Assembly: GCA_902384585.1 (NCBI GenBank)
Contig: CABMCJ010000004.1
Span: forward strand, 572,086 to 636,085
DNA from: Candidatus Anstonella stagnisolia
Lineage (GTDB): Archaea; Micrarchaeota; Micrarchaeia; Anstonellales; Anstonellaceae
Direction: 5' to 3'
DNA: 64,000 nt
Made by a program: the position numbers and the translations under genes. The notes under the pieces were generated by a model. It made no database searches. It had not been told where the DNA came from and saw only the letters and a list, made by a program, of their open reading frames with translations. The number at the start of each line of letters is the position of its first letter. The stretch's first letter is position 1. Shown here in pieces: positions 1-64,000 of this stretch.

Positions 1-2
1 CC

Positions 3-245
3 GACATGTGCTTTGCGGGCTTCAAGGGGGTTTCCATACTCATAAACAGCATACCGCAAAGCGAGGACGACTCGATTTCAATGGACTATAATAACTATGG
101 GGAGCTGCTTGCGCAGCTTACCGTGAAAATAATGTTCTATCCGTTTGTCGCATTCGCGCTTGCGCTAATATTCGTGCGGGCTGCGACTCCGCTGCTTGGC
201 GGGGACACTGGGGAGATAATGAGGATGATTGCAAAGCTCACGTAG
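3..245 (+). CDS. C-terminal end of a membrane protein (partial)
   Basis: The open frame enters from the left edge and ends with TAG at 243-245, so only the last 80 or so residues are visible and the true start lies outside the window. The middle contains one clear hydrophobic stretch (about residues 38-58) followed by a short loop with GGDTGE and an amphipathic tail. This fits the last membrane segment of a polytopic membrane protein. It abuts the putative lipoprotein gene at 246 with no gap, so the two are probably co-transcribed. No family is recognised. A channel-like role in a secretion complex with the two giant downstream proteins is only a guess from context. Confidence 0.6.
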   Translation, partial: DMCFAGFKGVSILINSIPQSEDDSISMDYNNYGELLAQLTVKIMFYPFVAFALALIFVRAATPLLGGDTGEIMRMIAKLT

Positions 246-3200
246 ATGGTTTTTATGGAATGCAAAAAAATCGCATTGGGGATTGCGCTGTTTGCGCTGC
301 TCATCATGGCAGGCTGCACAAGCACCTCGAAGCCCTGCTGCAACAAGAACGTTGCGCTTGGGAACGACCCCGCATGCGTTGCGCGCGATGGGACGCCCAT
401 ATCAGGGATGCCTTATGGGAATGCGAAAATGCCCCAGCTGCGCACGGAGCTTGTTGTGTGCGTCGCGCCTGCTGCGGATGGCAGCGCGGAAGGGTACTGC
501 AACATGACGTATTTCAAGTGCAACAATGCGGTGGTCGCCGGAGGCAACTGCAATGGCGGGGAGAGCCCGGTGATGACAAACGGGCTGCCAATACCGCAGG
601 GAGGGCAGCAGGACCAGGAGAGCGTGCCGATTTGCATAGACGACATACCCAATCCGTGCGTGCGCGAGCAGTGCCGAGTCATGATGTGCGGCAGCGGCGC
701 GCAGCAAACGCTCCCCGTAATGAGCGCGCAGGACGTGCAGAATTCCGTATCCGTGGGCGCAGGGGGGGCGGTAACTGCGGACCTCTCAAAGACGGACATA
801 ACAACGTACACGGACGACGGGCCGATAAACCTTTACAAGTCGGCATGCTCCGTGATGCCAATGAACAGGAAAACGCTTAACCTTGCCACAAAGGCAAAGG
901 GGAAATTGTGGGCAAATACCTTCCGCTTCGGGCTTGGGTATACGTTTGCGGAGTACGAGGAAAGCAAGAACTATTTCCCGCTCACGGACCGCTTCTGCGG
1001 GCCTGCGAACCCTGATGCAACAAAGGACAGGTACACGAATTATGTGCTGCCTGCGGGGCAGGGCAGCCCGTGCGTGCTGCCCCCCAACGTAGCGCCGCTG
1101 CCTGACCTTTACCGCTGCCCGGGATCTTCGGATTTGTATGCAACGCTTGATGCGTGCAAAATAAATTGCGGGGACACGTGCGTGAGCGGCACCCCTGGAT
1201 GGAGGAGGAGCATTTGCACGCGCACAAGCAGGGCGTACGATACGGCGGATGAATGCCTTTTGAACTGCCACGTTCCCTCGGAACCAGTTACGCTTTACTG
1301 CCCTGCAACGCGCACGCAGAATGCATATCCTTATCCGAACCCGTTCCTTAATGCGAGCGGGGATTACAAGCTGGACGCGAACACTGAAATTGACAGGGAA
1401 TATTACAAGAACTATTATGAGGCAACGCAGTATTTCCGCCAGCAGAACGCTACGGGGTACAATGAGCTGGTGGATGGGAACGTTGTGCACCATGGCGGCA
1501 TGGAAATGGAATGCCTTTCAAGCTCGCAATGCATGTCCGGGTATTGCAACAGCAACGAGCACAACCGCAAAGTGTGCCTGAACAAGACAAGCGAGGACGG
1601 GATAAACTGCGAATGCATAGTGGACCAGGGTGTTACGAAGTGCCCGGTAGGGGATGGGGCAAAATACTGGGAATTTGACATAAGGTACAAGTGCGAATTC
1701 TCAAAAGGCGGGGCGGATTACATTGGCAATAATGCGCCATTTTGCACTGTTAACTTTTATTCGGAGAGGGCGCCTGGCGGCGGGGGAGAGCAGTGGAGGG
1801 GTATTATAGAGGGGATGGACCCCGAGCATCTTGGGCCGCAAAACGGGTACCCGACGCCCTGCCGCGATTCAGCAAATGTAAATGGGCCAGTGGTTGCATG
1901 CCCTGGCCAGGACGGCTTCCTTAGTAACCTTGATGGTTTTCCAGTGAACGGCAACTGTGACCCTGACGCGGGCTATTCGTGCGGGCTTTATGGGGAAGTC
2001 GGAAGCACCACAGTGGACGGGGTTGTTGTGCACATAAAGAAATCAATCGTGAACGCGCAACAAAAAGATTCGGAGGCGCTTGTGCCGGCGCAGGGCGGCA
2101 GGTACGGGCTGGGCAAATATACGACTTATGTGAGCTACAGCAACCAGCAGGATGTGAGCCCCAGCATAGAAATCCTGAGAAGGCAATTGCCGTTTTTGGA
2201 CAGGTGCGCGGTGCCTGATGGGGACATAGCGGCGTATCCGGCTTACAGCAACAAGCATGCGATAGTCGCAGAGGTTGACATAAGCGTAAACAACCGCGGC
2301 GAAGGCGAGCATCTTGGCATAGGCGACTGTGAATTCATGAATGGAATCGGCATGATAATCGGGCAGTACGGATGGTGCGAGCCGTGCACGTATTCCACTG
2401 TCGCAAGGCAGGCTGTGAGCGCATCCATGCATAATGGCGCGGACATAAACGGCCAGCAGTTTTCGCCGGGCATCTCTTACATCAATGAGCACCTTGACAA
2501 GTATTTGAAGGCGAGCGTTATGCCAGTGCTTGATGTGCGCGAAGCTGCGATGCAGAATAATTTCGCATCCTCGCTTGTGTATGAGGCAAGCACGCACAAT
2601 TATGCAACAGGGCAGGAGCAGGCTGAGGCGCTGGATGGGAAATACAGGATTCCGATAACTGAGATTTTGAAGACTGACGGGGTGGACCGCGGCGCGGTAA
2701 CGCTTGTTATCGCAAACGTGGAGGATTTCACGGACGAGCCGTCTGGGTTCTGGGCAATGGGCGGCACGTACGGGATAAATTGCGGCGGGGACGGGCAGCC
2801 TGCATGCGTTGGGATTTTTGGGGGCAGGCAGGAAGCAATGGGGGCGGGCGATGCGCGCCAGTGGATATTGAAGGAGGTGCAGAACAGCAACGGGGCTTAC
2901 TATGAATTCACGAACAACAGCAGGCTTGAGGAGGACGGGAGGGGGCTCACAAAAAGGGAATATTATTTGCTCAAGGCGAACCTCATGAAGGAGGCGTGCC
3001 CGGACTGCCTTATTGCGGTTGCGGCGAAGAACCGGAATTTCTATGAAGAGAACCTTGAGGCGGACGATGCGCTGTCCGCAAACCCGAACAACCCGTTTGG
3101 GAAGCTGTTTGGCTCCACAAGGCCGGCGCTTTTTGCAGACTGGCAGAACGACCCGCAGACTGACGCTATAGACCTCATTGCGGCAGACTGGAGCATAGAT

Positions 3201-4148
3201 GCAGTTGCTGCAAAGGACCCGGTAAGCGAGGTGAACGAGCAGGTGAACTATTCCGGCAAGCTCATAAAGAGGTACCACAAGCCCATTCTGGACTGGGGGC
3301 TTGAAGTCATAACGGCGTACGTGGGCGAGGACGGGAGCCACAATTCCAACCATACGGATTATACCAACACCATGAACGCGATATTTGACAACCAGAGGGA
3401 CCTCACAAGCGCGGGCACGATGGGGGTGATGTACTCGCCGTGGAAAGCAGGCTGGGCTGCGCTTGCAAAAGAGGACAACATTGTCGGGAAAAGGGGGGAC
3501 GGGAGCTGGACAATGCTGGGGGGCAACAATGCGTATTATGCCGGGGACTTCTGTGCAGTGTACAGCGCAAGCAGGAAAATATTGGGGCTCAAGGAGAGCA
3601 CGGTATACGAGAAAATCTATGCAGTGGATGCGTGCGAATGCGTGCCGTGCACCCAAGATGAGATAGAAGCAGGGCAGTGCGGAAACCTTGGGCTTGGGGT
3701 AAGGGAAAACGGGATGGATGCACAGCTGCGCTGCTCGCTTCCGGCAGGGGTTGCACAGGCGGATGCAGCGAACTACAAGGCTCCGCAAAGCTGCATAACA
3801 AACAGCTGCGCGCAATGCGAGAATGGCGCCGGGACTGCAATTTGCAGCAGGATAGAGGAAGGGGAAGTTTCAAAGATGGGCAACAAGCCTATTTCGCAGC
3901 TCAATGACGCATACAAAGACATAATAGCTGCGCTTGCGCCCCAGTACAAGTGCTGCATTAATGACAGCGACGGGAATTATACGTACATACAATATACGGG
4001 GCAGATACAGAAAAACGAGCAGGTGCTCTACCATAAAAGCGGCTCGCTCACGTTTGACTGCGGGAAAACGCCCGACCTGAGTTCGGGGACGTGTGGCATA
4101 GACATAAAAGCAGAGTCTGCGCAGGTAGTGTGCTCGTACCAGCGATGA
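246..4148 (+). CDS. Large Cys-rich putative lipoprotein, unknown function
   Basis: This 1300-residue protein starts with a hydrophobic signal ending in a lipobox-like LIMAGC (Cys24), so it is probably exported and lipid-anchored. A start at 255 is also possible. Residues about 25-560 are rich in cysteine, with spacings such as CLSSSQCMSGYC that resemble small disulfide-bonded extracellular modules. The second half (about 650-1120) has fewer cysteines and alternating strand/helix segments, with short pieces such as HKPILDWGLEVITAY that resemble TIM-barrel glycosidases; this is a weak impression. The C-terminus again has paired cysteines. It follows the upstream membrane protein directly and is 4 nt from the next giant gene, implying one operon. 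No known family is recognised. The disulfide-rich composition argues for a location outside the membrane. Confidence 0.7.
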   Translation: MVFMECKKIALGIALFALLIMAGCTSTSKPCCNKNVALGNDPACVARDGTPISGMPYGNAKMPQLRTELVVCVAPAADGSAEGYCNMTYFKCNNAVVAGGNCNGGESPVMTNGLPIPQGGQQDQESVPICIDDIPNPCVREQCRVMMCGSGAQQTLPVMSAQDVQNSVSVGAGGAVTADLSKTDITTYTDDGPINLYKSACSVMPMNRKTLNLATKAKGKLWANTFRFGLGYTFAEYEESKNYFPLTDRFCGPANPDATKDRYTNYVLPAGQGSPCVLPPNVAPLPDLYRCPGSSDLYATLDACKINCGDTCVSGTPGWRRSICTRTSRAYDTADECLLNCHVPSEPVTLYCPATRTQNAYPYPNPFLNASGDYKLDANTEIDREYYKNYYEATQYFRQQNATGYNELVDGNVVHHGGMEMECLSSSQCMSGYCNSNEHNRKVCLNKTSEDGINCECIVDQGVTKCPVGDGAKYWEFDIRYKCEFSKGGADYIGNNAPFCTVNFYSERAPGGGGEQWRGIIEGMDPEHLGPQNGYPTPCRDSANVNGPVVACPGQDGFLSNLDGFPVNGNCDPDAGYSCGLYGEVGSTTVDGVVVHIKKSIVNAQQKDSEALVPAQGGRYGLGKYTTYVSYSNQQDVSPSIEILRRQLPFLDRCAVPDGDIAAYPAYSNKHAIVAEVDISVNNRGEGEHLGIGDCEFMNGIGMIIGQYGWCEPCTYSTVARQAVSASMHNGADINGQQFSPGISYINEHLDKYLKASVMPVLDVREAAMQNNFASSLVYEASTHNYATGQEQAEALDGKYRIPITEILKTDGVDRGAVTLVIANVEDFTDEPSGFWAMGGTYGINCGGDGQPACVGIFGGRQEAMGAGDARQWILKEVQNSNGAYYEFTNNSRLEEDGRGLTKREYYLLKANLMKEACPDCLIAVAAKNRNFYEENLEADDALSANPNNPFGKLFGSTRPALFADWQNDPQTDAIDLIAADWSIDAVAAKDPVSEVNEQVNYSGKLIKRYHKPILDWGLEVITAYVGEDGSHNSNHTDYTNTMNAIFDNQRDLTSAGTMGVMYSPWKAGWAALAKEDNIVGKRGDGSWTMLGGNNAYYAGDFCAVYSASRKILGLKESTVYEKIYAVDACECVPCTQDEIEAGQCGNLGLGVRENGMDAQLRCSLPAGVAQADAANYKAPQSCITNSCAQCENGAGTAICSRIEEGEVSKMGNKPISQLNDAYKDIIAALAPQYKCCINDSDGNYTYIQYTGQIQKNEQVLYHKSGSLTFDCGKTPDLSSGTCGIDIKAESAQVVCSYQR

Positions 4149-4152
4149 TGCT

Positions 4153-7100
4153 ATGGGCGCGATGTTGAAATTTGCTTTTTTTGCGATTGTGCTAGTTTGC
4201 GCGCTCTCCCTTGCGGCGGACGTGTGCCCTGTGCCGCCCACCGTGAGGACGTATATTGACGTTTTGAAAGATGCACAGGCGCGCACGCTCACTGCTTCCG
4301 TGTACAACGAATCCAGCATTGAGGGTGAATTTGTGCGCATGCCCTTAAGCAACGCGATAGTAGTTGTTGTGAAGAAAAAGAGCGTTGCAGGCCAGGGGGC
4401 AGGGGGGTATGAGCCCTGCCTTGCGAAAACTGATGCGAACGGGAGGGCGGTGATAGGGTATGTCCCGCCTGAAGAAGAAAGCCCCGCAGTGCCGCGCACG
4501 ACTTATTATTTCACGTACTGCCCTATGGCTGCGGACAGGGACCAGTTCTCTGCATGCGCTGCAATACCAGACCCGGATGATTTGACAAAGTACATAGATT
4601 ATAATGGGTGGAGCGACCGCAGGCTGCACGGGTGCAGCGAAGACATAAGCGCGCCTGTTGTGGAGCGCCCCACGCACCTTCCAACGAAAACCGAGATTTA
4701 CCTTGAGAACCGCACAAAGCCGGATGCGTCCGACCTTTGCTGGCCGCTCATGCTCATTGTGGGGCTGCTTGCGGGCGCAATGTTCGCAACCGGGCGAAGC
4801 CCGTTTGCGGCTTTTGATTTCTCAGCCCCTCGCCTCTCGCGCGGGAAGCAGTACAACCCAAGGACGCAGAGCAAGAGCTTTGATGCGACGGCGATTGCGT
4901 TTGCGGCTTACCGCGCAGGCTCGGTCGGGGCAGGCTTGAGCGCGGGAGGGAAAACAGAGGCAAAAGTGACAGATAAAAAAGACAAGGATGGCAACACCAT
5001 AATAATAAATGGCAAAACAGGCAAAGAGATAGGCACGGTGGGCAAGGACGGGACAGTAGTTGTGAACGGGCTTACTGTTGGCAAGGTGGAAAACGGGAAG
5101 CTCATGGTCTCTGGCACGAGCTTCGGGCACGGGAACGCCAAATTCTCTTCAGCCTCCAAGGAAGTTAAGCTTAACGATAAGGGGGAGGGGACATTTACAG
5201 TGAGGCACTTTGGGTTGCGCGAAGCCGACAGCCCGCTTCGCTCAATGTTTGTATGGATTGGGGGGAAAGCGGGAAAAGGCGCTGCAGGCCTTGCAAAAGC
5301 AACCGGGCTTTCCGCTGGCGCAAAGGCTGCAAAGGATTATGTTTGGAAGCCTGCGGTTGTTGCAGTAAAGGGAGGGGCTGAAAAGTTTGCAGGAACAAAA
5401 GTCGGCGGGGCAGTTAGTGGCGGTGCGGCTGCAGCCGGAAGCGGCATGGTAAAAGTAGTCGGTGTTGCGCTCTCTCCGTTGAGCCTTCTTGTGAAGCCTG
5501 CAACTGCGGTTGCAATGCGGGGGGCAAAGGGGCCTGATGATGGAAAAGGGGCGGCAGGCGCGGCTGCAAAGGGAGGGGCTGCCGTAGGGGTTAAATTGGA
5601 AAGCCTCAAGGCGGATTTGGGCAATGCAAAAGAACAGCTTGCGCAAAAGCAGTCTGAGTACAATGGCATGTCGCGGCAGATGAAGGGCAGCCGCGAAGGA
5701 AGCAAACTGCAAAGGGAAATTTCTGATTTGAAGAAGCAAACAGGGGACTTGCAGAGGAACATTAATGCGATTCCGATTGTGCAGGGAACTGCGGGCGCGC
5801 AGGCAGGGACTGGCACGGGAGCAGCCTCAGGCACAACTGGTACAAGTTCCTATGCCGGGGCGGGAGCAGTAAAAACAAGCACATCTGCGGGCTTGGGGCC
5901 TGAATCTTCTGCAGCAAGCACTTACAACGCAGGCACAACGCAATCTGGCGCATGGATAAGAGGGGGCACAGTGCTTGCAATGCCGCAGCAGGGAGAGGGG
6001 CTTTACAAGGCAATCACCATACTTTTCGGGAAATCAAGCGGGGACAGGGACGCCGTAAGCGCGGACAACAGCCCGATTACGTTCGAGGAATTCATGGACA
6101 AGGTGGGGAACGAAATCCTTAGGAGACTGTTGACGAGGCTCATGGTGTTTGCGCTCCTTGCGGCGCTCAACGGGAAGTTTGGCGGGACTGTAGGGAAGGC
6201 ATTTGGGAAAGTGGGGAAATCAAAACTGCTTAGCGTAAAGGGGATGGGGAAATTCAGCATTGGGGACGGCCTTGGCGTGCTTGCATTCTCAGACAGCATG
6301 ATTTTGCCAGTGCTTAACGAAGTTGCAGGCGGTGCAAACGAAAAGTGGGCGCGCGAAATGGGCAAGATGGAAAATGCGCAGGAGGAATGCAACAGGTGCA
6401 CGCTGAACAGGGAGGCGCTTGAGGCAATTGCAGGCACGAATTATACTGCGGCACAACGGGATGCGGAAATAAATGGAAGGAAAAATGCGATAAGCTCCAA
6501 TGAGGAGAGGATAGGGCAGAACAAGCTTGCAATGAAATCCACGCAAAAAGGCAGCGCAGAGTACACGAGGCTTGCTGGCGAGAACAAGGCGCTTGAAGCG
6601 CAGAATTCGCAGCTTGGGAATGAGGTGCGCGCGCTTGGGTCGCGGGCGGTTGCAAACACATTGTTCCAGTACAGCATGAAGGATGAGGTGAAGGCGAAAA
6701 ATGCGCTGCTCATCATGGCAGAGGATGCAGTATATGAGGATAGGAAGCGGTTGTATGGGATTTCGTTCAGCCTGCTTGGATGGGATGTGGGGATTAGGAA
6801 AGGGCTCACTCAAAAAGCCGGAATGGTTGGGGTGGAGCCGACTGATGAGCAAAGGAAAGCGCTTGAGGGCGAGCTTGATGGATTGAAGGCAACGCTTTCG
6901 GGCCTTATCGCAAGCAACGGCACAAAGAAGGAAATAAAGAAGGCGCAGGAAGCGGTTGAAAAGGCAGAGGAAAAGCTTGCAACGTGGAAAGACTGGTACA
7001 ATGCAACGCAGACGCTAAACTCGTGGGAAGCAGTAAGGGGCAGCGTGAATGCAAGCCTTGCGGCGCTCAACGACATGCAGTGGGCTTCGCGGGTAATTGC

Positions 7101-10100
7101 GCAGAACAATGCGGAAAATGCAAAATTGAAAAAAATGAAAGAGGACCTTGAGGACTTGAAAAAAGAGAAAGCATCCAAGAGTGCGATTAAGGCTGAAGAG
7201 GCGAAAATTGAGCGCGCGCAAAAAGCGCTTGAGGATGCGGCTGGGGAATACAAATATGCAAAGGGCATGATGGATGCCGCTGACATGCAGGTGAATGCGC
7301 AGTCAAACGCATGCGGGGTTGCGCTCACCGTGCTTGGGACGCAGGGCAGCAGGAGCATTGTGGATTCGCTTGCGGCTGCAAGCGGAGGGGCTGCGGCTGC
7401 CGCAGTTGCAATGCCATCAGCCCAGGTGCTGCAGGCGAACGTTGCGGCAATCTCCGGATTCCTGCTTGCGTTCTCTGGCGCTGCAAGCGCTGCTGCAAGC
7501 GCCTCTTATGCGGGCTTCAAGATGGGCGGGGATGTTATGCCTGCTGCTGATTTGAACATTGCAAGGCAGGCTGCAAGCGGGATTAGGACAAACAATGCGG
7601 GGGAAATGGACATAGGCGCAATGGAAAATGCAAGCAAAGGACTTGCAAGCCTTGCAAAGAGATATGATTCGCTTGGGGAATATTGCAATAAGATGATGGC
7701 TGCCGGATACTGGCAGATTGCCAGCGAGTTTGACAGGAAACAAATAGTTGCAAGGTATGCGCAGCTTTATTCAGGGATAGGCGAGAGCGAGCACTTTGAG
7801 CATTCGAAAATGCAATTGAAAGGCAAAAACACGCTCGTTGATGAGAATAAGAAAGAGTACAAGGCGATTGTTGGGGATGAGATTGGCGGATACCGCCCTG
7901 TCTCAATAATGAAAGACGGGAGATATGAGGAATTCGGGCGCGTTGATGCGGACGGGAACGTGCAAAGGGGAGTGTATGGCACGATTGAGAAGAATGCTGC
8001 AGGGGGCATAATGGTAAAAACCGCATCAGGGACCGTTTATGAGGTTTCAAAAACAGACGGCACTGATGAGAACGGGATTGCAAAGGGAAGCATGGGCATA
8101 AGCCTGTTGGTCGCGGGGAGTTCGGTTGCAGCGTTTGTTGGCGCGCCCAATGCAACTACTGGCTTCTTTGCAAGGGACATTAATGCGGATGCGCGCCTTG
8201 TGCAGCAGGCTACGCGGGAAGGGATTGATGCTTTCTTGTCTGACACAAAGGGGCTTTACACATTGACTGATGAGAAAGGAAGAGGATATGGAACCGGAAA
8301 GAACATTGAAGAATGGAGGGCGCAATTTGGAAGCGAGCAGGAGCAGTATGCGAAAATAATGGAAGCTGCAAAGCTTGGAGTCGGGCTCACTGTTGAGAAA
8401 GGAAAGGACGGGGCTGCGCGCGTGGACATTGCACCAATTGACAAGCCAAACATGCCATTTGGGTTTGGGTTCCGTGCGAACATGACTGCTGAACAGCTTG
8501 CGGCTGACGCCGAATTCCGCGAGAAGCTTGAGCAGAACGATATAGATGCATGGAAAAGCAAACTGCAATTGAAAGACAGGATGGAGTTGGAAGCACGCGG
8601 CAAGGAAGGCGTGCTTGATTGGCTTGCTTCGCACACTGATGTTCTTGCAGCAGGAAAGCCGATAGTAATTACAGTTGGGGCAGGGGCTTCTGTTGAGGAG
8701 GCTGCGGATGATGCAGGCAACCGGAAACTCGCAGGGGAGAGGAGAGGCATTGGGATTGGGGCAGTGAAATCCTACATGGAAGAGAGTGGGCTTGGGAAAT
8801 TCGTTGAAATTAAGGAAGGGGAAATAAAGGTTGCGAAATATTACGATGTGAAAGAGGCAGGGAAACTTTCTGCTGATGAGAGGAAAAATGCTGCTTCAGA
8901 TTTCAATTCGCTTGTTTTGTCATGGAAGTCGGAAGAGGGCGGCGAGGATGAAGTGCAGAAGGCGATTAAGGCTAGAGTAATTTCTTATGCTGATGGGGCT
9001 TACACGCTGCTTGACAGGGCTAAGTTTGAGGCTGGATTTTCAAAGGGAAGCACTGATGCGGCAGGAAACCATGAGAACAAGGGCAATCCTGCCTTGGAAG
9101 AGGCGCTTAAAAAACAGAGGCAGGTTACGGTCAAGATGGATGTTGAAATCAAGCAGGAAGAGAGGGTTGAGATGCCCTATGCGCAGATACTTGCAACAGA
9201 GCACAGCGTTGGGACTGCGCGAGGGGAAGACCTGATGACTGGCGCGCTGCTTGAGAATTTGAAATACAAGCAGAAGGAAATAAGGGACGGCTATTTGGGA
9301 AGCGCAAGCACAGGTGCAGAAGGTTCAGGCGGGATGGGGACAAATATTGAAGACATGAGAAAGAGGCTTATGGATGCCAGAAGTTCGGGAGAGGATGCTT
9401 CCGAACTTGTGAATGCTGCGTATGCTGCGCTTAGAACAGATGCGCCAGAAGCTGGTGCGTATGCGCAGAGGGTTGGGGAGAGGAGAGGGGAATGGGAAAG
9501 GCTTTATGATTCGCAAATGTATGTGAGTGTCAGGAATTACCTGAAGGCAAACCCTGACCCCAACCCTGAGGACTTGTTTGCAAGGACTGTGCTTACTGTT
9601 CCTAAAGCAGTTACTGATGCAATTGGGAGCGACGTTATGAAGGATTCGCCATCATTTGTGCATGATGGGAGTGCTATTGATGCCAAGAGCGCGGAGATGA
9701 GCGTTATGGAAAAAGGGAGACTTGAATACAGGATGCAGGTTACGAATGAGATGAGCAAGCCTGAGCCAACTGGGGTATTTGCACAAGCTAGAAGGGAAGC
9801 AGATGGAGGGCGAGAGTTCCTTGCGTTTAGCGAGAAGATTGCTAATGAGAAGGATGCTGAAAAATTATTAACGCAGTTTGCTAATGCTGACGTTTCAAAG
9901 AGATTGGAGATGCATAAAACTTATGAGAGCGAAATTGGAGTGAGACAACGAAGTGAATTGGAGAGAGACTTGAAAGACGTCGGAATAAAGAGCACGGAGA
10001 TAGCACCGATGTTGGAAGAATTTGATAGGTCAGGGGGGAGAGAAAGGGAGGATATATTTAGAATGATTTATTTTGCAAAGAGCCAAAATAAGAAGACCGA

Positions 10101-10128
10101 AGATGGCCCGTTGGTGGCGAATCCCTAG
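4153..10128 (+). CDS. Giant membrane/coiled-coil protein (1991 aa), unknown function
   Basis: The N-terminus is a signal peptide (hydrophobic residues about 5-22, then AADVC), followed by an external domain of about 170 residues. A membrane segment lies near residues 196-212 (LMLIVGLLAGAMF). Next come glycine-rich beta-like repeats (residues about 275-330, with units such as DGTVVVNG), Ala/Gly-rich hydrophobic patches (about 375-460), a further hydrophobic segment near 660, long charged coiled-coil stretches (about 750-1050) and a second hydrophobic segment near 1090-1125. The remaining 850 residues are mostly charged and soluble-looking. Base composition becomes more AT-rich in the last few hundred bases. 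It lies 4 nt after the Cys-rich lipoprotein gene. No family is recognised; a structural component of a surface or secretion apparatus is a guess. Confidence 0.7.
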   Translation: MGAMLKFAFFAIVLVCALSLAADVCPVPPTVRTYIDVLKDAQARTLTASVYNESSIEGEFVRMPLSNAIVVVVKKKSVAGQGAGGYEPCLAKTDANGRAVIGYVPPEEESPAVPRTTYYFTYCPMAADRDQFSACAAIPDPDDLTKYIDYNGWSDRRLHGCSEDISAPVVERPTHLPTKTEIYLENRTKPDASDLCWPLMLIVGLLAGAMFATGRSPFAAFDFSAPRLSRGKQYNPRTQSKSFDATAIAFAAYRAGSVGAGLSAGGKTEAKVTDKKDKDGNTIIINGKTGKEIGTVGKDGTVVVNGLTVGKVENGKLMVSGTSFGHGNAKFSSASKEVKLNDKGEGTFTVRHFGLREADSPLRSMFVWIGGKAGKGAAGLAKATGLSAGAKAAKDYVWKPAVVAVKGGAEKFAGTKVGGAVSGGAAAAGSGMVKVVGVALSPLSLLVKPATAVAMRGAKGPDDGKGAAGAAAKGGAAVGVKLESLKADLGNAKEQLAQKQSEYNGMSRQMKGSREGSKLQREISDLKKQTGDLQRNINAIPIVQGTAGAQAGTGTGAASGTTGTSSYAGAGAVKTSTSAGLGPESSAASTYNAGTTQSGAWIRGGTVLAMPQQGEGLYKAITILFGKSSGDRDAVSADNSPITFEEFMDKVGNEILRRLLTRLMVFALLAALNGKFGGTVGKAFGKVGKSKLLSVKGMGKFSIGDGLGVLAFSDSMILPVLNEVAGGANEKWAREMGKMENAQEECNRCTLNREALEAIAGTNYTAAQRDAEINGRKNAISSNEERIGQNKLAMKSTQKGSAEYTRLAGENKALEAQNSQLGNEVRALGSRAVANTLFQYSMKDEVKAKNALLIMAEDAVYEDRKRLYGISFSLLGWDVGIRKGLTQKAGMVGVEPTDEQRKALEGELDGLKATLSGLIASNGTKKEIKKAQEAVEKAEEKLATWKDWYNATQTLNSWEAVRGSVNASLAALNDMQWASRVIAQNNAENAKLKKMKEDLEDLKKEKASKSAIKAEEAKIERAQKALEDAAGEYKYAKGMMDAADMQVNAQSNACGVALTVLGTQGSRSIVDSLAAASGGAAAAAVAMPSAQVLQANVAAISGFLLAFSGAASAAASASYAGFKMGGDVMPAADLNIARQAASGIRTNNAGEMDIGAMENASKGLASLAKRYDSLGEYCNKMMAAGYWQIASEFDRKQIVARYAQLYSGIGESEHFEHSKMQLKGKNTLVDENKKEYKAIVGDEIGGYRPVSIMKDGRYEEFGRVDADGNVQRGVYGTIEKNAAGGIMVKTASGTVYEVSKTDGTDENGIAKGSMGISLLVAGSSVAAFVGAPNATTGFFARDINADARLVQQATREGIDAFLSDTKGLYTLTDEKGRGYGTGKNIEEWRAQFGSEQEQYAKIMEAAKLGVGLTVEKGKDGAARVDIAPIDKPNMPFGFGFRANMTAEQLAADAEFREKLEQNDIDAWKSKLQLKDRMELEARGKEGVLDWLASHTDVLAAGKPIVITVGAGASVEEAADDAGNRKLAGERRGIGIGAVKSYMEESGLGKFVEIKEGEIKVAKYYDVKEAGKLSADERKNAASDFNSLVLSWKSEEGGEDEVQKAIKARVISYADGAYTLLDRAKFEAGFSKGSTDAAGNHENKGNPALEEALKKQRQVTVKMDVEIKQEERVEMPYAQILATEHSVGTARGEDLMTGALLENLKYKQKEIRDGYLGSASTGAEGSGGMGTNIEDMRKRLMDARSSGEDASELVNAAYAALRTDAPEAGAYAQRVGERRGEWERLYDSQMYVSVRNYLKANPDPNPEDLFARTVLTVPKAVTDAIGSDVMKDSPSFVHDGSAIDAKSAEMSVMEKGRLEYRMQVTNEMSKPEPTGVFAQARREADGGREFLAFSEKIANEKDAEKLLTQFANADVSKRLEMHKTYESEIGVRQRSELERDLKDVGIKSTEIAPMLEEFDRSGGREREDIFRMIYFAKSQNKKTEDGPLVANP

Positions 10129-10141
10129 TCACTGAGCAGAA

Positions 10142-10768
10142 TTATTTGGAATTGTTAGAAGGAGGCTGGTAATAGGGATTATGAAGTTTGATTTCTATAG
10201 CCAGATCAATACTCGCTAGATTTGCAAGACTTATTACATCATGCCCGCCAGTTACAAGAGCAGAATGATTCATATCCTCTCGTTCTGTTTTCAATGAAGA
10301 AACATCTGCTGCCAAATCATTTTTCCAAACTAGGTTTTGTGCGATTAATGCATCTATCTCAGGATTAGTAAGCATTCTACCAGAACGTATTTCCTGAATA
10401 AGTTTGTTGCATTCCGCAATTCTTTTTTCAGCAATGGTTTTATATTTTTCAACAAATGCCTTATACTTGGGGCTATCCCCACCAAAAGGATTCTCTTTTG
10501 TCGAATACCAGTAAGGCTGTGCAGTCGTGTCTTGTTTGGTCGGCTCTCTTTGCACCTCTGATGCTGCCGCAAATAGTTCTGTTCCGTCTTTCTTCGGCTC
10601 CTGTGTGACTGGCTTGTCCTGAGCAAGTCCCCTTGCGCCAAATAAGCCTACTCCGAGGATAATGGTACCAGTAGTAAGAAGCCTTCGTTTGAAATTAGAA
10701 TTTGACCTAAGCTCTGCTGGCTTAATTCCGGCATGCTGTTCCGTCTGTCTGGCAGTTTTGCTTGCCAT
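10142..10768 (-). CDS. Exported protein with twin-arginine-like signal, unknown function
   Basis: This 208-residue protein has a basic N-terminus with a KRRLL motif followed by a hydrophobic stretch and GARGLAQ, resembling a twin-arginine (Tat) signal or an N-terminal anchor at about residues 28-50. The mature part is polar and mostly helical with no recognised domain. The gene is visibly richer in A+T than its neighbours and uses different codons, which suggests recent acquisition or a fast-evolving gene. It converges with the giant gene on its left, 13 nt away. A GGGAGG Shine-Dalgarno sequence precedes the start at about 12 nt. Confidence 0.65.
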   Translation of the reverse strand: MASKTARQTEQHAGIKPAELRSNSNFKRRLLTTGTIILGVGLFGARGLAQDKPVTQEPKKDGTELFAAASEVQREPTKQDTTAQPYWYSTKENPFGGDSPKYKAFVEKYKTIAEKRIAECNKLIQEIRSGRMLTNPEIDALIAQNLVWKNDLAADVSSLKTEREDMNHSALVTGGHDVISLANLASIDLAIEIKLHNPYYQPPSNNSK

Positions 10769-10822
10769 GTGTGTATTCTACCTCCCTTCCTTTATAATAC
10801 TTACCATAATTTGCTATAAATA

Positions 10823-10840
10823 ACCATGTATAAACATGGT
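10823..10840. repeat. Perfect inverted repeat between divergent genes
   Basis: ACCATGT, a 4-nt spacer ATAA, then ACATGGT form a perfect 7-bp dyad in the space between the divergent exported-protein gene and ftsZ. A second imperfect dyad, CTCCC/GGGAG, lies at 10851-10870. The location fits a regulator binding site or an RNA hairpin; neither is shown. Confidence 0.5.
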
Positions 10841-10951
10841 ATTTGCTACGCTCCCACAGCCTATCGGGAGGGCTGGATATGGGGGCAAAAAGCAGGTGTT
10901 TTTACCTCATAAAAACAAAGAATTATTAAGTGTAGAAGAGTATGGGCAACC

Positions 10952-11911
10952 ATGGCGCTTACGGATGATGGCAAGCCAAAAATAGTTGTTGCGGGAGTGG
11001 GGGGAGCAGGCTGCAACACAATAAACCGGCTTTTAAGGGTAGGGGTGGGGGATGCGCTCCCAATCGCGTTCAATACGGACAAAAAACATCTTGAAATTGT
11101 GCATGAGAAAGCGAGAAAGGTACTTTTGGGCGCTTCGGTAACAAGGGGATTGGGCGCAGGAGGGTTCCCGGAAGTTGCGCAAAAGGCTGCATTAATGTCA
11201 AGAAAGCAGATTGGGGAAATTCTGGATGGAACAGACATGCTTTTTATTGCGGCAGGAATGGGAGGGGGAACCGGAACGGGCGCCTCCCCCGTAATTGCGC
11301 AAATCGCTAAAGAGAAAGGAGCAGTGGTAGTTGCGATTGTCACTTTCCCGTTTGCGATAGAGAAGGCACGGATAAAGAAAGCCCAGCAGGGGCTAAATCG
11401 GCTATTGGAATTTGCGGACACCGTAGTTGTAATAGACAATAACAGGCTCACGGAATACGTGCCGAACCTGCAAATTGAAAAGGCTTTCGAAGTTGCGGAC
11501 GACATTACTGCAAAAGCAATAAGCGGCATTACAAGGACGATTTTGGAGCCCTCGCTCATAAATTTGGACTTTGCGGATTTGAAAACAGTAATGAGCAATG
11601 GGGGAATATCCATGATAGCGGTTGGGGAAGGGCATGGGTACGACAAGGTAAACCAGGCTGTTGAAAATACCCTTAAAAATAAGCTATTGGACGCGGATGT
11701 CACGGACGCAAGGGGAGTAATGGTGCACATTAGCGGCGGCACGGACGTCACGATTGGGGAAGTTAATGGGGCAGGGGAAATGCTCACGGAAAACGTTGCG
11801 AAGAATGCGAACGTGATATTGGGCGCGCGTGCAGAGGCAGGGGTATCGGGCAAGATGGAAGTGATTGCGATATTCACGGGCGTGAGCGTGCCGCTATTTT
11901 TGAGGAAGTAG
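10952..11911 (+). CDS. ftsZ: Cell division GTPase FtsZ
   Basis: This 319-residue protein of the FtsZ/tubulin family polymerises with GTP to form the division ring on the cytoplasmic membrane. The glycine-rich tubulin signature GGGTGTG is present near residue 105, preceded by the GVGGAGCNTINR nucleotide-binding loop near residue 14. The T7-loop region follows, and the protein ends soon after the globular domain, without a long linker tail. An AT-rich TATA-like element (ATTATTAAG, 10921-10929) sits about 25 bp before ATG, suggesting a leaderless or very short-leader mRNA. Its stop codon directly abuts the stop of truD on the other strand. Which of the archaeal FtsZ1/FtsZ2 paralogues it is cannot be decided from this window. 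Confidence 0.95.
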   Translation: MALTDDGKPKIVVAGVGGAGCNTINRLLRVGVGDALPIAFNTDKKHLEIVHEKARKVLLGASVTRGLGAGGFPEVAQKAALMSRKQIGEILDGTDMLFIAAGMGGGTGTGASPVIAQIAKEKGAVVVAIVTFPFAIEKARIKKAQQGLNRLLEFADTVVVIDNNRLTEYVPNLQIEKAFEVADDITAKAISGITRTILEPSLINLDFADLKTVMSNGGISMIAVGEGHGYDKVNQAVENTLKNKLLDADVTDARGVMVHISGGTDVTIGEVNGAGEMLTENVAKNANVILGARAEAGVSGKMEVIAIFTGVSVPLFLRK

Positions 11912-13090
11912 CTAATTTTTCAGAAATTCTCTCATGGCACTTGTTGCATAGGAGCCCGAAGGGAGCGAGAAAGAGAAAACATTTTCCTTGAAAGAGAAAT
12001 TTGTGAGGGGAGAGAGAAGGGCGCGGGGGGAACCTGAAAGGGAAAGCGAAGGGAAACTTTTCACCTTGAAATCGGAAATTGAAATTTCCTCGAATGCAAG
12101 GATTTCTTTTTCAAATTCGTTGGGAACTGAATCAAAGCCGAGAAGCTTTGCAACTACGAAACCGGAAGAACTTTTCTTTGAGATGTCCGGAAAGCCGTAT
12201 TCGTTTGTGGAGCAGAAATATTCCCCATCTAGAAGTTCATTGTAATTCTTCTTTTTTATGCGAAGCGAGAGGTATTCGTTGAAGAGGTGCGACTGGTATG
12301 CGTTTACGAAAAGGAGGGGGAGCTTGTTTGGAAGCTTGTGCAAAGCGCCTACGTAATCGTAGGGGAACTCTGCGAGATGCGCAAGAAGAGTGCGCTCATG
12401 CGTGAGGGGAGGCGGGAAATTCTTTATTGCGGATGCATAGTCTCCGCTTTCTGCTAGCTCTTTTCGCGCATTTGTGAAATCTGGGCGCTCTTCGCCTGTA
12501 TCTGTAAGATAAGAGAGAACTGCTTGGCGGAATTTTCCCTGAAGAAGGAACTTTCCTATTTTGTGAGTGTTGTGGCGCATCCCAAAGCGCTGGGGCCCGA
12601 AATAATTGGGAAACATGCTTGAGAGCTCCTTGAGAATTTTTGGGATGCTGGCGGGCTTCTTGCAGTTATGGACTTTTATTGTGAATTTATTGCCGGTTAC
12701 GTCGCCGATTTTAAGCTGGGAGGGTGAGCCCCATGCGCCAAGTATTTGTATATTTGGGATGCGGAGTGCAAGAATTTGGGAGGGGGAGGTTCCCTGCGCG
12801 CATGCAAGCTGCACAGTGAGGGCATTTTTGTCTTTTTGCCCGCCCACGGACATGCGGGATTTGCTTATTCCGAGCGCGTGCGAAATTTGCACGAGCGCTT
12901 CGGAAGTAGTTAGCATGCGCTTTTGGAGCACAAAGTGGCAGTTTTTGCCTTTTCCCTCCCTTTTTAGAGGGGAATTTATGCGAAGTTCCCCTGCGTATGG
13001 GGAAATCTCCTCCACGAGGAAGTCCTCAGGGGAATTTTTCAGGGTGCCGCCTATTCCGATGGTGCGGGAAAGATAGGGTAAATCGTCCAT
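11912..13090 (-). CDS. truD: tRNA pseudouridine(13) synthase TruD
   Basis: This 392-residue enzyme isomerises U13 in tRNA to pseudouridine. The TruD catalytic motif GQKDK is present, with the presumed catalytic aspartate at residue 87, and conserved TruD blocks follow (for example NYFGPQRFG and NAYQSHLFNEYL). The open frame could extend another 40 codons upstream, but those residues are non-conserved and overlap topA. The ATG at 13090 places the conserved core correctly, so it is preferred. The gene is divergent from topA and converges end to end with ftsZ. Confidence 0.95.
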   Translation of the reverse strand: MDDLPYLSRTIGIGGTLKNSPEDFLVEEISPYAGELRINSPLKREGKGKNCHFVLQKRMLTTSEALVQISHALGISKSRMSVGGQKDKNALTVQLACAQGTSPSQILALRIPNIQILGAWGSPSQLKIGDVTGNKFTIKVHNCKKPASIPKILKELSSMFPNYFGPQRFGMRHNTHKIGKFLLQGKFRQAVLSYLTDTGEERPDFTNARKELAESGDYASAIKNFPPPLTHERTLLAHLAEFPYDYVGALHKLPNKLPLLFVNAYQSHLFNEYLSLRIKKKNYNELLDGEYFCSTNEYGFPDISKKSSSGFVVAKLLGFDSVPNEFEKEILAFEEISISDFKVKSFPSLSLSGSPRALLSPLTNFSFKENVFSFSLPSGSYATSAMREFLKN

Positions 13091-13142
13091 TGGAAGCACT
13101 TGGGTGCGGGATTTTAAAATATGTAAAGTAAAAAACCAGCTT

Positions 13143-15500
13143 ATGCAGCTTATCATTTGCGAAAAGCCGAAAGTTGCGCAAAAGGTAGCTGCAGCCCTTT
13201 CAGGCGGCAAATTTGAGCAAAAGAGGCATGCGGGAGTGAGCTATTTCCTATTGAACCGGAATGGGAAGGAAATTGCGATTGCGCCTGCTGTGGGGCACGT
13301 GTATTCGCTCATGCAGGAGAGCAAGGGGCACGGGTATCCTGTTTTTGACATTAAGTGGGTTCCTGCATATGAGGTGGACAAGGGTGCGGACTATACTAAA
13401 GGATATGTGGAGAGCATTGAGGCGCTTGCGAGAAAGGCGGATGAATTCGTGTGCGCGTGCGACTATGATATTGAGGGAAGCTTAATCGGGTTCAACGTAA
13501 TACGGTTCGCATGCAAAAGCGAAAAGGGAAAAAGGATGAAATTCTCTGCGCTCACGGAAGAAGATTTGATAGATGCGTATGAGGGAATGGGGGAACTGGA
13601 CTACTTGAACGCGTATGCAGGGGAAGCAAGGCACATGCTGGACTGGTTTTACGGGATTAATTTGAGCAGGGCGCTCATGGAAGCGATTAGGAAGAGCGGG
13701 AAATACCAGGTAATGAGCATTGGGCGCGTGCAGGGGCCATCCTTGCACATACTTGCGAGCAGGGAAAAAGAGATTGTTGCGTTTAAACCGATTCCGTACT
13801 GGCAGTTGTTTGCACTGTGCAAGGCAGTGAAATTCACGCACGTAAAAGAGAGATTTTTGAAAAAGGAAGAGGCGAGCGCGGCACTAAAAGCGTCTACGAA
13901 TGAGGGGATTGTGGAGAGCGTGGAGGCAAGGGAGTACGCGCAAAACCCGCTGCCGCCTTTTGACCTTACGGACTTGCAGGTGGAAGCGTACAAGCAGTTC
14001 TCCTTTGCGCCTGCACAAACTTTGCAGATGGCACAAACTCTTTATGAAAGCTCATTAATCTCATATCCGAGAACTGCGTCGCAAAAATTGCCGGAAAAGC
14101 TGAACTTGGCAAAAATAATAAACGCAATTGCAAAGCAGGGGGAATATGCGAAAAGCGCGGGAGAGCTTATTGCAAAAAAGAGGTTCAAGCCGTTTGAAGG
14201 GAAAAAAGAAGACCCGGCGCACCCTGCAATACACCCTACCGGGCAGGCTGGGCAGATGGGGGAAAAGGAAAAGAAACTTTACGATTTGATTGTGAGGAGA
14301 TTCTTGTCTTGCTTTGCGGAAGCTGCAAAGAGGGAAAGCATGAAAGTTGTGCTGGACTGCAATGCGCAGAGGTATTCTGTTACGGGAAATCGGACTGTGG
14401 AGCAGGGATGGTTTGCGCACTATGCACCATATGTGAAGCTTGAGGAGACTACGCTTCCCTCTTTCGTGAAGGGAGAAAAAGTGCACGTGGATGAGTTCAA
14501 GATGGAGGAAAAGAAAACGCAGCCTCCAAAAAGGTATACGCCTGCGTCCCTCATAAGTGAATTGGAGGATAGGGAGCTTGGGACAAAAGCTACGCGCGCG
14601 GTGATTGTGGACACGCTTTTCAAGAGGGGGTATCTTTCGGGCAGCAAGAGCATCGGAGTTACTCCTTTTGGGATGGCGGTGCACGATACGCTTGCGAAAA
14701 ATGCGCCGGAGATATTGGATGAGGAGCTTACGAGGAACATAGAGAAAGAGATGGAACTTATCACAGAGGGGCGGGTGCAAAAGGAAACTGCGGTTGAGGA
14801 CGGGAAAAAGATTCTCATAAAAATACTTGAGGAATTTAGGGAAAAAGAAAAGGAAATCGGGCTTGAGCTTGCAATGGGGCTGAGGCAAAAGGAAGTTGGG
14901 GGCAGCCTCCTTGGAAAATGCAACAAATGCAAGGATGGGGAGCTTCGGATTATCCGCTCAAAGGCGGGAAACCAGTTTGTGGGATGCTCAAACTATCCAA
15001 CGTGCACGAACACGTACTCGCTTCCAAGAGAGGCGAAGATAGAGGCGCTTGGGAGGATGTGCGAAAAGTGCGGCACGCCCATGGTGAAGGTAATACGCAG
15101 GGCGCAGAGGCCGTTTGAGATGTGCCTTTCAATGAGCTGCGAGACGAAAAACGATACAGGGGGCGGGATGTTCAAGAGCAGGACTGTTGTTATTGAGGCA
15201 GGGGCGACGCCGCCTGCGCAGAAAACTGCGATTGATGCGCCTAAAGCAAAAACGACGGTTGTGCAAAAGCCCGCACAAACACCAGCACAGCCAAAAACAA
15301 CAGTAATGGTGCAAAAACCAGTATCGGCACAGCCGTCCGTGCAACCAAAAACTATAGTTATTCAGAAACCGCAAGTTGCTGCACAGCCTCAAGAGGAATT
15401 CAAGGCTATTGAAGAGATAAAAAAGAAGGCAACGCGCGTGAAAAAGCCAGTTAAACTTGGGAAAGCCGGAGCCGCATTGGCGAAAAAGGGCAAAAAGTAG
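13143..15500 (+). CDS. topA: DNA topoisomerase I (type IA)
   Basis: This 785-residue enzyme relaxes DNA by cutting one strand through a tyrosine. The Toprim start (IICEKPKVAQK) is at the very N-terminus, the acidic DYDIEG motif near residue 112, and the active-site tyrosine is Tyr308 in SYPRT. Two C-terminal four-cysteine zinc modules are visible (CNKC...CSNYPTC and CEKC...C....C, roughly residues 590-680). An unusual Lys/Gln/Pro/Val-rich tail of about 100 residues follows, with repeats related to PKTTVMVQKPV. The chosen ATG (13143) sits immediately before the Toprim domain; an earlier in-frame start at 13104 adds only non-conserved residues. The tail probably contacts DNA non-specifically (inference from charge). 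Confidence 0.95.
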   Translation: MQLIICEKPKVAQKVAAALSGGKFEQKRHAGVSYFLLNRNGKEIAIAPAVGHVYSLMQESKGHGYPVFDIKWVPAYEVDKGADYTKGYVESIEALARKADEFVCACDYDIEGSLIGFNVIRFACKSEKGKRMKFSALTEEDLIDAYEGMGELDYLNAYAGEARHMLDWFYGINLSRALMEAIRKSGKYQVMSIGRVQGPSLHILASREKEIVAFKPIPYWQLFALCKAVKFTHVKERFLKKEEASAALKASTNEGIVESVEAREYAQNPLPPFDLTDLQVEAYKQFSFAPAQTLQMAQTLYESSLISYPRTASQKLPEKLNLAKIINAIAKQGEYAKSAGELIAKKRFKPFEGKKEDPAHPAIHPTGQAGQMGEKEKKLYDLIVRRFLSCFAEAAKRESMKVVLDCNAQRYSVTGNRTVEQGWFAHYAPYVKLEETTLPSFVKGEKVHVDEFKMEEKKTQPPKRYTPASLISELEDRELGTKATRAVIVDTLFKRGYLSGSKSIGVTPFGMAVHDTLAKNAPEILDEELTRNIEKEMELITEGRVQKETAVEDGKKILIKILEEFREKEKEIGLELAMGLRQKEVGGSLLGKCNKCKDGELRIIRSKAGNQFVGCSNYPTCTNTYSLPREAKIEALGRMCEKCGTPMVKVIRRAQRPFEMCLSMSCETKNDTGGGMFKSRTVVIEAGATPPAQKTAIDAPKAKTTVVQKPAQTPAQPKTTVMVQKPVSAQPSVQPKTIVIQKPQVAAQPQEEFKAIEEIKKKATRVKKPVKLGKAGAALAKKGKK

Positions 15501-15537
15501 GTGAGCTATGTGCACGGATTCAGGGCGCACCAGCAAC

Positions 15538-15546
15538 GTTTAAATG
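15538..15546 (+). promoter_or_regulatory. TATA box of gatD
   Basis: GTTTAAATG ends 22 bp before the preferred gatD ATG at 15568. This is the archaeal TATA-to-start-site distance, so the mRNA would be leaderless. It supports that start over the upstream in-frame ATG at 15544, which lies inside the box itself. Confidence 0.6.
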
Positions 15547-15567
15547 CCTCATCCTCGTTCTCATCCT

Positions 15568-16965
15568 ATGTATTCAAAGGACGCGCAAAAGCTGCTTAAG
15601 GGTGCAAAAGTGGGGGATGAGCTAAGGCTGCACACTTCTGAAAAGGAATATTCAGGGATACTTATGCCGCACCCTGACAACGGGGATGAGAATTGCGTTG
15701 TGCTCAAACTTTCCTCAGGGTACAATGTGGGGATAGATGCGGGGAAAATTTCTAGGGTGGACGTGCTGCAAAAGGGAAAAGGGATTGTTGTAGGAAGCGC
15801 GGCAAAGAAAAACGCGGGCGGGAGTACGGGAAAAACTTCTGATGCGGGCAAGAGCGCGGGTTCTGTTTTTCAAAGCGGTGAGGGAAAGGAATTTGTTTCT
15901 CTTCTTGGGTGCGGAGGGACTATCGCATCCAAAGTGGAATACAAGACGGGTGCAGTATATCCTGCCTCAAAGCCTGAGGAAATAATGGAAAGCTTCCCGA
16001 ACATTTCAAAAATTTCCAATATAAGGAGCAGGGTGCTTTTCCAGCTCCTCTCCGAGGACATGGCACCTAGGCACTGGAGCGCGATTGCGGGGGAAGTTGC
16101 GGACGAGATAAAGAGCGGCCCGCAGGGAGTTGTTCTCATGCATGGGACAGACACAATGGGATACACTTCCGCTGCACTTTCTTTCATGCTGCAGGAATTG
16201 CCAATGCCGGTTGTGCTCACGGGAAGCCAACGCTCTTCAGATAGGCCTTCCTCTGATGCGGACGTGAATGTTACGGGCGCAATGCTTGCTGCAAAAAGCG
16301 ACATTGCACAGGTAATGGTGTGCATGCACAAGGGAATGAGCGATGATGTGTGCTCACTGCATTCCGGAGTGCGCGTAAGGAAATTCCACACGAGCAGGAG
16401 GGATGCGTTTGCATCCGTGAATGCAAAGCCTGTTGGGGAAGCGGATGTCGTAAAGGGAGAAGTGCGCGCATTTGGGGAGCATCGGAAAAGGGACATGAAA
16501 AGGAAACTCAAGCTCTTTGAAAAAGTGAATGAGAATGTTGCGCTTGTGTGGGTGTATCCGGGAATGGACGAGAAATTCGTAAAGAAGCTTGGGGACTTTG
16601 ACGGGGTTGTGCTTGCGTGCACGGGAATCGGGCATGCGCCCGTGAATGCATTTGGAACTAAAGATGCGAACAGCATTTTGCCTGCGCTTGAGAAAATCAT
16701 GGATGCGGGAACGCTTGTTGCGCTTGCGCCGCAGACGATTTTTGGACGGATAAATATGGACATTTATACTACTGGAAGGCTGCTTAAGAAAGCCGGAGTA
16801 ATCGGTGACTTGTGCGACTGGCTGCCTGAGACTGCGTATGCGAAAATGTGCTGGGCGCTTGGGCAGGAGAGGAAGAAGGAAAAAGCGGCTGGACTTATGA
16901 TGAGGAATATTGCAGGGGAAATAAGCGAAAGAAGCGCAATGGATGAGAGAGTGGAATTTGGATAG
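15568..16965 (+). CDS. gatD: Glutamyl-tRNA(Gln) amidotransferase subunit D
   Basis: This 465-residue protein is the asparaginase-like subunit of archaeal GatDE, which releases ammonia from glutamine or asparagine so that GatE can convert Glu-tRNA(Gln) to Gln-tRNA(Gln). The catalytic residues of the family are visible: Thr118 in GCGGTIAS, Thr194 and Asp195 in HGTDT, and Lys272 in RKFHTSRR. An N-terminal domain of about 100 residues precedes the asparaginase domain, with a Gly/Ser/Lys-rich linker. The gene is followed after 11 nt by a small membrane-protein gene and then by gatE, so the two subunits are split by an extra gene. Presence of GatDE implies that no glutaminyl-tRNA synthetase is needed. 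Confidence 0.96.
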   Translation: MYSKDAQKLLKGAKVGDELRLHTSEKEYSGILMPHPDNGDENCVVLKLSSGYNVGIDAGKISRVDVLQKGKGIVVGSAAKKNAGGSTGKTSDAGKSAGSVFQSGEGKEFVSLLGCGGTIASKVEYKTGAVYPASKPEEIMESFPNISKISNIRSRVLFQLLSEDMAPRHWSAIAGEVADEIKSGPQGVVLMHGTDTMGYTSAALSFMLQELPMPVVLTGSQRSSDRPSSDADVNVTGAMLAAKSDIAQVMVCMHKGMSDDVCSLHSGVRVRKFHTSRRDAFASVNAKPVGEADVVKGEVRAFGEHRKRDMKRKLKLFEKVNENVALVWVYPGMDEKFVKKLGDFDGVVLACTGIGHAPVNAFGTKDANSILPALEKIMDAGTLVALAPQTIFGRINMDIYTTGRLLKKAGVIGDLCDWLPETAYAKMCWALGQERKKEKAAGLMMRNIAGEISERSAMDERVEFG

Positions 16966-16976
16966 GGGGGATTTTC

Positions 16977-17522
16977 ATGGCAATGGCTGGAATGGCAAGC
17001 GCACCAAAAAGCGTGCAGGCAAAGGCAACGAAAAACTACGTGGCGCAGTACAAAAAAGTCATGGATGACGTTGTTGCCGCGTGCGGCGGGGACGATGACA
17101 GGGCGAACCAGATGATAGACGAGCTTAATGAGGAGTACAAGAAAGCATCAAGGGAACTTGAGAAGCTCGGGGCAAGGTATGAGGGCGACACGAACTCGTT
17201 TGGATACAGGAGGGACAAGGACAAGCTCATGATGGAACTAAGGCACGAGATGGACAGCATAATAGAGAAATACGTGCCGCATGCGCGCGACCACACGCAC
17301 GACTTGTTTGTGGGGGCATCCTTGGCGGTTGCGGCAGTCACGCTTCCATTTGCGGTCCCTACGCTCACGGTATTCTCGCTTGCAACAGGGCTTATTGCTG
17401 CTGGCGGCACCTACCTTGCGGGGTATAATGTAGTGAAAAACTGGCCTGCGCTTGCAACAAAGGCAAACGTGCGCGAGATGATTGCGCAAACGGGCGGGAA
17501 AGTCAGGATAGGGAAGAGATAA
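16977..17522 (+). CDS. Small two-helix membrane protein between gatD and gatE
   Basis: This 181-residue protein has a charged, helical first part (about residues 1-110, likely coiled coil). A hydrophobic region at about 112-155 follows that can form two membrane helices (SLAVAAVTLPFAVPTLTVF and LATGLIAAGGTYLAGYNVV), and a short basic tail ends it. No family is recognised. It is translationally coupled to gatE: the stop TAA and the gatE ATG share one base. It sits 11 nt after gatD, so it is embedded in the amidotransferase operon. It may be an accidental passenger or could tether the complex to the membrane; nothing in the sequence decides. Confidence 0.75.
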   Translation: MAMAGMASAPKSVQAKATKNYVAQYKKVMDDVVAACGGDDDRANQMIDELNEEYKKASRELEKLGARYEGDTNSFGYRRDKDKLMMELRHEMDSIIEKYVPHARDHTHDLFVGASLAVAAVTLPFAVPTLTVFSLATGLIAAGGTYLAGYNVVKNWPALATKANVREMIAQTGGKVRIGKR

Positions 17523-19315
17523 TGGCAATAAAATGCGGGCTTGAAATCCACCAGAGGCTTTCTGGGAAGAAACTTTTTTGCAACTGCCCTGCGCACGTTG
17601 AGGGGCTGAAATCTGAAGGGGCGTTTAGCAGGAAGCTTGCTGCTGCAAAGAGCGAGCTGGGAAAATCCGACATTGCTGTTTCCTTTGAGGTTGCGAAAGA
17701 GAAAACTTTTGAGTACTCTTTTTCGGAATGCAGCGCGTGCCTTGTGGAGGCGGACGAGGAGCCGCCGCACAAATTAAATGAGGAAGCGCTTGCGGTCGTT
17801 GTTGCGCTTTGCAAATCACTTGGGAGCGCGCTTGTGGATGAAGTGCATGTTATGCGCAAGCTTGTAATAGACGGAAGCAACACTACGGGTTTCCAGAGGA
17901 CTGCGATTGTTGGGACTGGAGGGAAGCTTGCAACAAGCAAAGGGGACGTGCGCATAAGCACTGTGTGCATAGAGGAGGAGAGTTGCGCAATTGGGGAGGA
18001 GGGGAAAACTTCTTTTTCGCTGGATAGATTGGGAATACCGCTTATTGAAATTGCAACTGAGCCGGACGTTGTGGATGCTGCGCACGCAAAAGAGACTGCG
18101 CTTGGAATTGGAACGCTTCTTAGGATGAGCAATTGCGTGCAGCGAGGTATTGGAACTATTAGGCAGGACGTGAACATTTCAGTTGATGGCGGGAATAGGG
18201 TGGAGATAAAGGGGCTGCAGGAATTGGGCATGATGGAAACGCTCGTGCAAAAAGAGGAGCAGAGGCAGAGGAAGCTTGCACAAATTGGGGAGGAAGTACA
18301 GAAGAGAAGCAATGGGAAATTTGAGATAGGGGAGCAAAAAATAGTGGATGTGAGCGAAATATTCCTTGAGAGCAAATGCGCGCTTGTGAAAAAGGGAATG
18401 CAGGCTGGCGGGGTTGTGCTTGGGATATGCGTTCCGTTCCATGCAGGGCTTCTTGGGAAGGAAGTGTATGAGGGAAGGAGATATGGGAGTGAAGTGAGCG
18501 ATTATGCAAAGGCTGCTGGAGTGCGAGGCATTATACATTCGGACGAGGACATGGAGAAGTATGGCATAAGCGAAGATGAGGTTACGGAGCTGCGATTTGC
18601 GCTCTCGTGCAAGAAAGAGGATGCGTTCGTACTTGTTGTTGCAAAAGAGAAAATTGCGCAGGCTGCGCTTTCCCTTGCGCTAAAGAGATTGGAAGGTGCG
18701 GCTACGCTGGGAGAGACGCGCAGGGCGCACCCGGATGGGAGCTCTTCCTTTATGCGCCCGCTTGCAGGGGGGGCGAGAATGTATCCGGAAACGGACGTTG
18801 AGCCTATAAGAATAGATGAGGTGCTCTTGAAGAAAGCCGGGAAAATAAAAATAGAGAGCCCGGAAGAAAAACTTGCAGGGCTTTGCAAAATATTGCCTGA
18901 GCACATGGCAAAAAGGATGCTTATGTCTCGGAATTTGGGGATTTTTGAGAGGATTGTGGAAGAAGGGATTGCGCCCCTGCTTGCTGCAACTGTGCTGGAA
19001 GATACGCTTGTTGCATTAAGACGGGAGAATGTGGCGGTTGAGAGGATTGATGAGGAGAGATTAATTGCGGTCTTTGAGGAATACAGGAGCGGGAAAATTA
19101 CGAAGGCGGCGATTGGGGAACTTCTTAGGGCGGTTGCAAACGAGCCGCAAAAGGAAATGAGTGCGCTGGTACGGGAAAAGGGATTGGCAAAGATTAGCGG
19201 AGTTGAACTTGCAACTCTTGTAAAAGCCGAGAATGCGCAACTTGGGGCAATAATGGCGAAATACCGCCTTCGGGTGGATGCGGCTGAAGTGCAAAAATTG
19301 CTCAAGAAGAATTAA
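17522..19315 (+). CDS. gatE: Glutamyl-tRNA(Gln) amidotransferase subunit E
   Basis: This 597-residue GatB/GatE family protein is the kinase/transamidase subunit that activates Glu-tRNA(Gln) and uses ammonia from GatD. It begins with the family signature GLEIHQRLSGKKLFCNC. It then shows the conserved GIGTIRQDVNIS and VEIKGLQEL blocks (about residues 205-240), an insertion domain as in archaeal GatE (about 285-415), and a helical tail with the YqeY-like tRNA-binding domain at the C-terminus. The length is normal for the family. Its start overlaps the upstream gene by one base, and it converges with the Cys-rich gene with a 4-nt overlap. Confidence 0.96.
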   Translation: MAIKCGLEIHQRLSGKKLFCNCPAHVEGLKSEGAFSRKLAAAKSELGKSDIAVSFEVAKEKTFEYSFSECSACLVEADEEPPHKLNEEALAVVVALCKSLGSALVDEVHVMRKLVIDGSNTTGFQRTAIVGTGGKLATSKGDVRISTVCIEEESCAIGEEGKTSFSLDRLGIPLIEIATEPDVVDAAHAKETALGIGTLLRMSNCVQRGIGTIRQDVNISVDGGNRVEIKGLQELGMMETLVQKEEQRQRKLAQIGEEVQKRSNGKFEIGEQKIVDVSEIFLESKCALVKKGMQAGGVVLGICVPFHAGLLGKEVYEGRRYGSEVSDYAKAAGVRGIIHSDEDMEKYGISEDEVTELRFALSCKKEDAFVLVVAKEKIAQAALSLALKRLEGAATLGETRRAHPDGSSSFMRPLAGGARMYPETDVEPIRIDEVLLKKAGKIKIESPEEKLAGLCKILPEHMAKRMLMSRNLGIFERIVEEGIAPLLAATVLEDTLVALRRENVAVERIDEERLIAVFEEYRSGKITKAAIGELLRAVANEPQKEMSALVREKGLAKISGVELATLVKAENAQLGAIMAKYRLRVDAAEVQKLLKKN

Positions 19316-20901
19316 TTTTTAAGGTTGTAAATGCTCAGGGAAATTCCTTTCTTTTTCTCAAGCTCGGAATTTATGTATGCGAGCAGCTTTTTCTTTTCTT
19401 CCAGGTATTTTTCCCTTCCAACCTGCACGTTTCCTATTGCGTACTGGAGGTTTTTTGCATTAAAGCAGAACATGCTGTCCTTCACGTTATCGCAGTTGTG
19501 GCAGAAGTAGGAGTCTGAGCAATTTGTGCAGCTGTCAAGCTCAAAGCAGCGGGTGAGCTTTGCGGAAAAATGGCAGTTTATGCAGAAGGACAAGTGCCTT
19601 CCCTCGTTGCAGCCAAAGGAGTATTCGCAACTTCGCGGGCAGAAGGAAAATGCGCACAGCTTTGAGAGGATGTTGAGCACGCCTTTGTAGCAATCTGTTG
19701 CATCAATGCCGCTTGTGCATCCAATGTTGTTTTTCTGCATCCCAACCTGCCAGAAGGGGGAGAAATAAGCTATTTTTGAGAGAAGGGAGGGGGCAGTTTG
19801 GAAAGTGAGCGCCTCTGCCTCTTGCGCGCTTGTGTGCAGCTTTTCGCCTGCGAGTTCTGCTTCCTCAAGAGTGAGAAGCTTTTCTTTTGGGAAGTGCTCA
19901 AAAGAAGCGAATTTGGGGAGAGGCGTCGGGGATTTTGAGTGGCAGGAAAATGCGGAGAAGAATTCCACTGCGGAATTGTGCGAAAGCCAATTTGAATATT
20001 CGTCTATATTTGCAAGCGGCTTGCCGAAAAGGATGGAAGTTGTGCTTGAGAAGGCTGCCTCAATGCGGTGCTTGTCGGCTTTTTCTGCTGGAGGAGGCGT
20101 AAAAGAAGCGAGCGCATTTTTCAGGGGCGCATAGTCTGCTGGGATGCTTGTGAAAAGTTCATGCAATGCTGGGAGCCTTTTTTCTTTTGCAAGTTTTTCT
20201 CTTATCTCTGCAAGCAATCTTGTTTTTATGATGCGGTATTTTTCAGGGGAGAGCTGCACATTCCCGATGCAAAAGCGCTTGTTTCGGAGGTTGAAGCAGA
20301 AAATGCAGTCCGTGCAGCCTGAAAGCCCGTGAGAATAGTAGCAGTCAGAGGAATTGTCGCAGCGGGAAACCTCAAAGCAGCGAGTGCAACTTGTAATTCC
20401 CTTGCATTTCATTGAGAACTGGGCGGGCCCAAAGCCGTAGCAGCCAAAAACAGTGTCGGAATAGCCTCCGCGCGTGGAATATGCAACATATTTTGAGTAT
20501 GCAACGCGCTCGCTGTGAAGCACGAAGTGGGATTCCGGAATTGCTGTGCTGTCCTCTACGAGAGTGCAGTTGCCGAGCACAATGTTGCCGCTGTAGCAAA
20601 GTATATTTTGAAGCGAAGCAACAAGTTGCGGAATTTCCATTCCTGAAAAATCAGTTTTTTCTTGCGTTGCGGTTTGCATTTCATCAAAGGAGGCGTATTT
20701 TGCGCCCTTGGGATACCTGTTGCTTGGGAATACCACTTTTTTTCCGCTGGAAGAAGAGGATGCTACGAAGCGGGGGCCGTTTCCCTCGTAAAGCCAGTGT
20801 GAGTATTCTGAAAGCTGCCCTACTTCGCCTCCGAGGAGAAGGGAGCAGAGCTTTCTCCAGCGCGCGTCAAGAATTGCATATGGAGTTTGCGTTTGTGCCA
20901 T
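19312..20901 (-). CDS. Duplicated Cys-rich repeat protein (CPR/DPANN-type family)
   Basis: This 529-residue protein carries about 30 cysteines, arranged as short CxxC-like turns. It has an evident internal duplication: the first half ends with FCFNLRNKRFCIGNVQL (residues 201-217) and the second with FCFNAKNLQYAIGNVQV (about 478-494), each followed by a charged helix (EKY...KK). In the second copy the last cysteine is replaced by alanine. The motif recalls Cys-rich proteins common in CPR bacteria and some DPANN genomes, often mislabelled Caib/baif family; the regular cysteine spacing suggests a stacked beta-solenoid or metal-bound repeat. No signal peptide is seen, so it is probably cytoplasmic. 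A TATA-like element ends about 22 bp upstream of ATG. Function is unknown. Confidence 0.85.
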   Translation of the reverse strand: MAQTQTPYAILDARWRKLCSLLLGGEVGQLSEYSHWLYEGNGPRFVASSSSSGKKVVFPSNRYPKGAKYASFDEMQTATQEKTDFSGMEIPQLVASLQNILCYSGNIVLGNCTLVEDSTAIPESHFVLHSERVAYSKYVAYSTRGGYSDTVFGCYGFGPAQFSMKCKGITSCTRCFEVSRCDNSSDCYYSHGLSGCTDCIFCFNLRNKRFCIGNVQLSPEKYRIIKTRLLAEIREKLAKEKRLPALHELFTSIPADYAPLKNALASFTPPPAEKADKHRIEAAFSSTTSILFGKPLANIDEYSNWLSHNSAVEFFSAFSCHSKSPTPLPKFASFEHFPKEKLLTLEEAELAGEKLHTSAQEAEALTFQTAPSLLSKIAYFSPFWQVGMQKNNIGCTSGIDATDCYKGVLNILSKLCAFSFCPRSCEYSFGCNEGRHLSFCINCHFSAKLTRCFELDSCTNCSDSYFCHNCDNVKDSMFCFNAKNLQYAIGNVQVGREKYLEEKKKLLAYINSELEKKKGISLSIYNLKN

Positions 20902-20922
20902 GCATATATGCGGCTAAAGTGC

Positions 20923-20963
20923 GATATATAGAATTGCTCTCCAATTTTGGAAAGTAATATAAG
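20923..20963. promoter_or_regulatory. Back-to-back TATA boxes of two divergent genes
   Basis: GATATATA (20923-20930) lies 22-29 bp from the minus-strand start at 20901, and TAATATAAG (20955-20963) lies 22-30 bp from the plus-strand start at 20985. Both distances fit archaeal TATA boxes giving leaderless or nearly leaderless mRNAs. The shared space is only 83 bp, so the TrmB-type protein encoded next door could regulate both directions. Confidence 0.5.
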
Positions 20964-20984
20964 TTTGGGCGGAAAAAGTGAGGC

Positions 20985-21725
20985 ATGGACGCGGAAATCC
21001 TTGAGGAATACGGGCTTTCGAACTCGGAAGCGAGGGTGTATCTCATACTTCTTGAGAACGGGCAGCAGAAAAGCGGGGAGATAATACGCGAGTCTGGGCT
21101 GCAGAGCAGCAGCGTGTACAATACCCTTTCTGCACTTATGCAAAAGGGCATTGTGAGTTATGTGATGGAGGGGAAAGTGAAGCTCTTCCAGGCTGAGAAG
21201 CCGGAAACTTTCCTTGCGCTCCTTGAGGAGAAGGGTAGGAAATTCCGTGAAATGCTGCCTAAATTGCAGAGGGTGGAGGGAAGAAGGCAGAATATGAAAA
21301 CCGCAAAAGTGTATGAGGGGCTAGGGGGATTGAAAACTGTTTATGAAAATGTGCTTTCTGAAATGCAAAAGGGAGAGGAATATTTTTTCTTCCAGTTTGC
21401 TGCAGAGAAAATAGCGGAAAAGCGCGCAATGCTTTTTTATCGGACATACCATTCGAGAAGGGATGCAAAGGGAGTAAGGGTGAGGGGGCTTGCGACCGTT
21501 GAGGCAAAGCCGCCCATGAGGGAAATATTTGAGGGGTTTAAGCACGTGAAATTAAGGTACGTGAATGGGAGCTTTCTTCCTACTGGCACTGTAATATACC
21601 ACGATAAGGTAGTGGTGATAGACTGGGAGGCAAAAGAGCCCACTTGTTTCCTTATCCAGAGCAAAACCGTTGCGGAATCTTACAAAGAGCTTTTTGAGGA
21701 GAAATGGAAAGTGGCGCGCGCATAA
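20985..21725 (+). CDS. TrmB-family transcription regulator
   Basis: This 246-residue protein begins with a winged helix-turn-helix typical of TrmB regulators (LSNSEARVYLILLENG, then helix and wing to about residue 65), followed by a linker. A C-terminal effector-like domain (about 105-246) follows, resembling the phospholipase D-like TrmB core (LRYVNGSFLPTGTVIYHDKV). TrmB proteins in archaea often sense sugars and control transport or metabolism genes; the ligand here is unknown. It lies divergently next to the Cys-rich gene and converges with the TIM-barrel gene. Its TATA box ends 22 bp before ATG. Confidence 0.85.
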   Translation: MDAEILEEYGLSNSEARVYLILLENGQQKSGEIIRESGLQSSSVYNTLSALMQKGIVSYVMEGKVKLFQAEKPETFLALLEEKGRKFREMLPKLQRVEGRRQNMKTAKVYEGLGGLKTVYENVLSEMQKGEEYFFFQFAAEKIAEKRAMLFYRTYHSRRDAKGVRVRGLATVEAKPPMREIFEGFKHVKLRYVNGSFLPTGTVIYHDKVVVIDWEAKEPTCFLIQSKTVAESYKELFEEKWKVARA

Positions 21726-22571
21726 TTATTCCACGTCTTGCGGGACGAATTTTGCATCCTGCGGGAAATAGTATTTGCGGTTTTCTTCAAATTTTCTTTT
21801 TCCGTACCAGAGGATTTCAAGCTTGTCGCGGGAGATTTGCAAATAGTCGCGATCGGGGGAATGTATCTCAAGTGTGATTGTGCCATCGTAGAAGCCCTTT
21901 AGCTCTCCTATCACTTTCTTGAGGTTTATTTTTCCCACTCCAAGGGGCAGATGTGCATCCTCTTTTAGGAAATTGTCGTGCAAATGCACGTGCGCAATCT
22001 TCCCTTTTATGCCGTGCGTGTTGAGAAAATCTTCTACTCTTCCATTCCACATGTGCGCGTGCCCGATGTCAAATGTCATTCCGATTTTTGCGTCTGTGAG
22101 AAGGCGGGACATATCTTTTGGGGAGAGCGCCTGCGCATCGAAGTTCTCCAAGAGCAGTTCCATTGAGTGCGCGCGGCAGAAATCTGCAAGTTCGCATAAG
22201 GAAGAGGACATTTGGGTGTAGAGAAGGTCTTTTTCCGCATATAAGTTGGGCATAAATTCCGGGTGGATTGTAACTTTCTTTGCGCCTAGGGAATGCGCTG
22301 AGAGCATTGCCTGCTTGAACTCGTGCATGCTTGCGTTCACAAGGGACTCGTAGGGGTGAGCGAGGTGCAAAAACCATGGGAGGTGCGCAAGCACTCCGAA
22401 ATTGTAGGACTTGAGAATCTCCTGTATTTTTGCTTTTTTCTTCTCTATTTTGGGAGGATGCGCTGCGGGCGCTTCTACTGTAATCTCTACATAGTCGAAA
22501 GAGAATTCCCCAAAAAGCTTAAGCTCGGAGAGTATGTCGTGCTTGGGGTTGTTCATTGCGCCGATAAGCAT
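21726..22571 (-). CDS. Xylose isomerase-like TIM-barrel protein (AP endonuclease 2 family)
   Basis: This 281-residue protein belongs to the sugar-phosphate isomerase/epimerase or endonuclease IV superfamily. The metal-site pattern is visible: KKVTIHPEF, LLLENFDA, TFDIGHAH with a conserved Asp-x-x-His, HVHLHDN, and TITLEIH near the C-terminus. It could act on a sugar or sugar phosphate; the substrate cannot be read from sequence, and a DNA-repair role is less likely because the endonuclease IV-specific motifs are not obvious. The ATG at 22571 is preferred over the one at 22619 because a TTTTTAAAG TATA-like element lies about 25 bp upstream of it. It diverges from aIF5A. Confidence 0.8.
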   Translation of the reverse strand: MLIGAMNNPKHDILSELKLFGEFSFDYVEITVEAPAAHPPKIEKKKAKIQEILKSYNFGVLAHLPWFLHLAHPYESLVNASMHEFKQAMLSAHSLGAKKVTIHPEFMPNLYAEKDLLYTQMSSSLCELADFCRAHSMELLLENFDAQALSPKDMSRLLTDAKIGMTFDIGHAHMWNGRVEDFLNTHGIKGKIAHVHLHDNFLKEDAHLPLGVGKINLKKVIGELKGFYDGTITLEIHSPDRDYLQISRDKLEILWYGKRKFEENRKYYFPQDAKFVPQDVE

Positions 22572-22656
22572 GGGAAGCTTAGAGGCGATTAGCTTTAAAA
22601 AGACTGCCAGAGAAATCATCTTGTCTTTTTAGACGATTATAAGATTAGGTGGTTTA

Positions 22657-23046
22657 ATGAGCAAAATGTTCGCCTCAGCAAAGGAACTAAAAGAAGGAAG
22701 ATTCGTACTCGTGGATGACATACCGTGCAAGGTCATGTCAATTGACTCCTCAAAGCCCGGAAAGCACGGGGCTGCAAAAATGAGGGTAGTTGCAATCGGG
22801 GTATTTGACGGGCAGAAGAAAACGCTCCTTGTGCCGTCCGACGCGGATGTGGAAGTGCCGGTAATTGAGAGGCAGACCGCGCAGATTGTTGCGCTTAACG
22901 GGACAACCGCACAGCTCATGGACACTACGACATTTGAGACTTATGAGCTTGAAGTGCCTGAGGAATACCGCGCAGTTGCGGCCACTGGCAAAGAGGCAGA
23001 AGTAATGGAAGCAATGGGAAAGCGCGCGATTACGAGGATAAAGTAG
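22657..23046 (+). CDS. eif5a: Translation factor aIF5A
   Basis: This 129-residue factor helps the ribosome form difficult peptide bonds. The hypusination loop SSKPGKHGAAK is intact, with the modified lysine expected at Lys36. The SH3-like N-domain and OB-fold C-domain both fit the normal length. A Shine-Dalgarno-like TAGGTGG lies about 5 nt upstream of ATG. It begins a plus-strand run with S24e (8 nt away), S27ae, a CPBP protease and Kae1. The deoxyhypusine synthase gene is not in the window. Confidence 0.97.
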   Translation: MSKMFASAKELKEGRFVLVDDIPCKVMSIDSSKPGKHGAAKMRVVAIGVFDGQKKTLLVPSDADVEVPVIERQTAQIVALNGTTAQLMDTTTFETYELEVPEEYRAVAATGKEAEVMEAMGKRAITRIK

Positions 23047-23054
23047 GTGTTTTT

Positions 23055-23378
23055 ATGGACATAGAAATCAAAGGGAAAAAAGAGAACAAGATTATTGGCA
23101 GGCAGGAACTTAGCTGCACTGTCGGGTTTGAGAAAGAGATTCCAAGCAGAAAGAGCGTGCGCGATGCGCTGTGCGCTGCGCTGGGAGTTGCACCTGAGCT
23201 TCTTATAGTGAAATCAATAAAGGGCAAGTATGGCACGAAAAATGCAAACATAATTGCGCACGTGTACAAGGACAAGGCGGGCGCGTCCATAGAATCAAGG
23301 TATTTGCTTGTGCGCGACGGGCTTGCGCAAAAAGCCGAGAAAAAGAAAGCTGAGAAGAAAGCGCCTGCGAAAAAGTAA
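23055..23378 (+). CDS. rps24e: 30S ribosomal protein S24e
   Basis: This 107-residue small-subunit protein is specific to archaea and eukaryotes. The fold signature is visible in IKGKKENKIIGRQEL at the N-terminus and VKSIKGKYGTKNANIIAHVY in the centre. A Lys/Ala-rich tail of about 15 residues (AEKKKAEKKAPAKK) replaces any longer extension. It is followed by S27ae after 44 nt, which is the typical archaeal order. Confidence 0.96.
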   Translation: MDIEIKGKKENKIIGRQELSCTVGFEKEIPSRKSVRDALCAALGVAPELLIVKSIKGKYGTKNANIIAHVYKDKAGASIESRYLLVRDGLAQKAEKKKAEKKAPAKK

Positions 23379-23422
23379 GAATTAGAAAAGCGCAAAAAAC
23401 ACAATAATACGAGGTAATATTT

Positions 23423-23578
23423 ATGGCTGAAGAAAAGAAAGCTGCACCTAAAGCTGCAAAAAAAGTCAAACCATACGCAACGCATCGGATGTGCCCGAAA
23501 TGCGGAAGCGGAGTAAGGCTTGCGTCCCACAAGGACAGGCACTCGTGCGGAAAGTGCGGGTATTTTGAGAAGAAGTAA
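23423..23578 (+). CDS. rps27ae: 30S ribosomal protein S27ae
   Basis: This 51-residue protein has a short Lys/Ala-rich lead and a zinc ribbon with four cysteines (CPKCGSG, then [10 protein letters not shown]). This is the archaeal counterpart of the ribosomal half of the eukaryotic ubiquitin-S27a fusion; here there is no ubiquitin part. It sits 44 nt after S24e and 20 nt before the CPBP protease gene. It is too short for many gene finders, but the motif and position make it secure. Confidence 0.95.
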
Positions 23579-23598
23579 GAAACCAAACCGTTGAGAAA

Positions 23599-24393
23599 AT
23601 GCTTCAATTGGTGAAAAAGCCCGGCGGGGCAGTATATGCGCTCTTTGTTGCGCTTCTTCTCTCACTGCTTGCCAGCGGCTTTTCTATACAAAAAGGGGTA
23701 GGGGACTTAAGCACTGGTGCGATTTTCACGCCCAATGTGTTTGTATTTATTGTATATGTAGCTGTGCTTGTTGTGCTCTTGTTTTTGCTTGGAAGCGAAT
23801 ATGGGGTACTTTCTGTTGTGTGTGCGGAAATTGTTTTCCTAATGCTTATTTATCTCTCGTTTTTCACGGAATATTATGCGTCCTTTGCGCTTTCAGGGCT
23901 TCTTTTGAGCGGCACGCTTGCGTATTACATGCGCAAAGATAGCTTGGAGGATGCGCTTGGGAAAATCGGGCTGCAGAGCAAGAATATTTACATGGATATT
24001 GCATATGGGCTGGGGGGATTTGCAATTGCGCTTGTTGTGTCTGTTGTGCTTGCGTCTGTGCTGGGCGCGATTGGAATTGAGGACAGCGCGCTTGTGCAGC
24101 AAAGCATATTCGGGATGCCGCTTCTTGTGCTCTTGTGGGCGGTTAGCATTACGCCGATTGCGGAAGAGATGTTTTTCCGGGGATTGGTGCTGCAAAAGTT
24201 TGGGATGGTGCCTTCAAGCATACTTTTTGCGCTCATGCACGTATTTTACGGCTCAATTGTGGAAGTTGCGGGCGCGTTTTGCATTGCAATTGTATTTTGC
24301 TATCTTGCGAGAAAGAGGAAGAATATTGTTGCGCCCATTATTGCGCACATTGCGTTTAATGTGTTTTCAATAGTTGCTGCGCTGTATTTGTAA
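23599..24393 (+). CDS. CPBP-family intramembrane metalloprotease
   Basis: This 264-residue membrane protein has about seven or eight hydrophobic helices. The CPBP (Abi/Rce1-like) motifs are present: EEMFFRG near residue 190, FALMHVF near 211, and HIAFN near 252, supplying the glutamates, histidines and asparagine of the active site. Rce1 relatives cleave prenylated proteins, while prokaryotic relatives have various or unknown substrates. It is co-directional with the ribosomal genes upstream and lies 9 nt before the Kae1 gene. Its substrate is unknown. Confidence 0.9.
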   Translation: MLQLVKKPGGAVYALFVALLLSLLASGFSIQKGVGDLSTGAIFTPNVFVFIVYVAVLVVLLFLLGSEYGVLSVVCAEIVFLMLIYLSFFTEYYASFALSGLLLSGTLAYYMRKDSLEDALGKIGLQSKNIYMDIAYGLGGFAIALVVSVVLASVLGAIGIEDSALVQQSIFGMPLLVLLWAVSITPIAEEMFFRGLVLQKFGMVPSSILFALMHVFYGSIVEVAGAFCIAIVFCYLARKRKNIVAPIIAHIAFNVFSIVAALYL

Positions 24394-24402
24394 GGGATTT
24401 GC

Positions 24403-25362
24403 ATGATTTGCCTTGGAATAGAAAGCACTGCGCACACCATTGGGGTTGGCGTGAGCAATGGGAAGAAAGTTCTCTCTAATGATAAGGGTATGTACAAGCC
24501 TGTGAAAGAAGGGATTGTTCCGAGGAAAGCTGCGGAGCACCATGCGCAAGTCGTGGGGGAAGTGCTGGAGCGGGCAATTTCTAAGGCAGGCGTTTCGCTT
24601 TCGGAAATTGATGTATTTTCTTTTTCTCAGGGGCCCGGTTTGGGTGCGTGCCTGAAAATTGGGGCGGGCGCATCTGTGTATCTTTCGCAAAAATTCGGAA
24701 AACCCCTTGTGGGAGTGAACCACTGCCATGCGCACCTTGAGATTTCAAGGTTTCTATTGAAAATGAAGGACCCGCTTTATGTGTATGTGAGCGGGGGGAA
24801 CACGCAAATTATTGTTGGGAAAAAGGGTGGGCTGCCTTTTTCCGTGCTTGGGGAGACATTGGATATAGGAGTGGGAAATTTGTTTGACTCGCTTGCGCGG
24901 GAACTTGAGTTTGAGTATGCGCACGGGAGCGAAGTTGCGAAGCTTGCGGCGCGCGGGAAATATTTTGAGCTTCCGTATACTGTGAAGGGAATGAATTTTG
25001 CATTTAGTGGATTGCTTACTGCGGCTGTACGGGAAAAAGAGAAGAAAAGTGCCGAGGACATTTGCAAATCCGTAATGGACACTGCGTTTGCGGAAGTGTG
25101 CGAAGCGTCTGAGAGGGCGCTTCTTATGAGCAAAAAGAAAGAGCTTATTGTGTGCGGCGGGGTTGCGCAAAATGCGCAGCTTTGCGCGCACTTGAAGGAA
25201 ATGTGCGAGGAGAACTCTGTAAAATTTGGAGTTGCTCTCAATGAGTTTAATGCGGACAATGGGGGCATGATTGCGCATACTGGGATGATGAACTACTTGA
25301 AGGACAAGAAAGGCTTAAAAGAAGTCCGCATTAACCAGTACTGGAGAATTGATGAGGTGTGA
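24403..25362 (+). CDS. kae1: tRNA N6-threonylcarbamoyladenosine synthase Kae1
   Basis: This 319-residue catalytic subunit of the KEOPS complex transfers threonylcarbamoyl to A37 of ANN-decoding tRNAs. The metal site HCHAHLE (His107 and His111) and the C-terminal NADNGGMIAHTG motif are intact. Unlike several archaea, it is not fused to the Bud32 kinase, which must be encoded elsewhere. The last bases overlap the next gene by 4 nt (GTGA). Gene order with the CPBP protease upstream suggests one transcript from the ribosomal cluster. Confidence 0.96.
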   Translation: MICLGIESTAHTIGVGVSNGKKVLSNDKGMYKPVKEGIVPRKAAEHHAQVVGEVLERAISKAGVSLSEIDVFSFSQGPGLGACLKIGAGASVYLSQKFGKPLVGVNHCHAHLEISRFLLKMKDPLYVYVSGGNTQIIVGKKGGLPFSVLGETLDIGVGNLFDSLARELEFEYAHGSEVAKLAARGKYFELPYTVKGMNFAFSGLLTAAVREKEKKSAEDICKSVMDTAFAEVCEASERALLMSKKKELIVCGGVAQNAQLCAHLKEMCEENSVKFGVALNEFNADNGGMIAHTGMMNYLKDKKGLKEVRINQYWRIDEV

Positions 25363-25760
25363 AAGTGCTTTTGATTGAGAAACTTGTGAAAAAAGTTTTG
25401 CCAATTACGGTTTATACCGACATTCTAGGGGCGTTTGCGCTCTTTGCTGTTTCGCTTCTTTGGTGGAATGTCCCTGTGCTCACGCTTGTGCTGCTCATAA
25501 TTGCCGGCCTGCTCCTTTACATGAGAAGCGGGAACCAGGAAATCGCGCTTTTTGTTTTCTGCGGCATTGCGGGCGCGGTTTCGGAAACAATCGGGATATT
25601 CTTTGGGGCGTGGACATATGCGCTGCCTACCGCATTCCAGATACCGCTTTGGCTGCCTGTGCTTTGGGGGATTGCGGCGGTATTCACATTGAGGACGTAT
25701 GAGCAGATTGAGGCTTTTTGGAAAATTAGAGAAGTGAAATTTCTTTTCCGTTCTTCTTGA
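25359..25760 (+). CDS. Small polytopic membrane protein, unknown
   Basis: This 133-residue protein starts with GTG and overlaps the Kae1 stop by 4 nt, indicating translational coupling. It has four hydrophobic helices and a conserved-looking ETIGIFFGAWTYALP segment that recalls small DUF2878-like or carotenoid-cyclase-like membrane proteins, but the assignment is weak. The end overlaps the convergent purM gene by 35 nt. Function is unknown. Confidence 0.7.
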   Translation: MKVLLIEKLVKKVLPITVYTDILGAFALFAVSLLWWNVPVLTLVLLIIAGLLLYMRSGNQEIALFVFCGIAGAVSETIGIFFGAWTYALPTAFQIPLWLPVLWGIAAVFTLRTYEQIEAFWKIREVKFLFRSS

Positions 25761-26754
25761 GGATTACGTCCTGCTTTTCTGTCACTTTTCCGATTATGCT
25801 TGCCTCTATGTTGTGCTTTTTAGCAATTGAGATGAGCTTTTGCGCCTCGGAAGCAGGGCATGCGAGCACCATACCTATTCCCATGTTGAACGTGCGGTAC
25901 ATTTCGTATTCGTTGTTCACGCTTTTTGCAAGCTCTTGGAAAATTGGGGAGGGAGCGGGCATGCTGTCAAGCAGGAAGCCAACTTTTGAATAGGAGCCTA
26001 TGCGCATGAGCTTGGAGAATGCGCCGCCTGTAATGTGCGCAATCCCGTGCACTTGCGCAACTTGGAGCATTTCAAGCACGCTCTGTACGTATATGCGAGT
26101 GGGAATGAGCATTTCTGCGCCCCATTTTTCTACAGGGAGAACCCTTCGAGCAAGGGTGTAGCCGTTTGAGTGCAAGCCTGAAGAGGAAAGCCCTACAAGA
26201 ACATCGCCAACTTTCATTTTTGCGCCTGTAATGAGCTTGCTTTCGTGCACTTCGCCCACTATAGTAACTGCCAAGTCAAAGGGTTTTGAGCCGCCTGCTA
26301 TTATGTCCGGAAGGATTGCGGTTTCGCCGCCTATTATGGGGCACATGGACTGCTTTGCGCCTTCTACCAAGCCTTTTGTAACTTCGGATACGAGTTCTGC
26401 ATCGTTTTTGGAGAGAGCGAAATAGTCAACTGCAACTATGGGGCGCGCACCTAGGCAAAGGATGTCGTTTGCGCTCATTGCCATTGCGTCTATTCCTACT
26501 GTGTCGAATTTATTGAGGGATTGGGCGAGAAGGACTTTGCTGCCCACTCCGTCTGTGTGTATCACGAGCAGGCGCCCGTTCTCTGCCTTGAAGAGGCCGC
26601 CATAGTGCCCGAAAAGCTCAACTGCCTCGCCGTATTTTCCCTTTGTGAGGGAAAAAGTGCCTGAAATTTGCTCCCAGAGGGATGCGTGCATTCCCTTCAC
26701 TTTCTTTATGTCCACGCCTGCTTCCGAGTATGAGGCTGCTTTTTTGGGTGCCAT
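25726..26754 (-). CDS. purM: Phosphoribosylformylglycinamidine cyclo-ligase (AIR synthetase)
   Basis: This 342-residue enzyme closes the imidazole ring in the fifth step of de novo purine synthesis, using ATP. Family motifs include HTDGVGSK, AMSANDILCLGARP and GLSSSGLHSNGYTL. The C-terminal half contains the HITGGAFSKL motif that normally reads HITGGG, here with Ala. It is on the opposite strand from purD-purL-purQ-purF but only about 1.2 kb away, with a dehydrogenase gene between. The 3' end overlaps the convergent membrane-protein gene. Confidence 0.95.
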   Translation of the reverse strand: MAPKKAASYSEAGVDIKKVKGMHASLWEQISGTFSLTKGKYGEAVELFGHYGGLFKAENGRLLVIHTDGVGSKVLLAQSLNKFDTVGIDAMAMSANDILCLGARPIVAVDYFALSKNDAELVSEVTKGLVEGAKQSMCPIIGGETAILPDIIAGGSKPFDLAVTIVGEVHESKLITGAKMKVGDVLVGLSSSGLHSNGYTLARRVLPVEKWGAEMLIPTRIYVQSVLEMLQVAQVHGIAHITGGAFSKLMRIGSYSKVGFLLDSMPAPSPIFQELAKSVNNEYEMYRTFNMGIGMVLACPASEAQKLISIAKKHNIEASIIGKVTEKQDVILKKNGKEISLL

Positions 26755-26803
26755 TTTATCACTTATTTTCCGGAGCGCATTGCGGCTTTTCCGCCCTTGC
26801 GTT

Positions 26804-27856
26804 TTATTTTCCGGGGTACATTACAACCTTGCCGGACTTGCCGCTCTTCATTGCATCAAAGGCTTTTTCGTATTCGCTCATTTTGAACTTGTGCGTTACG
26901 AGTTCCGCAAGCTTTACTTTGCCGCTTGCGAGAAGCGAGGCTGCGCGGTACCAGGTTTTGTACATGAGCCTGCCGTTTATGCCTTGTATGCGGGCGGACT
27001 TGAAAACTATTTCGGTTGCGAGGTTTATTTCCACGGGCTTGGAGGGGATGCCGAGGATGGATGCCCTGCCGCCTACTCTTAGGGACTTTAAGCCTTGGGA
27101 AAATGCGCTTGGTGCGCCTGACATCTCAAGGAATACGTCCACTCCTTTTCCGTTTGTTTGGGAGAGGATTTCTTTTACAACATCCTGTTTGGAGGCGTCT
27201 ATGAGAACGTCTGCGCCGAATTTCTTTGCAAGGGAAAGCTTGTAGTCGTTTATGTCTACTGCAATCACCTTGTTTGCGCCTGCTGCCTTGCACACTGCGC
27301 ATGCGACTGTCCCGATGGGCCCGCAGCCGAACATTGCAACTGTCTGGCCTGCGAGGTTTGCATCGTCACCATCAAAAACCGTGTGGACTGCGTTTCCAAG
27401 AGGTTCTTGGGCTGTTGCAACGTCGTGCGGGAAGCTCTTGTCGTTCTTCCATGCATTTGCTGCGGGGAGGGAAACGTATTCTGCGAATACGCCCTGCGTG
27501 TCTACGCCGAGAATCTTTACCTGCTCGCAGATGTGCGCATTTCCTGTGCGGCATTGAAAACATGCGCCGCATGCAATGTGCGTTTCTGCAGATACGTGGT
27601 CGCCTATCTGGAAGCCCTTTACGGCATTTCCTATTTCAACTATTTCGCCAGCCATTTCATGCCCGAAAATGAGGGGTGGCTTAATCCTGCCTGCTGCCCA
27701 TGCGTCCCACTCGTAAATGTGCATGTCTGTTCCGCATATTGAGGTTGCCTTTACGTTTATGAGAACGTCCAGGGGACCGCATTTTGGAACTTCTGCCTCA
27801 ATGAGCTTTGCGCCTGCTGCTGCGCTTGGTTTTTGCAATGCCATCATTTTTGCCAT
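26804..27856 (-). CDS. tdh: Zinc alcohol dehydrogenase, likely L-threonine 3-dehydrogenase
   Basis: This 350-residue medium-chain dehydrogenase has the catalytic zinc site (CGTDMHIYEWDAW, FGHEMAGEI) and a structural four-cysteine zinc loop (CGACFQCRTGNAHIC). It also has the Rossmann motif GCGPIGTVA for NAD(P) and a conserved HTVFDGD region. CGTDxHIYEWDxWA is characteristic of threonine 3-dehydrogenase, which oxidises threonine to 2-amino-3-ketobutyrate; polyol dehydrogenase remains possible. The ATG at 27856 leaves out 25 unconserved residues of the longest frame. The gene diverges from purD across 92 bp. Confidence 0.88.
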   Translation of the reverse strand: MAKMMALQKPSAAAGAKLIEAEVPKCGPLDVLINVKATSICGTDMHIYEWDAWAAGRIKPPLIFGHEMAGEIVEIGNAVKGFQIGDHVSAETHIACGACFQCRTGNAHICEQVKILGVDTQGVFAEYVSLPAANAWKNDKSFPHDVATAQEPLGNAVHTVFDGDDANLAGQTVAMFGCGPIGTVACAVCKAAGANKVIAVDINDYKLSLAKKFGADVLIDASKQDVVKEILSQTNGKGVDVFLEMSGAPSAFSQGLKSLRVGGRASILGIPSKPVEINLATEIVFKSARIQGINGRLMYKTWYRAASLLASGKVKLAELVTHKFKMSEYEKAFDAMKSGKSGKVVMYPGK

Positions 27857-27901
27857 AAGAATACACCCCTCAAACGTTATGCAAGGGATACGGAAAGGAG
27901 G

Positions 27902-27909
27902 TTTAAAAG
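27902..27909 (+). promoter_or_regulatory. TATA box upstream of the purD operon
   Basis: TTTAAAAG, preceded by the purine-rich GGAAAGGAGG (a BRE-like element), lies about 40 bp before the purD ATG at 27949. Transcription should start near 27930 and run through purD, purL, purQ and possibly purF. Confidence 0.5.
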
Positions 27910-27948
27910 TATTCGCAGCGAAGTTAGACAAGTGGCGTAGGTGTGAAT

Positions 27949-29289
27949 ATGAAAAACTTTCTACTTGTTGGGAACGGGGCGCGCGAGCATGCGATTGCGG
28001 ATGCGGTTTGCCGGAATAAAGACGTGAAACTTTTTGCGTATATGAGCGCGAAAAACCCAGGGATTGCTGCGCTTTGCGAGAAGAGCAACGGGGAATTTAC
28101 GATTGGGGACATACATTCTGCAAATGCGGTTGTGGAATGGGCTTCCTCAAAAAATATCTCGCTTGCGTTCCCTTCGCCGGATGCTGTGCTTGAGGCAGGT
28201 GTTACGGATGCGCTTGAGAGGGCGGGCATAAAATGCGCTGCGCCTGTGCGGGAAGCTGCGAGAGTGGAATGGGACAAGGCTTATGCGCGGGAATTGATGC
28301 GAGACTTTGGGATTGAGGGATGCCCGCGCTTTGGGATATTTGAGAAAGAGGAGGAAGCAGAGAAATTTGTGCGCTCCCTTAAGGGAAACGTAGTTGTGAA
28401 GCCGGTTGGGCTTACGGGCGGGAAGGGAGTGCAGGTTGCGGGTGTGCATTTGAAGGATGAGGAAGCTGTAATTTCGTATGCAAAAGAAGTATTGAATAGG
28501 AAAATTGGGGGGAAAGCGCAGGTTGTGCTTGAGGAGAAACTCGAGGGGGAGGAATTCACGCTGCAGGCGTTCTCGGATGGAGAAAATTTGTGCTTTATGC
28601 CACTTGTGCAGGACCACAAGCTTGCGTATGTTGGGGACAAGGGACCAAATACTGGTGGGATGGGAAGCTATTCACAGGAGGACGGGCTGCTTCCTTTTGT
28701 GAGCAAAGAGCAGTGCGAGAAGGCGAAAAAAATAATGCTCAAAGTAATTGCGGCTTTTTCTAAGAAGACGGGGTTGAAATATCGGGGAGTTTTGTACGGG
28801 CAGTTCATGCTAACAAAGAAGGGACCGATGGTGATTGAGTTCAATGCGCGCTTTGGGGACCCGGAAGCAATGAATGTGTTGTCGCTTTTGAAGTCTGACT
28901 TGTATGGGATATTTGAGAAAATGCAATCTGGGGAATTGAAAGATGATGCGGTATTTGAGAAAAAGGCGAGCGTGTGCAAGTATTTAGTGCCCGAAGGGTA
29001 TCCGATAAAATCCGTAACAGACCAGCCGCTGAAAATTGACGCACAAAAAATACAAAAGAGCGGCGCGAAAATGTACTATGCGAGCGTGTATGAGAAGGAA
29101 GGGGTTATTTACACACAAAGCTCTCGCTCAATTGGAGTAATGGGATTTGGAAAAACGATTTTTGAGGCGGAAAAGATTGCGGAAGAAGCGTGCGGCGCTA
29201 TTACTGGGAAAGTTTGGCATCGGGAAGACATTGGAACAAGGGAACTTGTGGAAAAGAGAATTGCGCACATCAAAAGGTTACTTTCTTAA
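27949..29289 (+). CDS. purD: Phosphoribosylamine--glycine ligase (GAR synthetase)
   Basis: This 446-residue ATP-grasp enzyme joins glycine to phosphoribosylamine in the second step of purine synthesis. It begins with the GNGAREHAI phosphate loop and has the ATP-grasp segment VVKPVGLTGGKGVQVA. The family signature DHKLAYVGDKGPNTGGMGSY is near residue 225, and EFNARFGDPEAMNVLSL near 300. A GTG two codons earlier is also in frame. It is followed by purL after 30 nt. A short inverted repeat (AGGAA-TAT-TTCCT) lies just before purL. Confidence 0.95.
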   Translation: MKNFLLVGNGAREHAIADAVCRNKDVKLFAYMSAKNPGIAALCEKSNGEFTIGDIHSANAVVEWASSKNISLAFPSPDAVLEAGVTDALERAGIKCAAPVREAARVEWDKAYARELMRDFGIEGCPRFGIFEKEEEAEKFVRSLKGNVVVKPVGLTGGKGVQVAGVHLKDEEAVISYAKEVLNRKIGGKAQVVLEEKLEGEEFTLQAFSDGENLCFMPLVQDHKLAYVGDKGPNTGGMGSYSQEDGLLPFVSKEQCEKAKKIMLKVIAAFSKKTGLKYRGVLYGQFMLTKKGPMVIEFNARFGDPEAMNVLSLLKSDLYGIFEKMQSGELKDDAVFEKKASVCKYLVPEGYPIKSVTDQPLKIDAQKIQKSGAKMYYASVYEKEGVIYTQSSRSIGVMGFGKTIFEAEKIAEEACGAITGKVWHREDIGTRELVEKRIAHIKRLLS

Positions 29290-29319
29290 ATTCTGCTGAG
29301 GAATATTTCCTGTGGGAAC

Positions 29320-32277
29320 ATGGTTAGCCGAATAGAGGTAGCACTCAAAACCGGTGTGGACGACCCGACGGGAAGTTCTGTGAAAAGGCGAATTTTGGAG
29401 GACTTGAAAATAAATAGCGTAAGCTCTGTTCGAACCGCGTGCGCGTATACGATTGAGGCGAATTTGAGCGAGGAGGAAGTGAAAAAAGTTGCGCAGGAAA
29501 TTTTTACGGATGCGGTTACGTCGCATGTTAGCATAAATGCACCGTGCATTTCCGAGGGATTTGAGTTTGCGGTTGAGGTGGGGTTCAAGCCGGGGGTTAC
29601 GGACAACGTGGGCGGGACAGCAAAAGAGGCGATTGAGGACTGCCTTGGGAAAAAGATTTCGGGCGGAGTGTATACTTCAAGGATTTATTTCCTGCACGGG
29701 AAAGTGAAATGGGAGGATGTGGAGAGGATTGCAAGGGAAATGCTTGCAAACGAGCTTATTGAGAGATGGAACATAATGGGCTCGCAGGGATATGCGAAGG
29801 CAATTGCGCAAATTCCGAAGGTGCATCTTGCGCAAAACGTGCAGGTGCAGAATATTTCGCTGGAATTGGATGACGGGAAATTAATTGCACTTTCAAAAAG
29901 CAGGCTGCTTGCGCTTTCTCTGGAAGAAATGAAGAAGATAAGAACGCATTTTGCAGAAGAGAAAATGAGAAGGGAGCGGGAAAAGCAGGGGCTTGCGGGA
30001 ATGCCTACGGATGCGGAGCTTGAAATGCTTGCGCAAACGTGGTCGGAACATTGCAAGCACAAGATTTTCAATGCGCAAATTGAGTATGAGGAGAACGGGA
30101 AAAAGGAAACAATAAATTCGCTTTTCAAGACGTACGTTGTTGCGACTACGAAGAAAGCTGGGAAAGGGAAAGACTGGCTGCTTTCGGTATTTTCGGACAA
30201 TGCGGGAATAATAAAGTTCAACAATGAGTGGAACCTTGCGATAAAGGTGGAAACACACAATACGCCCTCTGCGCTTGATCCGTATGGAGGCGCGCTCACT
30301 GGAATTTTGGGAGTAAACAGGGATGTAATGGGCGCGGGAATGGGCGCAAAACCGATTTTCAATACGGATGTGCTGTGCTTTGCGCCTTTTGAGTATGCGG
30401 GAATGGTGCCACCGAAACTGTTGCACCCGAAGAGGACGCTGGAAGGAGTGCGCAGGGGAATTGAGAGGGGCGGGAATGCAAGCGGAATACCTACTATTAA
30501 TGGGGCAGTTGTGTTTGAGCCGAGATTTTTGGGAAAGCCCTTAGTGTACTGTGGGACGTGCGGAATAATGCCTGCGAAAATAAACGGGAAGGAAACGCAC
30601 AAGAAGCTGGCGAAAAAGGGCGACAGAATATTCATGGTGGGCGGAAGGGTTGGCAAAGACGGGATACATGGGGCAACTTTCTCCTCTGTGGGGCTGGATG
30701 AGGCGTCTCCTACGAGCGCGGTGCAACTGGGGGATGCGATTGTGCAGAAAAAGGCAATGGACTTTTTGCTGGAAGCGAGAGATAAGGGAATGTACAATGC
30801 GATTACGGATGATGGGGCGGGCGGGCTCGCATCCTCGGTGGGAGAGATGTGCCAGGACACTGGAGGGTGCGTTATGCACCTGGAAAGATGCCCGCTCAAG
30901 TACCCCGGGCTTGCGCCTTGGGAAATTTTAGTGAGCGAGTCGCAGGAAAGGATGACTGTTGCGGTTCCTAAAGAAAAGGCAGGAGAATTTGCTGCGCTTG
31001 CTGCGCTATATGAGGTAGAGGCAACGGATTTGGGAGAGTTTACAGATAGCGGATATTTTGTTGCGAAGTATAAAGGGAAGCCGGTTACGATGCTGGAAAT
31101 GGAATTTTTACATAAGGGAGTTCCGCAAATGAAGCTGGAAGCGAAATGGGAAGAGAGATGGAAGGAGAAAGAGAGCGAGCACAAGATGCCGCAATTGGGA
31201 GAAGCGCTTGTGAGATTGCTTGGGAGGCCGAACATTTGCTCCAAAGAATATATTGTGAGGCAGTACGATCATGAGGTTATGGGAATGAGCGTTCTCAAGC
31301 CCTTGTGCGGCGAGAAAAACGACGGGCCAAGTGACGCGGGAATAATTGCGCCTGTGGAAGGGAGCGAAGAGGGAGTTGCGATTTCAAATGGGATATGCCC
31401 AAGGTATTCTGATGTGGATGCATACTGGATGGCTGCAAATGCGATTGATGAGGCTGTGAGGAATTTGGTTGCGTCTGGCGTGGATGTGGAGAGCATTGCG
31501 GGGCTGGACAACTTCTGCTGGTGCGACCCTATCTATACGAAAGAGAATCCGGATGGGAAGTACAGGCTTGCGCAGCTTGTGAGGGCGAACCGGGCGCTCT
31601 TTGAGGTGTGCACAGAATACGGGATACCGCTCATATCCGGAAAAGACAGCATGAAAAACGATTATAAGCATGGGAACATTGCGATTTCCATTCCTCCTAC
31701 ATTGCTCTTTAGCGCGATTGGAAAGGTAAAAGACAGGAAGAAAACTGTGAGCAGCGACTTCAAGGAAGAAGGGGACGTTGTGTATGTGCTTGGGAAAACT
31801 TACAATGAGTGCGCAAAGAGTGAGTATTTTGAGGAGTATGAAATAAAGGGAGGAAGAGTGCCGAAAGTAAATGCAAAAGAGAATTTGAAACTTTACAAGT
31901 GCCTTGCAGGTGCGATTGAGAAAGGAATTGTGAGAAGCGCGCATGATTGTTCGGATGGAGGGCTGGGAGTTGCGATTGCGGAATGCTGCATTGGGGGAAG
32001 GGTTGGGGTGCGCGTGGACTTGGAAAAGGTTCCCTGTGAGAGCAACCTTGCGGATGACAGGATACTATTCTCAGAGAGTTCGGGAAGATTTGTTGTGAGC
32101 GTGAAGGAAAAGGACTGCGCGAAATTTGAGAAAGAGATGAAGGGATGCGAAATCGGGAAGATAGGGAATGTGAGGAAGGATGAGGCGTTTGAGGTTAAAG
32201 AAACGGGCGAGCAGGGCGCGATTTATACTAAAGTGAGCGTGCTTGTGAGTGCATGGCAGAAGACAATGAAGTGGTGA
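29320..32277 (+). CDS. purL: FGAM synthase large subunit with N-terminal PurS duplication
   Basis: This 985-residue enzyme converts FGAR to FGAM in the fourth purine step. Residues about 1-80 and 85-160 look like two PurS domains in tandem: VALKTGVDDPTG in the first and VEVGFKPGVTDNVGG in the second, each followed by a strand-helix pattern. The PurL core follows, with SEHCKHK near residue 245 and two AIR-synthetase-like ATP domains. No glutaminase domain is attached; it is the separate purQ gene 36 nt downstream. The usual small type has PurS, PurL and PurQ as three proteins, and the large type has one protein of about 1300 residues. This architecture is intermediate. Confidence 0.93.
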   Translation: MVSRIEVALKTGVDDPTGSSVKRRILEDLKINSVSSVRTACAYTIEANLSEEEVKKVAQEIFTDAVTSHVSINAPCISEGFEFAVEVGFKPGVTDNVGGTAKEAIEDCLGKKISGGVYTSRIYFLHGKVKWEDVERIAREMLANELIERWNIMGSQGYAKAIAQIPKVHLAQNVQVQNISLELDDGKLIALSKSRLLALSLEEMKKIRTHFAEEKMRREREKQGLAGMPTDAELEMLAQTWSEHCKHKIFNAQIEYEENGKKETINSLFKTYVVATTKKAGKGKDWLLSVFSDNAGIIKFNNEWNLAIKVETHNTPSALDPYGGALTGILGVNRDVMGAGMGAKPIFNTDVLCFAPFEYAGMVPPKLLHPKRTLEGVRRGIERGGNASGIPTINGAVVFEPRFLGKPLVYCGTCGIMPAKINGKETHKKLAKKGDRIFMVGGRVGKDGIHGATFSSVGLDEASPTSAVQLGDAIVQKKAMDFLLEARDKGMYNAITDDGAGGLASSVGEMCQDTGGCVMHLERCPLKYPGLAPWEILVSESQERMTVAVPKEKAGEFAALAALYEVEATDLGEFTDSGYFVAKYKGKPVTMLEMEFLHKGVPQMKLEAKWEERWKEKESEHKMPQLGEALVRLLGRPNICSKEYIVRQYDHEVMGMSVLKPLCGEKNDGPSDAGIIAPVEGSEEGVAISNGICPRYSDVDAYWMAANAIDEAVRNLVASGVDVESIAGLDNFCWCDPIYTKENPDGKYRLAQLVRANRALFEVCTEYGIPLISGKDSMKNDYKHGNIAISIPPTLLFSAIGKVKDRKKTVSSDFKEEGDVVYVLGKTYNECAKSEYFEEYEIKGGRVPKVNAKENLKLYKCLAGAIEKGIVRSAHDCSDGGLGVAIAECCIGGRVGVRVDLEKVPCESNLADDRILFSESSGRFVVSVKEKDCAKFEKEMKGCEIGKIGNVRKDEAFEVKETGEQGAIYTKVSVLVSAWQKTMKW

Positions 32278-32313
32278 GAAAGCGGGCGCGAAAATGCGCA
32301 TGAAGTGAGATGG

Positions 32314-33114
32314 ATGGCAAAAGGAAAACCAAAAATTCTTGTATTGGCGGGCTTTGGGCTCAATTGCGAGCGGGAAACAGCGATAGCGTTCAATGAGGCA
32401 GGGGGGGATGCGAAAATTGTGCATTTTTACCAGTTGCAGACAAGGAAGGAGAAGATGGAGGAGTATTCCGCGTTTGTAATACCAGGCGGATGGTCTTTTG
32501 GGGACGATATTGCGGGCGGGAAAGTGCTTGCGAATCGCATTAGGTATCGGATATGGGACCAGATGAGGGAGTTCGTGCAGGCGGAAAAGCCAATTGTGGG
32601 AATATGCAATGGGTTCCAGATGCTTGTGAAGCTGGGAATATTGCCGAATTTAGGGGGAGATGGGCAGCAGGAAGTTACGCTTGTGGGAAATGCGAGTGGG
32701 AAGTTTGAGGACAGGTGGATAACGCTTGCTCCGGAGAAAAAGAGCAAGTGTGCATATGCAAAGGGAATTGATTTTATACGCGCGCCAGTGAGGCATGGGG
32801 AAGGAAGGTTTATTGCGAAGGATGGGAAATTGCTTGAGAAGCTTGAGGAAGAGGGGCTTGTTGTATTTAGGTATTCGCACTGGGACGGGGAGAGAAAAGA
32901 AAACGAGAGCGTGGGATACCCGAAAAATCCCAACGGGGCGCACAAGGACATTGCTGGAATATGTGATGTGAGCGGAAGGATATTTGGAATGATGCCGCAC
33001 CCTGAATGCTCTATTTTTGAGTGGCAGCACCCGAAAGTGAGGAAGGGCGAGGCGCACACCAAGGGGAGCAGGAAATTCTTTGAGAACATTGTACGGGAAG
33101 CCGCAAAAGACTGA
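32314..33114 (+). CDS. purQ: FGAM synthase glutaminase subunit PurQ
   Basis: This 266-residue class I glutamine amidotransferase supplies ammonia to PurL. The nucleophile is Cys98 in GICNGFQ, and the His/Glu pair is MMPHPE near the C-terminus. The protein is longer than the roughly 230-residue PurQ of many bacteria and resembles the glutaminase domain of large PurL proteins (LAGFGLNCERETAIAF start). This fits co-evolution with the PurS-PurS-PurL fusion upstream. The ATG at 32314 is preferred to the GTG three codons earlier. purF follows after 39 nt. Confidence 0.94.
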   Translation: MAKGKPKILVLAGFGLNCERETAIAFNEAGGDAKIVHFYQLQTRKEKMEEYSAFVIPGGWSFGDDIAGGKVLANRIRYRIWDQMREFVQAEKPIVGICNGFQMLVKLGILPNLGGDGQQEVTLVGNASGKFEDRWITLAPEKKSKCAYAKGIDFIRAPVRHGEGRFIAKDGKLLEKLEEEGLVVFRYSHWDGERKENESVGYPKNPNGAHKDIAGICDVSGRIFGMMPHPECSIFEWQHPKVRKGEAHTKGSRKFFENIVREAAKD

Positions 33115-33153
33115 AAAGCACAGGATTTTAATTTTAGCGGTGCATTAAGTAGT

Positions 33154-34620
33154 ATGGACAAATCTAGCTTAATCTCCCTAGAGGGGAAACGCGAATATTG
33201 CGGTGCGTTCGGGGTTTACTCTTTTTCAGGCAAGGATGTTTCATACGACGCGTATAGGGGAATTGTTGCATTGCAGCATAGGGGGCAGGACAGCGCGGGA
33301 ATTGCGACTTATAATGGGAAGAAAGTGGAGCTTACGCGGGAGCTGGGGCTTGTAAGTGACATATTCACAAACGAAAGGATGAAGGTGCATGCGGGCGCAA
33401 CAGTTGCAATTGGGCATACTAGGTATCCTACTATCGGGGCTGGTGGGAAAGAGGATGCGCAGCCGTTTTTCCTTGAGGGAGTAAAAGGCGGGATTGCGCT
33501 TGCGCACAATGGGAACATTGCGAATTATGGGAAGATACGGGCGGAGCTTGAAAAAGAGGGAGTGAAGCTGTGCTCCACTTGCGATGCGGATTTGATATTG
33601 AGCGTATTTGTGAGGGAACATAAGGCATGCAAGGACTATTTTGAGGCTGCGAAAAGAACGATGCAGGTGCTGGACGGGTCGTATTCAGTTGTGCTTTTGA
33701 GCGGGGAGGGCGAGCTTGTAGTTTTCCGCGACCCGCATGCGATAAGGCCCATGTGCTTTGGGAAAGACGCGGAGAAGATAATATTCGCATCCGAGAGCGT
33801 TGCGCTTGATATAAACAATGTGCCGCTTTTGGGGGATGTGAAGCCCGGGGAAGTTTATGTGGTGAGTAAGGCAGGCGTGGAGAATAAAGTTGTGCTTGGG
33901 AAGGAAGAAAAGCACTGCATGTTTGAGTACGTGTATTTTTCAAGGCCGGATTCGGTAATAGAAGGGAAGCTCGTGCACTATGCGCGGGTGGAAATGGGAA
34001 AACGGCTTGCGCGTGCTGCGCCTGTGAAGGCGGACATCGTGGTTGCGGTCCCTGACACTGCGCGCTCTGCCGCGATGGGATATTCAAAAGAGAGCAAAAT
34101 ACCGATTGAGGAGGGGCTCATAAAAAATCGGTACGTGGGAAGGACATTCATAATGCCAAGCCAGCAGAAAAGGGAAAATGCTGTGAGGCTTAAGTTAAAT
34201 GCAGTTAAAATGGAGCTTGCGGGCAAGAGGGTTGTGCTTATAGACGACTCAATTGTGAGGGGAACAACAAGCGGGCCAATTGTGAAGCTGCTGAGGAGCG
34301 CTGGTGCGAAAGAAGTGCACGTGAGGATAACGTGCCCGCCTGTAATCGCGCCTTGTTTTTATGGGGTGGATTTGCCCACTTACGGGGAGCTTATTGCGGC
34401 AAATAGGAGCGTGGAGGAAATTTGCAAGTATATCGGGGCGGACTCGCTTGCGTATTTGAGCGTGGATGACCTTGTTGCGTCCATTGGGCTTGGGAAGGAG
34501 AACATGTGCCTGGGGTGCATCACGGACACGTATCCTACTGCTTTTGGGAATGAGATTGCGCAGAAAATGAAGAAGGAGGGAAGGAAAGACGGGGTGCGCA
34601 TCTGGGAAGAAAAAGCTTAA
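33154..34620 (+). CDS. purF: Amidophosphoribosyltransferase
   Basis: This 488-residue enzyme makes phosphoribosylamine from PRPP and glutamine in the first committed purine step. The mature N-terminal nucleophile is expected to be Cys16 (CGAFGVYS), after removal of a 15-residue propeptide. Cysteines that ligate a 4Fe-4S cluster in the Bacillus-type enzyme appear to be present (HCMFEYVYF, the CPPVIAPC region and CLGC), suggesting an oxygen-sensitive enzyme. The PRPP-binding motif is VVLIDDSIVRGTTS. The gene ends the purine run and overlaps the next minus-strand gene by 4 nt. Confidence 0.96.
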   Translation: MDKSSLISLEGKREYCGAFGVYSFSGKDVSYDAYRGIVALQHRGQDSAGIATYNGKKVELTRELGLVSDIFTNERMKVHAGATVAIGHTRYPTIGAGGKEDAQPFFLEGVKGGIALAHNGNIANYGKIRAELEKEGVKLCSTCDADLILSVFVREHKACKDYFEAAKRTMQVLDGSYSVVLLSGEGELVVFRDPHAIRPMCFGKDAEKIIFASESVALDINNVPLLGDVKPGEVYVVSKAGVENKVVLGKEEKHCMFEYVYFSRPDSVIEGKLVHYARVEMGKRLARAAPVKADIVVAVPDTARSAAMGYSKESKIPIEEGLIKNRYVGRTFIMPSQQKRENAVRLKLNAVKMELAGKRVVLIDDSIVRGTTSGPIVKLLRSAGAKEVHVRITCPPVIAPCFYGVDLPTYGELIAANRSVEEICKYIGADSLAYLSVDDLVASIGLGKENMCLGCITDTYPTAFGNEIAQKMKKEGRKDGVRIWEEKA

Positions 34621-35177
34621 TCGTGAAGCGCTTCCTGGAGAAGTATGAGTGCAGTGCTTGCCGCATGTGAAACTTTCCTGTCTGTCTCTTGGTCTGCAGT
34701 TTCTGCGCGGCCTGAAGATGCTGCCAAATCTATTGCAATTATAGCCGGCTGAAGCGCTGCGCGCACCTTCCTTATTGTAGCGTCATATTTGGAAAAAGTG
34801 TTTGTATATTTCTGGTTGTAAGCAGTGCACTCGTCCAAAAGAGTGGCCCTGTCTGAATCGTGGAACTCTTCGATTCTATCGCGCGCGTGGGCTTCAAAAT
34901 CAGGCATAACGATGTTGATGGAGTCAAATGCCTGTTTTACAAGCTTGCGCACTGCGGCTGGGTCTGCTTCGCGCGTGCACTGGGTAAGGAAGCCAAGGGC
35001 AGAAGAGAGGCGGCTTGGATAGATTTCAATTTTGTGCGCATTTGAAAGGGCTGCCGTGATTGCCCTCAAAAGCCTGAATTCGAGCGCTGCGCTGCTGATA
35101 AAGGCTTTTGCATCGAACTTCGTTTGGGAAAGGCGGATGGCAGGTTGGTTTTGAACGGTATCTTTCGCGGATAACAT
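34617..35177 (-). CDS. Helical protein of unknown function
   Basis: This 186-residue protein is mostly helical and polar, with no signal peptide or membrane helix and no recognised domain. It has a strong translation signal: GGTGAT lies 6 nt before ATG, and an AT-rich TATA-like tract (TATTTAAATATAT near 35221) is upstream. It converges with purF with a 4-nt overlap. It is followed on the same side by another unknown protein gene of similar size and composition; both may be lineage-specific. Confidence 0.65.
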   Translation of the reverse strand: MLSAKDTVQNQPAIRLSQTKFDAKAFISSAALEFRLLRAITAALSNAHKIEIYPSRLSSALGFLTQCTREADPAAVRKLVKQAFDSINIVMPDFEAHARDRIEEFHDSDRATLLDECTAYNQKYTNTFSKYDATIRKVRAALQPAIIAIDLAASSGRAETADQETDRKVSHAASTALILLQEALHD

Positions 35178-35259
35178 AGGATATCACCGGCATTATAGTG
35201 AATATTTATGAGTAAATGTGTATTTAAATATATGCCTTGCGGCGTTGGAAAATGCAAAA

Positions 35260-35766
35260 TCAGCGGGAAATTGCCTCAAGCAGTTCTTGGGAGGCGCTGC
35301 GCACTTCTTCTGCAAAAGGGAGGGAGGCAGACATTTTCGCAAGCGCTGAGAATAGGAGCGTTTTTGCACTCTGGATTTTTCCGGCTAAAAAATCAAGGGC
35401 TAGCTCGCGCCGGGTGGCGGCGTTGTCAAGCGTCTCTATAAGGAGGTTTATTGAAAAGTTCCTGGAAACCAGCAAGGTTGGGCGGCTGCATGAATCGGGC
35501 GGGTGGGGGAATGGCAACTCGTCAAGCAGGGCAACCGACTCCCATATGCTGGCATTTAAATCTGCATCAGAGCCAGCCTGGCGGGCGAGCATGCCATGGG
35601 CGGCGCGTGCCTGCTCTTTCAGGGCTTCGCATTGCGAGTTTATCAGATGCAAACCCTTGAATTTGATATCCAGGCGCTGCATCGGGGTGCGGCTGGGGGG
35701 GAGCATGGGGCCTGCGCTGTCACTTTTGGGCAAATTTACTATTATGCACGAATTTCCAGATGCCAT
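35260..35766 (-). CDS. Helical protein of unknown function
   Basis: This 168-residue protein is predicted to be helical, Ala/Leu/Ser-rich, with no signal peptide, membrane helix or metal motif. It lies upstream of, and in the same direction as, the unknown 186-residue gene, separated by 82 bp that contain that gene's own promoter-like elements. A GTGAG Shine-Dalgarno-like element precedes ATG. No homologue is recognised. Confidence 0.6.
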   Translation of the reverse strand: MASGNSCIIVNLPKSDSAGPMLPPSRTPMQRLDIKFKGLHLINSQCEALKEQARAAHGMLARQAGSDADLNASIWESVALLDELPFPHPPDSCSRPTLLVSRNFSINLLIETLDNAATRRELALDFLAGKIQSAKTLLFSALAKMSASLPFAEEVRSASQELLEAISR

Positions 35767-35832
35767 GTGCTCACGGCGTATAAGTTAGGTTCTAATGGGA
35801 TATTGTGCAAATTCCCGTATTTAAGCATATTG

Positions 35833-35842
35833 CTTTTTATAC
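35833..35842 (+). promoter_or_regulatory. TATA box of the RNase P RNA gene
   Basis: CTTTTTATAC ends 22 bp before the first base pair of the RNase P P1 helix at 35864, the expected TATA-to-start distance in archaea. Confidence 0.6.
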
Positions 35843-35863
35843 TGGAAAAACGCTAAAATATGC

Positions 35864-36204
35864 GGAGTGGCGGGGGAGCGACTAACCGGCCTTAAATGGT
35901 ACGGAGGAAGTTCTGCCCACCGATGAATTTGCGCGCCTTATAAAAAGGGCGCGGCTTAGAAGCCCCGAAGCGCTTAAGGCGCAATCGGAAACAGAAACGA
36001 TACCTGCCCCCTTTGATGAGGATGAGGAAACGCACTAAAATGCGCGACGAGAGAAGGGAGGCTTGCTGAAACGGTCCGTGCGGGCAATCGCGAAAGCGGC
36101 TCTGCTGCATGAAAATGCAGGGGGCAAAATGTGCGGTGCAAGGCTTTATGCCGCTCAGTCCAATGTCGCTTAGAAACAGAAGGCAGGCTACCACCTGCCA
36201 CTCC
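35864..36204 (+). ncRNA. rnpB: RNase P RNA
   Basis: This is the catalytic RNA that trims 5' leaders from pre-tRNAs. Direct signs: the 5' end GGAGTGGCGGG pairs with 3' CCTGCCACTCC to make helix P1. The first conserved region GGAGGAAGTTCTGCC (35903-35917) and the last one ACAGAAGGCAGGCTA (about 36176-36190) form helix P4. In P4, AG/CT and TCTGCC/GGCAGG pair around a single bulged U, which is the universal P4 bulge. The internal GATGAGGAAACG segment also fits an RNase P specificity region. The length of about 341 nt is normal for an archaeal type A RNA. There is no credible protein gene here, and a TATA box is correctly placed upstream. The exact ends are estimated from P1. Confidence 0.93.
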
Positions 36205-36230
36205 AAATATTTACCAATGTGGCGAATTTT

Positions 36231-37025
36231 ATGAGGGCAAAAGAAAGGCGCATGGGACAGTGCTTTCTTGAGGATGCGCAAGTGCTGAAAATGGAAGCGC
36301 GGATTGCGGACGTATCAGGGAAAAGCGTGCTTGAGATAGGGGCAGGGGATGGCAGGCTCACGATTGAACTGCACCGCGCAGGCGCAAAAAGCATTGTTGC
36401 GATTGAAAAGGACAAGAAGCTCGCAAAGGAGCTGCGCATGCGTTTCTCTTCTTACAAGACAATAAAAATTGTGCAGGCGGACTTTTTGGAGTATTCAAAG
36501 AGCGCTGGAAAATTTGAGAGGGTAGTGGGAAACATCCCGTATTACATCACGTCCCCCATACTCTTTTCGCTTGCAAAAATGGAATTTGGGAAAGCGCTTT
36601 TGTGCGTGCAAAAGGAATTTGCGCAGAAAATGGTTGCAAATGCTGGCGAGAGGAACTATGGGCGGCTTTCGCTTACAAGCCAGGTGAATTTCAATGCGCA
36701 AATCGCCGGGTTTGTGGGAAGGGAGAAATTCGCGCCCTCGCCCAAAGTTGACTCCGCGCTTGTGCTCCTTGAGAAGACAGGCAGGGAGCTTGATGAATAT
36801 GAGGCGGGGTTTATTGCGGCTGTTTTTGCGCACAAGAACAAGAGCGTGCATGCCGCGCTTTGCGATGCGAGGCAATTCTTTGGGAAAAGCAAGGCGCAAA
36901 TGCGCGAAATAGGGGCAAGCATTAAATATAATGCAAGGAGAGTGAATTCGCTAAGCTGGCAGGAAGCCCTGGAGCTTGCGGATGAATTGAGGGGGACACA
37001 TGAGCGAGGAAGACAAAGTAGTTGA
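36231..37025 (+). CDS. ksgA: 16S rRNA dimethyladenosine transferase KsgA/Dim1
   Basis: This 264-residue S-adenosylmethionine-dependent methylase dimethylates the two adjacent adenines in the 3' terminal hairpin of 16S rRNA late in small-subunit assembly. It has the SAM-binding loop VLEIGAGDGRLT, the acidic IVAIEKDKK strand and the catalytic NIPYYITSPI motif. The start MRAKERRMGQCFLED matches the family's GQxFL opening; a GTG four codons earlier is possible. It begins only 26 nt after the RNase P RNA and overlaps the following membrane-protein gene by 26 nt. Confidence 0.95.
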   Translation: MRAKERRMGQCFLEDAQVLKMEARIADVSGKSVLEIGAGDGRLTIELHRAGAKSIVAIEKDKKLAKELRMRFSSYKTIKIVQADFLEYSKSAGKFERVVGNIPYYITSPILFSLAKMEFGKALLCVQKEFAQKMVANAGERNYGRLSLTSQVNFNAQIAGFVGREKFAPSPKVDSALVLLEKTGRELDEYEAGFIAAVFAHKNKSVHAALCDARQFFGKSKAQMREIGASIKYNARRVNSLSWQEALELADELRGTHERGRQSS

Positions 37026-37362
37026 AGCGGAATACGAACAGGACCCTTCGCAGTTCGTGCTCAAGGTGGCTGCCCAGATAGCGCTCGTATGCGCATCCCT
37101 CATGGTATTTTTCCATTTCTATTCGGAAAACATTTACATCGCAACGCTGGGGTTTGTGGGCGGCGCGATAATAGGGTCCATTGCGAGCTGGAAGAACGTG
37201 CAGGCTGCAAGGGCGCTCTTTTTCCTCTCGGTGCTTGCAATAGAATGGGTAATCACAATGAGGGTATCGGACTCTCTCGTGCCTTTCTTTGCGGCAGGCG
37301 ACCTCTTCCTCCTTGTGTTCCTTGGGTACGGGCTTTTGAAGGAAGGGAAGAAGAGGCAGTAG
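37000..37362 (+). CDS. Small membrane protein, unknown
   Basis: This 120-residue protein has an acidic N-terminal tail of about 20 residues and three or four hydrophobic helices (about residues 23-40, 45-62, 68-85, 92-113), ending in a basic KEGKKRQ. The topology is probably cytoplasmic N-terminus first. It overlaps ksgA by 26 nt, so it is co-translated. It is followed directly by the tRNA-Arg promoter. No family is recognised. Confidence 0.75.
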   Translation: MSEEDKVVEAEYEQDPSQFVLKVAAQIALVCASLMVFFHFYSENIYIATLGFVGGAIIGSIASWKNVQAARALFFLSVLAIEWVITMRVSDSLVPFFAAGDLFLLVFLGYGLLKEGKKRQ

Positions 37363-37366
37363 GGGC

Positions 37367-37375
37367 TTTTTTATA
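37367..37375 (+). promoter_or_regulatory. TATA box of tRNA-Arg and the overlapping protein gene
   Basis: TTTTTTATA lies 24-32 bp upstream of the first tRNA base (37399). The next protein gene starts inside the tRNA gene, so this box is probably its promoter too. Confidence 0.65.
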
Positions 37376-37398
37376 CCCAGGCGTGCATAAGGGATTCA

Positions 37399-37497
37399 GG
37401 GCCCGTGGCGCAACGGATAGCGCGTCTGGCTTCGGACCAGAAGGTTGCGGGTTCGAAGGAGAGTTTTGATGCTCTTGCGAAAATCCCGTCGGGCCCG
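37399..37497 (+). tRNA. tRNA-Arg(UCG) with a 26-nt T-loop intron
   Basis: All tRNA arms are present. The acceptor GGGCCCG/CGGGCCC has discriminator G, the D stem is GCGC/GCGC, and the anticodon arm TCTGG-CTTCGGA-CCAGA reads anticodon UCG. The variable loop is AGGTT and the T stem is GCGGG/CCCGT. The T-loop is interrupted: 37458-37483 is extra. Around it, TTCG (37452-37455) pairs with CGAA (37478-37481), giving a 4-bp helix with a 3-nt bulge AAG on one side and AAT on the other, the archaeal bulge-helix-bulge. Cutting after the second base of each bulge leaves the perfect loop TTCGAAT, between tRNA positions 59 and 60. The intron's inner hairpin (GAGAG/CTCTT) has one extra unpaired G, so the motif is slightly relaxed. 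CCA is not encoded. Confidence 0.9.
37456..37463 (+). promoter_or_regulatory. Shine-Dalgarno sequence inside a tRNA gene
   Basis: AAGGAGAG spans the 5' exon-intron junction of tRNA-Arg and lies about 6 nt before the ATG at 37469. It is a strong ribosome binding site, so it argues that the ATG within the tRNA intron is the real start of the following gene. Confidence 0.6.
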
Positions 37498-38245
37498 TTT
37501 GCTTTTTTTGCTGCTGTTTTTGTGCGCAAGCGCGCACGCTGGAAAACTTCTTGTGAGCAATGCGACCATTGGGGAAAAGATATACGTACTGTATGAGGGG
37601 GAAATGCTGCAAAATGAAAGCGTATTTGTGAAGCCGCCGCACGGGACTGGAGTTGGAATTGCGCTTTGGGGAAACGCTGCGGAATTCAATGCAAGCGAAG
37701 AGGGAACGTGGAAAATAGTTTTTCGCGGGGAAGAATACGCCGCGCTTGTTTTTGGGGGGAAGGGGGAGGAAATTGCGCCTGTGAAAAACCAGTGGCAAGG
37801 CGGGATTGTGCCGCTTTTGTTCATGCTGCTTGTGTTTGCGTGCGTATTCGCATTTGCGGCTGCCGTGTGGAAAAACGCAGGGAAAACGGAAATGGAATTC
37901 TACGCGGAAAACAACAGGCTTGTGCTAAGGAGCGTGCATGCGCTTGAGGAACCCGCCATATCGGATGCAGATGGGAAAATGCTGTGGGCTGCAAAAGAAT
38001 TTGACAGGGCTGGAAAGCTTGAGATAAGCCTTCTGGAAATGAAAACGCCGTTTTGCCTGAGGGCGAGGATGCACGGTGGGGATATTTGCATGTGGACAGA
38101 CGGGAGGATGGGTGAGAGGGCGCCTGCTGCAAAAATGCGCGCGGCTGAAAAAGAAGGGCGGGATGCGGGCGCTATTGAAGGCGCAAAAAATGCAGGTGAA
38201 GCGAAGAAAAAATTGAACAGGGCGGAGCCTGGATTTACTTCGTGA
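37469..38245 (+). CDS. Secreted/membrane-anchored protein whose start lies in a tRNA intron
   Basis: This 258-residue protein has a clear signal peptide: basic MLLRKSRRAR, then a leucine-rich core and CASAHA before the likely cleavage. An outer domain of about 85 residues follows, then a membrane helix at about residues 111-135 and a cytoplasmic domain ending in a charged Ala/Lys-rich tail. The ATG and the first five codons are in the intron of tRNA-Arg, and codons 6 to 10 (SRRAR) are read from its T stem and acceptor stem. Downstream TTG codons could start the hydrophobic core but would lose the basic region, so the ATG with its GGAG site is preferred. It overlaps the convergent map gene by 11 nt. 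No family is recognised. Confidence 0.8.
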   Translation: MLLRKSRRARLLFLLLFLCASAHAGKLLVSNATIGEKIYVLYEGEMLQNESVFVKPPHGTGVGIALWGNAAEFNASEEGTWKIVFRGEEYAALVFGGKGEEIAPVKNQWQGGIVPLLFMLLVFACVFAFAAAVWKNAGKTEMEFYAENNRLVLRSVHALEEPAISDADGKMLWAAKEFDRAGKLEISLLEMKTPFCLRARMHGGDICMWTDGRMGERAPAAKMRAAEKEGRDAGAIEGAKNAGEAKKKLNRAEPGFTS

Positions 38246-39212
38246 GCAATACCGCGCTGTCGTGCTCGATTAGCATCGTGTGCTCATGCTGCGCAACTAT
38301 GCTGCCTGGGGAATCAAGGAGGACCGGGTAGGGGCGAAGCGCGCCTGCGTTGAGGAGTTCCTTGAGCCCTGAGCTTAGGAGAAGGCGGGACTTGAAATTC
38401 CTTGAGAGCCAGCGCTCTGCAAAGGGAAGCGTGAAATACTCGTTTGCGATGTGGGAAATGAGCTGGCGGGACTGGCGCATGCGAACGCGCGCGCCTGAAA
38501 CAAGGGAGAAAATCTCCACCTGCGTGCCGTCCTTTACGTGCCCGCTTCCGTTGCTTGCAAAGGGCTCTATTGCAAAAATGTCGCCTTCCTGCAGTTCGTA
38601 GGGGTTTGAGGTCTTTATGTTCGGGATGTCTATGCCTGCGTGAAGGGCATAGGGCTCTATCTTGTGACCGCACAGGTTCTCTATTGGCTTAAAGCCTGCT
38701 GCCTTTATGGTGTTCTCTATTGCCTCGCTCAGGGCTTCTATTTTCACGCCCGGCTTTGCGATTGAGACTGCCGCTTCAACTGCCGCCTGCGTGCACTCGA
38801 GCATCTTTCCCCATTCGCCTGAGAGGTCGACCGTGTATGCTGTATCGCCGCAGCAGCCCTCCAGCTGGGCGCCCAGGTCGACTTTTACGACGTCCTTTTC
38901 GCCAAGGAGAAGCTCGCACCCTATTTCCGGGGTGAAATGCGCTGCGGCGTTGTTTATGGAAATGTTTGCGGGAAATGCGGCCTTTACGCCAGCGTCGCTG
39001 ATGAACTTTTCAATGCTCTCTGCAATGTCAAGGAGCGACTCGCCGGGCATTATCAGGCTCTTGCTTTCCTCGCGCACCTGCGCGGTTGCCGAGCATGCCT
39101 TCTTGAAGCTGTCCATCATGTGCGCGTATTCCTCTTCTGGGGACATGTTTTCGTGGGAATGCGCGTGCCCCTCATCGGATGCAGCATCCTGCGTATCGAT
39201 ATCTATTGCCAT
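38235..39212 (-). CDS. map: Methionine aminopeptidase, type II
   Basis: This 325-residue metalloprotease removes the initiator methionine from new proteins. The five metal ligands of the family can be placed: the Asp residues in VKVDLGAQ and GDTAYTVDL, His in CGHKIEPYALH, Glu in FAIEPFAS and Glu in QHEHTMLIE. The long insertion after the His motif makes it the archaeal/eukaryotic type II. Unusually, about 30 acidic and His-containing residues (GHAHSHE) precede the catalytic domain; this could bind metal or only be a flexible tail. Its 3' end overlaps the secreted-protein gene by 11 nt. Confidence 0.93.
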   Translation of the reverse strand: MAIDIDTQDAASDEGHAHSHENMSPEEEYAHMMDSFKKACSATAQVREESKSLIMPGESLLDIAESIEKFISDAGVKAAFPANISINNAAAHFTPEIGCELLLGEKDVVKVDLGAQLEGCCGDTAYTVDLSGEWGKMLECTQAAVEAAVSIAKPGVKIEALSEAIENTIKAAGFKPIENLCGHKIEPYALHAGIDIPNIKTSNPYELQEGDIFAIEPFASNGSGHVKDGTQVEIFSLVSGARVRMRQSRQLISHIANEYFTLPFAERWLSRNFKSRLLLSSGLKELLNAGALRPYPVLLDSPGSIVAQHEHTMLIEHDSAVLLTK

Positions 39213-39282
39213 TTGTTTTCAACCCGCATGTAATAGGAAGAATGATAATATAAATATCTCGGCTGTTATGGGGCGGCGGAAG

Positions 39283-39945
39283 TTATCCGAGGAGGGGAAG
39301 GAGTTCCTTGAGGCCCAGGATGCGCATGCCTGCATGCCTTTTTGCAGCGGGCGTGCCCGTGCACATGAGGGCTGCATGCATGCCCGCTTTTTGTGCAAAG
39401 GAAAAATCCTTTTTGGGATGGTTGCCCACCATTAGGCACTCTTTTGGGGAAAGGCTAAGCTTCCTTGCGCACGCGCGATAGAATGCGGGGGACTTTTTTG
39501 AAGTTATGAACACGCGGCTGAAAAACGAATCAAGGGAAAGGCGGATGAGCTTGTCCCATTGCTTGAGGGACTTCCCTTCCGATGCGATGCACAGGGGATA
39601 GCCGCGCCTTGAAAGCTCGCCAAGCACAAAGTGGGCGTGGGGGAAGGGGTGGATGCTTGTTTTTGTGTCGTGGTATGCCGCGATGCCGGCTGCTATTGCG
39701 CGCTCCTTGTTGGTGCAGGGGAACCTTGAGGCAAGCAGGTTGAAATGCCTGCTAAAATTCGAGCCGAATTTTTCCACTATTTTTGAATGCGCCAAAAGCG
39801 CCTTTTCCTCCTGCGCGTCCATGCCTGCGGACATCATTGCGCGTATTGCGTTCCGGCGCGCAAGCGAAGAGAACTCGTGCGATGGGAAAAGCGTGTCGTC
39901 TATGTCAAAAAGCACTGCCTTTATGCCGATAAGCTTGTTGCCCAT
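39283..39945 (-). CDS. HAD-superfamily hydrolase (phosphatase)
   Basis: This 220-residue protein has the HAD nucleophile motif LFDIDDTL (Asp14, with Asp16 as acid/base), a helical cap domain, the Thr/Ser motif FITSKKS and the C-terminal GNHPKKDFSFAQKAG acidic/metal motif. It resembles phosphoglycolate-phosphatase or haloacid-type relatives. Its substrate is unknown. The ATG at 39945 is preferred to two upstream in-frame starts because it begins right before the conserved strand. A TTATAAAA box lies near 39993-40000. It is divergent from the gene at 40106. Confidence 0.85.
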   Translation of the reverse strand: MGNKLIGIKAVLFDIDDTLFPSHEFSSLARRNAIRAMMSAGMDAQEEKALLAHSKIVEKFGSNFSRHFNLLASRFPCTNKERAIAAGIAAYHDTKTSIHPFPHAHFVLGELSRRGYPLCIASEGKSLKQWDKLIRLSLDSFFSRVFITSKKSPAFYRACARKLSLSPKECLMVGNHPKKDFSFAQKAGMHAALMCTGTPAAKRHAGMRILGLKELLPLLG

Positions 39946-40023
39946 AAAAATGCCCGCAAATGTTAGCCAAGTGACGAACATGCGCAAGTTAATTATAAAA
40001 GCATTGTGCAGCAAGGCATAAAC

Positions 40024-40070
40024 GGAACATTTCTAATTTCTGTTAAAGCCTGAAAGCTTGGAACATTTCT
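40024..40070. repeat. Direct repeat of GGAACATTTCT in a divergent promoter region
   Basis: Two exact 11-bp copies occur at 40024-40034 and 40060-40070, 36 bp apart. A partial third GGAACA follows at 40081. The position between divergent genes fits a regulator binding array, but no regulator is identified. Confidence 0.4.
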
Positions 40071-40105
40071 CTGGATAGCCGGAACAGTTAGTGAGTGGGA
40101 TAATA

Positions 40106-41443
40106 ATGGGACTTTACCTTGCATCGCTTGACCACCGCCCTGACTGGTCGCACCTGTCCGACAGGGTTGCGCGCTACGTGGACTGGTGCATACAATACAA
40201 GCTCATAATACAGATTGCACGCAGCGGCGGCGTAATGTCCGTTGTGGTGGACTACGTGAACGGCGCCATGGGCAAGGATGACATGTACAATGCAGTGAAA
40301 AAAATAGCGCAGGAGGAACGGCCCAGGGGAAGCGGCATGACAGAGGTCGTGATGCCGCACGTGAAGCTTCTTGAGATGGGGTATAAGGCAAGCGTTGTGA
40401 AGGCAAGGCTTGTGAAGCTGGGCGAGGAGAATTTCGGCAGGCTTGCACAGCTTGCCATGGGCTTTGCAAAGCTTGGCGGGGAATATTTGCACGAGGCGCA
40501 GAAGCAATTCAAATACGGCGACATGCTAAAGCGGGTTGAAGAGGCGGCACTTGGGGCGGAATTCTTTTTTGCAAAAATGTTCGGCGAGAGGACAGGGGCA
40601 CGCGCGCCAAAAACAGAATTTTCATTGCATGCGCCTGCGCTTGAGAGGGCGGTTGCGCAGTCTTCGGAGTTTGCAGCGCAGGCTGCGGTGGAAAATGGTG
40701 CGCGTGCGCACGTGCAGGCAAAGGCTGGATTCGCAGGAGCATATTCAAAAGAGGCAGGGGCAAGGGCGCCTGCACACGCGGTTGGCGGAATAGGGGCGCA
40801 GGCTGCCGGGACTTCAAATGCAAATGGGCAGGGCGCGGCTGTGCTGAAGGTTGCAAGCCAGGGCGCAGTTTTCACATCGAATGAGGCATCCCAAATTGCG
40901 CGCCTTGGTGGCGCAAGCGCAGTTGGAATGCAGGTTGCAGTTGCGAAGAATGCGCCTGCGCGCAACTATGCTGCGCAAAACCATCCGGCACAAAACCATC
41001 CAAAAGTGGAAGCAGGGGGAAAAGGAAGCGCGCCTGCTGCAAAGGAAACGGGAGCAGTGCAGCAGGCTGGGGGGAATGAGCAGGGGGCTTTGCAAAAGGG
41101 GCGCGCGGGCGGGAAAAAAGGAGGGGATGCGCCCAATGCCGCGGATTCAAAAGGCAGGGACGATGGGCATTATGCAAAGCAGGAGATTGATGCAAAGAAT
41201 GCGCACGCAAAGGACACAGGCAAAGCCGAGGGGACGGCAAAGCAGCACGCGCAAGAGGATAATTTGCGCCATAAGATTGCGCTTGGCGCGCGGGCAAAAG
41301 CCACGAAAAAAATCAGCTACAGCACAAGGGTGCACATGCGCAAGCAGCTTGCATCTTCCATGGAACCGCCGCCAAATGGGAATTCCGGCATGGAAAAAAA
41401 TGCGCCTGATTCTTTTGAATTTGAGCAGGAGCAGCTGCAATAG
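40106..41443 (+). CDS. Protein with a helical N-domain and long Ala-rich low-complexity tail
   Basis: This 445-residue protein has a conserved-looking helical domain at residues about 1-165 (start MGLYLASLDHRPDW, no signal peptide), followed by about 280 residues very rich in Ala, Gly, Gln, Lys and His. Short imperfect repeats such as NHPAQNHP occur, and a basic/acidic end closes the protein. It looks like a scaffold or linker-type cytoplasmic protein with a disordered tail. The GTG at 40091 is in frame, but the ATG at 40106 is preferred. It is convergent with a glycosyltransferase gene, 3 nt away. No family is recognised. Confidence 0.7.
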   Translation: MGLYLASLDHRPDWSHLSDRVARYVDWCIQYKLIIQIARSGGVMSVVVDYVNGAMGKDDMYNAVKKIAQEERPRGSGMTEVVMPHVKLLEMGYKASVVKARLVKLGEENFGRLAQLAMGFAKLGGEYLHEAQKQFKYGDMLKRVEEAALGAEFFFAKMFGERTGARAPKTEFSLHAPALERAVAQSSEFAAQAAVENGARAHVQAKAGFAGAYSKEAGARAPAHAVGGIGAQAAGTSNANGQGAAVLKVASQGAVFTSNEASQIARLGGASAVGMQVAVAKNAPARNYAAQNHPAQNHPKVEAGGKGSAPAAKETGAVQQAGGNEQGALQKGRAGGKKGGDAPNAADSKGRDDGHYAKQEIDAKNAHAKDTGKAEGTAKQHAQEDNLRHKIALGARAKATKKISYSTRVHMRKQLASSMEPPPNGNSGMEKNAPDSFEFEQEQLQ

Positions 41444-41446
41444 CGG

Positions 41447-42580
41447 CTAAACCAGTTTTCTGTAAAGTGAGAGCAGGGAATCCGTACGTTTTGAGGAATC
41501 AAAGTAAAGCGCGCTTTTGCGGGCTGCATTGCGGTATTTTTGCGGGGAATCAAGGATGCGGCCAAGGGCATGCGCAAACTCGTGCGCATTCGGGCTGCAA
41601 AGGAACCCGTTTGAGGAATTTATGATGTCCTCGGAGGCGCTGTTTTTTGCGCCCACTGCGGGCGTGCCGCAGGAAAGCGCCTCAAGCGCTGCCAGCCCCT
41701 GGGTTTCAAAGAGCGAGGGGAATGCGAATGCGTGCGCGCTGCGGTAAAGTGGCACGATTTTTTCCTCTGGGACAAAGCCAGGGAACTTTACGTAGGAATT
41801 TATGCCCAGCCTTGCGGCAGCATGGCGCAGCTTTCCAAGGTGCGGCCCCTTCCCGCCTATTAGGATGAATGCATCAGGATGCTCTTTTTTTACCAGTGGC
41901 GCTGCGTGCAGGAGCACCTCAAGGTTCTTCTCCTGCGCAACCCTTCCAAGGGAAATTATGAGTTTTGGGTTTTTAGGGATTCCGAGGGAAGAAAGGAGCT
42001 TTTCGTCCCTTGCGCCTGGGGAGAATTTTTTTGTGTCTATTCCGAGCGGGAGAACCGTGGAGGAAATTCCGTGCTGCGCAAGCTGCTCCTTTGCAAAAGT
42101 GCTTGGGGCGGTTGTAAGGTCAAATTGGGAGGAATATGCGCGCACGTAATGCCAAAGCGCGCTGCCCGCCGCGCCCTGAAGATGTTTTGTCGGGACCACG
42201 TAGTGCGTTGCGCTGCTGAAAAACGTGTGGAAGGAAAAAAGGGAAGGGAGATGCAGGGTTTTTGCTGCGCCAAGCGCTGCAATCCCAAGAGTTGCGGGGG
42301 AATGCGAATGCACTATTTGGACATTGTGCTTTTGGACGTCTTTTAGCGCGTGGTAGGGGAAAAGCGCTGCGTGGTACTGCGGATAAGAAGGGAGGGAAAG
42401 CGAGCTGTAGTAGAAATGGCGCTTTTGGGGGAGAAGGGATTTGATTTTTGGGCCGCCCCTGGGCGCGAACACGTACACGCTGTGCCTCCTTTTTTCAAGC
42501 TCCGCCTTGAAATTGAGGATGCCGCGCACAACCCCGTCCATATGGGGAAGGTAGGTATCCGTGAAGAATGCGACTTTCAT
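41447..42580 (-). CDS. Glycosyltransferase, GT4 family
   Basis: This 377-residue GT-B enzyme starts with VAFFTDTYLPHMDGVVRG, typical of GT4 enzymes such as diacylglycerol and phosphatidylinositol mannosyltransferases. The C-terminal donor-binding part has ISLGRVAQEKNLEVLLHA and the EX7E region FPSLFETQGLAALEAL. It transfers a sugar from a nucleotide-sugar donor at the cytoplasmic membrane, probably to a lipid or glycan; the acceptor is unknown. The ATG at 42580 has a TTTAAAAAAG box about 25 bp upstream; a longer frame adds 80 unconserved residues. It is divergent from a second glycosyltransferase gene. Confidence 0.88.
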   Translation of the reverse strand: MKVAFFTDTYLPHMDGVVRGILNFKAELEKRRHSVYVFAPRGGPKIKSLLPQKRHFYYSSLSLPSYPQYHAALFPYHALKDVQKHNVQIVHSHSPATLGIAALGAAKTLHLPSLFSFHTFFSSATHYVVPTKHLQGAAGSALWHYVRAYSSQFDLTTAPSTFAKEQLAQHGISSTVLPLGIDTKKFSPGARDEKLLSSLGIPKNPKLIISLGRVAQEKNLEVLLHAAPLVKKEHPDAFILIGGKGPHLGKLRHAAARLGINSYVKFPGFVPEEKIVPLYRSAHAFAFPSLFETQGLAALEALSCGTPAVGAKNSASEDIINSSNGFLCSPNAHEFAHALGRILDSPQKYRNAARKSALYFDSSKRTDSLLSLYRKLV

Positions 42581-42655
42581 GAGGATAAATGAGAATGCGC
42601 GGTTTAAAAAAGCAAGTGTTTTAAAAGCGCGAAGAGGAAGTTTAATGCGGGATTT

Positions 42656-43840
42656 ATGAGAGTGGCAATGATTGGGTGGGAGTTCCCTCCGTTTGCGTCC
42701 GGGGGGCTTGGGGTGCACTGCCTTGAGCTTACCAGCCGCCTGTGCGCAATGGGGGTTGAGGTGGACTTTTTCATGCCAAAAAGCGGGGAGGGCGTGAACA
42801 GTTCGCATCCAAACTTGCACATTATAGAGGTTGCAAAGGCGGACATTTCGCCTTACATTTTTGTAAGCAAATCAAGGAGGCACACAACTTACGGGGAAAA
42901 CCTCATGCATGCAGTTGAGCAGTACAACAAGGAATGCGCGGCGGTCCTTGTGCAGCGTGCAAAGGAGAGGGGCTATTCGCTCATACACGCGCACGACTGG
43001 CTGGGAGTGAAAGCAGCCGGCGAGGCTGCCGGAAAAACAAGATTGCCGATAGTGCACACTTTCCACTCCACCGAATTTGACAGGACGTCCGTGCCATGGG
43101 ACTTTTTGGTGGACATTGAGCGCCAGGGAGTGCAGAATGCGGACCTGCTGATTGCGGTGAGCAGGCGCACAAAGGCGCAATTGATGAGGCTGGGGGCGAA
43201 CGAGGGGAAAATACGCGTGGTGTACAACGGGGTGGACGCGCAGAAATTCAACAATGGGAATGGCGGGAATGCGGCGCTGGAAAGGTTCAGGCAGGGAAGG
43301 AAAACCGTGCTTTTCTTTGGAAGGCTTACCGAGCAGAAGGGCCCCATGCAATTTTTGCACGCCGCGAAAAAAGTGCTGCAGGTGATGCCGGGCACGCTCT
43401 TTATTGTTGCGGGAAAGGGCGACATGCTACCGCTTCTTATAAACACCGCGATAGAGCTTGGGATAAAGGACAACGTGATGTTCCTGGGGTACTTAAGCGA
43501 AGAGGACCAGAAGAGGATTTATTCCGCCGCGGACCTTTATGTCATGCCCTCCACATCCGAGCCGTTTGGGATAACAGCGCTTGAGGCGATGAGCGCTGGG
43601 ACGCCCGTAATAATATCAAGGACTTCGGGAGTTGGGGAAACCGTGAAGGGCGCGCTGCTTGTGGACTTCTGGGACATAAACGGCATGGCGCAGAAAATGC
43701 TCTCCGTGCTCAAATACCCGGTGCTGGGAAGCAGCCTCTCAAATGCAGGGAAAGAGGACGCGATGAAAATGAGCTGGGAGAAAACGGCGCAGAGCACAAT
43801 TGAAGTGTATAATGAGGCAGTTGCGAGGGGAAAACAATGA
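42656..43840 (+). CDS. Glycosyltransferase, glycogen-synthase-like
   Basis: This 394-residue GT-B enzyme begins with MIGWEFPPFASGGLGVHC, the opening typical of archaeal/bacterial glycogen or starch synthase-like enzymes (GT4/GT5). It continues with IHAHDWLG, LFFGRLTEQKG and the EX7E block TSEPFGITALEAMSAG. It probably extends an alpha-glucan using NDP-glucose. The stop overlaps the ATG of the GH57 amylase gene by 4 nt (ATGA), so the two are coupled and likely handle the same storage polysaccharide. A TTTTAAAAG TATA-like box lies about 30 bp upstream. Confidence 0.88.
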   Translation: MRVAMIGWEFPPFASGGLGVHCLELTSRLCAMGVEVDFFMPKSGEGVNSSHPNLHIIEVAKADISPYIFVSKSRRHTTYGENLMHAVEQYNKECAAVLVQRAKERGYSLIHAHDWLGVKAAGEAAGKTRLPIVHTFHSTEFDRTSVPWDFLVDIERQGVQNADLLIAVSRRTKAQLMRLGANEGKIRVVYNGVDAQKFNNGNGGNAALERFRQGRKTVLFFGRLTEQKGPMQFLHAAKKVLQVMPGTLFIVAGKGDMLPLLINTAIELGIKDNVMFLGYLSEEDQKRIYSAADLYVMPSTSEPFGITALEAMSAGTPVIISRTSGVGETVKGALLVDFWDINGMAQKMLSVLKYPVLGSSLSNAGKEDAMKMSWEKTAQSTIEVYNEAVARGKQ

Positions 43841-45027
43841 AGGCTTGCTTTTATTTCCAGGTGCACCAGCCGCTCAGGCTCAAGCGGTTCTCAATTTTTG
43901 AATCGCACGAGCAATCAGTGCGCGAGAGGTATTTTGACAACGGGCTCAATAGGCAGATTCTTGAGAAGGTTGCGAAAAAATGCTACCTTCCCACGAACGC
44001 GCTCATGCTGGAATTGCTCGAAAAGCACCCGGGCATGCGGGTGAGCTATTCCCTTACCGGCGTGTTCATGGAGCAGTGCAAGATGTTTGCGCCCTATCTT
44101 CTTGACTCCTTTGCCGCGCTTGCGAAAACAGGCAGGGTGGAATTCCTTTCTGAAACTTACTATCATTCCCTTGCAGCGCTCTTTCCAAGCAAGGATGAAT
44201 TTGTGGAGCAGGTAAAATTGCACCAGAGGGAAGTGGAGAAGCTTGGGGGGAAAACGTCGGTATTCCGCAACACCGAGGCGATGTTCTCAAACGAGATTGC
44301 ATACCTTGCGCAAAGGATGGGGTATGAGGGGATACTCACGGAAGGGATTGAGCACGTGCTGGGGTGGCGCTCTCCGAACTATTTGTATTCAGTGAAAAGC
44401 TGCGAAGGGATAAAGGCGATGCTGAGGAACTACAAGCTCTCGGACGATATCGGGTACCGCTTCTCTGCAAAATGGTGGAGCGAATACCCCCTTACCGCAG
44501 ACAAATATGCGAAATGGCTTTCTTCCCTTGAGGGGGACTGTGTGAATGTTTTCATGGACTATGAAACTTTCGGGGAGCACCACTGGGAGGATACGGGAAT
44601 ATTTGAATTTTTGAGGGCGTTGCCTGGGGAAATGGGAAAGCACCCCAATTTGGAATTTGTTACGCCCTCAATGCTTGTGAAAAGCGCGGGAGCGGTTGGG
44701 GAAATAGACGTGCCGCACGTAATCTCGTGGGCGGACATGGAAAGGGACACTAGCGCTTGGCTTGGGAACGAGATGCAAAGGGAATGCTTCGGGATTTTGC
44801 AGGAGCTTGAGGCGCCCATAAAGGAACTTAAGGACGGGGAACTCTTGTCCGCATGGAGGATGCTGCAAAACTCGGACCATTTGTATTATTTGTGCACAAA
44901 AAGCCTCTCGGACCAGGACGTGCACAACTACTTCTCGCCGTACGACAGCCCTTTTGACGCGTACGTAAATTTCCGCAATATCCTTGAGGACTTGAGGGGC
45001 GAAGTGAAAGCAAGGCAGAAGGCATAA
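43837..45027 (+). CDS. Glycoside hydrolase family 57 (alpha-amylase type)
   Basis: This 396-residue enzyme hydrolyses or rearranges alpha-1,4-glucans. GH57 motifs are visible: HQPLR at the N-terminus, the nucleophile region FRNTEAMFSNEIAYL (Glu147), GWRSPNYLY, and the acid/base region MDYETFGEHHW (Asp241). No signal peptide is seen, so it acts in the cytoplasm. It overlaps the glycogen-synthase-like gene by 4 nt, forming a compact make-and-break pair for a glycogen-like polymer. The specificity (amylase or glucanotransferase) cannot be told. Confidence 0.92.
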   Translation: MKACFYFQVHQPLRLKRFSIFESHEQSVRERYFDNGLNRQILEKVAKKCYLPTNALMLELLEKHPGMRVSYSLTGVFMEQCKMFAPYLLDSFAALAKTGRVEFLSETYYHSLAALFPSKDEFVEQVKLHQREVEKLGGKTSVFRNTEAMFSNEIAYLAQRMGYEGILTEGIEHVLGWRSPNYLYSVKSCEGIKAMLRNYKLSDDIGYRFSAKWWSEYPLTADKYAKWLSSLEGDCVNVFMDYETFGEHHWEDTGIFEFLRALPGEMGKHPNLEFVTPSMLVKSAGAVGEIDVPHVISWADMERDTSAWLGNEMQRECFGILQELEAPIKELKDGELLSAWRMLQNSDHLYYLCTKSLSDQDVHNYFSPYDSPFDAYVNFRNILEDLRGEVKARQKA

Positions 45028-45118
45028 TAAGCAGGGGAGAGAAATACGATTGGGAGAAACGGAAACTGTGAAGCAAAAAGAATTAAAATATTAAAAGCGG
45101 ATATAGAGTGGGAGTGCT

Positions 45119-45550
45119 ATGGTGTTTGAAAAAGCCTGCGGCGCAGTGATATACCGCGAAGAAAAAGCGAAAGTGCTGTACCTTCTGCTCATGCACAAGG
45201 AGGGGCACTGGGATTTCCCCAAGGGGCACGTTGAGCACGGGGAAGGGGAAATGGAAACCGCGCGGCGTGAAATACTTGAGGAAACGGGCATACGCGACGT
45301 GGAATTCGCGCCGGGGTTTAGGAGGATAATAAACTATGCGCACATGCGGGACGAGGTGCGCGTGCAAAAGCAGGTCGTATTTTTCCTTGGAAAGACAAAA
45401 AGCTCAAAAGTGAAATTGTCAAAAGAGCACAAGAAAATGAGATGGGTGAACCTGAAGGATGCTCTTGCCACTCTTACGTATGAGAATGCAAAAAACGTTC
45501 TGAGGGCTGCGGATGCAAGATTGGCGAAGGACAGGGTTGAACGAGGCTAG
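45119..45550 (+). CDS. Nudix hydrolase
   Basis: This 143-residue enzyme has a complete Nudix box (residues 36-58) from GHVEHGEGEMETARRE to EETGI, matching GX5EX7REUXEEXGU. Its start CGAVIYREE and the WDFPKGHVE opening resemble bis(5'-nucleosyl)-tetraphosphatase (Ap4A hydrolase) relatives, which clear dinucleoside polyphosphates made by aminoacyl-tRNA synthetases. The exact substrate is not proved. It is 3 nt before the PEP carboxylase gene, so co-expressed. Confidence 0.9.
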   Translation: MVFEKACGAVIYREEKAKVLYLLLMHKEGHWDFPKGHVEHGEGEMETARREILEETGIRDVEFAPGFRRIINYAHMRDEVRVQKQVVFFLGKTKSSKVKLSKEHKKMRWVNLKDALATLTYENAKNVLRAADARLAKDRVERG

Positions 45551-45553
45551 ATT

Positions 45554-47020
45554 ATGCAAAACCCGCCACGCTGCATGTCAACGCAGCATCCCGATAATGT
45601 GAATACTCCTTTTTTTTCCGAGGGTGAAGTGCTGGCGGGCGAGAATGAGATAAAGGAAGCGTACTATGTTTTTTCGCACCTTGGGATACCAGAGCAGATG
45701 TGGGACTACGAAGGCAAGGAAGTGGACAACCACGTAGTGGAGAAATTGCTTGCGCGCTACCCGAAATTCTTTGCGCAAAACAATATCGGGAAGGATGTGC
45801 GCCTCACGCTTCGCGTGCCAAACCCTGCAGTGCAAAAGGGGCAGGGGAAGCTTCTTCTTGAAACCCTTGAGTCAATACCGAGGAACTTCGACATTGCGCA
45901 GATGTGCGGGCAGCAGGGCGCGCCAATATGGGAAGTGATATTGCCGATGACAACGAGCGCGCAGGAGCTTGTGCGCATAAGCGAGTATTATGGGAAAATC
46001 GTAGTCGGGAAGGCGGAAATGAGGGTGGGAAGCGCGAGCGTGCAGGAGTGGATTGGGAAATTCGCCCCGGAAAAAATAAGCATAATACCGCTTGTGGAAA
46101 ATAAGGAGGCGCTGCTTAATGCGCACAACATTGCGGGCGAGTATGCGGCATCGCAAAAATTGGAGGGAATGCGGGTGTTCCTTGCAAGAAGCGACCCTGC
46201 TCTGAACTACGGGGCTGCGTCCGCGGTTCTTCTTGTGAAAATTGCGCTCATGCAAATGCAGGAAATGGGTGAGAAGAATTCCCTTGAGGTGTATCCAATC
46301 ATAGGGGTGGGAAGCGCGCCGTTTAGGGGGAATTTGAAGCCCACGAACGTTGGGAACTGTATGGGGGAATACCCGTCGGTTCAGACTTTCACGCTGCAAT
46401 CCTCTTTCAAATACGACTATGATGAGAAAAATGTGCGGGACTCTGTCGAGGGGCTTAATGCAAGCAAGAGAGGGAAGGCGCTCTTTGTGGACAAGGAAAA
46501 AGCGCTTGGGATTGTGGACAAATTGACGGGTGCGTACCAGCAGGACGTTGCTGCGCTCTCCCCGATAATAGGGATGCTCTCTAAATATGCCCCGCAAAGA
46601 AGGGCAAGGAAGCTGCACATCGGGTTGTTCGGGTACTCGCGCTCATTGCAGGGGATTTCGCTTCCGCGGGCGATTCCGTTTTGTGCCGCGCTTTATTCCA
46701 TCGGGGTGCCGCCTGAGCTTTTGGGGCTGGGAGCATTGGATGGGAAGGGAGTTGAACAGTTGCGGGAAGTTTATGTGAAAATTGACGAGGATATCAAGGA
46801 CAGCGCGCAGTATTTGAATATGAGGAACGTTGAGAAATTGCCTGCGGCTGTGCGCGAAAGGATTGGGCGCGCGCTTGATATTTTTGGCATAAAAGAAGGG
46901 GCAGATTTGGAATATTCGCAAGTGAGCACGGAAATTTGGGAAACATTGCACTCTGAGAACAAGGCTCCCCTCTATGAGCTTATAGCCAAAGCGGCGTGGA
47001 AGCGGAACTTTCTGGGTTAG
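45554..47020 (+). CDS. ppcA: Phosphoenolpyruvate carboxylase, archaeal type
   Basis: This 488-residue enzyme fixes bicarbonate onto phosphoenolpyruvate to give oxaloacetate. The short archaeal form (about 500 residues rather than the 900-residue bacterial form) starts with CMSTQHPDNVNTPFF, a signature of PpcA. Further family blocks include MWDYEGKEVD, CGQQGAPIWEVILPMT, GSAPFRGNLKP and a C-terminal EIWETLHSEN. It supplies four-carbon units for anabolism. It follows the Nudix gene after 3 nt and overlaps the convergent unknown gene by 41 nt. Confidence 0.95.
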   Translation: MQNPPRCMSTQHPDNVNTPFFSEGEVLAGENEIKEAYYVFSHLGIPEQMWDYEGKEVDNHVVEKLLARYPKFFAQNNIGKDVRLTLRVPNPAVQKGQGKLLLETLESIPRNFDIAQMCGQQGAPIWEVILPMTTSAQELVRISEYYGKIVVGKAEMRVGSASVQEWIGKFAPEKISIIPLVENKEALLNAHNIAGEYAASQKLEGMRVFLARSDPALNYGAASAVLLVKIALMQMQEMGEKNSLEVYPIIGVGSAPFRGNLKPTNVGNCMGEYPSVQTFTLQSSFKYDYDEKNVRDSVEGLNASKRGKALFVDKEKALGIVDKLTGAYQQDVAALSPIIGMLSKYAPQRRARKLHIGLFGYSRSLQGISLPRAIPFCAALYSIGVPPELLGLGALDGKGVEQLREVYVKIDEDIKDSAQYLNMRNVEKLPAAVRERIGRALDIFGIKEGADLEYSQVSTEIWETLHSENKAPLYELIAKAAWKRNFLG

Positions 47021-47765
47021 CTGGAACGTGAGCGGCTGATTTTGTGGCATCCGGATTTTCATGCAAATGCTCAAGCAGCACGTTTGTTATCAACTCTACA
47101 TTTTGTGCGGTTGCAGCGGGATTTTGGGTTGCCAAAAGGAGAAGGGAGGCATACATTGGCAGCCGCTGCGCAGTGTGCAATGCATATTGGTTGCAAAGCA
47201 GTTCCACTGCTTTTGAGACAGCGGCACTGAGGACGCTGTCGGAAAAATACCTTTGGGGATTTTGCATCAGATTCCCAAGTTCAATCCACATTCCGTTTCC
47301 GCCAATATCGTCCATGCGCGGCGCTTTTTTGAGGTAAAAAAGGAAAGCCTGCTCGTTTGTTGCAACTGTAGAGAGGGTTGCAAGGCTTGCGGCTGCAAGC
47401 AGCATTGCCTCGGAATCCTTGGATGAGCTTATGTGCATTGCTGCGCTTTCGCAGGCACGCTGGGAGCCAGTGTTTGCCAGAATTTGCGAGAGCATGTTGT
47501 GCACGAACATAAAATCCTTTTTCTCAAGCACATATGCGATTTTCTCCAAATGAGGGGAAGGCACAGTTGTGCCTGGCAAATGGGTATTTTGGGGAGCGGG
47601 CACTAGCAGTAGTATGTCTTCCGTGAGCCCGGCAATTCTAAATGGTTTGATTTCATGCGTATTCCGGAAAGCCCTTGCGCCGCCTGCGCTCGTAATCACT
47701 TTCATTCCAAGCGGCCTTTCCATTAACACAAGCCCTTTTGCAAGCGGGCGATAGCTGAGTGTCAT
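46980..47765 (-). CDS. Helical protein of unknown function
   Basis: This 261-residue protein begins with a small beta-rich part (about 1-80, with KVITSAGGARAF), then about 170 residues of helices rich in Ala and Leu that look like a helical-repeat fold. A polar tail ends it. No signal peptide or membrane helix is seen. The ATG at 47765 is supported by TATATAAAAA (47785-47795), 20-30 bp upstream, giving a leaderless mRNA. The longer frame would add 56 odd residues. The 3' end overlaps ppcA by 41 nt. No family is recognised. Confidence 0.65.
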   Translation of the reverse strand: MTLSYRPLAKGLVLMERPLGMKVITSAGGARAFRNTHEIKPFRIAGLTEDILLLVPAPQNTHLPGTTVPSPHLEKIAYVLEKKDFMFVHNMLSQILANTGSQRACESAAMHISSSKDSEAMLLAAASLATLSTVATNEQAFLFYLKKAPRMDDIGGNGMWIELGNLMQNPQRYFSDSVLSAAVSKAVELLCNQYALHTAQRLPMYASLLLLATQNPAATAQNVELITNVLLEHLHENPDATKSAAHVPANPESSASTPLWL

Positions 47766-47816
47766 GCCATAAATGTGGGGATTGTTATATAAAAAGGTAT
47801 CGAGGAATGGCGCTTG

Positions 47817-47826
47817 CTTTAAAAAC
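47817..47826 (+). promoter_or_regulatory. TATA box of the L7Ae operon
   Basis: CTTTAAAAAC predicts transcription start near 47848. The mRNA leader would then be about 40 nt long and would contain the kink-loop-like element described at 47862-47882. Confidence 0.55.
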
Positions 47827-47861
47827 TTATACGAACAAATAGATTTGCTCTTTTTCAGGGG

Positions 47862-47882
47862 CACCAATGAACAAGTGAGGTG
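47862..47882 (+). promoter_or_regulatory. Kink-loop-like L7Ae binding element over the Shine-Dalgarno site
   Basis: The leader reads CACC-AAT-GA-ACAAGT-GA-GGTG. CACC (47862-47865) pairs with GGTG (47879-47882), a 3-nt bulge AAT follows, and GA (47869-47870) faces GA (47877-47878), ready to make the two sheared G-A pairs of a kink-turn. The remaining six bases form a loop (kink-loop). The GAGGTG Shine-Dalgarno sequence, ending 5 nt before ATG, is entirely inside it. L7Ae binds such motifs, and autoregulation of its mRNA through a leader kink-turn has been reported in archaea, so this is a likely negative-feedback switch (inference). Confidence 0.6.
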
Positions 47883-47887
47883 GAAAC

Positions 47888-48385
47888 ATGAAAAGTTACG
47901 TGAAGTTTGAGACTCCAAAGGATGTAGCCGCAAAGGCGCTTGAAGCAGTCACAATGGCAAACGATACTGGCAAGGTGCGCAAAGGCACCAACGAAGCCAC
48001 AAAAGCCATTGAGGGCGGCGTTGCAACGCTTGTCGTAATTGCGGAAGACGTTGAGCCTGAGGAGATTGTGATGCACCTCCCGACGCTTTGCGCGGAAAAG
48101 GGCGTCCCGTACTGCTATGTTGCTACCAAGAAAGAATTGGGAAGCGCGGCAGGGATTCCGGTTCCAACTGCAGCGGTTGCGATTGAAAAGCAGGGAAGCG
48201 CGGCTGAGATAGTGCGCTCGATTGCGGAAAAGCTCAAGCAACCTGTAAAGGCAGAGGGCAAATCCGAGGCAAAGCCAAAGGCTGAGCACAAGGAAGAGAA
48301 GAAGCATGAGGCTCCAAAGGCAGACAAGCCTGCCGAAGCAAAGAAAGAGGCAAAGCCAAAGGCGAAAAAGGAAAAGAAAGAGTAA
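47888..48385 (+). CDS. rpl7ae: 50S ribosomal protein L7Ae / kink-turn binder
   Basis: This 165-residue protein has the L7Ae core in residues 1-115, with the RNA-binding [13 protein letters not shown] motif near residue 32 and the [17 protein letters not shown] loop near 80. L7Ae is part of the ribosome, of box C/D and H/ACA guide RNPs, and of archaeal RNase P. About 50 extra residues of Lys/Glu/Ala/Pro repeats follow the core, which most archaeal L7Ae proteins lack. It is the first gene of a run with S28e (19 nt later), L24e and Ndk. Its leader carries a putative L7Ae-binding site. Confidence 0.96.
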
Positions 48386-48404
48386 GTGAGGTTTAGGTGT
48401 ATTC

Positions 48405-48614
48405 ATGGCAAACGAAGCGATACCGGTTGAAGTGGCAGAAGTGCGCGTAAAGACGGGCATCCACGGCGAGGTTTACCAGGTCATGTGCAAAATCCTTGAT
48501 GGCAAGGACAAGGGCAGGGTAATCCGAAGGAACGTGAAGGGGCCTGTAAGGAAAGGCGACATCATAATGCTGCTTGAGACCGAGCGCGAAGCAAAGGAAA
48601 TAAAAGCGAGGTAA
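48405..48614 (+). CDS. rps28e: 30S ribosomal protein S28e
   Basis: This 69-residue OB-fold small-subunit protein has the S28e signature [19 protein letters not shown] and the conserved C-terminus [12 protein letters not shown]. It is between L7Ae (19 nt) and L24e (4 nt), the canonical archaeal order. Confidence 0.96.
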
Positions 48615-48618
48615 GAAA

Positions 48619-48876
48619 ATGTTTTGTTCTTTCTGCAACAACACTATAGCAAGGGGCACGGGAATGCTGTACGTGAGAAAAGACGGCAGCGTGCTCTCAT
48701 TTTGCTCGCAAAAGTGCAAGCGCAACCTCCTGCATTTGGGGAGGGAAGGAAGGCTCACGAAATGGACGAACAAGGGTCTCGCGCTTGCGCAGCATGAGGG
48801 CAAGGAAAAGAAGGAATCCGTGCTTGGAAAGGAAATTGCGGACAAGCTTGCGGCTAAAAAGGACGCAAAGAAGTAA
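48619..48876 (+). CDS. rpl24e: 50S ribosomal protein L24e
   Basis: This 85-residue zinc-binding protein has CSFCNN and SFCSQKCKRN, four cysteines forming the L24e zinc site, followed by a helix. About 30 extra charged residues at the C-terminus follow the minimal core of about 55. It begins 4 nt after S28e and ends 27 nt before Ndk. Confidence 0.95.
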   Translation: MFCSFCNNTIARGTGMLYVRKDGSVLSFCSQKCKRNLLHLGREGRLTKWTNKGLALAQHEGKEKKESVLGKEIADKLAAKKDAKK

Positions 48877-48903
48877 TCCGGGCAGATTCCAAGGGGTGTC
48901 GTT

Positions 48904-49368
48904 ATGATGGAGCGCACGCTAATTATACTGAAACCCGACTGCATGCAAAGAAGGATGTGCGGCGAGGTCTTTTCGCGTTTTGAGAAAAGGGGATTCAAGG
49001 TAGCCGCATGCAAAATGCTGCGCATGAGTGAAAAACTCTGCGAAGAGCACTATGCGCACATAAAGGACAAGCCGTTTTTCCCAAGGATAAAGGAATTCAT
49101 GACTAGTGCGCCGGTCATTGTGATGGTGCTTGAGGGGAAAGAGATTGTAAGGCTCGTGCGCGACATGCTGGGCGTCACAAATGCTAGGAATGCGGCTGTT
49201 GGAACAATAAGGGGGGACTTTGCACTTTCAAACATGATGAACCTGGTGCATGCGTCCGACAGCGTTGAGACTGCGCAAAAAGAGATTGCGCGCTTCTTCA
49301 AGAAGGATGAACTATTTGAATGGAAGGGAACCCTTGAAAACAGCACTTACGGAACTGACGAACTTTAA
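48904..49368 (+). CDS. ndk: Nucleoside diphosphate kinase
   Basis: This 154-residue enzyme equilibrates nucleoside tri- and diphosphates by a phosphohistidine intermediate. The catalytic histidine is His116 in NLVHASDS, and the family's RTLIILKPDC start and GTIRGDFAL motif are intact. A second ATG one codon later is equally possible. It closes the L7Ae-S28e-L24e-Ndk group known from many archaea, though the usual following infB is absent here. Confidence 0.96.
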   Translation: MMERTLIILKPDCMQRRMCGEVFSRFEKRGFKVAACKMLRMSEKLCEEHYAHIKDKPFFPRIKEFMTSAPVIVMVLEGKEIVRLVRDMLGVTNARNAAVGTIRGDFALSNMMNLVHASDSVETAQKEIARFFKKDELFEWKGTLENSTYGTDEL

Positions 49369-49370
49369 AG

Positions 49371-51107
49371 TTACCTTCTTTTGCGGTGCGCGTGCACAGG
49401 CAGATTTCTTGGAGCATGCTTTTCTTTTAGTGCCATTGACATTTGCACAGGAGGCAAATCTTTTGAGAAAGGATGAAGATTGGGGATGTGTTGGGAGTCA
49501 GGCATGTTCTGCTGCAGTGAGTTGGATGCAACGGTTGCCTTTACAACGTAGCCCACGTTCTCGCGTATGTTTTGCATCAGCTCTTCCATATCTTCGGTGG
49601 CACGCTGGAAGCTTGTCTCGTGCCATGGGGAAGCTGGGTCTTTTTGAAGTGCCTCAAGCATGCGCTCCACTACTGCCTGCGCGCCTCCGTTGTAGCCTGC
49701 GGCAAGCGCGCACGTTGTCTGCAATTCGCTTGAGTAAAGGGCATGCAGGGGGTCCCTCATCCCATGCTCTTCAAGGAGAGTTATGAGCTCAAGGCGCGTG
49801 GAAAGGGTGTTCAGGAGAATTTTGTTTGAGTGCAGCAAGCGCTTTGTTTCTTTTGTTTGTTTTTTCCTGGCAAGCTCGCTTATGCGCGCGTTCACCTCCG
49901 AAATTTTAGACTGCATCTCGGAGCTGCTGGTGCCGATTATTGTTTCAAGGGAACCCAGCACGTCGATGTGGTGGAAGTTCGCCATCATTAAAGATGAGTA
50001 GATGTCGCCGCTTGAAGTTTTTTCGCCGCTCCAGCGCGGGCGGTAGTTTGAAGCGAGCGCCCACCTGTCAAAAACCTTTTGTATGCCGTAATTTTTGAAC
50101 AGGTCTTTCCTTGTTTTTGGCATTACCTGCACCATGCCGCGCGCTCCTGCGCTGCTTACCGTGAGCAGCTTGGACTCTGCGCCGTTTGTTGCCACGTGGT
50201 AGAGCAGGCGCGAGATTGCGCGGCGCATTGATGTGCCGTTGCCAAGGTTCTCCGGGCCTATTTGCTCTATGAGCGAGATAAGCACATTCATGTTGTTTGG
50301 GACCTTGCCCAAAAATCCGCATGCGCGCGCATTGCCAGAATAATCCAGTATTGCGCCCCGCATGAGCGTGTCAACCTCGGAGAGGTATGCAAGCCCTGTT
50401 TTTGCCATATCACCCGAAGCAAGCTGCTCGCAATAAGGGGTGACTATAAAGAAGCGGCTGCCGTGGGTTGAGGTTACAACAAAGAGTTTTACTGCGAGTG
50501 CGACCCAGGTTTCATCAGGCGCTCCCCTGCGGGATATCTTGAGCTGTGAGTATGAGCCGCTTGGGTCAAGGTCTTCGCGCGGAATTTGGACCCCGAGTGG
50601 GACTTCTTTTGGCTGCCCGTATGCCCTGCGGACTGAAAATCCCCTGTCTTTGCTTGTTTTTGCGTCGCCTGGTTCCGGGCGCTCGGTTATTATTATGCGG
50701 CGATTGGCAAGGCTGTTGTCTTTGCCAAGCTGCGCTATTGCAATTGCCTGCTCGCCTTTCTTTAAGCCATTGAAATTAGTTAGTGCAGCGCGCGCATTGC
50801 CTATTTCTTTTAGCAAAGCGGCGGGCTCAACTGTTTTTGGGGCGTTGAGAACTGCCTCAAAATCCGCGCGCGTCCTTGAGAGAAGAAGCTCGTGGGAAGA
50901 CAGTGGGAGTATGCGCAGCGCCTCGGTCTTTGGTTCGTGGGAGTGGAATATGAGTGCGCACCCTACGGCTATGCCTGCAAGAGGGAGGCCTATGCTTAAT
51001 CCTGCTTTTCTCCAGTTTATTTTGCCCCCTGGCCCGTGCAGCTGCTGATGCGCAAAATCCCTGCCTATATAGCCAGGGTTGGTAGGGTGCCGTCTAGCCA
51101 GTGTCAT
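49371..51107 (-). CDS. Membrane-anchored lytic-transglycosylase-like protein
   Basis: This 578-residue protein has a short basic N-terminus, a membrane helix (about residues 36-55) and a long outer part. Residues 311-331 match the SLT-type lytic transglycosylase motif: ES (Glu311, the expected catalytic acid), then S-x-AGARGMVQVMPKT. A later AGYNGG (470-475) matches the AYNAG motif. These enzymes cleave the glycan strand of bacterial peptidoglycan, which archaea lack, so the target is puzzling; in bacteria they often open the wall for secretion systems or phages. A GTTTATAAAC box lies 22-31 bp upstream. No bacterial neighbours suggest a recent prophage. It converges with ndk, 2 nt away. Confidence 0.75.
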   Translation of the reverse strand: MTLARRHPTNPGYIGRDFAHQQLHGPGGKINWRKAGLSIGLPLAGIAVGCALIFHSHEPKTEALRILPLSSHELLLSRTRADFEAVLNAPKTVEPAALLKEIGNARAALTNFNGLKKGEQAIAIAQLGKDNSLANRRIIITERPEPGDAKTSKDRGFSVRRAYGQPKEVPLGVQIPREDLDPSGSYSQLKISRRGAPDETWVALAVKLFVVTSTHGSRFFIVTPYCEQLASGDMAKTGLAYLSEVDTLMRGAILDYSGNARACGFLGKVPNNMNVLISLIEQIGPENLGNGTSMRRAISRLLYHVATNGAESKLLTVSSAGARGMVQVMPKTRKDLFKNYGIQKVFDRWALASNYRPRWSGEKTSSGDIYSSLMMANFHHIDVLGSLETIIGTSSSEMQSKISEVNARISELARKKQTKETKRLLHSNKILLNTLSTRLELITLLEEHGMRDPLHALYSSELQTTCALAAGYNGGAQAVVERMLEALQKDPASPWHETSFQRATEDMEELMQNIRENVGYVVKATVASNSLQQNMPDSQHIPNLHPFSKDLPPVQMSMALKEKHAPRNLPVHAHRKRR

Positions 51108-51128
51108 GTTATATTTATAGATGTGTTA

Positions 51129-51138
51129 GTTTATAAAC
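51129..51138 (-). promoter_or_regulatory. TATA box of the transglycosylase-like gene
   Basis: GTTTATAAAC lies 22-31 bp upstream of the ATG at 51107 on the minus strand, consistent with a leaderless transcript. Confidence 0.5.
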
Positions 51139-51159
51139 ATTTCTGGAAAAGAAGGGGAA

Positions 51160-51205
51160 GGGAAAATAAAAACAAAAAAAGAGGGGAAGAGCCTACTGGC
51201 TCTTC
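51160..51205 (-). terminator. Hairpin plus U-tract terminator of the Ig-like surface-protein gene
   Basis: GAAGAGCC-TACT-GGCTCTTC (51186-51205) is a perfect 8-bp dyad. On the minus strand it is followed by CCCTCTTTTTTTGTTTTTATTTT. The hairpin overlaps the stop codon. It resembles an intrinsic terminator; in archaea the U-tract alone can suffice. Confidence 0.65.
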
Positions 51206-53580
51206 TTGCCTGCAAAGAACGTGTATGCGGCAAAGAGGACTGCGAGGGCAAGTATTGTCATGCCCGCAAGCTCAAGAAGCTGCGAAACGTCCTTTGCGCC
51301 CGCGAATGCCGCGACTGCGGCAAGCACGCCCGTGCCCTTTGTGCCCTCCACTGTTGCATTGAGGGACTTTTCCCCGTTAAGGAGAAGAGAGGGGGCTGCG
51401 AAAGCGCTTATCATTTCGGCGCTAAGGGCGCGCGGGATGCGGTAGGTGTAGGATGCCTTTTGCCCGCCGGAGAGCGCGCTTACCTTCCAGTAGAAAGTGC
51501 CGGGCGCGGTTGATGAGAAGCGCGGGTAAGAGGTGAATGCGAGCGAGCGCACGTCCGAGAACACTGAGGATGGGACTGTTTCCGCAACCTCGAAATCCAG
51601 AAGGGGCGCCTGCGCGCTGTTTGTGTAGGTTGTTGTGATGTCGGTGTAGTAGGAAGATGCGCCATCGTTGTCCACGGATTTTCGCACGCTGAAGGTGCGC
51701 GCAAAGTTTGCGCTTATGATTTCCTTTTCAAGCACGATTGAGGAGCCTGCTGCCTGCGCGAAAGAAAGCGAGCCGGGCGCTGCCGCCACTGAACCGCTGC
51801 CTGCACTTTCGCAGGGCGATAGGTAGAATGATACCCTGCCCTCGCGCATGCCGTCCTTTGAGGCAACGAGCTCGTAGTCGCCCTCCTTTCCTGTTTTGAG
51901 CGTTGCGCCGCCAAAGTGGTCTGAAAGCGACTGCGAAACAAGTATTGTTTTGCCGCCTTCCTTGAGGTAGAGGCTTACTGTTGCGCCGCTTATTGTGCTG
52001 CCCCATTCGCTCACTGTTGCTTCAACAGGGTTGCCTGCGCAGCTGCGCTTTGCGTTCACGCCTGCCGCGCTGCCTACTGCCCCTCCCGAAGATGGGGTGC
52101 TGCCTGCGCCTGCAAAAGAGCCCGCGCTGCCGCCTGCCTGGGGAGGCTGTGGAATTGTGTATACGCCCACAGATGCGTTTGCTCCCAGCTCATTGTAGAG
52201 TGCTGACACTGTTGCATTGCCTTCGGAGGCTGCAGTGAAGAAACCGGATGCATTTATTGTGCCCGCGGTTCCCTGCACGCTCCAGTTCGCCTCGGTTGTG
52301 AGGAAAGAGTCCCTGAAATCGTCGGATGCGTTCACGTAGAACTGCACTGATTCGCCTTTTGCGAGCGTAACGTTTTGCGGGAAAATTGAAACAGACGTGA
52401 TGTTGCCCATGAGCACCTCAAGGGGTATGCTGCACGAATAGCGCGAATCTGCGGAAGCTGCGCTTATGGTGCCGATGCCGGATTTGAGGGGCTGGAAAGT
52501 TGCGCTCGTGTTGGAGCCGATTGGTATTGCGAACACGTAGGAGATTGTTGAGTCCCAGTTCATGAGCGGGCAGTCTGCCGAAACTGCGTTGTCAAAGCAG
52601 GTTGCGTTCAGGTCTGCATTTTCGCCCACCACCATGCGCAAGCTTGGAGGGGTTATGTTGCACGTGCGGGAAATGTAGGCATCCACTGATGCGTTTGCCA
52701 AAAGCCCGTTCCAGCGCGCAGTCACTGTTGCATTGCCTTCCTCAAGAGCGCTGAAAAGCCCGTCTGGGTTTATTGTGCCTGCGTTGCCTTCAGCGGACCA
52801 GTTCACCTGCGCCGCGTTTGGCACCATTGAGTTGTTGAAATCGTCAAAGCCGCGCACTGAAAACTGCACAGAATCGCCTACAGGCAGGTATGCGGATGGG
52901 GGCGAGACAACAAGGCTTGTCACGTTGCCCATTGTAATTATTACGGACGCGCTGCAAGAATAGTTGCCGTCCGCGCTTGAAACGGAAATTGCGCCGTTGC
53001 CGATGCGGTTGGGGTGGAAAACCGCGGTCGCATTCACGTCGCCGATATTTGAGAAGGTGCCAATGCCTGACTGCCAGCCCATTTGCGGGCATGCAGACTG
53101 TGCGCCGTCCACAAAGCATTCTGCAAGCATGGGCATTATGTCGCCAAGCTGCAAAAGGAAATCGTTCGGGGTCACGTTGCAGGAATAAACCTGCGCCGGG
53201 TCCCTTCTGGGCAAGGCGCGTGCAGCCTGCAGGCTGTTTGAAACGTTTATGGCGATTGCATTCTTGTTTAAGAGCATTGAATCGGTAATTTTTGAATTCT
53301 TGGACTTGTACAGGCCCTCGCCAACGTATCCGCTAAGCCCGGTTGTTGCGCTTGAGGGCAAAGAAGTTTGGGCGAGGGAGCTTGGGGGATTGGAAATTGC
53401 GCTGGAAACTGAAGTGGCAGTGGCTGGAATCGGGGGTGCGGCGGGCGTGGAAGGCTGCATTGTTGAGGGCGGCGGGCTTGTTGAGGGAGGCGCGGCTGTT
53501 TGTGCCACGCTTTCCGGCGCGGTGGCTGCAAAGAGTGCGCCAAGGAGCAGCAAGAAAGCAAATAATACGCCAAATTTCAT
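51193..53580 (-). CDS. Ig-like repeat surface protein, signal peptide and C-terminal anchor
   Basis: This 795-residue protein has a signal peptide at residues 1-20. A Pro/Ser/Thr-rich stalk follows (about 25-75), then a duplicated unit of about 175 residues, each with a Cys-containing part (CNVTPNDF or CNITPPSL) and an Ig-like domain starting MGNVTSLVVSP or MGNITSVSIFP, similar to bacterial Big_2 domains. Next come Gly/Ser-rich linkers, a carboxypeptidase-regulatory-like domain around residues 525-590, a further beta domain, and a C-terminal membrane helix near 765-788 with a basic end. Many NxS/T sites suit N-glycosylation. It is probably a surface adhesin or S-layer-associated protein. A GAGGTGA ribosome site precedes ATG. 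Confidence 0.85.
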   Translation of the reverse strand: MKFGVLFAFLLLLGALFAATAPESVAQTAAPPSTSPPPSTMQPSTPAAPPIPATATSVSSAISNPPSSLAQTSLPSSATTGLSGYVGEGLYKSKNSKITDSMLLNKNAIAINVSNSLQAARALPRRDPAQVYSCNVTPNDFLLQLGDIMPMLAECFVDGAQSACPQMGWQSGIGTFSNIGDVNATAVFHPNRIGNGAISVSSADGNYSCSASVIITMGNVTSLVVSPPSAYLPVGDSVQFSVRGFDDFNNSMVPNAAQVNWSAEGNAGTINPDGLFSALEEGNATVTARWNGLLANASVDAYISRTCNITPPSLRMVVGENADLNATCFDNAVSADCPLMNWDSTISYVFAIPIGSNTSATFQPLKSGIGTISAASADSRYSCSIPLEVLMGNITSVSIFPQNVTLAKGESVQFYVNASDDFRDSFLTTEANWSVQGTAGTINASGFFTAASEGNATVSALYNELGANASVGVYTIPQPPQAGGSAGSFAGAGSTPSSGGAVGSAAGVNAKRSCAGNPVEATVSEWGSTISGATVSLYLKEGGKTILVSQSLSDHFGGATLKTGKEGDYELVASKDGMREGRVSFYLSPCESAGSGSVAAAPGSLSFAQAAGSSIVLEKEIISANFARTFSVRKSVDNDGASSYYTDITTTYTNSAQAPLLDFEVAETVPSSVFSDVRSLAFTSYPRFSSTAPGTFYWKVSALSGGQKASYTYRIPRALSAEMISAFAAPSLLLNGEKSLNATVEGTKGTGVLAAVAAFAGAKDVSQLLELAGMTILALAVLFAAYTFFAGKKSQ

Positions 53581-53632
53581 GTTTTCACCTCAAAAGATAT
53601 CTTTAGTAATATTGTATAGAGTGTTTATATAC
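53581..53632 (-). promoter_or_regulatory. Promoter and ribosome binding site of the Ig-like surface-protein gene
   Basis: TATA-like sequence CGTATATAAA at 53623-53632 and GAGGTGAAAAC immediately before ATG (53580). The transcript would have a leader of about 20 nt with a strong Shine-Dalgarno site, unlike the leaderless neighbours. Confidence 0.5.
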
Positions 53633-53734
53633 GTTTGCTTGATTTAACACAAAATAAAACCCGCATGTTATGACAAGGGTTTTAAGCAATAGTGCAAAAG
53701 GAAAATGGGGAAGTGATGCACACAAAGTGAGACT

Positions 53735-54223
53735 ATGATATTGCCAAAGCACATGATAGAAGAACGCAAAGCGGTCGCGGGAATCGCGCACCAGTCGCAG
53801 ATGCAGCCTGTCGGGGTGGACCTGACGCTTGGAGAGCTGCACGCATTTGAGACTGACGGGAAAATAGACTTTGACAATTCGAAAAGGAGATTGCCAAGGA
53901 CAAGGAAGCTGGAATTTGAAAATGAGATAAAACTGGAAAAAGGGTGCTACAAAGTGATTTTCAACGAGCACGTGCACATACCGTCCGACTGCGCGGCATT
54001 CGGGTTCCCCCGCTCCTCGCTGCTTAGGTGCGGGGCGAACATGCACTGTGCTGTATGGGACCCTGGGTATGACGGGAGGAGCGAATCGCTGCTTGTGGTT
54101 GAAAACCCGCATGGGATTGTGCTTGAGAAAAATGCAAAGCTCGCGCAGCTTGTGTTTGTGAAATTGGCGGAAGAGGCAAAGGAACTGTATAATGGAGTGT
54201 ATAAAGGGGAGAACAAAAGGTAG
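53735..54223 (+). CDS. dUTPase/dCTP deaminase family protein
   Basis: This 162-residue trimer-type enzyme of the dUTPase/Dcd superfamily has the nucleotide-binding segments PRSSLLRCGA, WDPGYDGRSESLLVV and AKLAQLVFVKL. It either hydrolyses dUTP or deaminates dCTP, lowering uracil in DNA and supplying dUMP. The motif set is close to the archaeal dUTPase, but the difference cannot be settled by eye. It is 23 nt before leucyl aminopeptidase. A TTTTAAG TATA-like box lies about 45 bp upstream. Confidence 0.85.
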   Translation: MILPKHMIEERKAVAGIAHQSQMQPVGVDLTLGELHAFETDGKIDFDNSKRRLPRTRKLEFENEIKLEKGCYKVIFNEHVHIPSDCAAFGFPRSSLLRCGANMHCAVWDPGYDGRSESLLVVENPHGIVLEKNAKLAQLVFVKLAEEAKELYNGVYKGENKR

Positions 54224-54246
54224 TTTGTTGAACCAGGGTGGTTTGG

Positions 54247-55731
54247 ATGAAAATAACTGCTGAGAATGCCGCTGCATGCGACGTGTACGTGCAATTTTGC
54301 TTTGAGGGCCAGCCGGTTTCTGTGCCCGGGGAAGACGGGAAAATAGCAGATGCGGCAATTGCGAAAAAGGAATTCGAGGGGAAAGAGGGCACGCAGCTTC
54401 TAATAAGAAGCGCGCAGGGGAAACGCCTGCTTTTGGGGATGGGGAAGGAAAAGGAATTCGGGATTGACTCGCTGCGCGTGGGGGCTGCGAAGGCTGCGTG
54501 CTTTGCGCGGGAAACGAACGCAAAGAGCATGCGCTTCAAATATTCAAAAACTGCCGTGCTTGCTGCAAAGGGGGTGCGCGCATATGCTCAGGCGCTCACC
54601 GAAGGCACGCTTCTTTCCCTTTACAAATTTGACAAGTACAAGACAGGTGAAGAGGCACAAAAGCAGAAAGAGAAAAAAATGAGCGCGGTGTGCATAGAGT
54701 GCTCGCCTTCGGAAAAAGGGGAAGTGTGGAAGGCGATAGCGTATGCGTGCGCAGTGAGCGAGGCTGCGAATTTTGCAAGGGACGTGGGGAACGAGGCAGG
54801 GAATGACGCGCATCCAATGGAGATTGCGAAAAAAGTTTCAAAGATGGCAAAGGAGAACGGGATAAAATGCAGGGTGCTTGGGAAAAAGGAGTGCGAAAGG
54901 GAAGGGATGGGGCTGTACCTGGCAGTGAATGCCGGCTCTGCGCACGAGCCTGCGTTTGTTGTGCTGGAATATTCGCCCAAGGGCGCAAAGGGCACGGTGT
55001 GCCTTGTGGGAAAGGGGGTTACGTTTGATTCTGGAGGGATTTCGCTTAAGCCCTCAAGGGACATGGAAAAAATGAAGCACGACAAGTGTGGGGCTGCTGC
55101 TGTGTACGGGGCGGTTCTTGCGGCTGCAAAATTAAAGTTGCAGCTGCGCATAATAGGAATAACGCCCCTTGTGGAGAATTTGCCAAGCGGAAGCGCAACA
55201 AAGCCAGGGGACATTGTGAAGGCGATGAACGGGAAAACCGTTGAGATATTGAACACGGACGCGGAAGGGAGGCTTATACTTGCGGACGCGCTTTTGTATG
55301 CGCAAAAATACAAGCCAAGCGCGGTTGTGGACCTTGCGACGCTCACGGGCGCGGTTGCGGTTGCGCTGGGGCCGCATGCTGCCGGGGTGCTTGGGAACAA
55401 CGCAGGGCTGATTGCAAAAGTTAAGGAGGCGGGGGAAAACACTCACGAGAGGGTGTGGGAGCTGCCGCTTTGGAAGGAATATTTCGAGGTTACAAAGGGC
55501 GAGTTTGCGGACATTAAGAACATAGGGGACGGGGATGCTGGCACCATAGTTGCGGCTGCGTTCCTTGGAAGCTTTGTGGACGAGAAAACCCCGTGGGCGC
55601 ACATTGACATTGCGGCTACAGGGTATTCGTACAAGCCAAAAGGGTACAATATGCAAGTGGGGGCAACCGGGTTTGGGGTAAGGCTGCTTGCGCACATGCT
55701 AAGCGCATGGAAAAAATCCAAGAAGAAATAA
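54247..55731 (+). CDS. pepA: Leucyl aminopeptidase, M17 family
   Basis: This 494-residue cytoplasmic metallo-aminopeptidase removes N-terminal residues from peptides using two metal ions. The M17 signature NTDAEGRLILADAL and the metal-binding GKGVTFDSGGISLKP are intact, as is DKCGAAAVYGAV. The N-terminal macro-like domain takes the first 170 or so residues. The ATG at 54247 is preferred to the GTG at 54238. It converges with the RecA-like gene with a 1-nt gap. Peptide turnover fits with the proteolysis genes elsewhere in the window. Confidence 0.96.
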   Translation: MKITAENAAACDVYVQFCFEGQPVSVPGEDGKIADAAIAKKEFEGKEGTQLLIRSAQGKRLLLGMGKEKEFGIDSLRVGAAKAACFARETNAKSMRFKYSKTAVLAAKGVRAYAQALTEGTLLSLYKFDKYKTGEEAQKQKEKKMSAVCIECSPSEKGEVWKAIAYACAVSEAANFARDVGNEAGNDAHPMEIAKKVSKMAKENGIKCRVLGKKECEREGMGLYLAVNAGSAHEPAFVVLEYSPKGAKGTVCLVGKGVTFDSGGISLKPSRDMEKMKHDKCGAAAVYGAVLAAAKLKLQLRIIGITPLVENLPSGSATKPGDIVKAMNGKTVEILNTDAEGRLILADALLYAQKYKPSAVVDLATLTGAVAVALGPHAAGVLGNNAGLIAKVKEAGENTHERVWELPLWKEYFEVTKGEFADIKNIGDGDAGTIVAAAFLGSFVDEKTPWAHIDIAATGYSYKPKGYNMQVGATGFGVRLLAHMLSAWKKSKKK

Positions 55732-55732
55732 G

Positions 55733-56296
55733 CTATGCCTTTTGCAGTATGAAGCGCTTTTCCCCGCCGGAATCCACGTGCACCACGCGGTTCGCATGCG
55801 TCCCGATTTCGTCCATCTGCTCCTCCTGCTTTTCGCTTACGGAATAGAAAAGCACGCGGGTGCTGCAATTCTGCGCCTGCTTTGAAAGGCGGGAGACAAA
55901 TGCGGACACCGGGGCTTTCCCCTGGTATGCGAGCGCGCTTGTAAGGGAATCTATTACAATGTAATCAAAGCCGTTGTCAAAGAATTCGCTTATCACTGCG
56001 GAAAGCTCTGCAAGGGCGCCTGGGGAGCTTATGAAATAGCAGCCCGGGATTTTTGCGGCTGATGCTGTCCCTACGGTCTTTGAAATGCCGTCTATCACTA
56101 TTATGTTCTTTGTGTTCGCCCCGCTTCTTTCAAACATTTCCTTAAGGGATGCAAAGGTCTTGTTCAGGGACACGTAGCATACGGTATTTTTTGCGGAAAG
56201 GGTTGCGGCATGCGCAAGCACTATTTCGTTGTAGGTTTCAAAGGGGAGCACAAGAAGCAGGGCTTTCTGTTCTGCAAGCTCTTTTTTTATGTCCAT
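55733..56296 (-). CDS. RecA/KaiC-like protein without P-loop
   Basis: This 187-residue protein has the strand-helix order of a RecA/KaiC-type core. There is KALLLVLPFETYNEIV where a Walker A is expected, with no GxxxxGK(S/T), then NIIVIDGISKTVG and the Walker B-like FDYIVIDSLTSAL. Such degenerate KaiC-like proteins occur in archaea next to signalling genes. An alternative start at 56311 adds five residues. It follows the response regulator by 16 nt on the same strand, so the two probably form a signal-response pair. It is convergent with pepA. Confidence 0.7.
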   Translation of the reverse strand: MDIKKELAEQKALLLVLPFETYNEIVLAHAATLSAKNTVCYVSLNKTFASLKEMFERSGANTKNIIVIDGISKTVGTASAAKIPGCYFISSPGALAELSAVISEFFDNGFDYIVIDSLTSALAYQGKAPVSAFVSRLSKQAQNCSTRVLFYSVSEKQEEQMDEIGTHANRVVHVDSGGEKRFILQKA

Positions 56297-56312
56297 GAAA
56301 ACCAGCAGCATT

Positions 56313-56669
56313 TCAGCCTACGATTTTTTTCACTTTTGCAGCAAGCTCCTTTATGTCAAAGGGCTTTTGTATGAAATCCTTTATGTTCTTCTGCCCAAGC
56401 AGGCTCTCGCGCTCTGCCTCGGAAACGCGCACCACGCTCAGGTAGGAAATAGGGATGTCCTTTATCTGCGGCACAACGTCGCGCACCGGGGTGCCTGGCA
56501 TCATTATGTCAAGGAGTATTAAGTCGGGCTTCTGAGTTTTGAGCTTCTTGAGGCAATCGTCGCCGTTTATTGCAGTGATGACGTTGTAGCCGTTCCTTTC
56601 AAGCACCGTTTTCACGGATGAGCGGATATCCTCCTCGTCATCCACAACCATTATTGTTTTCTTTGCCAA
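56313..56669 (-). CDS. CheY-like response regulator receiver
   Basis: This 118-residue single receiver domain has the acidic pocket VVDDEED, the phospho-acceptor aspartate in LILLDIMMPG and the conserved lysine in FIQKPFD. There is no output domain, so it works by protein contact, probably with the adjacent RecA/KaiC-like protein. The start is likely TTG at 56669: a TATA-like TATAAAAAA lies about 45 bp upstream and a GGGTGG site 6 nt upstream. The in-frame ATG at 56708 would place the start between box and transcription start. No histidine kinase gene is in the window. Confidence 0.87.
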   Translation of the reverse strand: MAKKTIMVVDDEEDIRSSVKTVLERNGYNVITAINGDDCLKKLKTQKPDLILLDIMMPGTPVRDVVPQIKDIPISYLSVVRVSEAERESLLGQKNIKDFIQKPFDIKELAAKVKKIVG

Positions 56670-56710
56670 GCGCGCCACCCTTTGTTCCCTGCTGGGACTT
56701 CTGCGCATAG

Positions 56711-56721
56711 TTTTTTATATC
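56711..56721 (-). promoter_or_regulatory. TATA box of the response-regulator pair
   Basis: On the minus strand GATATAAAAAA. At a TATA-to-start distance of 25 bp, transcription begins near 56690, after the ATG at 56708, so translation must begin at TTG 56669. Confidence 0.5.
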
Positions 56722-56793
56722 TAAGGCACGGCTTGGGGGAATGTTTAAGGTCTTTTGCGCCCAAAGGATAGCGTGGGAGGACTTGGGCAGCTG

Positions 56794-57177
56794 ATGCGCA
56801 CTACCCCGTTTCGTAACGCCAGGGACGACCTCAACTTTTTAAGGCGCAGGTATCCGTTGGTTGAAGCGCCAGAAGTGCGTAAAATATATTTTCGGCACAG
56901 GAGGAGCCTGTCCGATGCCAGGGTAAAGGACTTTCTTCAGGTAATTGCGCTGAAGTGTGCGCGGGACGAATTGGATAAAATTGAAAAGGCGCAGGCGGCG
57001 GCAGTACGGGCGCCGATTGAAAGGCAGGAAGTGCGCGCGGCTGATTTTTCACGGGAAGATGATGCGCCAGGAGGGGCGCTGCGGCGCATCTCGGAGTTTG
57101 CCGCATCGCAGCTTGCAAAATGGTTTGGGCCCACGCGGGGAGGCAGCGCAAACGTTGCCCAGCCTGGCGAGGCTTAG
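56794..57177 (+). CDS. Small basic protein, unknown
   Basis: This 127-residue protein is basic at the N-terminus (RNARDDLNFLRRRYP) and helical, with a charged middle and an Ala/Gly-rich end (WFGPTRGG). The ATG at 56794 is about 12 nt after GGAGGA. Longer in-frame starts (TTG at 56755) exist. No domain is recognised. It ends 47 nt before the pilus-operon start. Confidence 0.55.
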   Translation: MRTTPFRNARDDLNFLRRRYPLVEAPEVRKIYFRHRRSLSDARVKDFLQVIALKCARDELDKIEKAQAAAVRAPIERQEVRAADFSREDDAPGGALRRISEFAASQLAKWFGPTRGGSANVAQPGEA

Positions 57178-57195
57178 TTCTCCGTTGAACTCACA

Positions 57196-57204
57196 TTTTT
57201 AAAG
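57196..57204 (+). promoter_or_regulatory. TATA box of the pilus-like operon
   Basis: TTTTTAAAG ends 20 bp before ATG 57225, so the large pilin-like protein would be translated from a nearly leaderless mRNA that continues through the minor-pilin and ATPase genes. Confidence 0.55.
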
Positions 57205-57224
57205 TATTCAAAAGAATTAGCCCC

Positions 57225-60086
57225 ATGAGAAGGGGGCAGGCATCGCTTGAGCAGCTTATCATCACTGGCATTGCCCTTTTCATTGTGGCAATGATATTCT
57301 ATTTCTCAATAAACTATGCAAGGGACTCCTCGCGCATTGCACAGGGAAAGGATGCAGTTGAAAAGCTTGCGAAAAGCGCGGACTACGTGCATGCGCTGGG
57401 GGAAGGCGCGAAAACAAGGGTGGACCTGTACATTCCTGAGGGAGTGGAATTCGTGAATGCGTCGGGGGGGCGGATACAGATGAGGATATCGCTCTCAAGC
57501 GGCGAGACAGACGTATTTGCAAACACGCAGGCTGCACTTGTGGGCGAGATACCAATAATTTCCGGCGCGAACCAGGTGAGCGTTGCCACAACAGCAAACG
57601 GGAACGTCATGTTCGGGGAAGATTACATTTCGTGCTCGCCAAGCTCGGTTGTGAGGAGCTTTGTGCAGGGGGGAAGCGGGAATGATTCTGTAGTGGTGGG
57701 CAACATTGCGGACTTCACGATTAGCGGCATTTCTGCAAATTTGAGCGGCGAAGCGGCCGGGCTTGTGAGCCTGGGAAGCTACGCAAGCTCGCTTGGGGCA
57801 GGGAATTCCACAAGCGTTCCGTTGGGATTTAGCATACCTTCCAACCAGGCAGTCGGGACTTATGGGGCAACACTTGTGGTGAGCGCAAGCAACTTCAGCG
57901 AATGCAGCACCCAAATCACGGTTTCTGTGAGCTCCTCTTTTGGCCCTGACACGCAGGGGCCGGTTGTAACTTCGGTCACGCATTTTCCGGCAAGCCCGAA
58001 CAATGCGACTGCAATCGTGGTGAATGCATCTGCCACTGAAGTGGGAGTCGGGAACGGCACTATTTCACTTTGCCAGCTCCAGATTGATGCGTCGGGAGTG
58101 TGGAACGACATGGGCGGCACATATGGGCAAACAACGGCCTCAACAACGTATTCGATTGGGCCCTTGGCAACAGGGGCACACAACGTGAGCGTTAGGTGTG
58201 TGGACTCGTCCGGAAACGTCGGAAATTTGAGCTCGGACTCGTTTGTCGTCATTGCAGCAGCCGAAACGCAGGGGCCGGTTGTAACGCTCATTGCAGTTTA
58301 TGACAGCCAGGCGGCAGCCAACGTAAGCACGACTGCGAATGAGAACACGGTTGGAACCGCGACGTGCCCTGCAGGCAAGCAGATATCGGTCTGGTCATCA
58401 GTATACGGCACCAACTGCCCGATCAACAATGCATCTACGTGCAGCAGCTGCACTATTGGGGCAGCAAGCTGCAGCGTGAACTTCTCCAACGCGGCATGCG
58501 GCTTTGACCCGTGCTTTGGGACGTTCAAGCAGGGGCAGATTAACCTCACGTGCAGCCCAAGCGGGCTGAACACTTCTACCGCGCTTACGCTGTATGCGAG
58601 CGCAAGCGATGCAAGCACGGGCGGAAGCAACATATCGCTGTGCGAATTCTCGCTTGATGGCGGGGCGTTCACTGCGATGAACGCTGTGGGAAGCGCATAC
58701 AACACTTCGGTTACGCAGAGCGCAAATTATTCCGTAGGGGCTGTTGCGGCAGGCACGCACAACGTGAGCGTGAGGTGCACGGATTCCTATGGGAACCTTG
58801 GGAATGCAAGCAGCTATTCCTTTAGCATAACGTTTGTGGATTCGCAGGGGCCTGTTGTCACGCTTATTTCAAGCGCTCCTGCAAATGCAACAACGCTCAC
58901 AAGCGTTGTTGTGAATGCGACTGCAAGCGACAATGCAACAGGAGGGAGCAACATTTCAATATGCCAGCTTAGGCTTGATGGTGGGAACTTCAGCAGCATG
59001 AATGCGAGTGGAACCGCGTACAATACCTCTGTTACGCAGAACGTTAGCTACACGCTTGGGCTGCTATCAGCCGGAACGCACAACGTGAGCATAAGGTGCA
59101 ACGACACAGCTGGCAACCAGGGCAATGCGACAAACTACACGTTCAATGTCACGTTCATTGACACAGTTGGGCCAATTGTGAGCCTGATAACAAGCACGCC
59201 ATCCAACGCAAGGACAGGGGATTCCGTGAGGATAAATGCAACAGGGAATGATACGGCTACGGGCGGAAGCAACATCACGATGTGCCAGCTGAGCCTGAAT
59301 GGGGGTGCGTTCGGCAACATGAACGTGTCGAGTGGCGCGTATAACACAAGCATTGTGCAGAACGTGAACTATGTGCTTGGGACGCTTGCGGCAGGGACGC
59401 ACAACGTGAGCGTGCGGTGCAATGACAGTGCAGGTAACATGGGCAACGCAAGCAACTATTCGTTCAACGTCAGGCAGCGCAAGGAGATTATATTTGTGAC
59501 ACTTGTGGCAGCCCAATCGGTTGATGAAGCAAGGTGGCTTAGCTGGATTGGAAACCACAGTTCAAATGCAAGCTTCAACTGGACAAGGGATGTTGTCACT
59601 ATAGCGAACGTTACGAACGGGGACGTTAACATGTCGGAATACCGCATAATTGCAATGGCGGAATACCCTGCGGCAGACGCAACGTATGATGCCCTTGTGA
59701 ATGCAAGCAGGAATGCAGGGCATTATATTGGAGTGTTTGGAGACGGGGTTGCAAACGGGGTTCCGCGGCTTGGTGCTGGCACTGGGGCGGGCGCGACTGC
59801 AAACAGGGCGGCACTCAACGTGCGCGCATCACATTATGTAACTGCAGGGTTTACGGTAGGCAATACGTACACGATACTCTCAAGCAGCCAGTCAATAAAC
59901 TACCATACGGCATTCAGCGGCACAAGCATATTGTCAATGGACAACAACTTCGGAAGGATAGTGGTGGGCAACAGCACGCGCTTTATCATGTACGGGCCAT
60001 CACGGCCTGACCTCTTTGTTGCAAACGGGGATACGTTCGGGGTGCGCGTGCTTGATTTCGCATTGAACAATTCAGTGCAGGGCTGA
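57225..60086 (+). CDS. Giant class III signal-peptide (pilin-like) protein with Ig-like repeats
   Basis: This 953-residue protein starts with RRGQASLEQLIITG, the archaeal class III signal peptide (QxSxExxxL, cleaved by the prepilin peptidase), and a hydrophobic pilin helix. After a roughly 100-residue pilin-like head it carries several Ig-like units of about 105 residues. Units open with QGPVVTLI or similar, and within each unit GGSNISxCQLxLDGG, YNTSVTQ and GTHNVSxRC recur. A conserved domain of about 200 residues (KEIIFVTLVAAQSVDEARW) closes it. Many N-glycosylation sites are present. It is first in an operon with minor pilins, and probably a tip adhesin or main surface pilus protein. Confidence 0.85.
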   Translation: MRRGQASLEQLIITGIALFIVAMIFYFSINYARDSSRIAQGKDAVEKLAKSADYVHALGEGAKTRVDLYIPEGVEFVNASGGRIQMRISLSSGETDVFANTQAALVGEIPIISGANQVSVATTANGNVMFGEDYISCSPSSVVRSFVQGGSGNDSVVVGNIADFTISGISANLSGEAAGLVSLGSYASSLGAGNSTSVPLGFSIPSNQAVGTYGATLVVSASNFSECSTQITVSVSSSFGPDTQGPVVTSVTHFPASPNNATAIVVNASATEVGVGNGTISLCQLQIDASGVWNDMGGTYGQTTASTTYSIGPLATGAHNVSVRCVDSSGNVGNLSSDSFVVIAAAETQGPVVTLIAVYDSQAAANVSTTANENTVGTATCPAGKQISVWSSVYGTNCPINNASTCSSCTIGAASCSVNFSNAACGFDPCFGTFKQGQINLTCSPSGLNTSTALTLYASASDASTGGSNISLCEFSLDGGAFTAMNAVGSAYNTSVTQSANYSVGAVAAGTHNVSVRCTDSYGNLGNASSYSFSITFVDSQGPVVTLISSAPANATTLTSVVVNATASDNATGGSNISICQLRLDGGNFSSMNASGTAYNTSVTQNVSYTLGLLSAGTHNVSIRCNDTAGNQGNATNYTFNVTFIDTVGPIVSLITSTPSNARTGDSVRINATGNDTATGGSNITMCQLSLNGGAFGNMNVSSGAYNTSIVQNVNYVLGTLAAGTHNVSVRCNDSAGNMGNASNYSFNVRQRKEIIFVTLVAAQSVDEARWLSWIGNHSSNASFNWTRDVVTIANVTNGDVNMSEYRIIAMAEYPAADATYDALVNASRNAGHYIGVFGDGVANGVPRLGAGTGAGATANRAALNVRASHYVTAGFTVGNTYTILSSSQSINYHTAFSGTSILSMDNNFGRIVVGNSTRFIMYGPSRPDLFVANGDTFGVRVLDFALNNSVQG

Positions 60087-60126
60087 TTTGTGGGACGCCG
60101 GCACAGTTGCGCGCAGGGTTGGTTTT

Positions 60127-60534
60127 ATGAAGGCACAAGCTGCATTTGAATTTTTGGTGCTTGCGGCACTCATACTTTTGCTTTTCACAATGAGCGTGGG
60201 CATTTATTTCATGGACATGCAGGAGGGAAGCGCGCTGAACGACAGCATGAAGGCGAACTCCGTGTGCATGGGGGTAGCATCTTCGCTTAATGCGCTTGCT
60301 GCAACGGGAGGGAATTCAAGCTACACTTTTGCGCTCCCTGAACTGATAAACGGGAAGAATTATACTGTGAGGATATCCGCTGCAGGCAGGGCTGCGCGCG
60401 TGGATTATGGGGAAGGGGGCGCAAGCTGCGCGCTGCAGTTTGCAAACGTAACAAATTCAACCGGAAGCACGCTCTTTGAGCTTGGAAAGAATGCGACAGT
60501 GAGGAACAATGGCGGGGTGTTTGTTGTTGGGTAG
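60127..60534 (+). CDS. Pilin-like protein
   Basis: This 135-residue protein begins with MKAQAAFEFLVLAALILLLF, a class III-like signal with one long hydrophobic helix, followed by a small polar domain with one or two NxS/T sites. Upstream in-frame codons (from GTG 60088) are not part of the signal. It lies 40 nt after the giant pilin and abuts the next pilin-like gene, so all share one transcript. It is probably a minor pilin. Confidence 0.75.
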   Translation: MKAQAAFEFLVLAALILLLFTMSVGIYFMDMQEGSALNDSMKANSVCMGVASSLNALAATGGNSSYTFALPELINGKNYTVRISAAGRAARVDYGEGGASCALQFANVTNSTGSTLFELGKNATVRNNGGVFVVG

Positions 60535-60535
60535 G

Positions 60536-61021
60536 GTGCAGGGCTGCAAAAAGGGGCAGGTAAACTCCATGGATGCGCTGCTTTCGGTAATGGTATTTGC
60601 AATGCTGCTTGTATTCCTTTTTGCATCCTGGATGGGAGGGGTGCTTTCAGCGAAAAATGCGGTCGGGAGGAACAGGATGGAATATGCAGCGCTCTCTGCA
60701 AGCGAGCTGCTCATGGAAAGCGGCGGGATGCCGCAGGGCTGGGAAACAAACTCCTCCGGTGTGCTCATGCTGGGGCTTGCGAACTCCCAAAATACGCTAA
60801 GCGCTGCAAAGGTTGCGAACTTTAGCGCGCTCCCGTATGAAACAAGCAGGGGGCTGCTTGGGACAGCAAGCGAATTTTATTTTGTGCTGCAAGAGCTGGA
60901 CGGCGGGACGCTTTATAGTGCGGGAAACTCCACGCTCTTGGGCAGCACAAAAGTCGCAATTGAGAGGTACGGGATGATGGGGAACAAAAAAGTCAGGATG
61001 AGGCTTGTGTTTTACCAATAA
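60536..61021 (+). CDS. Pilin-like protein
   Basis: This 161-residue protein starts at GTG right after the previous stop, with CKKGQVNSMDALLSV followed by a hydrophobic helix. This is a prepilin-like arrangement of positive residues then SxDxLL. The rest is polar and glycine-rich. A start inside the previous gene (ATG 60509) is possible but unlikely. It is one of three minor-pilin genes in a row. Confidence 0.7.
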   Translation: MQGCKKGQVNSMDALLSVMVFAMLLVFLFASWMGGVLSAKNAVGRNRMEYAALSASELLMESGGMPQGWETNSSGVLMLGLANSQNTLSAAKVANFSALPYETSRGLLGTASEFYFVLQELDGGTLYSAGNSTLLGSTKVAIERYGMMGNKKVRMRLVFYQ

Positions 61022-61032
61022 AGGGGTTTGGG

Positions 61033-61452
61033 ATGGGAAAAGGGTTTGCATTTTCAATTGATGCGCTTTTGGCAGTGCTCGTGCTCATTGCATTCCTTGC
61101 GGGAGTGTATTTCCTGTCTGCTGGGGGGGAAACGGACAATTTCACCCCGCTTCTTTTGAAAAAGCAGGCAGGGGATTTGCTTGCAATGCTGGATAGGAGC
61201 GGGGAGCTTTCAGGCATGAACCAGAGCGTTATTGGCGGGACGCTTAACCAGAGCGTGCAGACTGCATCGTGGAGCATGGAACTGAGGTATTACAATTATA
61301 CGAATGGGTTTGTGGAGGCGGGGAATGCGAGCTTTGGGGACAACTTGGCCCTTGCGGACGAAGTTGTGATGGCACAGAGGGAATTTATTGTGATGCAGAA
61401 TTCAAGCGTGAAGCATTACGGGATTGCAAAGTTGAAATTATGGGCAAAGTAA
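61033..61452 (+). CDS. Pilin-like protein
   Basis: This 139-residue protein starts with MGKGFAFSIDALLAVLVLIA, the same short basic start, SxDALL and hydrophobic helix as the previous gene, followed by a small outer domain. The parallel (SMDALLSV versus SIDALLAV) suggests that the two are related minor pilins. It overlaps the next gene by 13 nt. Confidence 0.75.
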   Translation: MGKGFAFSIDALLAVLVLIAFLAGVYFLSAGGETDNFTPLLLKKQAGDLLAMLDRSGELSGMNQSVIGGTLNQSVQTASWSMELRYYNYTNGFVEAGNASFGDNLALADEVVMAQREFIVMQNSSVKHYGIAKLKLWAK

Positions 61453-62285
61453 GCGGGAAGCACAAGGGGATTGCGATTACGGCAGCCGTGCTTTTGCTTT
61501 CAAGCGCGCTTTTGTACCTTATGCTGGCGGTTTCAACCTATTCGAATTCCCTCAAGGACAGCAATGCGCAGCTTGTGCAGATTGAGGAGCTTAATTCGCA
61601 GTTTGATTCCGTGGCGTACGGGCTGCGGGTGATTGAGCTTGGGGAAGCGATGAACATAAGCTATGCGGGCAGCAACATCACGTTCACTGAGAATACCACG
61701 AGGCTGCTGAACTATTCAAACGACGTCCGGAGGTGGGCGGTTTTTGCAGGTGCTTTTGCGCCTGCGAACGTTTCCATCAATGCAAGCGATGCAACACGCC
61801 CGAAACTGAATTTAAGGGGCAGGGGAATAGAAGTGGACAACGCGGTGGGCAGGATAACTTACACTCCGCAGAATTCGCAAGCCAGCGCAGGGAACGTGAG
61901 CGGATACGACGTTTCAATATGGGTTTCGCGCCCCACGCCAAGCCTGAACTGGACAAGCATGCAAAATGTCAGCCCTTCAAGCATTGATGCGATGTATTTC
62001 CATGTGGGGCTGCAGGGGACTAATGGGACTGTGTCGGACACAAGGTACCTTAATAAGAGCAGGTTCAGCGAGCTTAGGATGCAGGACTCGGGCAATGCAT
62101 CAATCATTGTTGTGCAGGCAGATTCTCCGGCGGCGCTTAAAATTTTCTACAACGCGGACATATATATAAAAACCGTGCTTCAGTTAAGTAGCAGTGGCGG
62201 GGCAATTGAGCTTGGGAATTCTGCATTGAACGTTTCTGTTGGCAATGCACACAAGATTGGGAGCGTGATTGTGGGTGAAAATTAG
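61440..62285 (+). CDS. Pilus-associated membrane protein
   Basis: This 281-residue protein has a basic start (MGKVSGKHKG), one hydrophobic helix (ITAAVLLLSSALLYLML) and a long outer region with about a dozen NxS/T sites. The class III motif itself is absent, so it may be an anchored assembly factor rather than a cleaved pilin. The start within the previous gene (13-nt overlap) is preferred because the helix follows it directly. The next gene overlaps its end by 11 nt. Confidence 0.7.
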   Translation: MGKVSGKHKGIAITAAVLLLSSALLYLMLAVSTYSNSLKDSNAQLVQIEELNSQFDSVAYGLRVIELGEAMNISYAGSNITFTENTTRLLNYSNDVRRWAVFAGAFAPANVSINASDATRPKLNLRGRGIEVDNAVGRITYTPQNSQASAGNVSGYDVSIWVSRPTPSLNWTSMQNVSPSSIDAMYFHVGLQGTNGTVSDTRYLNKSRFSELRMQDSGNASIIVVQADSPAALKIFYNADIYIKTVLQLSSSGGAIELGNSALNVSVGNAHKIGSVIVGEN

Positions 62286-62949
62286 GGAAATGATGCGCAG
62301 GGAGTTTGCCTCCTTCCAGTCTGACGACAGCCTCCAGCACGTTGCGTCTGTTTTTGCAAAGCAGCACTTCCGCTCAGCGCCTGTTTTTGAGGGAAAAGAA
62401 CTCGTTGGAATAGTGAGCGTTTCGGACTTGGTGCGGTATTTTGCGCCGAAAAAGTTTGCGCTTTTATGGAAGGGGAACAAGCAAACGCCCATAAAGGAGC
62501 TTAGGAAAACCACTGCCGGGCACCTTGTGAGAAAGCCGGAAGCAATATTGCAGGCAGGGCAGGAGCTCTCAGATGCGCTCCCGAAGCTTGTGAAAAACGC
62601 GGATTGCGTGCCTGTAATGGAAGGGGGCAAATGCGTTGGCATAGTCACGGGCGTGGACGTTGCGCAGTTCTTCCTTAAGGAATTTGCAAAGGACGAGTAC
62701 GCAAAAGGCGCTGCAAAAGAGGGGGCTGAAGAGGAAGGCGGGAAGCAGCGCGGCGCGCAGGCGGGAACTGAGATTGATGCGATTTACAAGATAGTGCGCA
62801 GGGAAAACGAGGTGCAGGCGGGAAAAATAGCAGAAGAGCTGGGGCTTACGGTCGGCACTGTGGAAAGGCTTGCTGACATACTCAAAAGGCACCACCTTGT
62901 GGAAGTGAAATATTCCTTCTTCAAGGGAGTGGTGCTGAGGAGGATTTGA
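62275..62949 (+). CDS. Two CBS domains plus winged helix
   Basis: This 224-residue cytoplasmic protein starts at GTG (overlap of 11 nt with the previous gene). Residues about 5-60 and 75-135 are two CBS domains (for example GKELVGIVSVSDLV and GKCVGIVTGVDVA), which sense adenine nucleotides. A charged linker leads to a winged helix (about 165-224, with AGKIAEELGLTVGTVERLADIL). It sits between pilus proteins and the secretion ATPase, so it probably ties pilus activity or expression to energy state. A direct DNA target is not visible. Confidence 0.82.
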   Translation: MKIREMMRREFASFQSDDSLQHVASVFAKQHFRSAPVFEGKELVGIVSVSDLVRYFAPKKFALLWKGNKQTPIKELRKTTAGHLVRKPEAILQAGQELSDALPKLVKNADCVPVMEGGKCVGIVTGVDVAQFFLKEFAKDEYAKGAAKEGAEEEGGKQRGAQAGTEIDAIYKIVRRENEVQAGKIAEELGLTVGTVERLADILKRHHLVEVKYSFFKGVVLRRI

Positions 62950-62950
62950 T

Positions 62951-64000
62951 ATGGTGCGCAAAGCAAGGGGAGGGAAGGGCAAAAAGGTTGCAAAGAAAGG
63001 GATTCTTATTGAAGCGGAAATGCCGCATCAGGCTACAATGCCAAAGGGGAGCGCGGACGAATATGTGATAAAGGAGGGCGAGCTTGAGGCAAAAGTTTCC
63101 ATAGAGAAAGTCGAGGGCATGGGCAGGGTGTACAGGCTTGAGGTGCCGCAATGGGAAAAGGGCACAAGTGCGTTCATGGAGGACTTGAAAGCGGAGCTTC
63201 TTAGGAAAGTGCCAATCACTACGCAGGAGGCGCTCAACATAAAGATGGCGCAGCAGCTGCGCGAAAAATTCCTTGAGTATGGAAGGGACATAATACGGGA
63301 AAACATGCCGCACCTCAATTCACGGCAAATCGACCTTATTGCAAGGGGAATCGTGCATGAGATGCTGGGGCTTGGGGACATTGAGTTCCTGCTCAAGGAC
63401 GACTGGATTGAAGAAATTTGCATAAACGGGGCGCAAATCCCTGTGTGGGTTTATCATCGCAAGCACGGCTGGATACCCACGGACATTACAATAAGCACTG
63501 AGAACCAGGTGTGGAACTATGCAAGCTCGATTGCAAGGGGCGTGGGCAGGCAGATAAACACGCAGAGCCCGCTTTTGGATGCGTACCTTCCCACAGGGGA
63601 CCGGGTGAATGCGACGCTTTTTCCCATTTCGTATTTTGGGAACACCATTACCATACGCAAATTCGCGAGAAAGCCCTGGACAATCACGGACTACATAAAG
63701 CTAAAGACGATAAACTCCGAAGTTGCGGCGCTCCTGTGGCTTGCGGTCCAGTATGAAACGAACATCATTGTGTCCGGCGGCACTGGGTCGGGAAAGACCA
63801 GCCTTCTTAATGTGATGGCAATGTTCATACCGCAAAACCAGAGGGTAGTGAGCATTGAGCAGACAAGGGAAATCACGCTGCCTGAGCACTTGCAATGGGT
63901 GCCCCTTGTTGTGCGCGAGCCAACGAGCGAGAAAACCGGCGAAGTCGGGATGCTGGATTTGATGGTGAACTCGCTTCGCATGAGGCCGGATCGGATTATT
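62951..64000 (+). CDS. Type IV pilus/secretion ATPase (partial)
   Basis: The frame starts 1 nt after the CBS gene and is still open at the right edge, giving 350 residues. The long N-terminal domain has a basic start and MPHLNSRQIDLIARGIVHEM-like helices. The Walker A is GGTGSGKTS and the protein breaks at MRPDRII, the beginning of the Walker B region. It matches archaeal GspE/TadA-type hexameric ATPases that power assembly of pili or archaella. The membrane partner (TadC/FlaJ-like) is expected just outside the window. Confidence 0.95.
   Translation, partial: MVRKARGGKGKKVAKKGILIEAEMPHQATMPKGSADEYVIKEGELEAKVSIEKVEGMGRVYRLEVPQWEKGTSAFMEDLKAELLRKVPITTQEALNIKMAQQLREKFLEYGRDIIRENMPHLNSRQIDLIARGIVHEMLGLGDIEFLLKDDWIEEICINGAQIPVWVYHRKHGWIPTDITISTENQVWNYASSIARGVGRQINTQSPLLDAYLPTGDRVNATLFPISYFGNTITIRKFARKPWTITDYIKLKTINSEVAALLWLAVQYETNIIVSGGTGSGKTSLLNVMAMFIPQNQRVVSIEQTREITLPEHLQWVPLVVREPTSEKTGEVGMLDLMVNSLRMRPDRII

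Follow-up and report, generated by a model that had tools for sequence, protein, structure and literature searches.

A micrarchaeote tRNA-Arg gene with a candidate start codon of the following protein gene in its T-loop intron

Can one stretch of RNA be read both as a tRNA and as the codons of a protein, and if so, how would a single transcript serve both genes? The question is raised by a locus of Candidatus Anstonella stagnisolia, a micrarchaeote, that lies in a 64,000-nucleotide stretch of DNA, here called the window. A sequence-only reading of the window had noticed a tRNA-Arg gene with an intron in its T-loop and, inside that intron, the ATG of a signal-peptide protein, and had proposed that splicing removes the start codon from the message, such that one transcript yields either tRNA or protein. 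We examined the gene, its intron and the candidate starts of the protein in the window and in related genomes (Table 1).

Table 1. Features of the tRNA-Arg(UCG) locus in the window
Feature	Position	Strand	Basis or remark
TATA-like box TTTTTTATA	37367..37375	+	by eye, about 26 nt upstream of the tRNA
tRNA-Arg(UCG) exon 1 (positions 1-59)	37399..37457	+	Rfam; ARAGORN on spliced sequence
Central splice helix, 5' strand TTCG	37452..37455	+	fold; pairs with 37478-37481
AGGAG, Shine-Dalgarno-like	37457..37461	+	ends 7 nt before ATG 37469
26-nt T-loop intron (59/60)	37458..37483	+	fold; ARAGORN on spliced sequence
258-aa protein gene	37469..38245	+	open frame from ATG 37469
ATG, proposed start codon in intron	37469..37471	+	in frame with the ORF ending at 38245
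Central splice helix, 3' strand CGAA	37478..37481	+	fold
tRNA exon 2 (position 60 to N73)	37484..37497	+	sequence; shared with protein codons 6-9 (SRRA) and with two bases of codon 10
TTG, alternative start, 1 nt past the tRNA 3' end	37499..37501	+	start-codon survey
T7 run, possible tRNA terminator	37503..37509	+	sequence; within signal-peptide codons

The tRNA gene is a tRNA-Arg(UCG) spanning 37399-37497, its T-loop being interrupted at 59/60 by the 26-nt intron. Rfam recognizes a tRNA with a truncated T-arm at 37399-37455 (35.4 bits, gathering threshold 29), and ARAGORN calls no tRNA on the unspliced 37399-37497. Once 37458-37483 are removed, the remaining 73-mer is called as tRNA-Arg(tcg) and folds into a cloverleaf with anticodon TCG and all stems intact, which bears out the proposal that the tRNA is complete only without these 26 nt, ends included. 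Among the 30 loci examined (of 31 tRNA hits in the genome) no second tcg tRNA was found; one may have been missed, given a genome completeness of 89% and several isotypes without a hit.

To place the locus among its relatives, an alignment of 14 members of the protein family was searched against the order, matching 53 of 84 genomes at an E value of 0.001 (many of the matches weak and partial), and 26 family loci from these 53 genomes were read in detail. Of the 26, 17 have a tRNA-Arg(UCG) immediately before the protein gene and in the same orientation. A dedicated tRNA finder that recovers all 17 of these controls finds no tRNA-Arg(tcg) at the other nine (G003, G004, G010, G012, G014, G022, G023, G028 and G030); in G028 another GGGCCCG tRNA-like gene stands about 0.7 kb upstream. 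The genes for KsgA, a 120-aa protein and methionine aminopeptidase swap side and orientation around the tRNA and the protein gene, and the pair is kept. A class-wide search matched 37 of 301 genomes, 11 of them outside the order, and the three of these 11 that were inspected (G085, G086 and G293) have no such tRNA within about 0.8-0.9 kb upstream. A scan of genome contigs for KsgA gave no new pair among L114-L124 (from the best 80 of 550 loci), nine of which are identical to family loci already read.

T-loop introns occur in eight of the 17 syntenic genomes, all at the same site, with lengths of 26 nt in the window, 16 in G002, 34 in G008, 41 in G005, 43 in G017 (ends ambiguous by one base), 47 in G029, 57 in G015 and 72 in G019. 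ARAGORN misses all eight of these genes unspliced, so such loci are easily overlooked; after splicing, all 17 sequences are called tRNA-Arg(tcg). That the 26 nt are an insertion, and the tRNA a pseudogene recruited as the 5' region of the protein gene, would fit the failure of ARAGORN on the unspliced window sequence, but the intact stems, the uniform identity of the spliced tRNAs, the want of another tcg copy among the loci examined and the shared intron site all speak against it, and we regard it as highly improbable.

In the minimum-energy fold of the unspliced RNA (-45 kcal/mol, equalled by 2 of 200 shuffles), the T-stem is followed by a bulge AAG, a 4-bp helix TTCG/CGAA, a bulge AAT and an inner hairpin GAGAGU/GCUCUU. 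The flanks had been described as a 4-bp helix with two 3-nt bulges; the helix is there, while an extra unpaired G (37477) turns the first bulge into a 3x1 internal loop. The structure is therefore a relaxed bulge-helix-bulge (BHB), with a 4-bp helix and a splice-site bulge on either side, and falls outside the strict form, which has a 3-nt bulge at each end of the 4-bp helix. Judged by eye across the eight genomes with T-loop introns, the pair at position 57 is G-C in three, A-U in three and fails in G005 and G029, and the central helix is kept in six of the eight. Folds of single sequences contain this helix fully or partly in the window, G005 and G015, and in G008 in the centroid; it is absent from those of G002, G017, G019 and G029.

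The genome encodes a 393-aa splicing endonuclease of the ARMAN-2-like epsilon-2 type, which aligns from end to end with ARMAN-2 EndA (4fz2; residues 1-393 with 1-387, E 2.7e-128), and this enzyme would be the one expected to remove the intron from the window tRNA. Beside it there is a second, shorter PF01974 endonuclease-like match (L082, G000:C4:793539-793772). In its relaxed fold and its pairing with an epsilon-2 enzyme, a loop of which is reported to accommodate noncanonical bulges (PMC12397907), and in its position, 59/60 being among the archaeal tRNA intron sites listed in PMC4090602, the intron resembles the noncanonical BHB/hBH introns of archaeal tRNAs. It differs from them in carrying the start codon of the next gene and a ribosome-site-like sequence.

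The protein gene begins with MLLRKSRRARLLFLLLFLCASAHAG, and ATG 37469 is the only early ATG of its ORF. The placing of a candidate signal-peptide start and a ribosome-site-like sequence in the intron stands, the frame being open to 38245 and AGGAG lying 7 nt upstream of the ATG. When the intron is shuffled, an in-frame open ATG arises in 16% of cases, and an ATG with a Shine-Dalgarno (SD) match of at least 5 nt at a distance of 4-10 nt in 0.86%. SD matches were scored against an anti-SD sequence that we take to be the organism's own; it is not readable from the assembly because the 16S gene (L080, G000:C2:234892-235984), a 16S rRNA matched in pieces, is cut by the end of contig C2. Use of SD sequences in the window is patchy, with matches of at least 5 nt at 6 of the 74 candidate ATGs that lie within the first 12% of the ORFs, as against 11 of 283 late internal ATGs, and in the fold the SD and AUG are partly buried in the intron hairpin. 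Of the basic residues of MLLRKSRRAR, all of which had been assigned to the 3' half of the tRNA, R7 and R8 are indeed encoded by exon 2, R4 and K5 belong to the intron, and the R10 codon lies partly inside and partly beyond the tRNA. The protein probably opens with a signal peptide, followed by a segment that relatives conserve, another hydrophobic stretch and a C-terminal portion that is DUF11-like in one relative (Pfam, 1 of 14 family members, a weak match at E 0.00068). The window protein itself matches nothing in Pfam (cut-off 0.01) or NCBIfam (cut-off 0.1), and homology searches of genome contigs and viral contigs with it gave no match.

Where the protein starts in the relatives was surveyed at the 17 syntenic loci by counting the offsets of ATG, GTG and TTG from N73. 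All usable starts lie inside the tRNA in two loci, starts inside and at the edge compete in three (the window included), and a sufficient ATG lies downstream in 12. The overlap of tRNA and start recurs but is not conserved, and the expectation that relatives would share it fails for most of the set. The two inside-only loci are G017, where one ATG coincides with the 5' splice site (-58) and another belongs to the T-loop intron (-46), and G015, whose T-loop intron holds GTG at -66 and TTG at -30, with others further in, and where TTG at +18 would leave no signal peptide; each comes from a single metagenome assembly, in which a sequencing indel is possible. The competing starts are ATG -28 or TTG +2 in the window, TTG -55 or +11 in G013 and, in G001, GTG at 0 or an ATG at -66 that belongs to an anticodon intron. 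The sufficient downstream ATGs stand at +4 (G011), +5 (G002), +13 or +28 (G008), +23 (G018), +25 (G009), +28 (G034), +30 (G005, with TTG at +3, and G020), +32 (G031), +37 (G019), +44 (G029) and +122 (G016), and those of G019 and G008 give signal peptides without basic residues before the core. The clade forms a graded series from separate through abutting to overlapping genes. In G017 the acceptor pair 5-68 is kept by a compensatory change from C-G to U-A, which leaves the amino acid of the overlapping codon unaltered (CGG to CGA, both Arg).

In two of the downstream loci the ATG abuts the tRNA, following it by 3 nt in G011 and 4 nt in G002. This spacing is too short for an SD outside the tRNA and favours for these loci a route through tRNase Z. 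The same route has been considered for the window: TTG 37499, which would still keep the hydrophobic core, may be the start, a tRNase Z cut after 37497 freeing a nearly leaderless mRNA (1-nt leader), so that each transcript gives both products and the ATG and SD of the intron are coincidental. An in-frame open start at offset 0-5 from N73 is found in 7 of 17 loci as against 3 of 17 in another frame, a weak excess (binomial 0.02, with G029, in frame and stopped before the gene, counted in neither class), and, judged by eye, TATA-like boxes precede the starts of several window genes by about 20 nt, as in leaderless genes. UUG, however, is a poor leaderless start, five of the seven edge starts are TTG or GTG, and TTG is likely to occur by chance in T-rich trailers; moreover, tRNase Z would cut through the GTG of G001, and G017 and G015 have no start at the tRNA edge. 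We consider a start at TTG 37499 possible but rather unlikely. The abutting loci suggest that leaderless archaeal messages might arise by cutting at tRNA 3' ends, and nothing on tRNA-derived leaderless messages was found in the parts of the literature searched.

How the protein would be transcribed is suggested by the sequence before the tRNA. By eye, an AT-rich TATA-like box stands roughly 25-35 nt before the tRNA in 15 of the 17 syntenic loci, the exceptions being G009, where the tRNA is preceded by N, and G020, where it is preceded by another tRNA. As no promoter-like box was noticed by eye inside the tRNA, expression of the protein probably depends on the tRNA promoter or on read-through from upstream; a scan for sigma-70 promoters and terminators, which does not fit archaea, returned none. 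From the box and the kept linkage we infer a single co-transcribed unit driven by the tRNA promoter. In the window and in G001 a T7 or T8 run falls within the signal-peptide codons and may be where many transcripts end, which suggests that termination may set the balance between tRNA and protein.

Our preferred explanation, to which we give a somewhat better than even chance, is that tRNA and protein form one co-transcribed unit, that the start in the window lies in the T-loop intron, and that maturation and ribosome loading compete for each molecule. The RNA would fold, and the epsilon-2 splicing endonuclease, tRNase Z or both would cut it, giving the tRNA at the cost of the start codon; or a ribosome would load first on the AGGAG-AUG of an unprocessed read-through transcript, giving the protein. 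If ATG 37469 is the start, a molecule might be translated first and matured later but not the reverse, and it follows from the anatomy that an RNA gives no protein after maturing. The tRNA, the intron with its splice-like fold, the open frame, the endonuclease gene and the recurrent pairing argue for this explanation, as do the rarity of an ATG plus SD among shuffled introns, the lack of a second tcg copy among the tRNA loci examined and the compensatory change in G017, and G017 and G015, with starts only inside the tRNA, favour competition between splicing and ribosome for those loci. The downstream ATGs of 12 of 17 loci, the alternative at TTG 37499, the patchy SD use, the buried SD-AUG, the T7 run and the differing register count against it. 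Splicing, initiation at ATG 37469, transcription past the T-run and the resulting competition are predictions from the sequence.

The same anatomy is compatible with neutral overlap, which differs on regulation only: in a compact genome whose tRNA introns turn over, the start may have drifted into the tRNA, the protein being made by rare read-through and no switch existing. N73 falls on codon position 2 in the window, G017 and G013 and on position 1 in G001 and G015, intron presence and length vary, and overlaps are scattered on a KsgA tree of 12 rows, which is mostly unresolved: firm support for two of its nine inner branches is too little for a count of independent overlaps. The frame also holds starts inside the tRNA in six of the 12 downstream-ATG loci (G011, G008, G009, G034, G031 and G019), so that such openness alone proves little and is evidently common by chance. 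Against neutral overlap, the pair is kept across rearrangements; we put its chance a little short of even.

The proposal of either tRNA or protein accordingly survives in part. The start in the intron and the overlaps of G017 and G015 speak for it; the lack of conservation speaks against it, as does TTG 37499, which could make both products compatible. That splicing removes the start codon agrees with the geometry of ATG 37469, but a tRNase Z cut alone would also remove it, and the T7 run may partition transcripts before splicing does. A splicing-gated switch, in which tRNA-Arg introns of several micrarchaeotes have taken in the start of an envelope protein and the speed of folding, splicing and 3' cutting against ribosome loading would decide the outcome for each molecule, seems improbable to us; if it existed, protein output would report tRNA-processing capacity. 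Should the overlap be used as proposed, one RNA stretch would have to serve as tRNA and as coding sequence alike, and a mature tRNA and a message would be mutually exclusive.

Coding sequences in archaeal introns are familiar from ORFs such as those of homing endonucleases; the window ORF shares this location, but starts in the intron, runs through exon 2 and past the tRNA, and encodes a signal-peptide protein. In dicistronic tRNA-mRNA transcripts and tRNA punctuation, a tRNA and an mRNA share one transcript and tRNA ends define mRNA ends. The proposed shared transcript resembles these, except that its start codon lies within the tRNA and maturation would cut the coding sequence. A search of titles and abstract beginnings, mostly without subscription journals, found no report of a start codon in a tRNA intron. 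The arrangement is thus one of known parts, absent from the literature found, recurrent and not conserved.

Elsewhere in the same genome, a frame on the same strand runs across the tRNA 3' end and at least 100 codons beyond it in 7 of 29 other tRNA loci (L001, L010, L012, L017, L020, L026 and L029), these frames being candidate genes. The first start after the tRNA lies at +9 to +27 in six (L010, L012, L017, L020, L026 and L029) and at +121 in one; L012 has an in-frame GTG inside the tRNA plus an ATG after it, and only tRNA-Arg has an ATG inside. The frame after tRNA-Pro (L017) is tRNA-dihydrouridine synthase-like by eye. A repeat of TAGACRAA and a GC-rich hairpin directly follows the tRNA in 6 of the 30 loci examined (L004, L007, L018, L019, L021 and L027) and may be a terminator family or a mobile repeat; TAGACAAAC has no occurrence in the window. 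An archaeal RNase P RNA lies at 35866-36202 on the plus strand (RF00373, 87.2 bits, just above the gathering threshold of 84).
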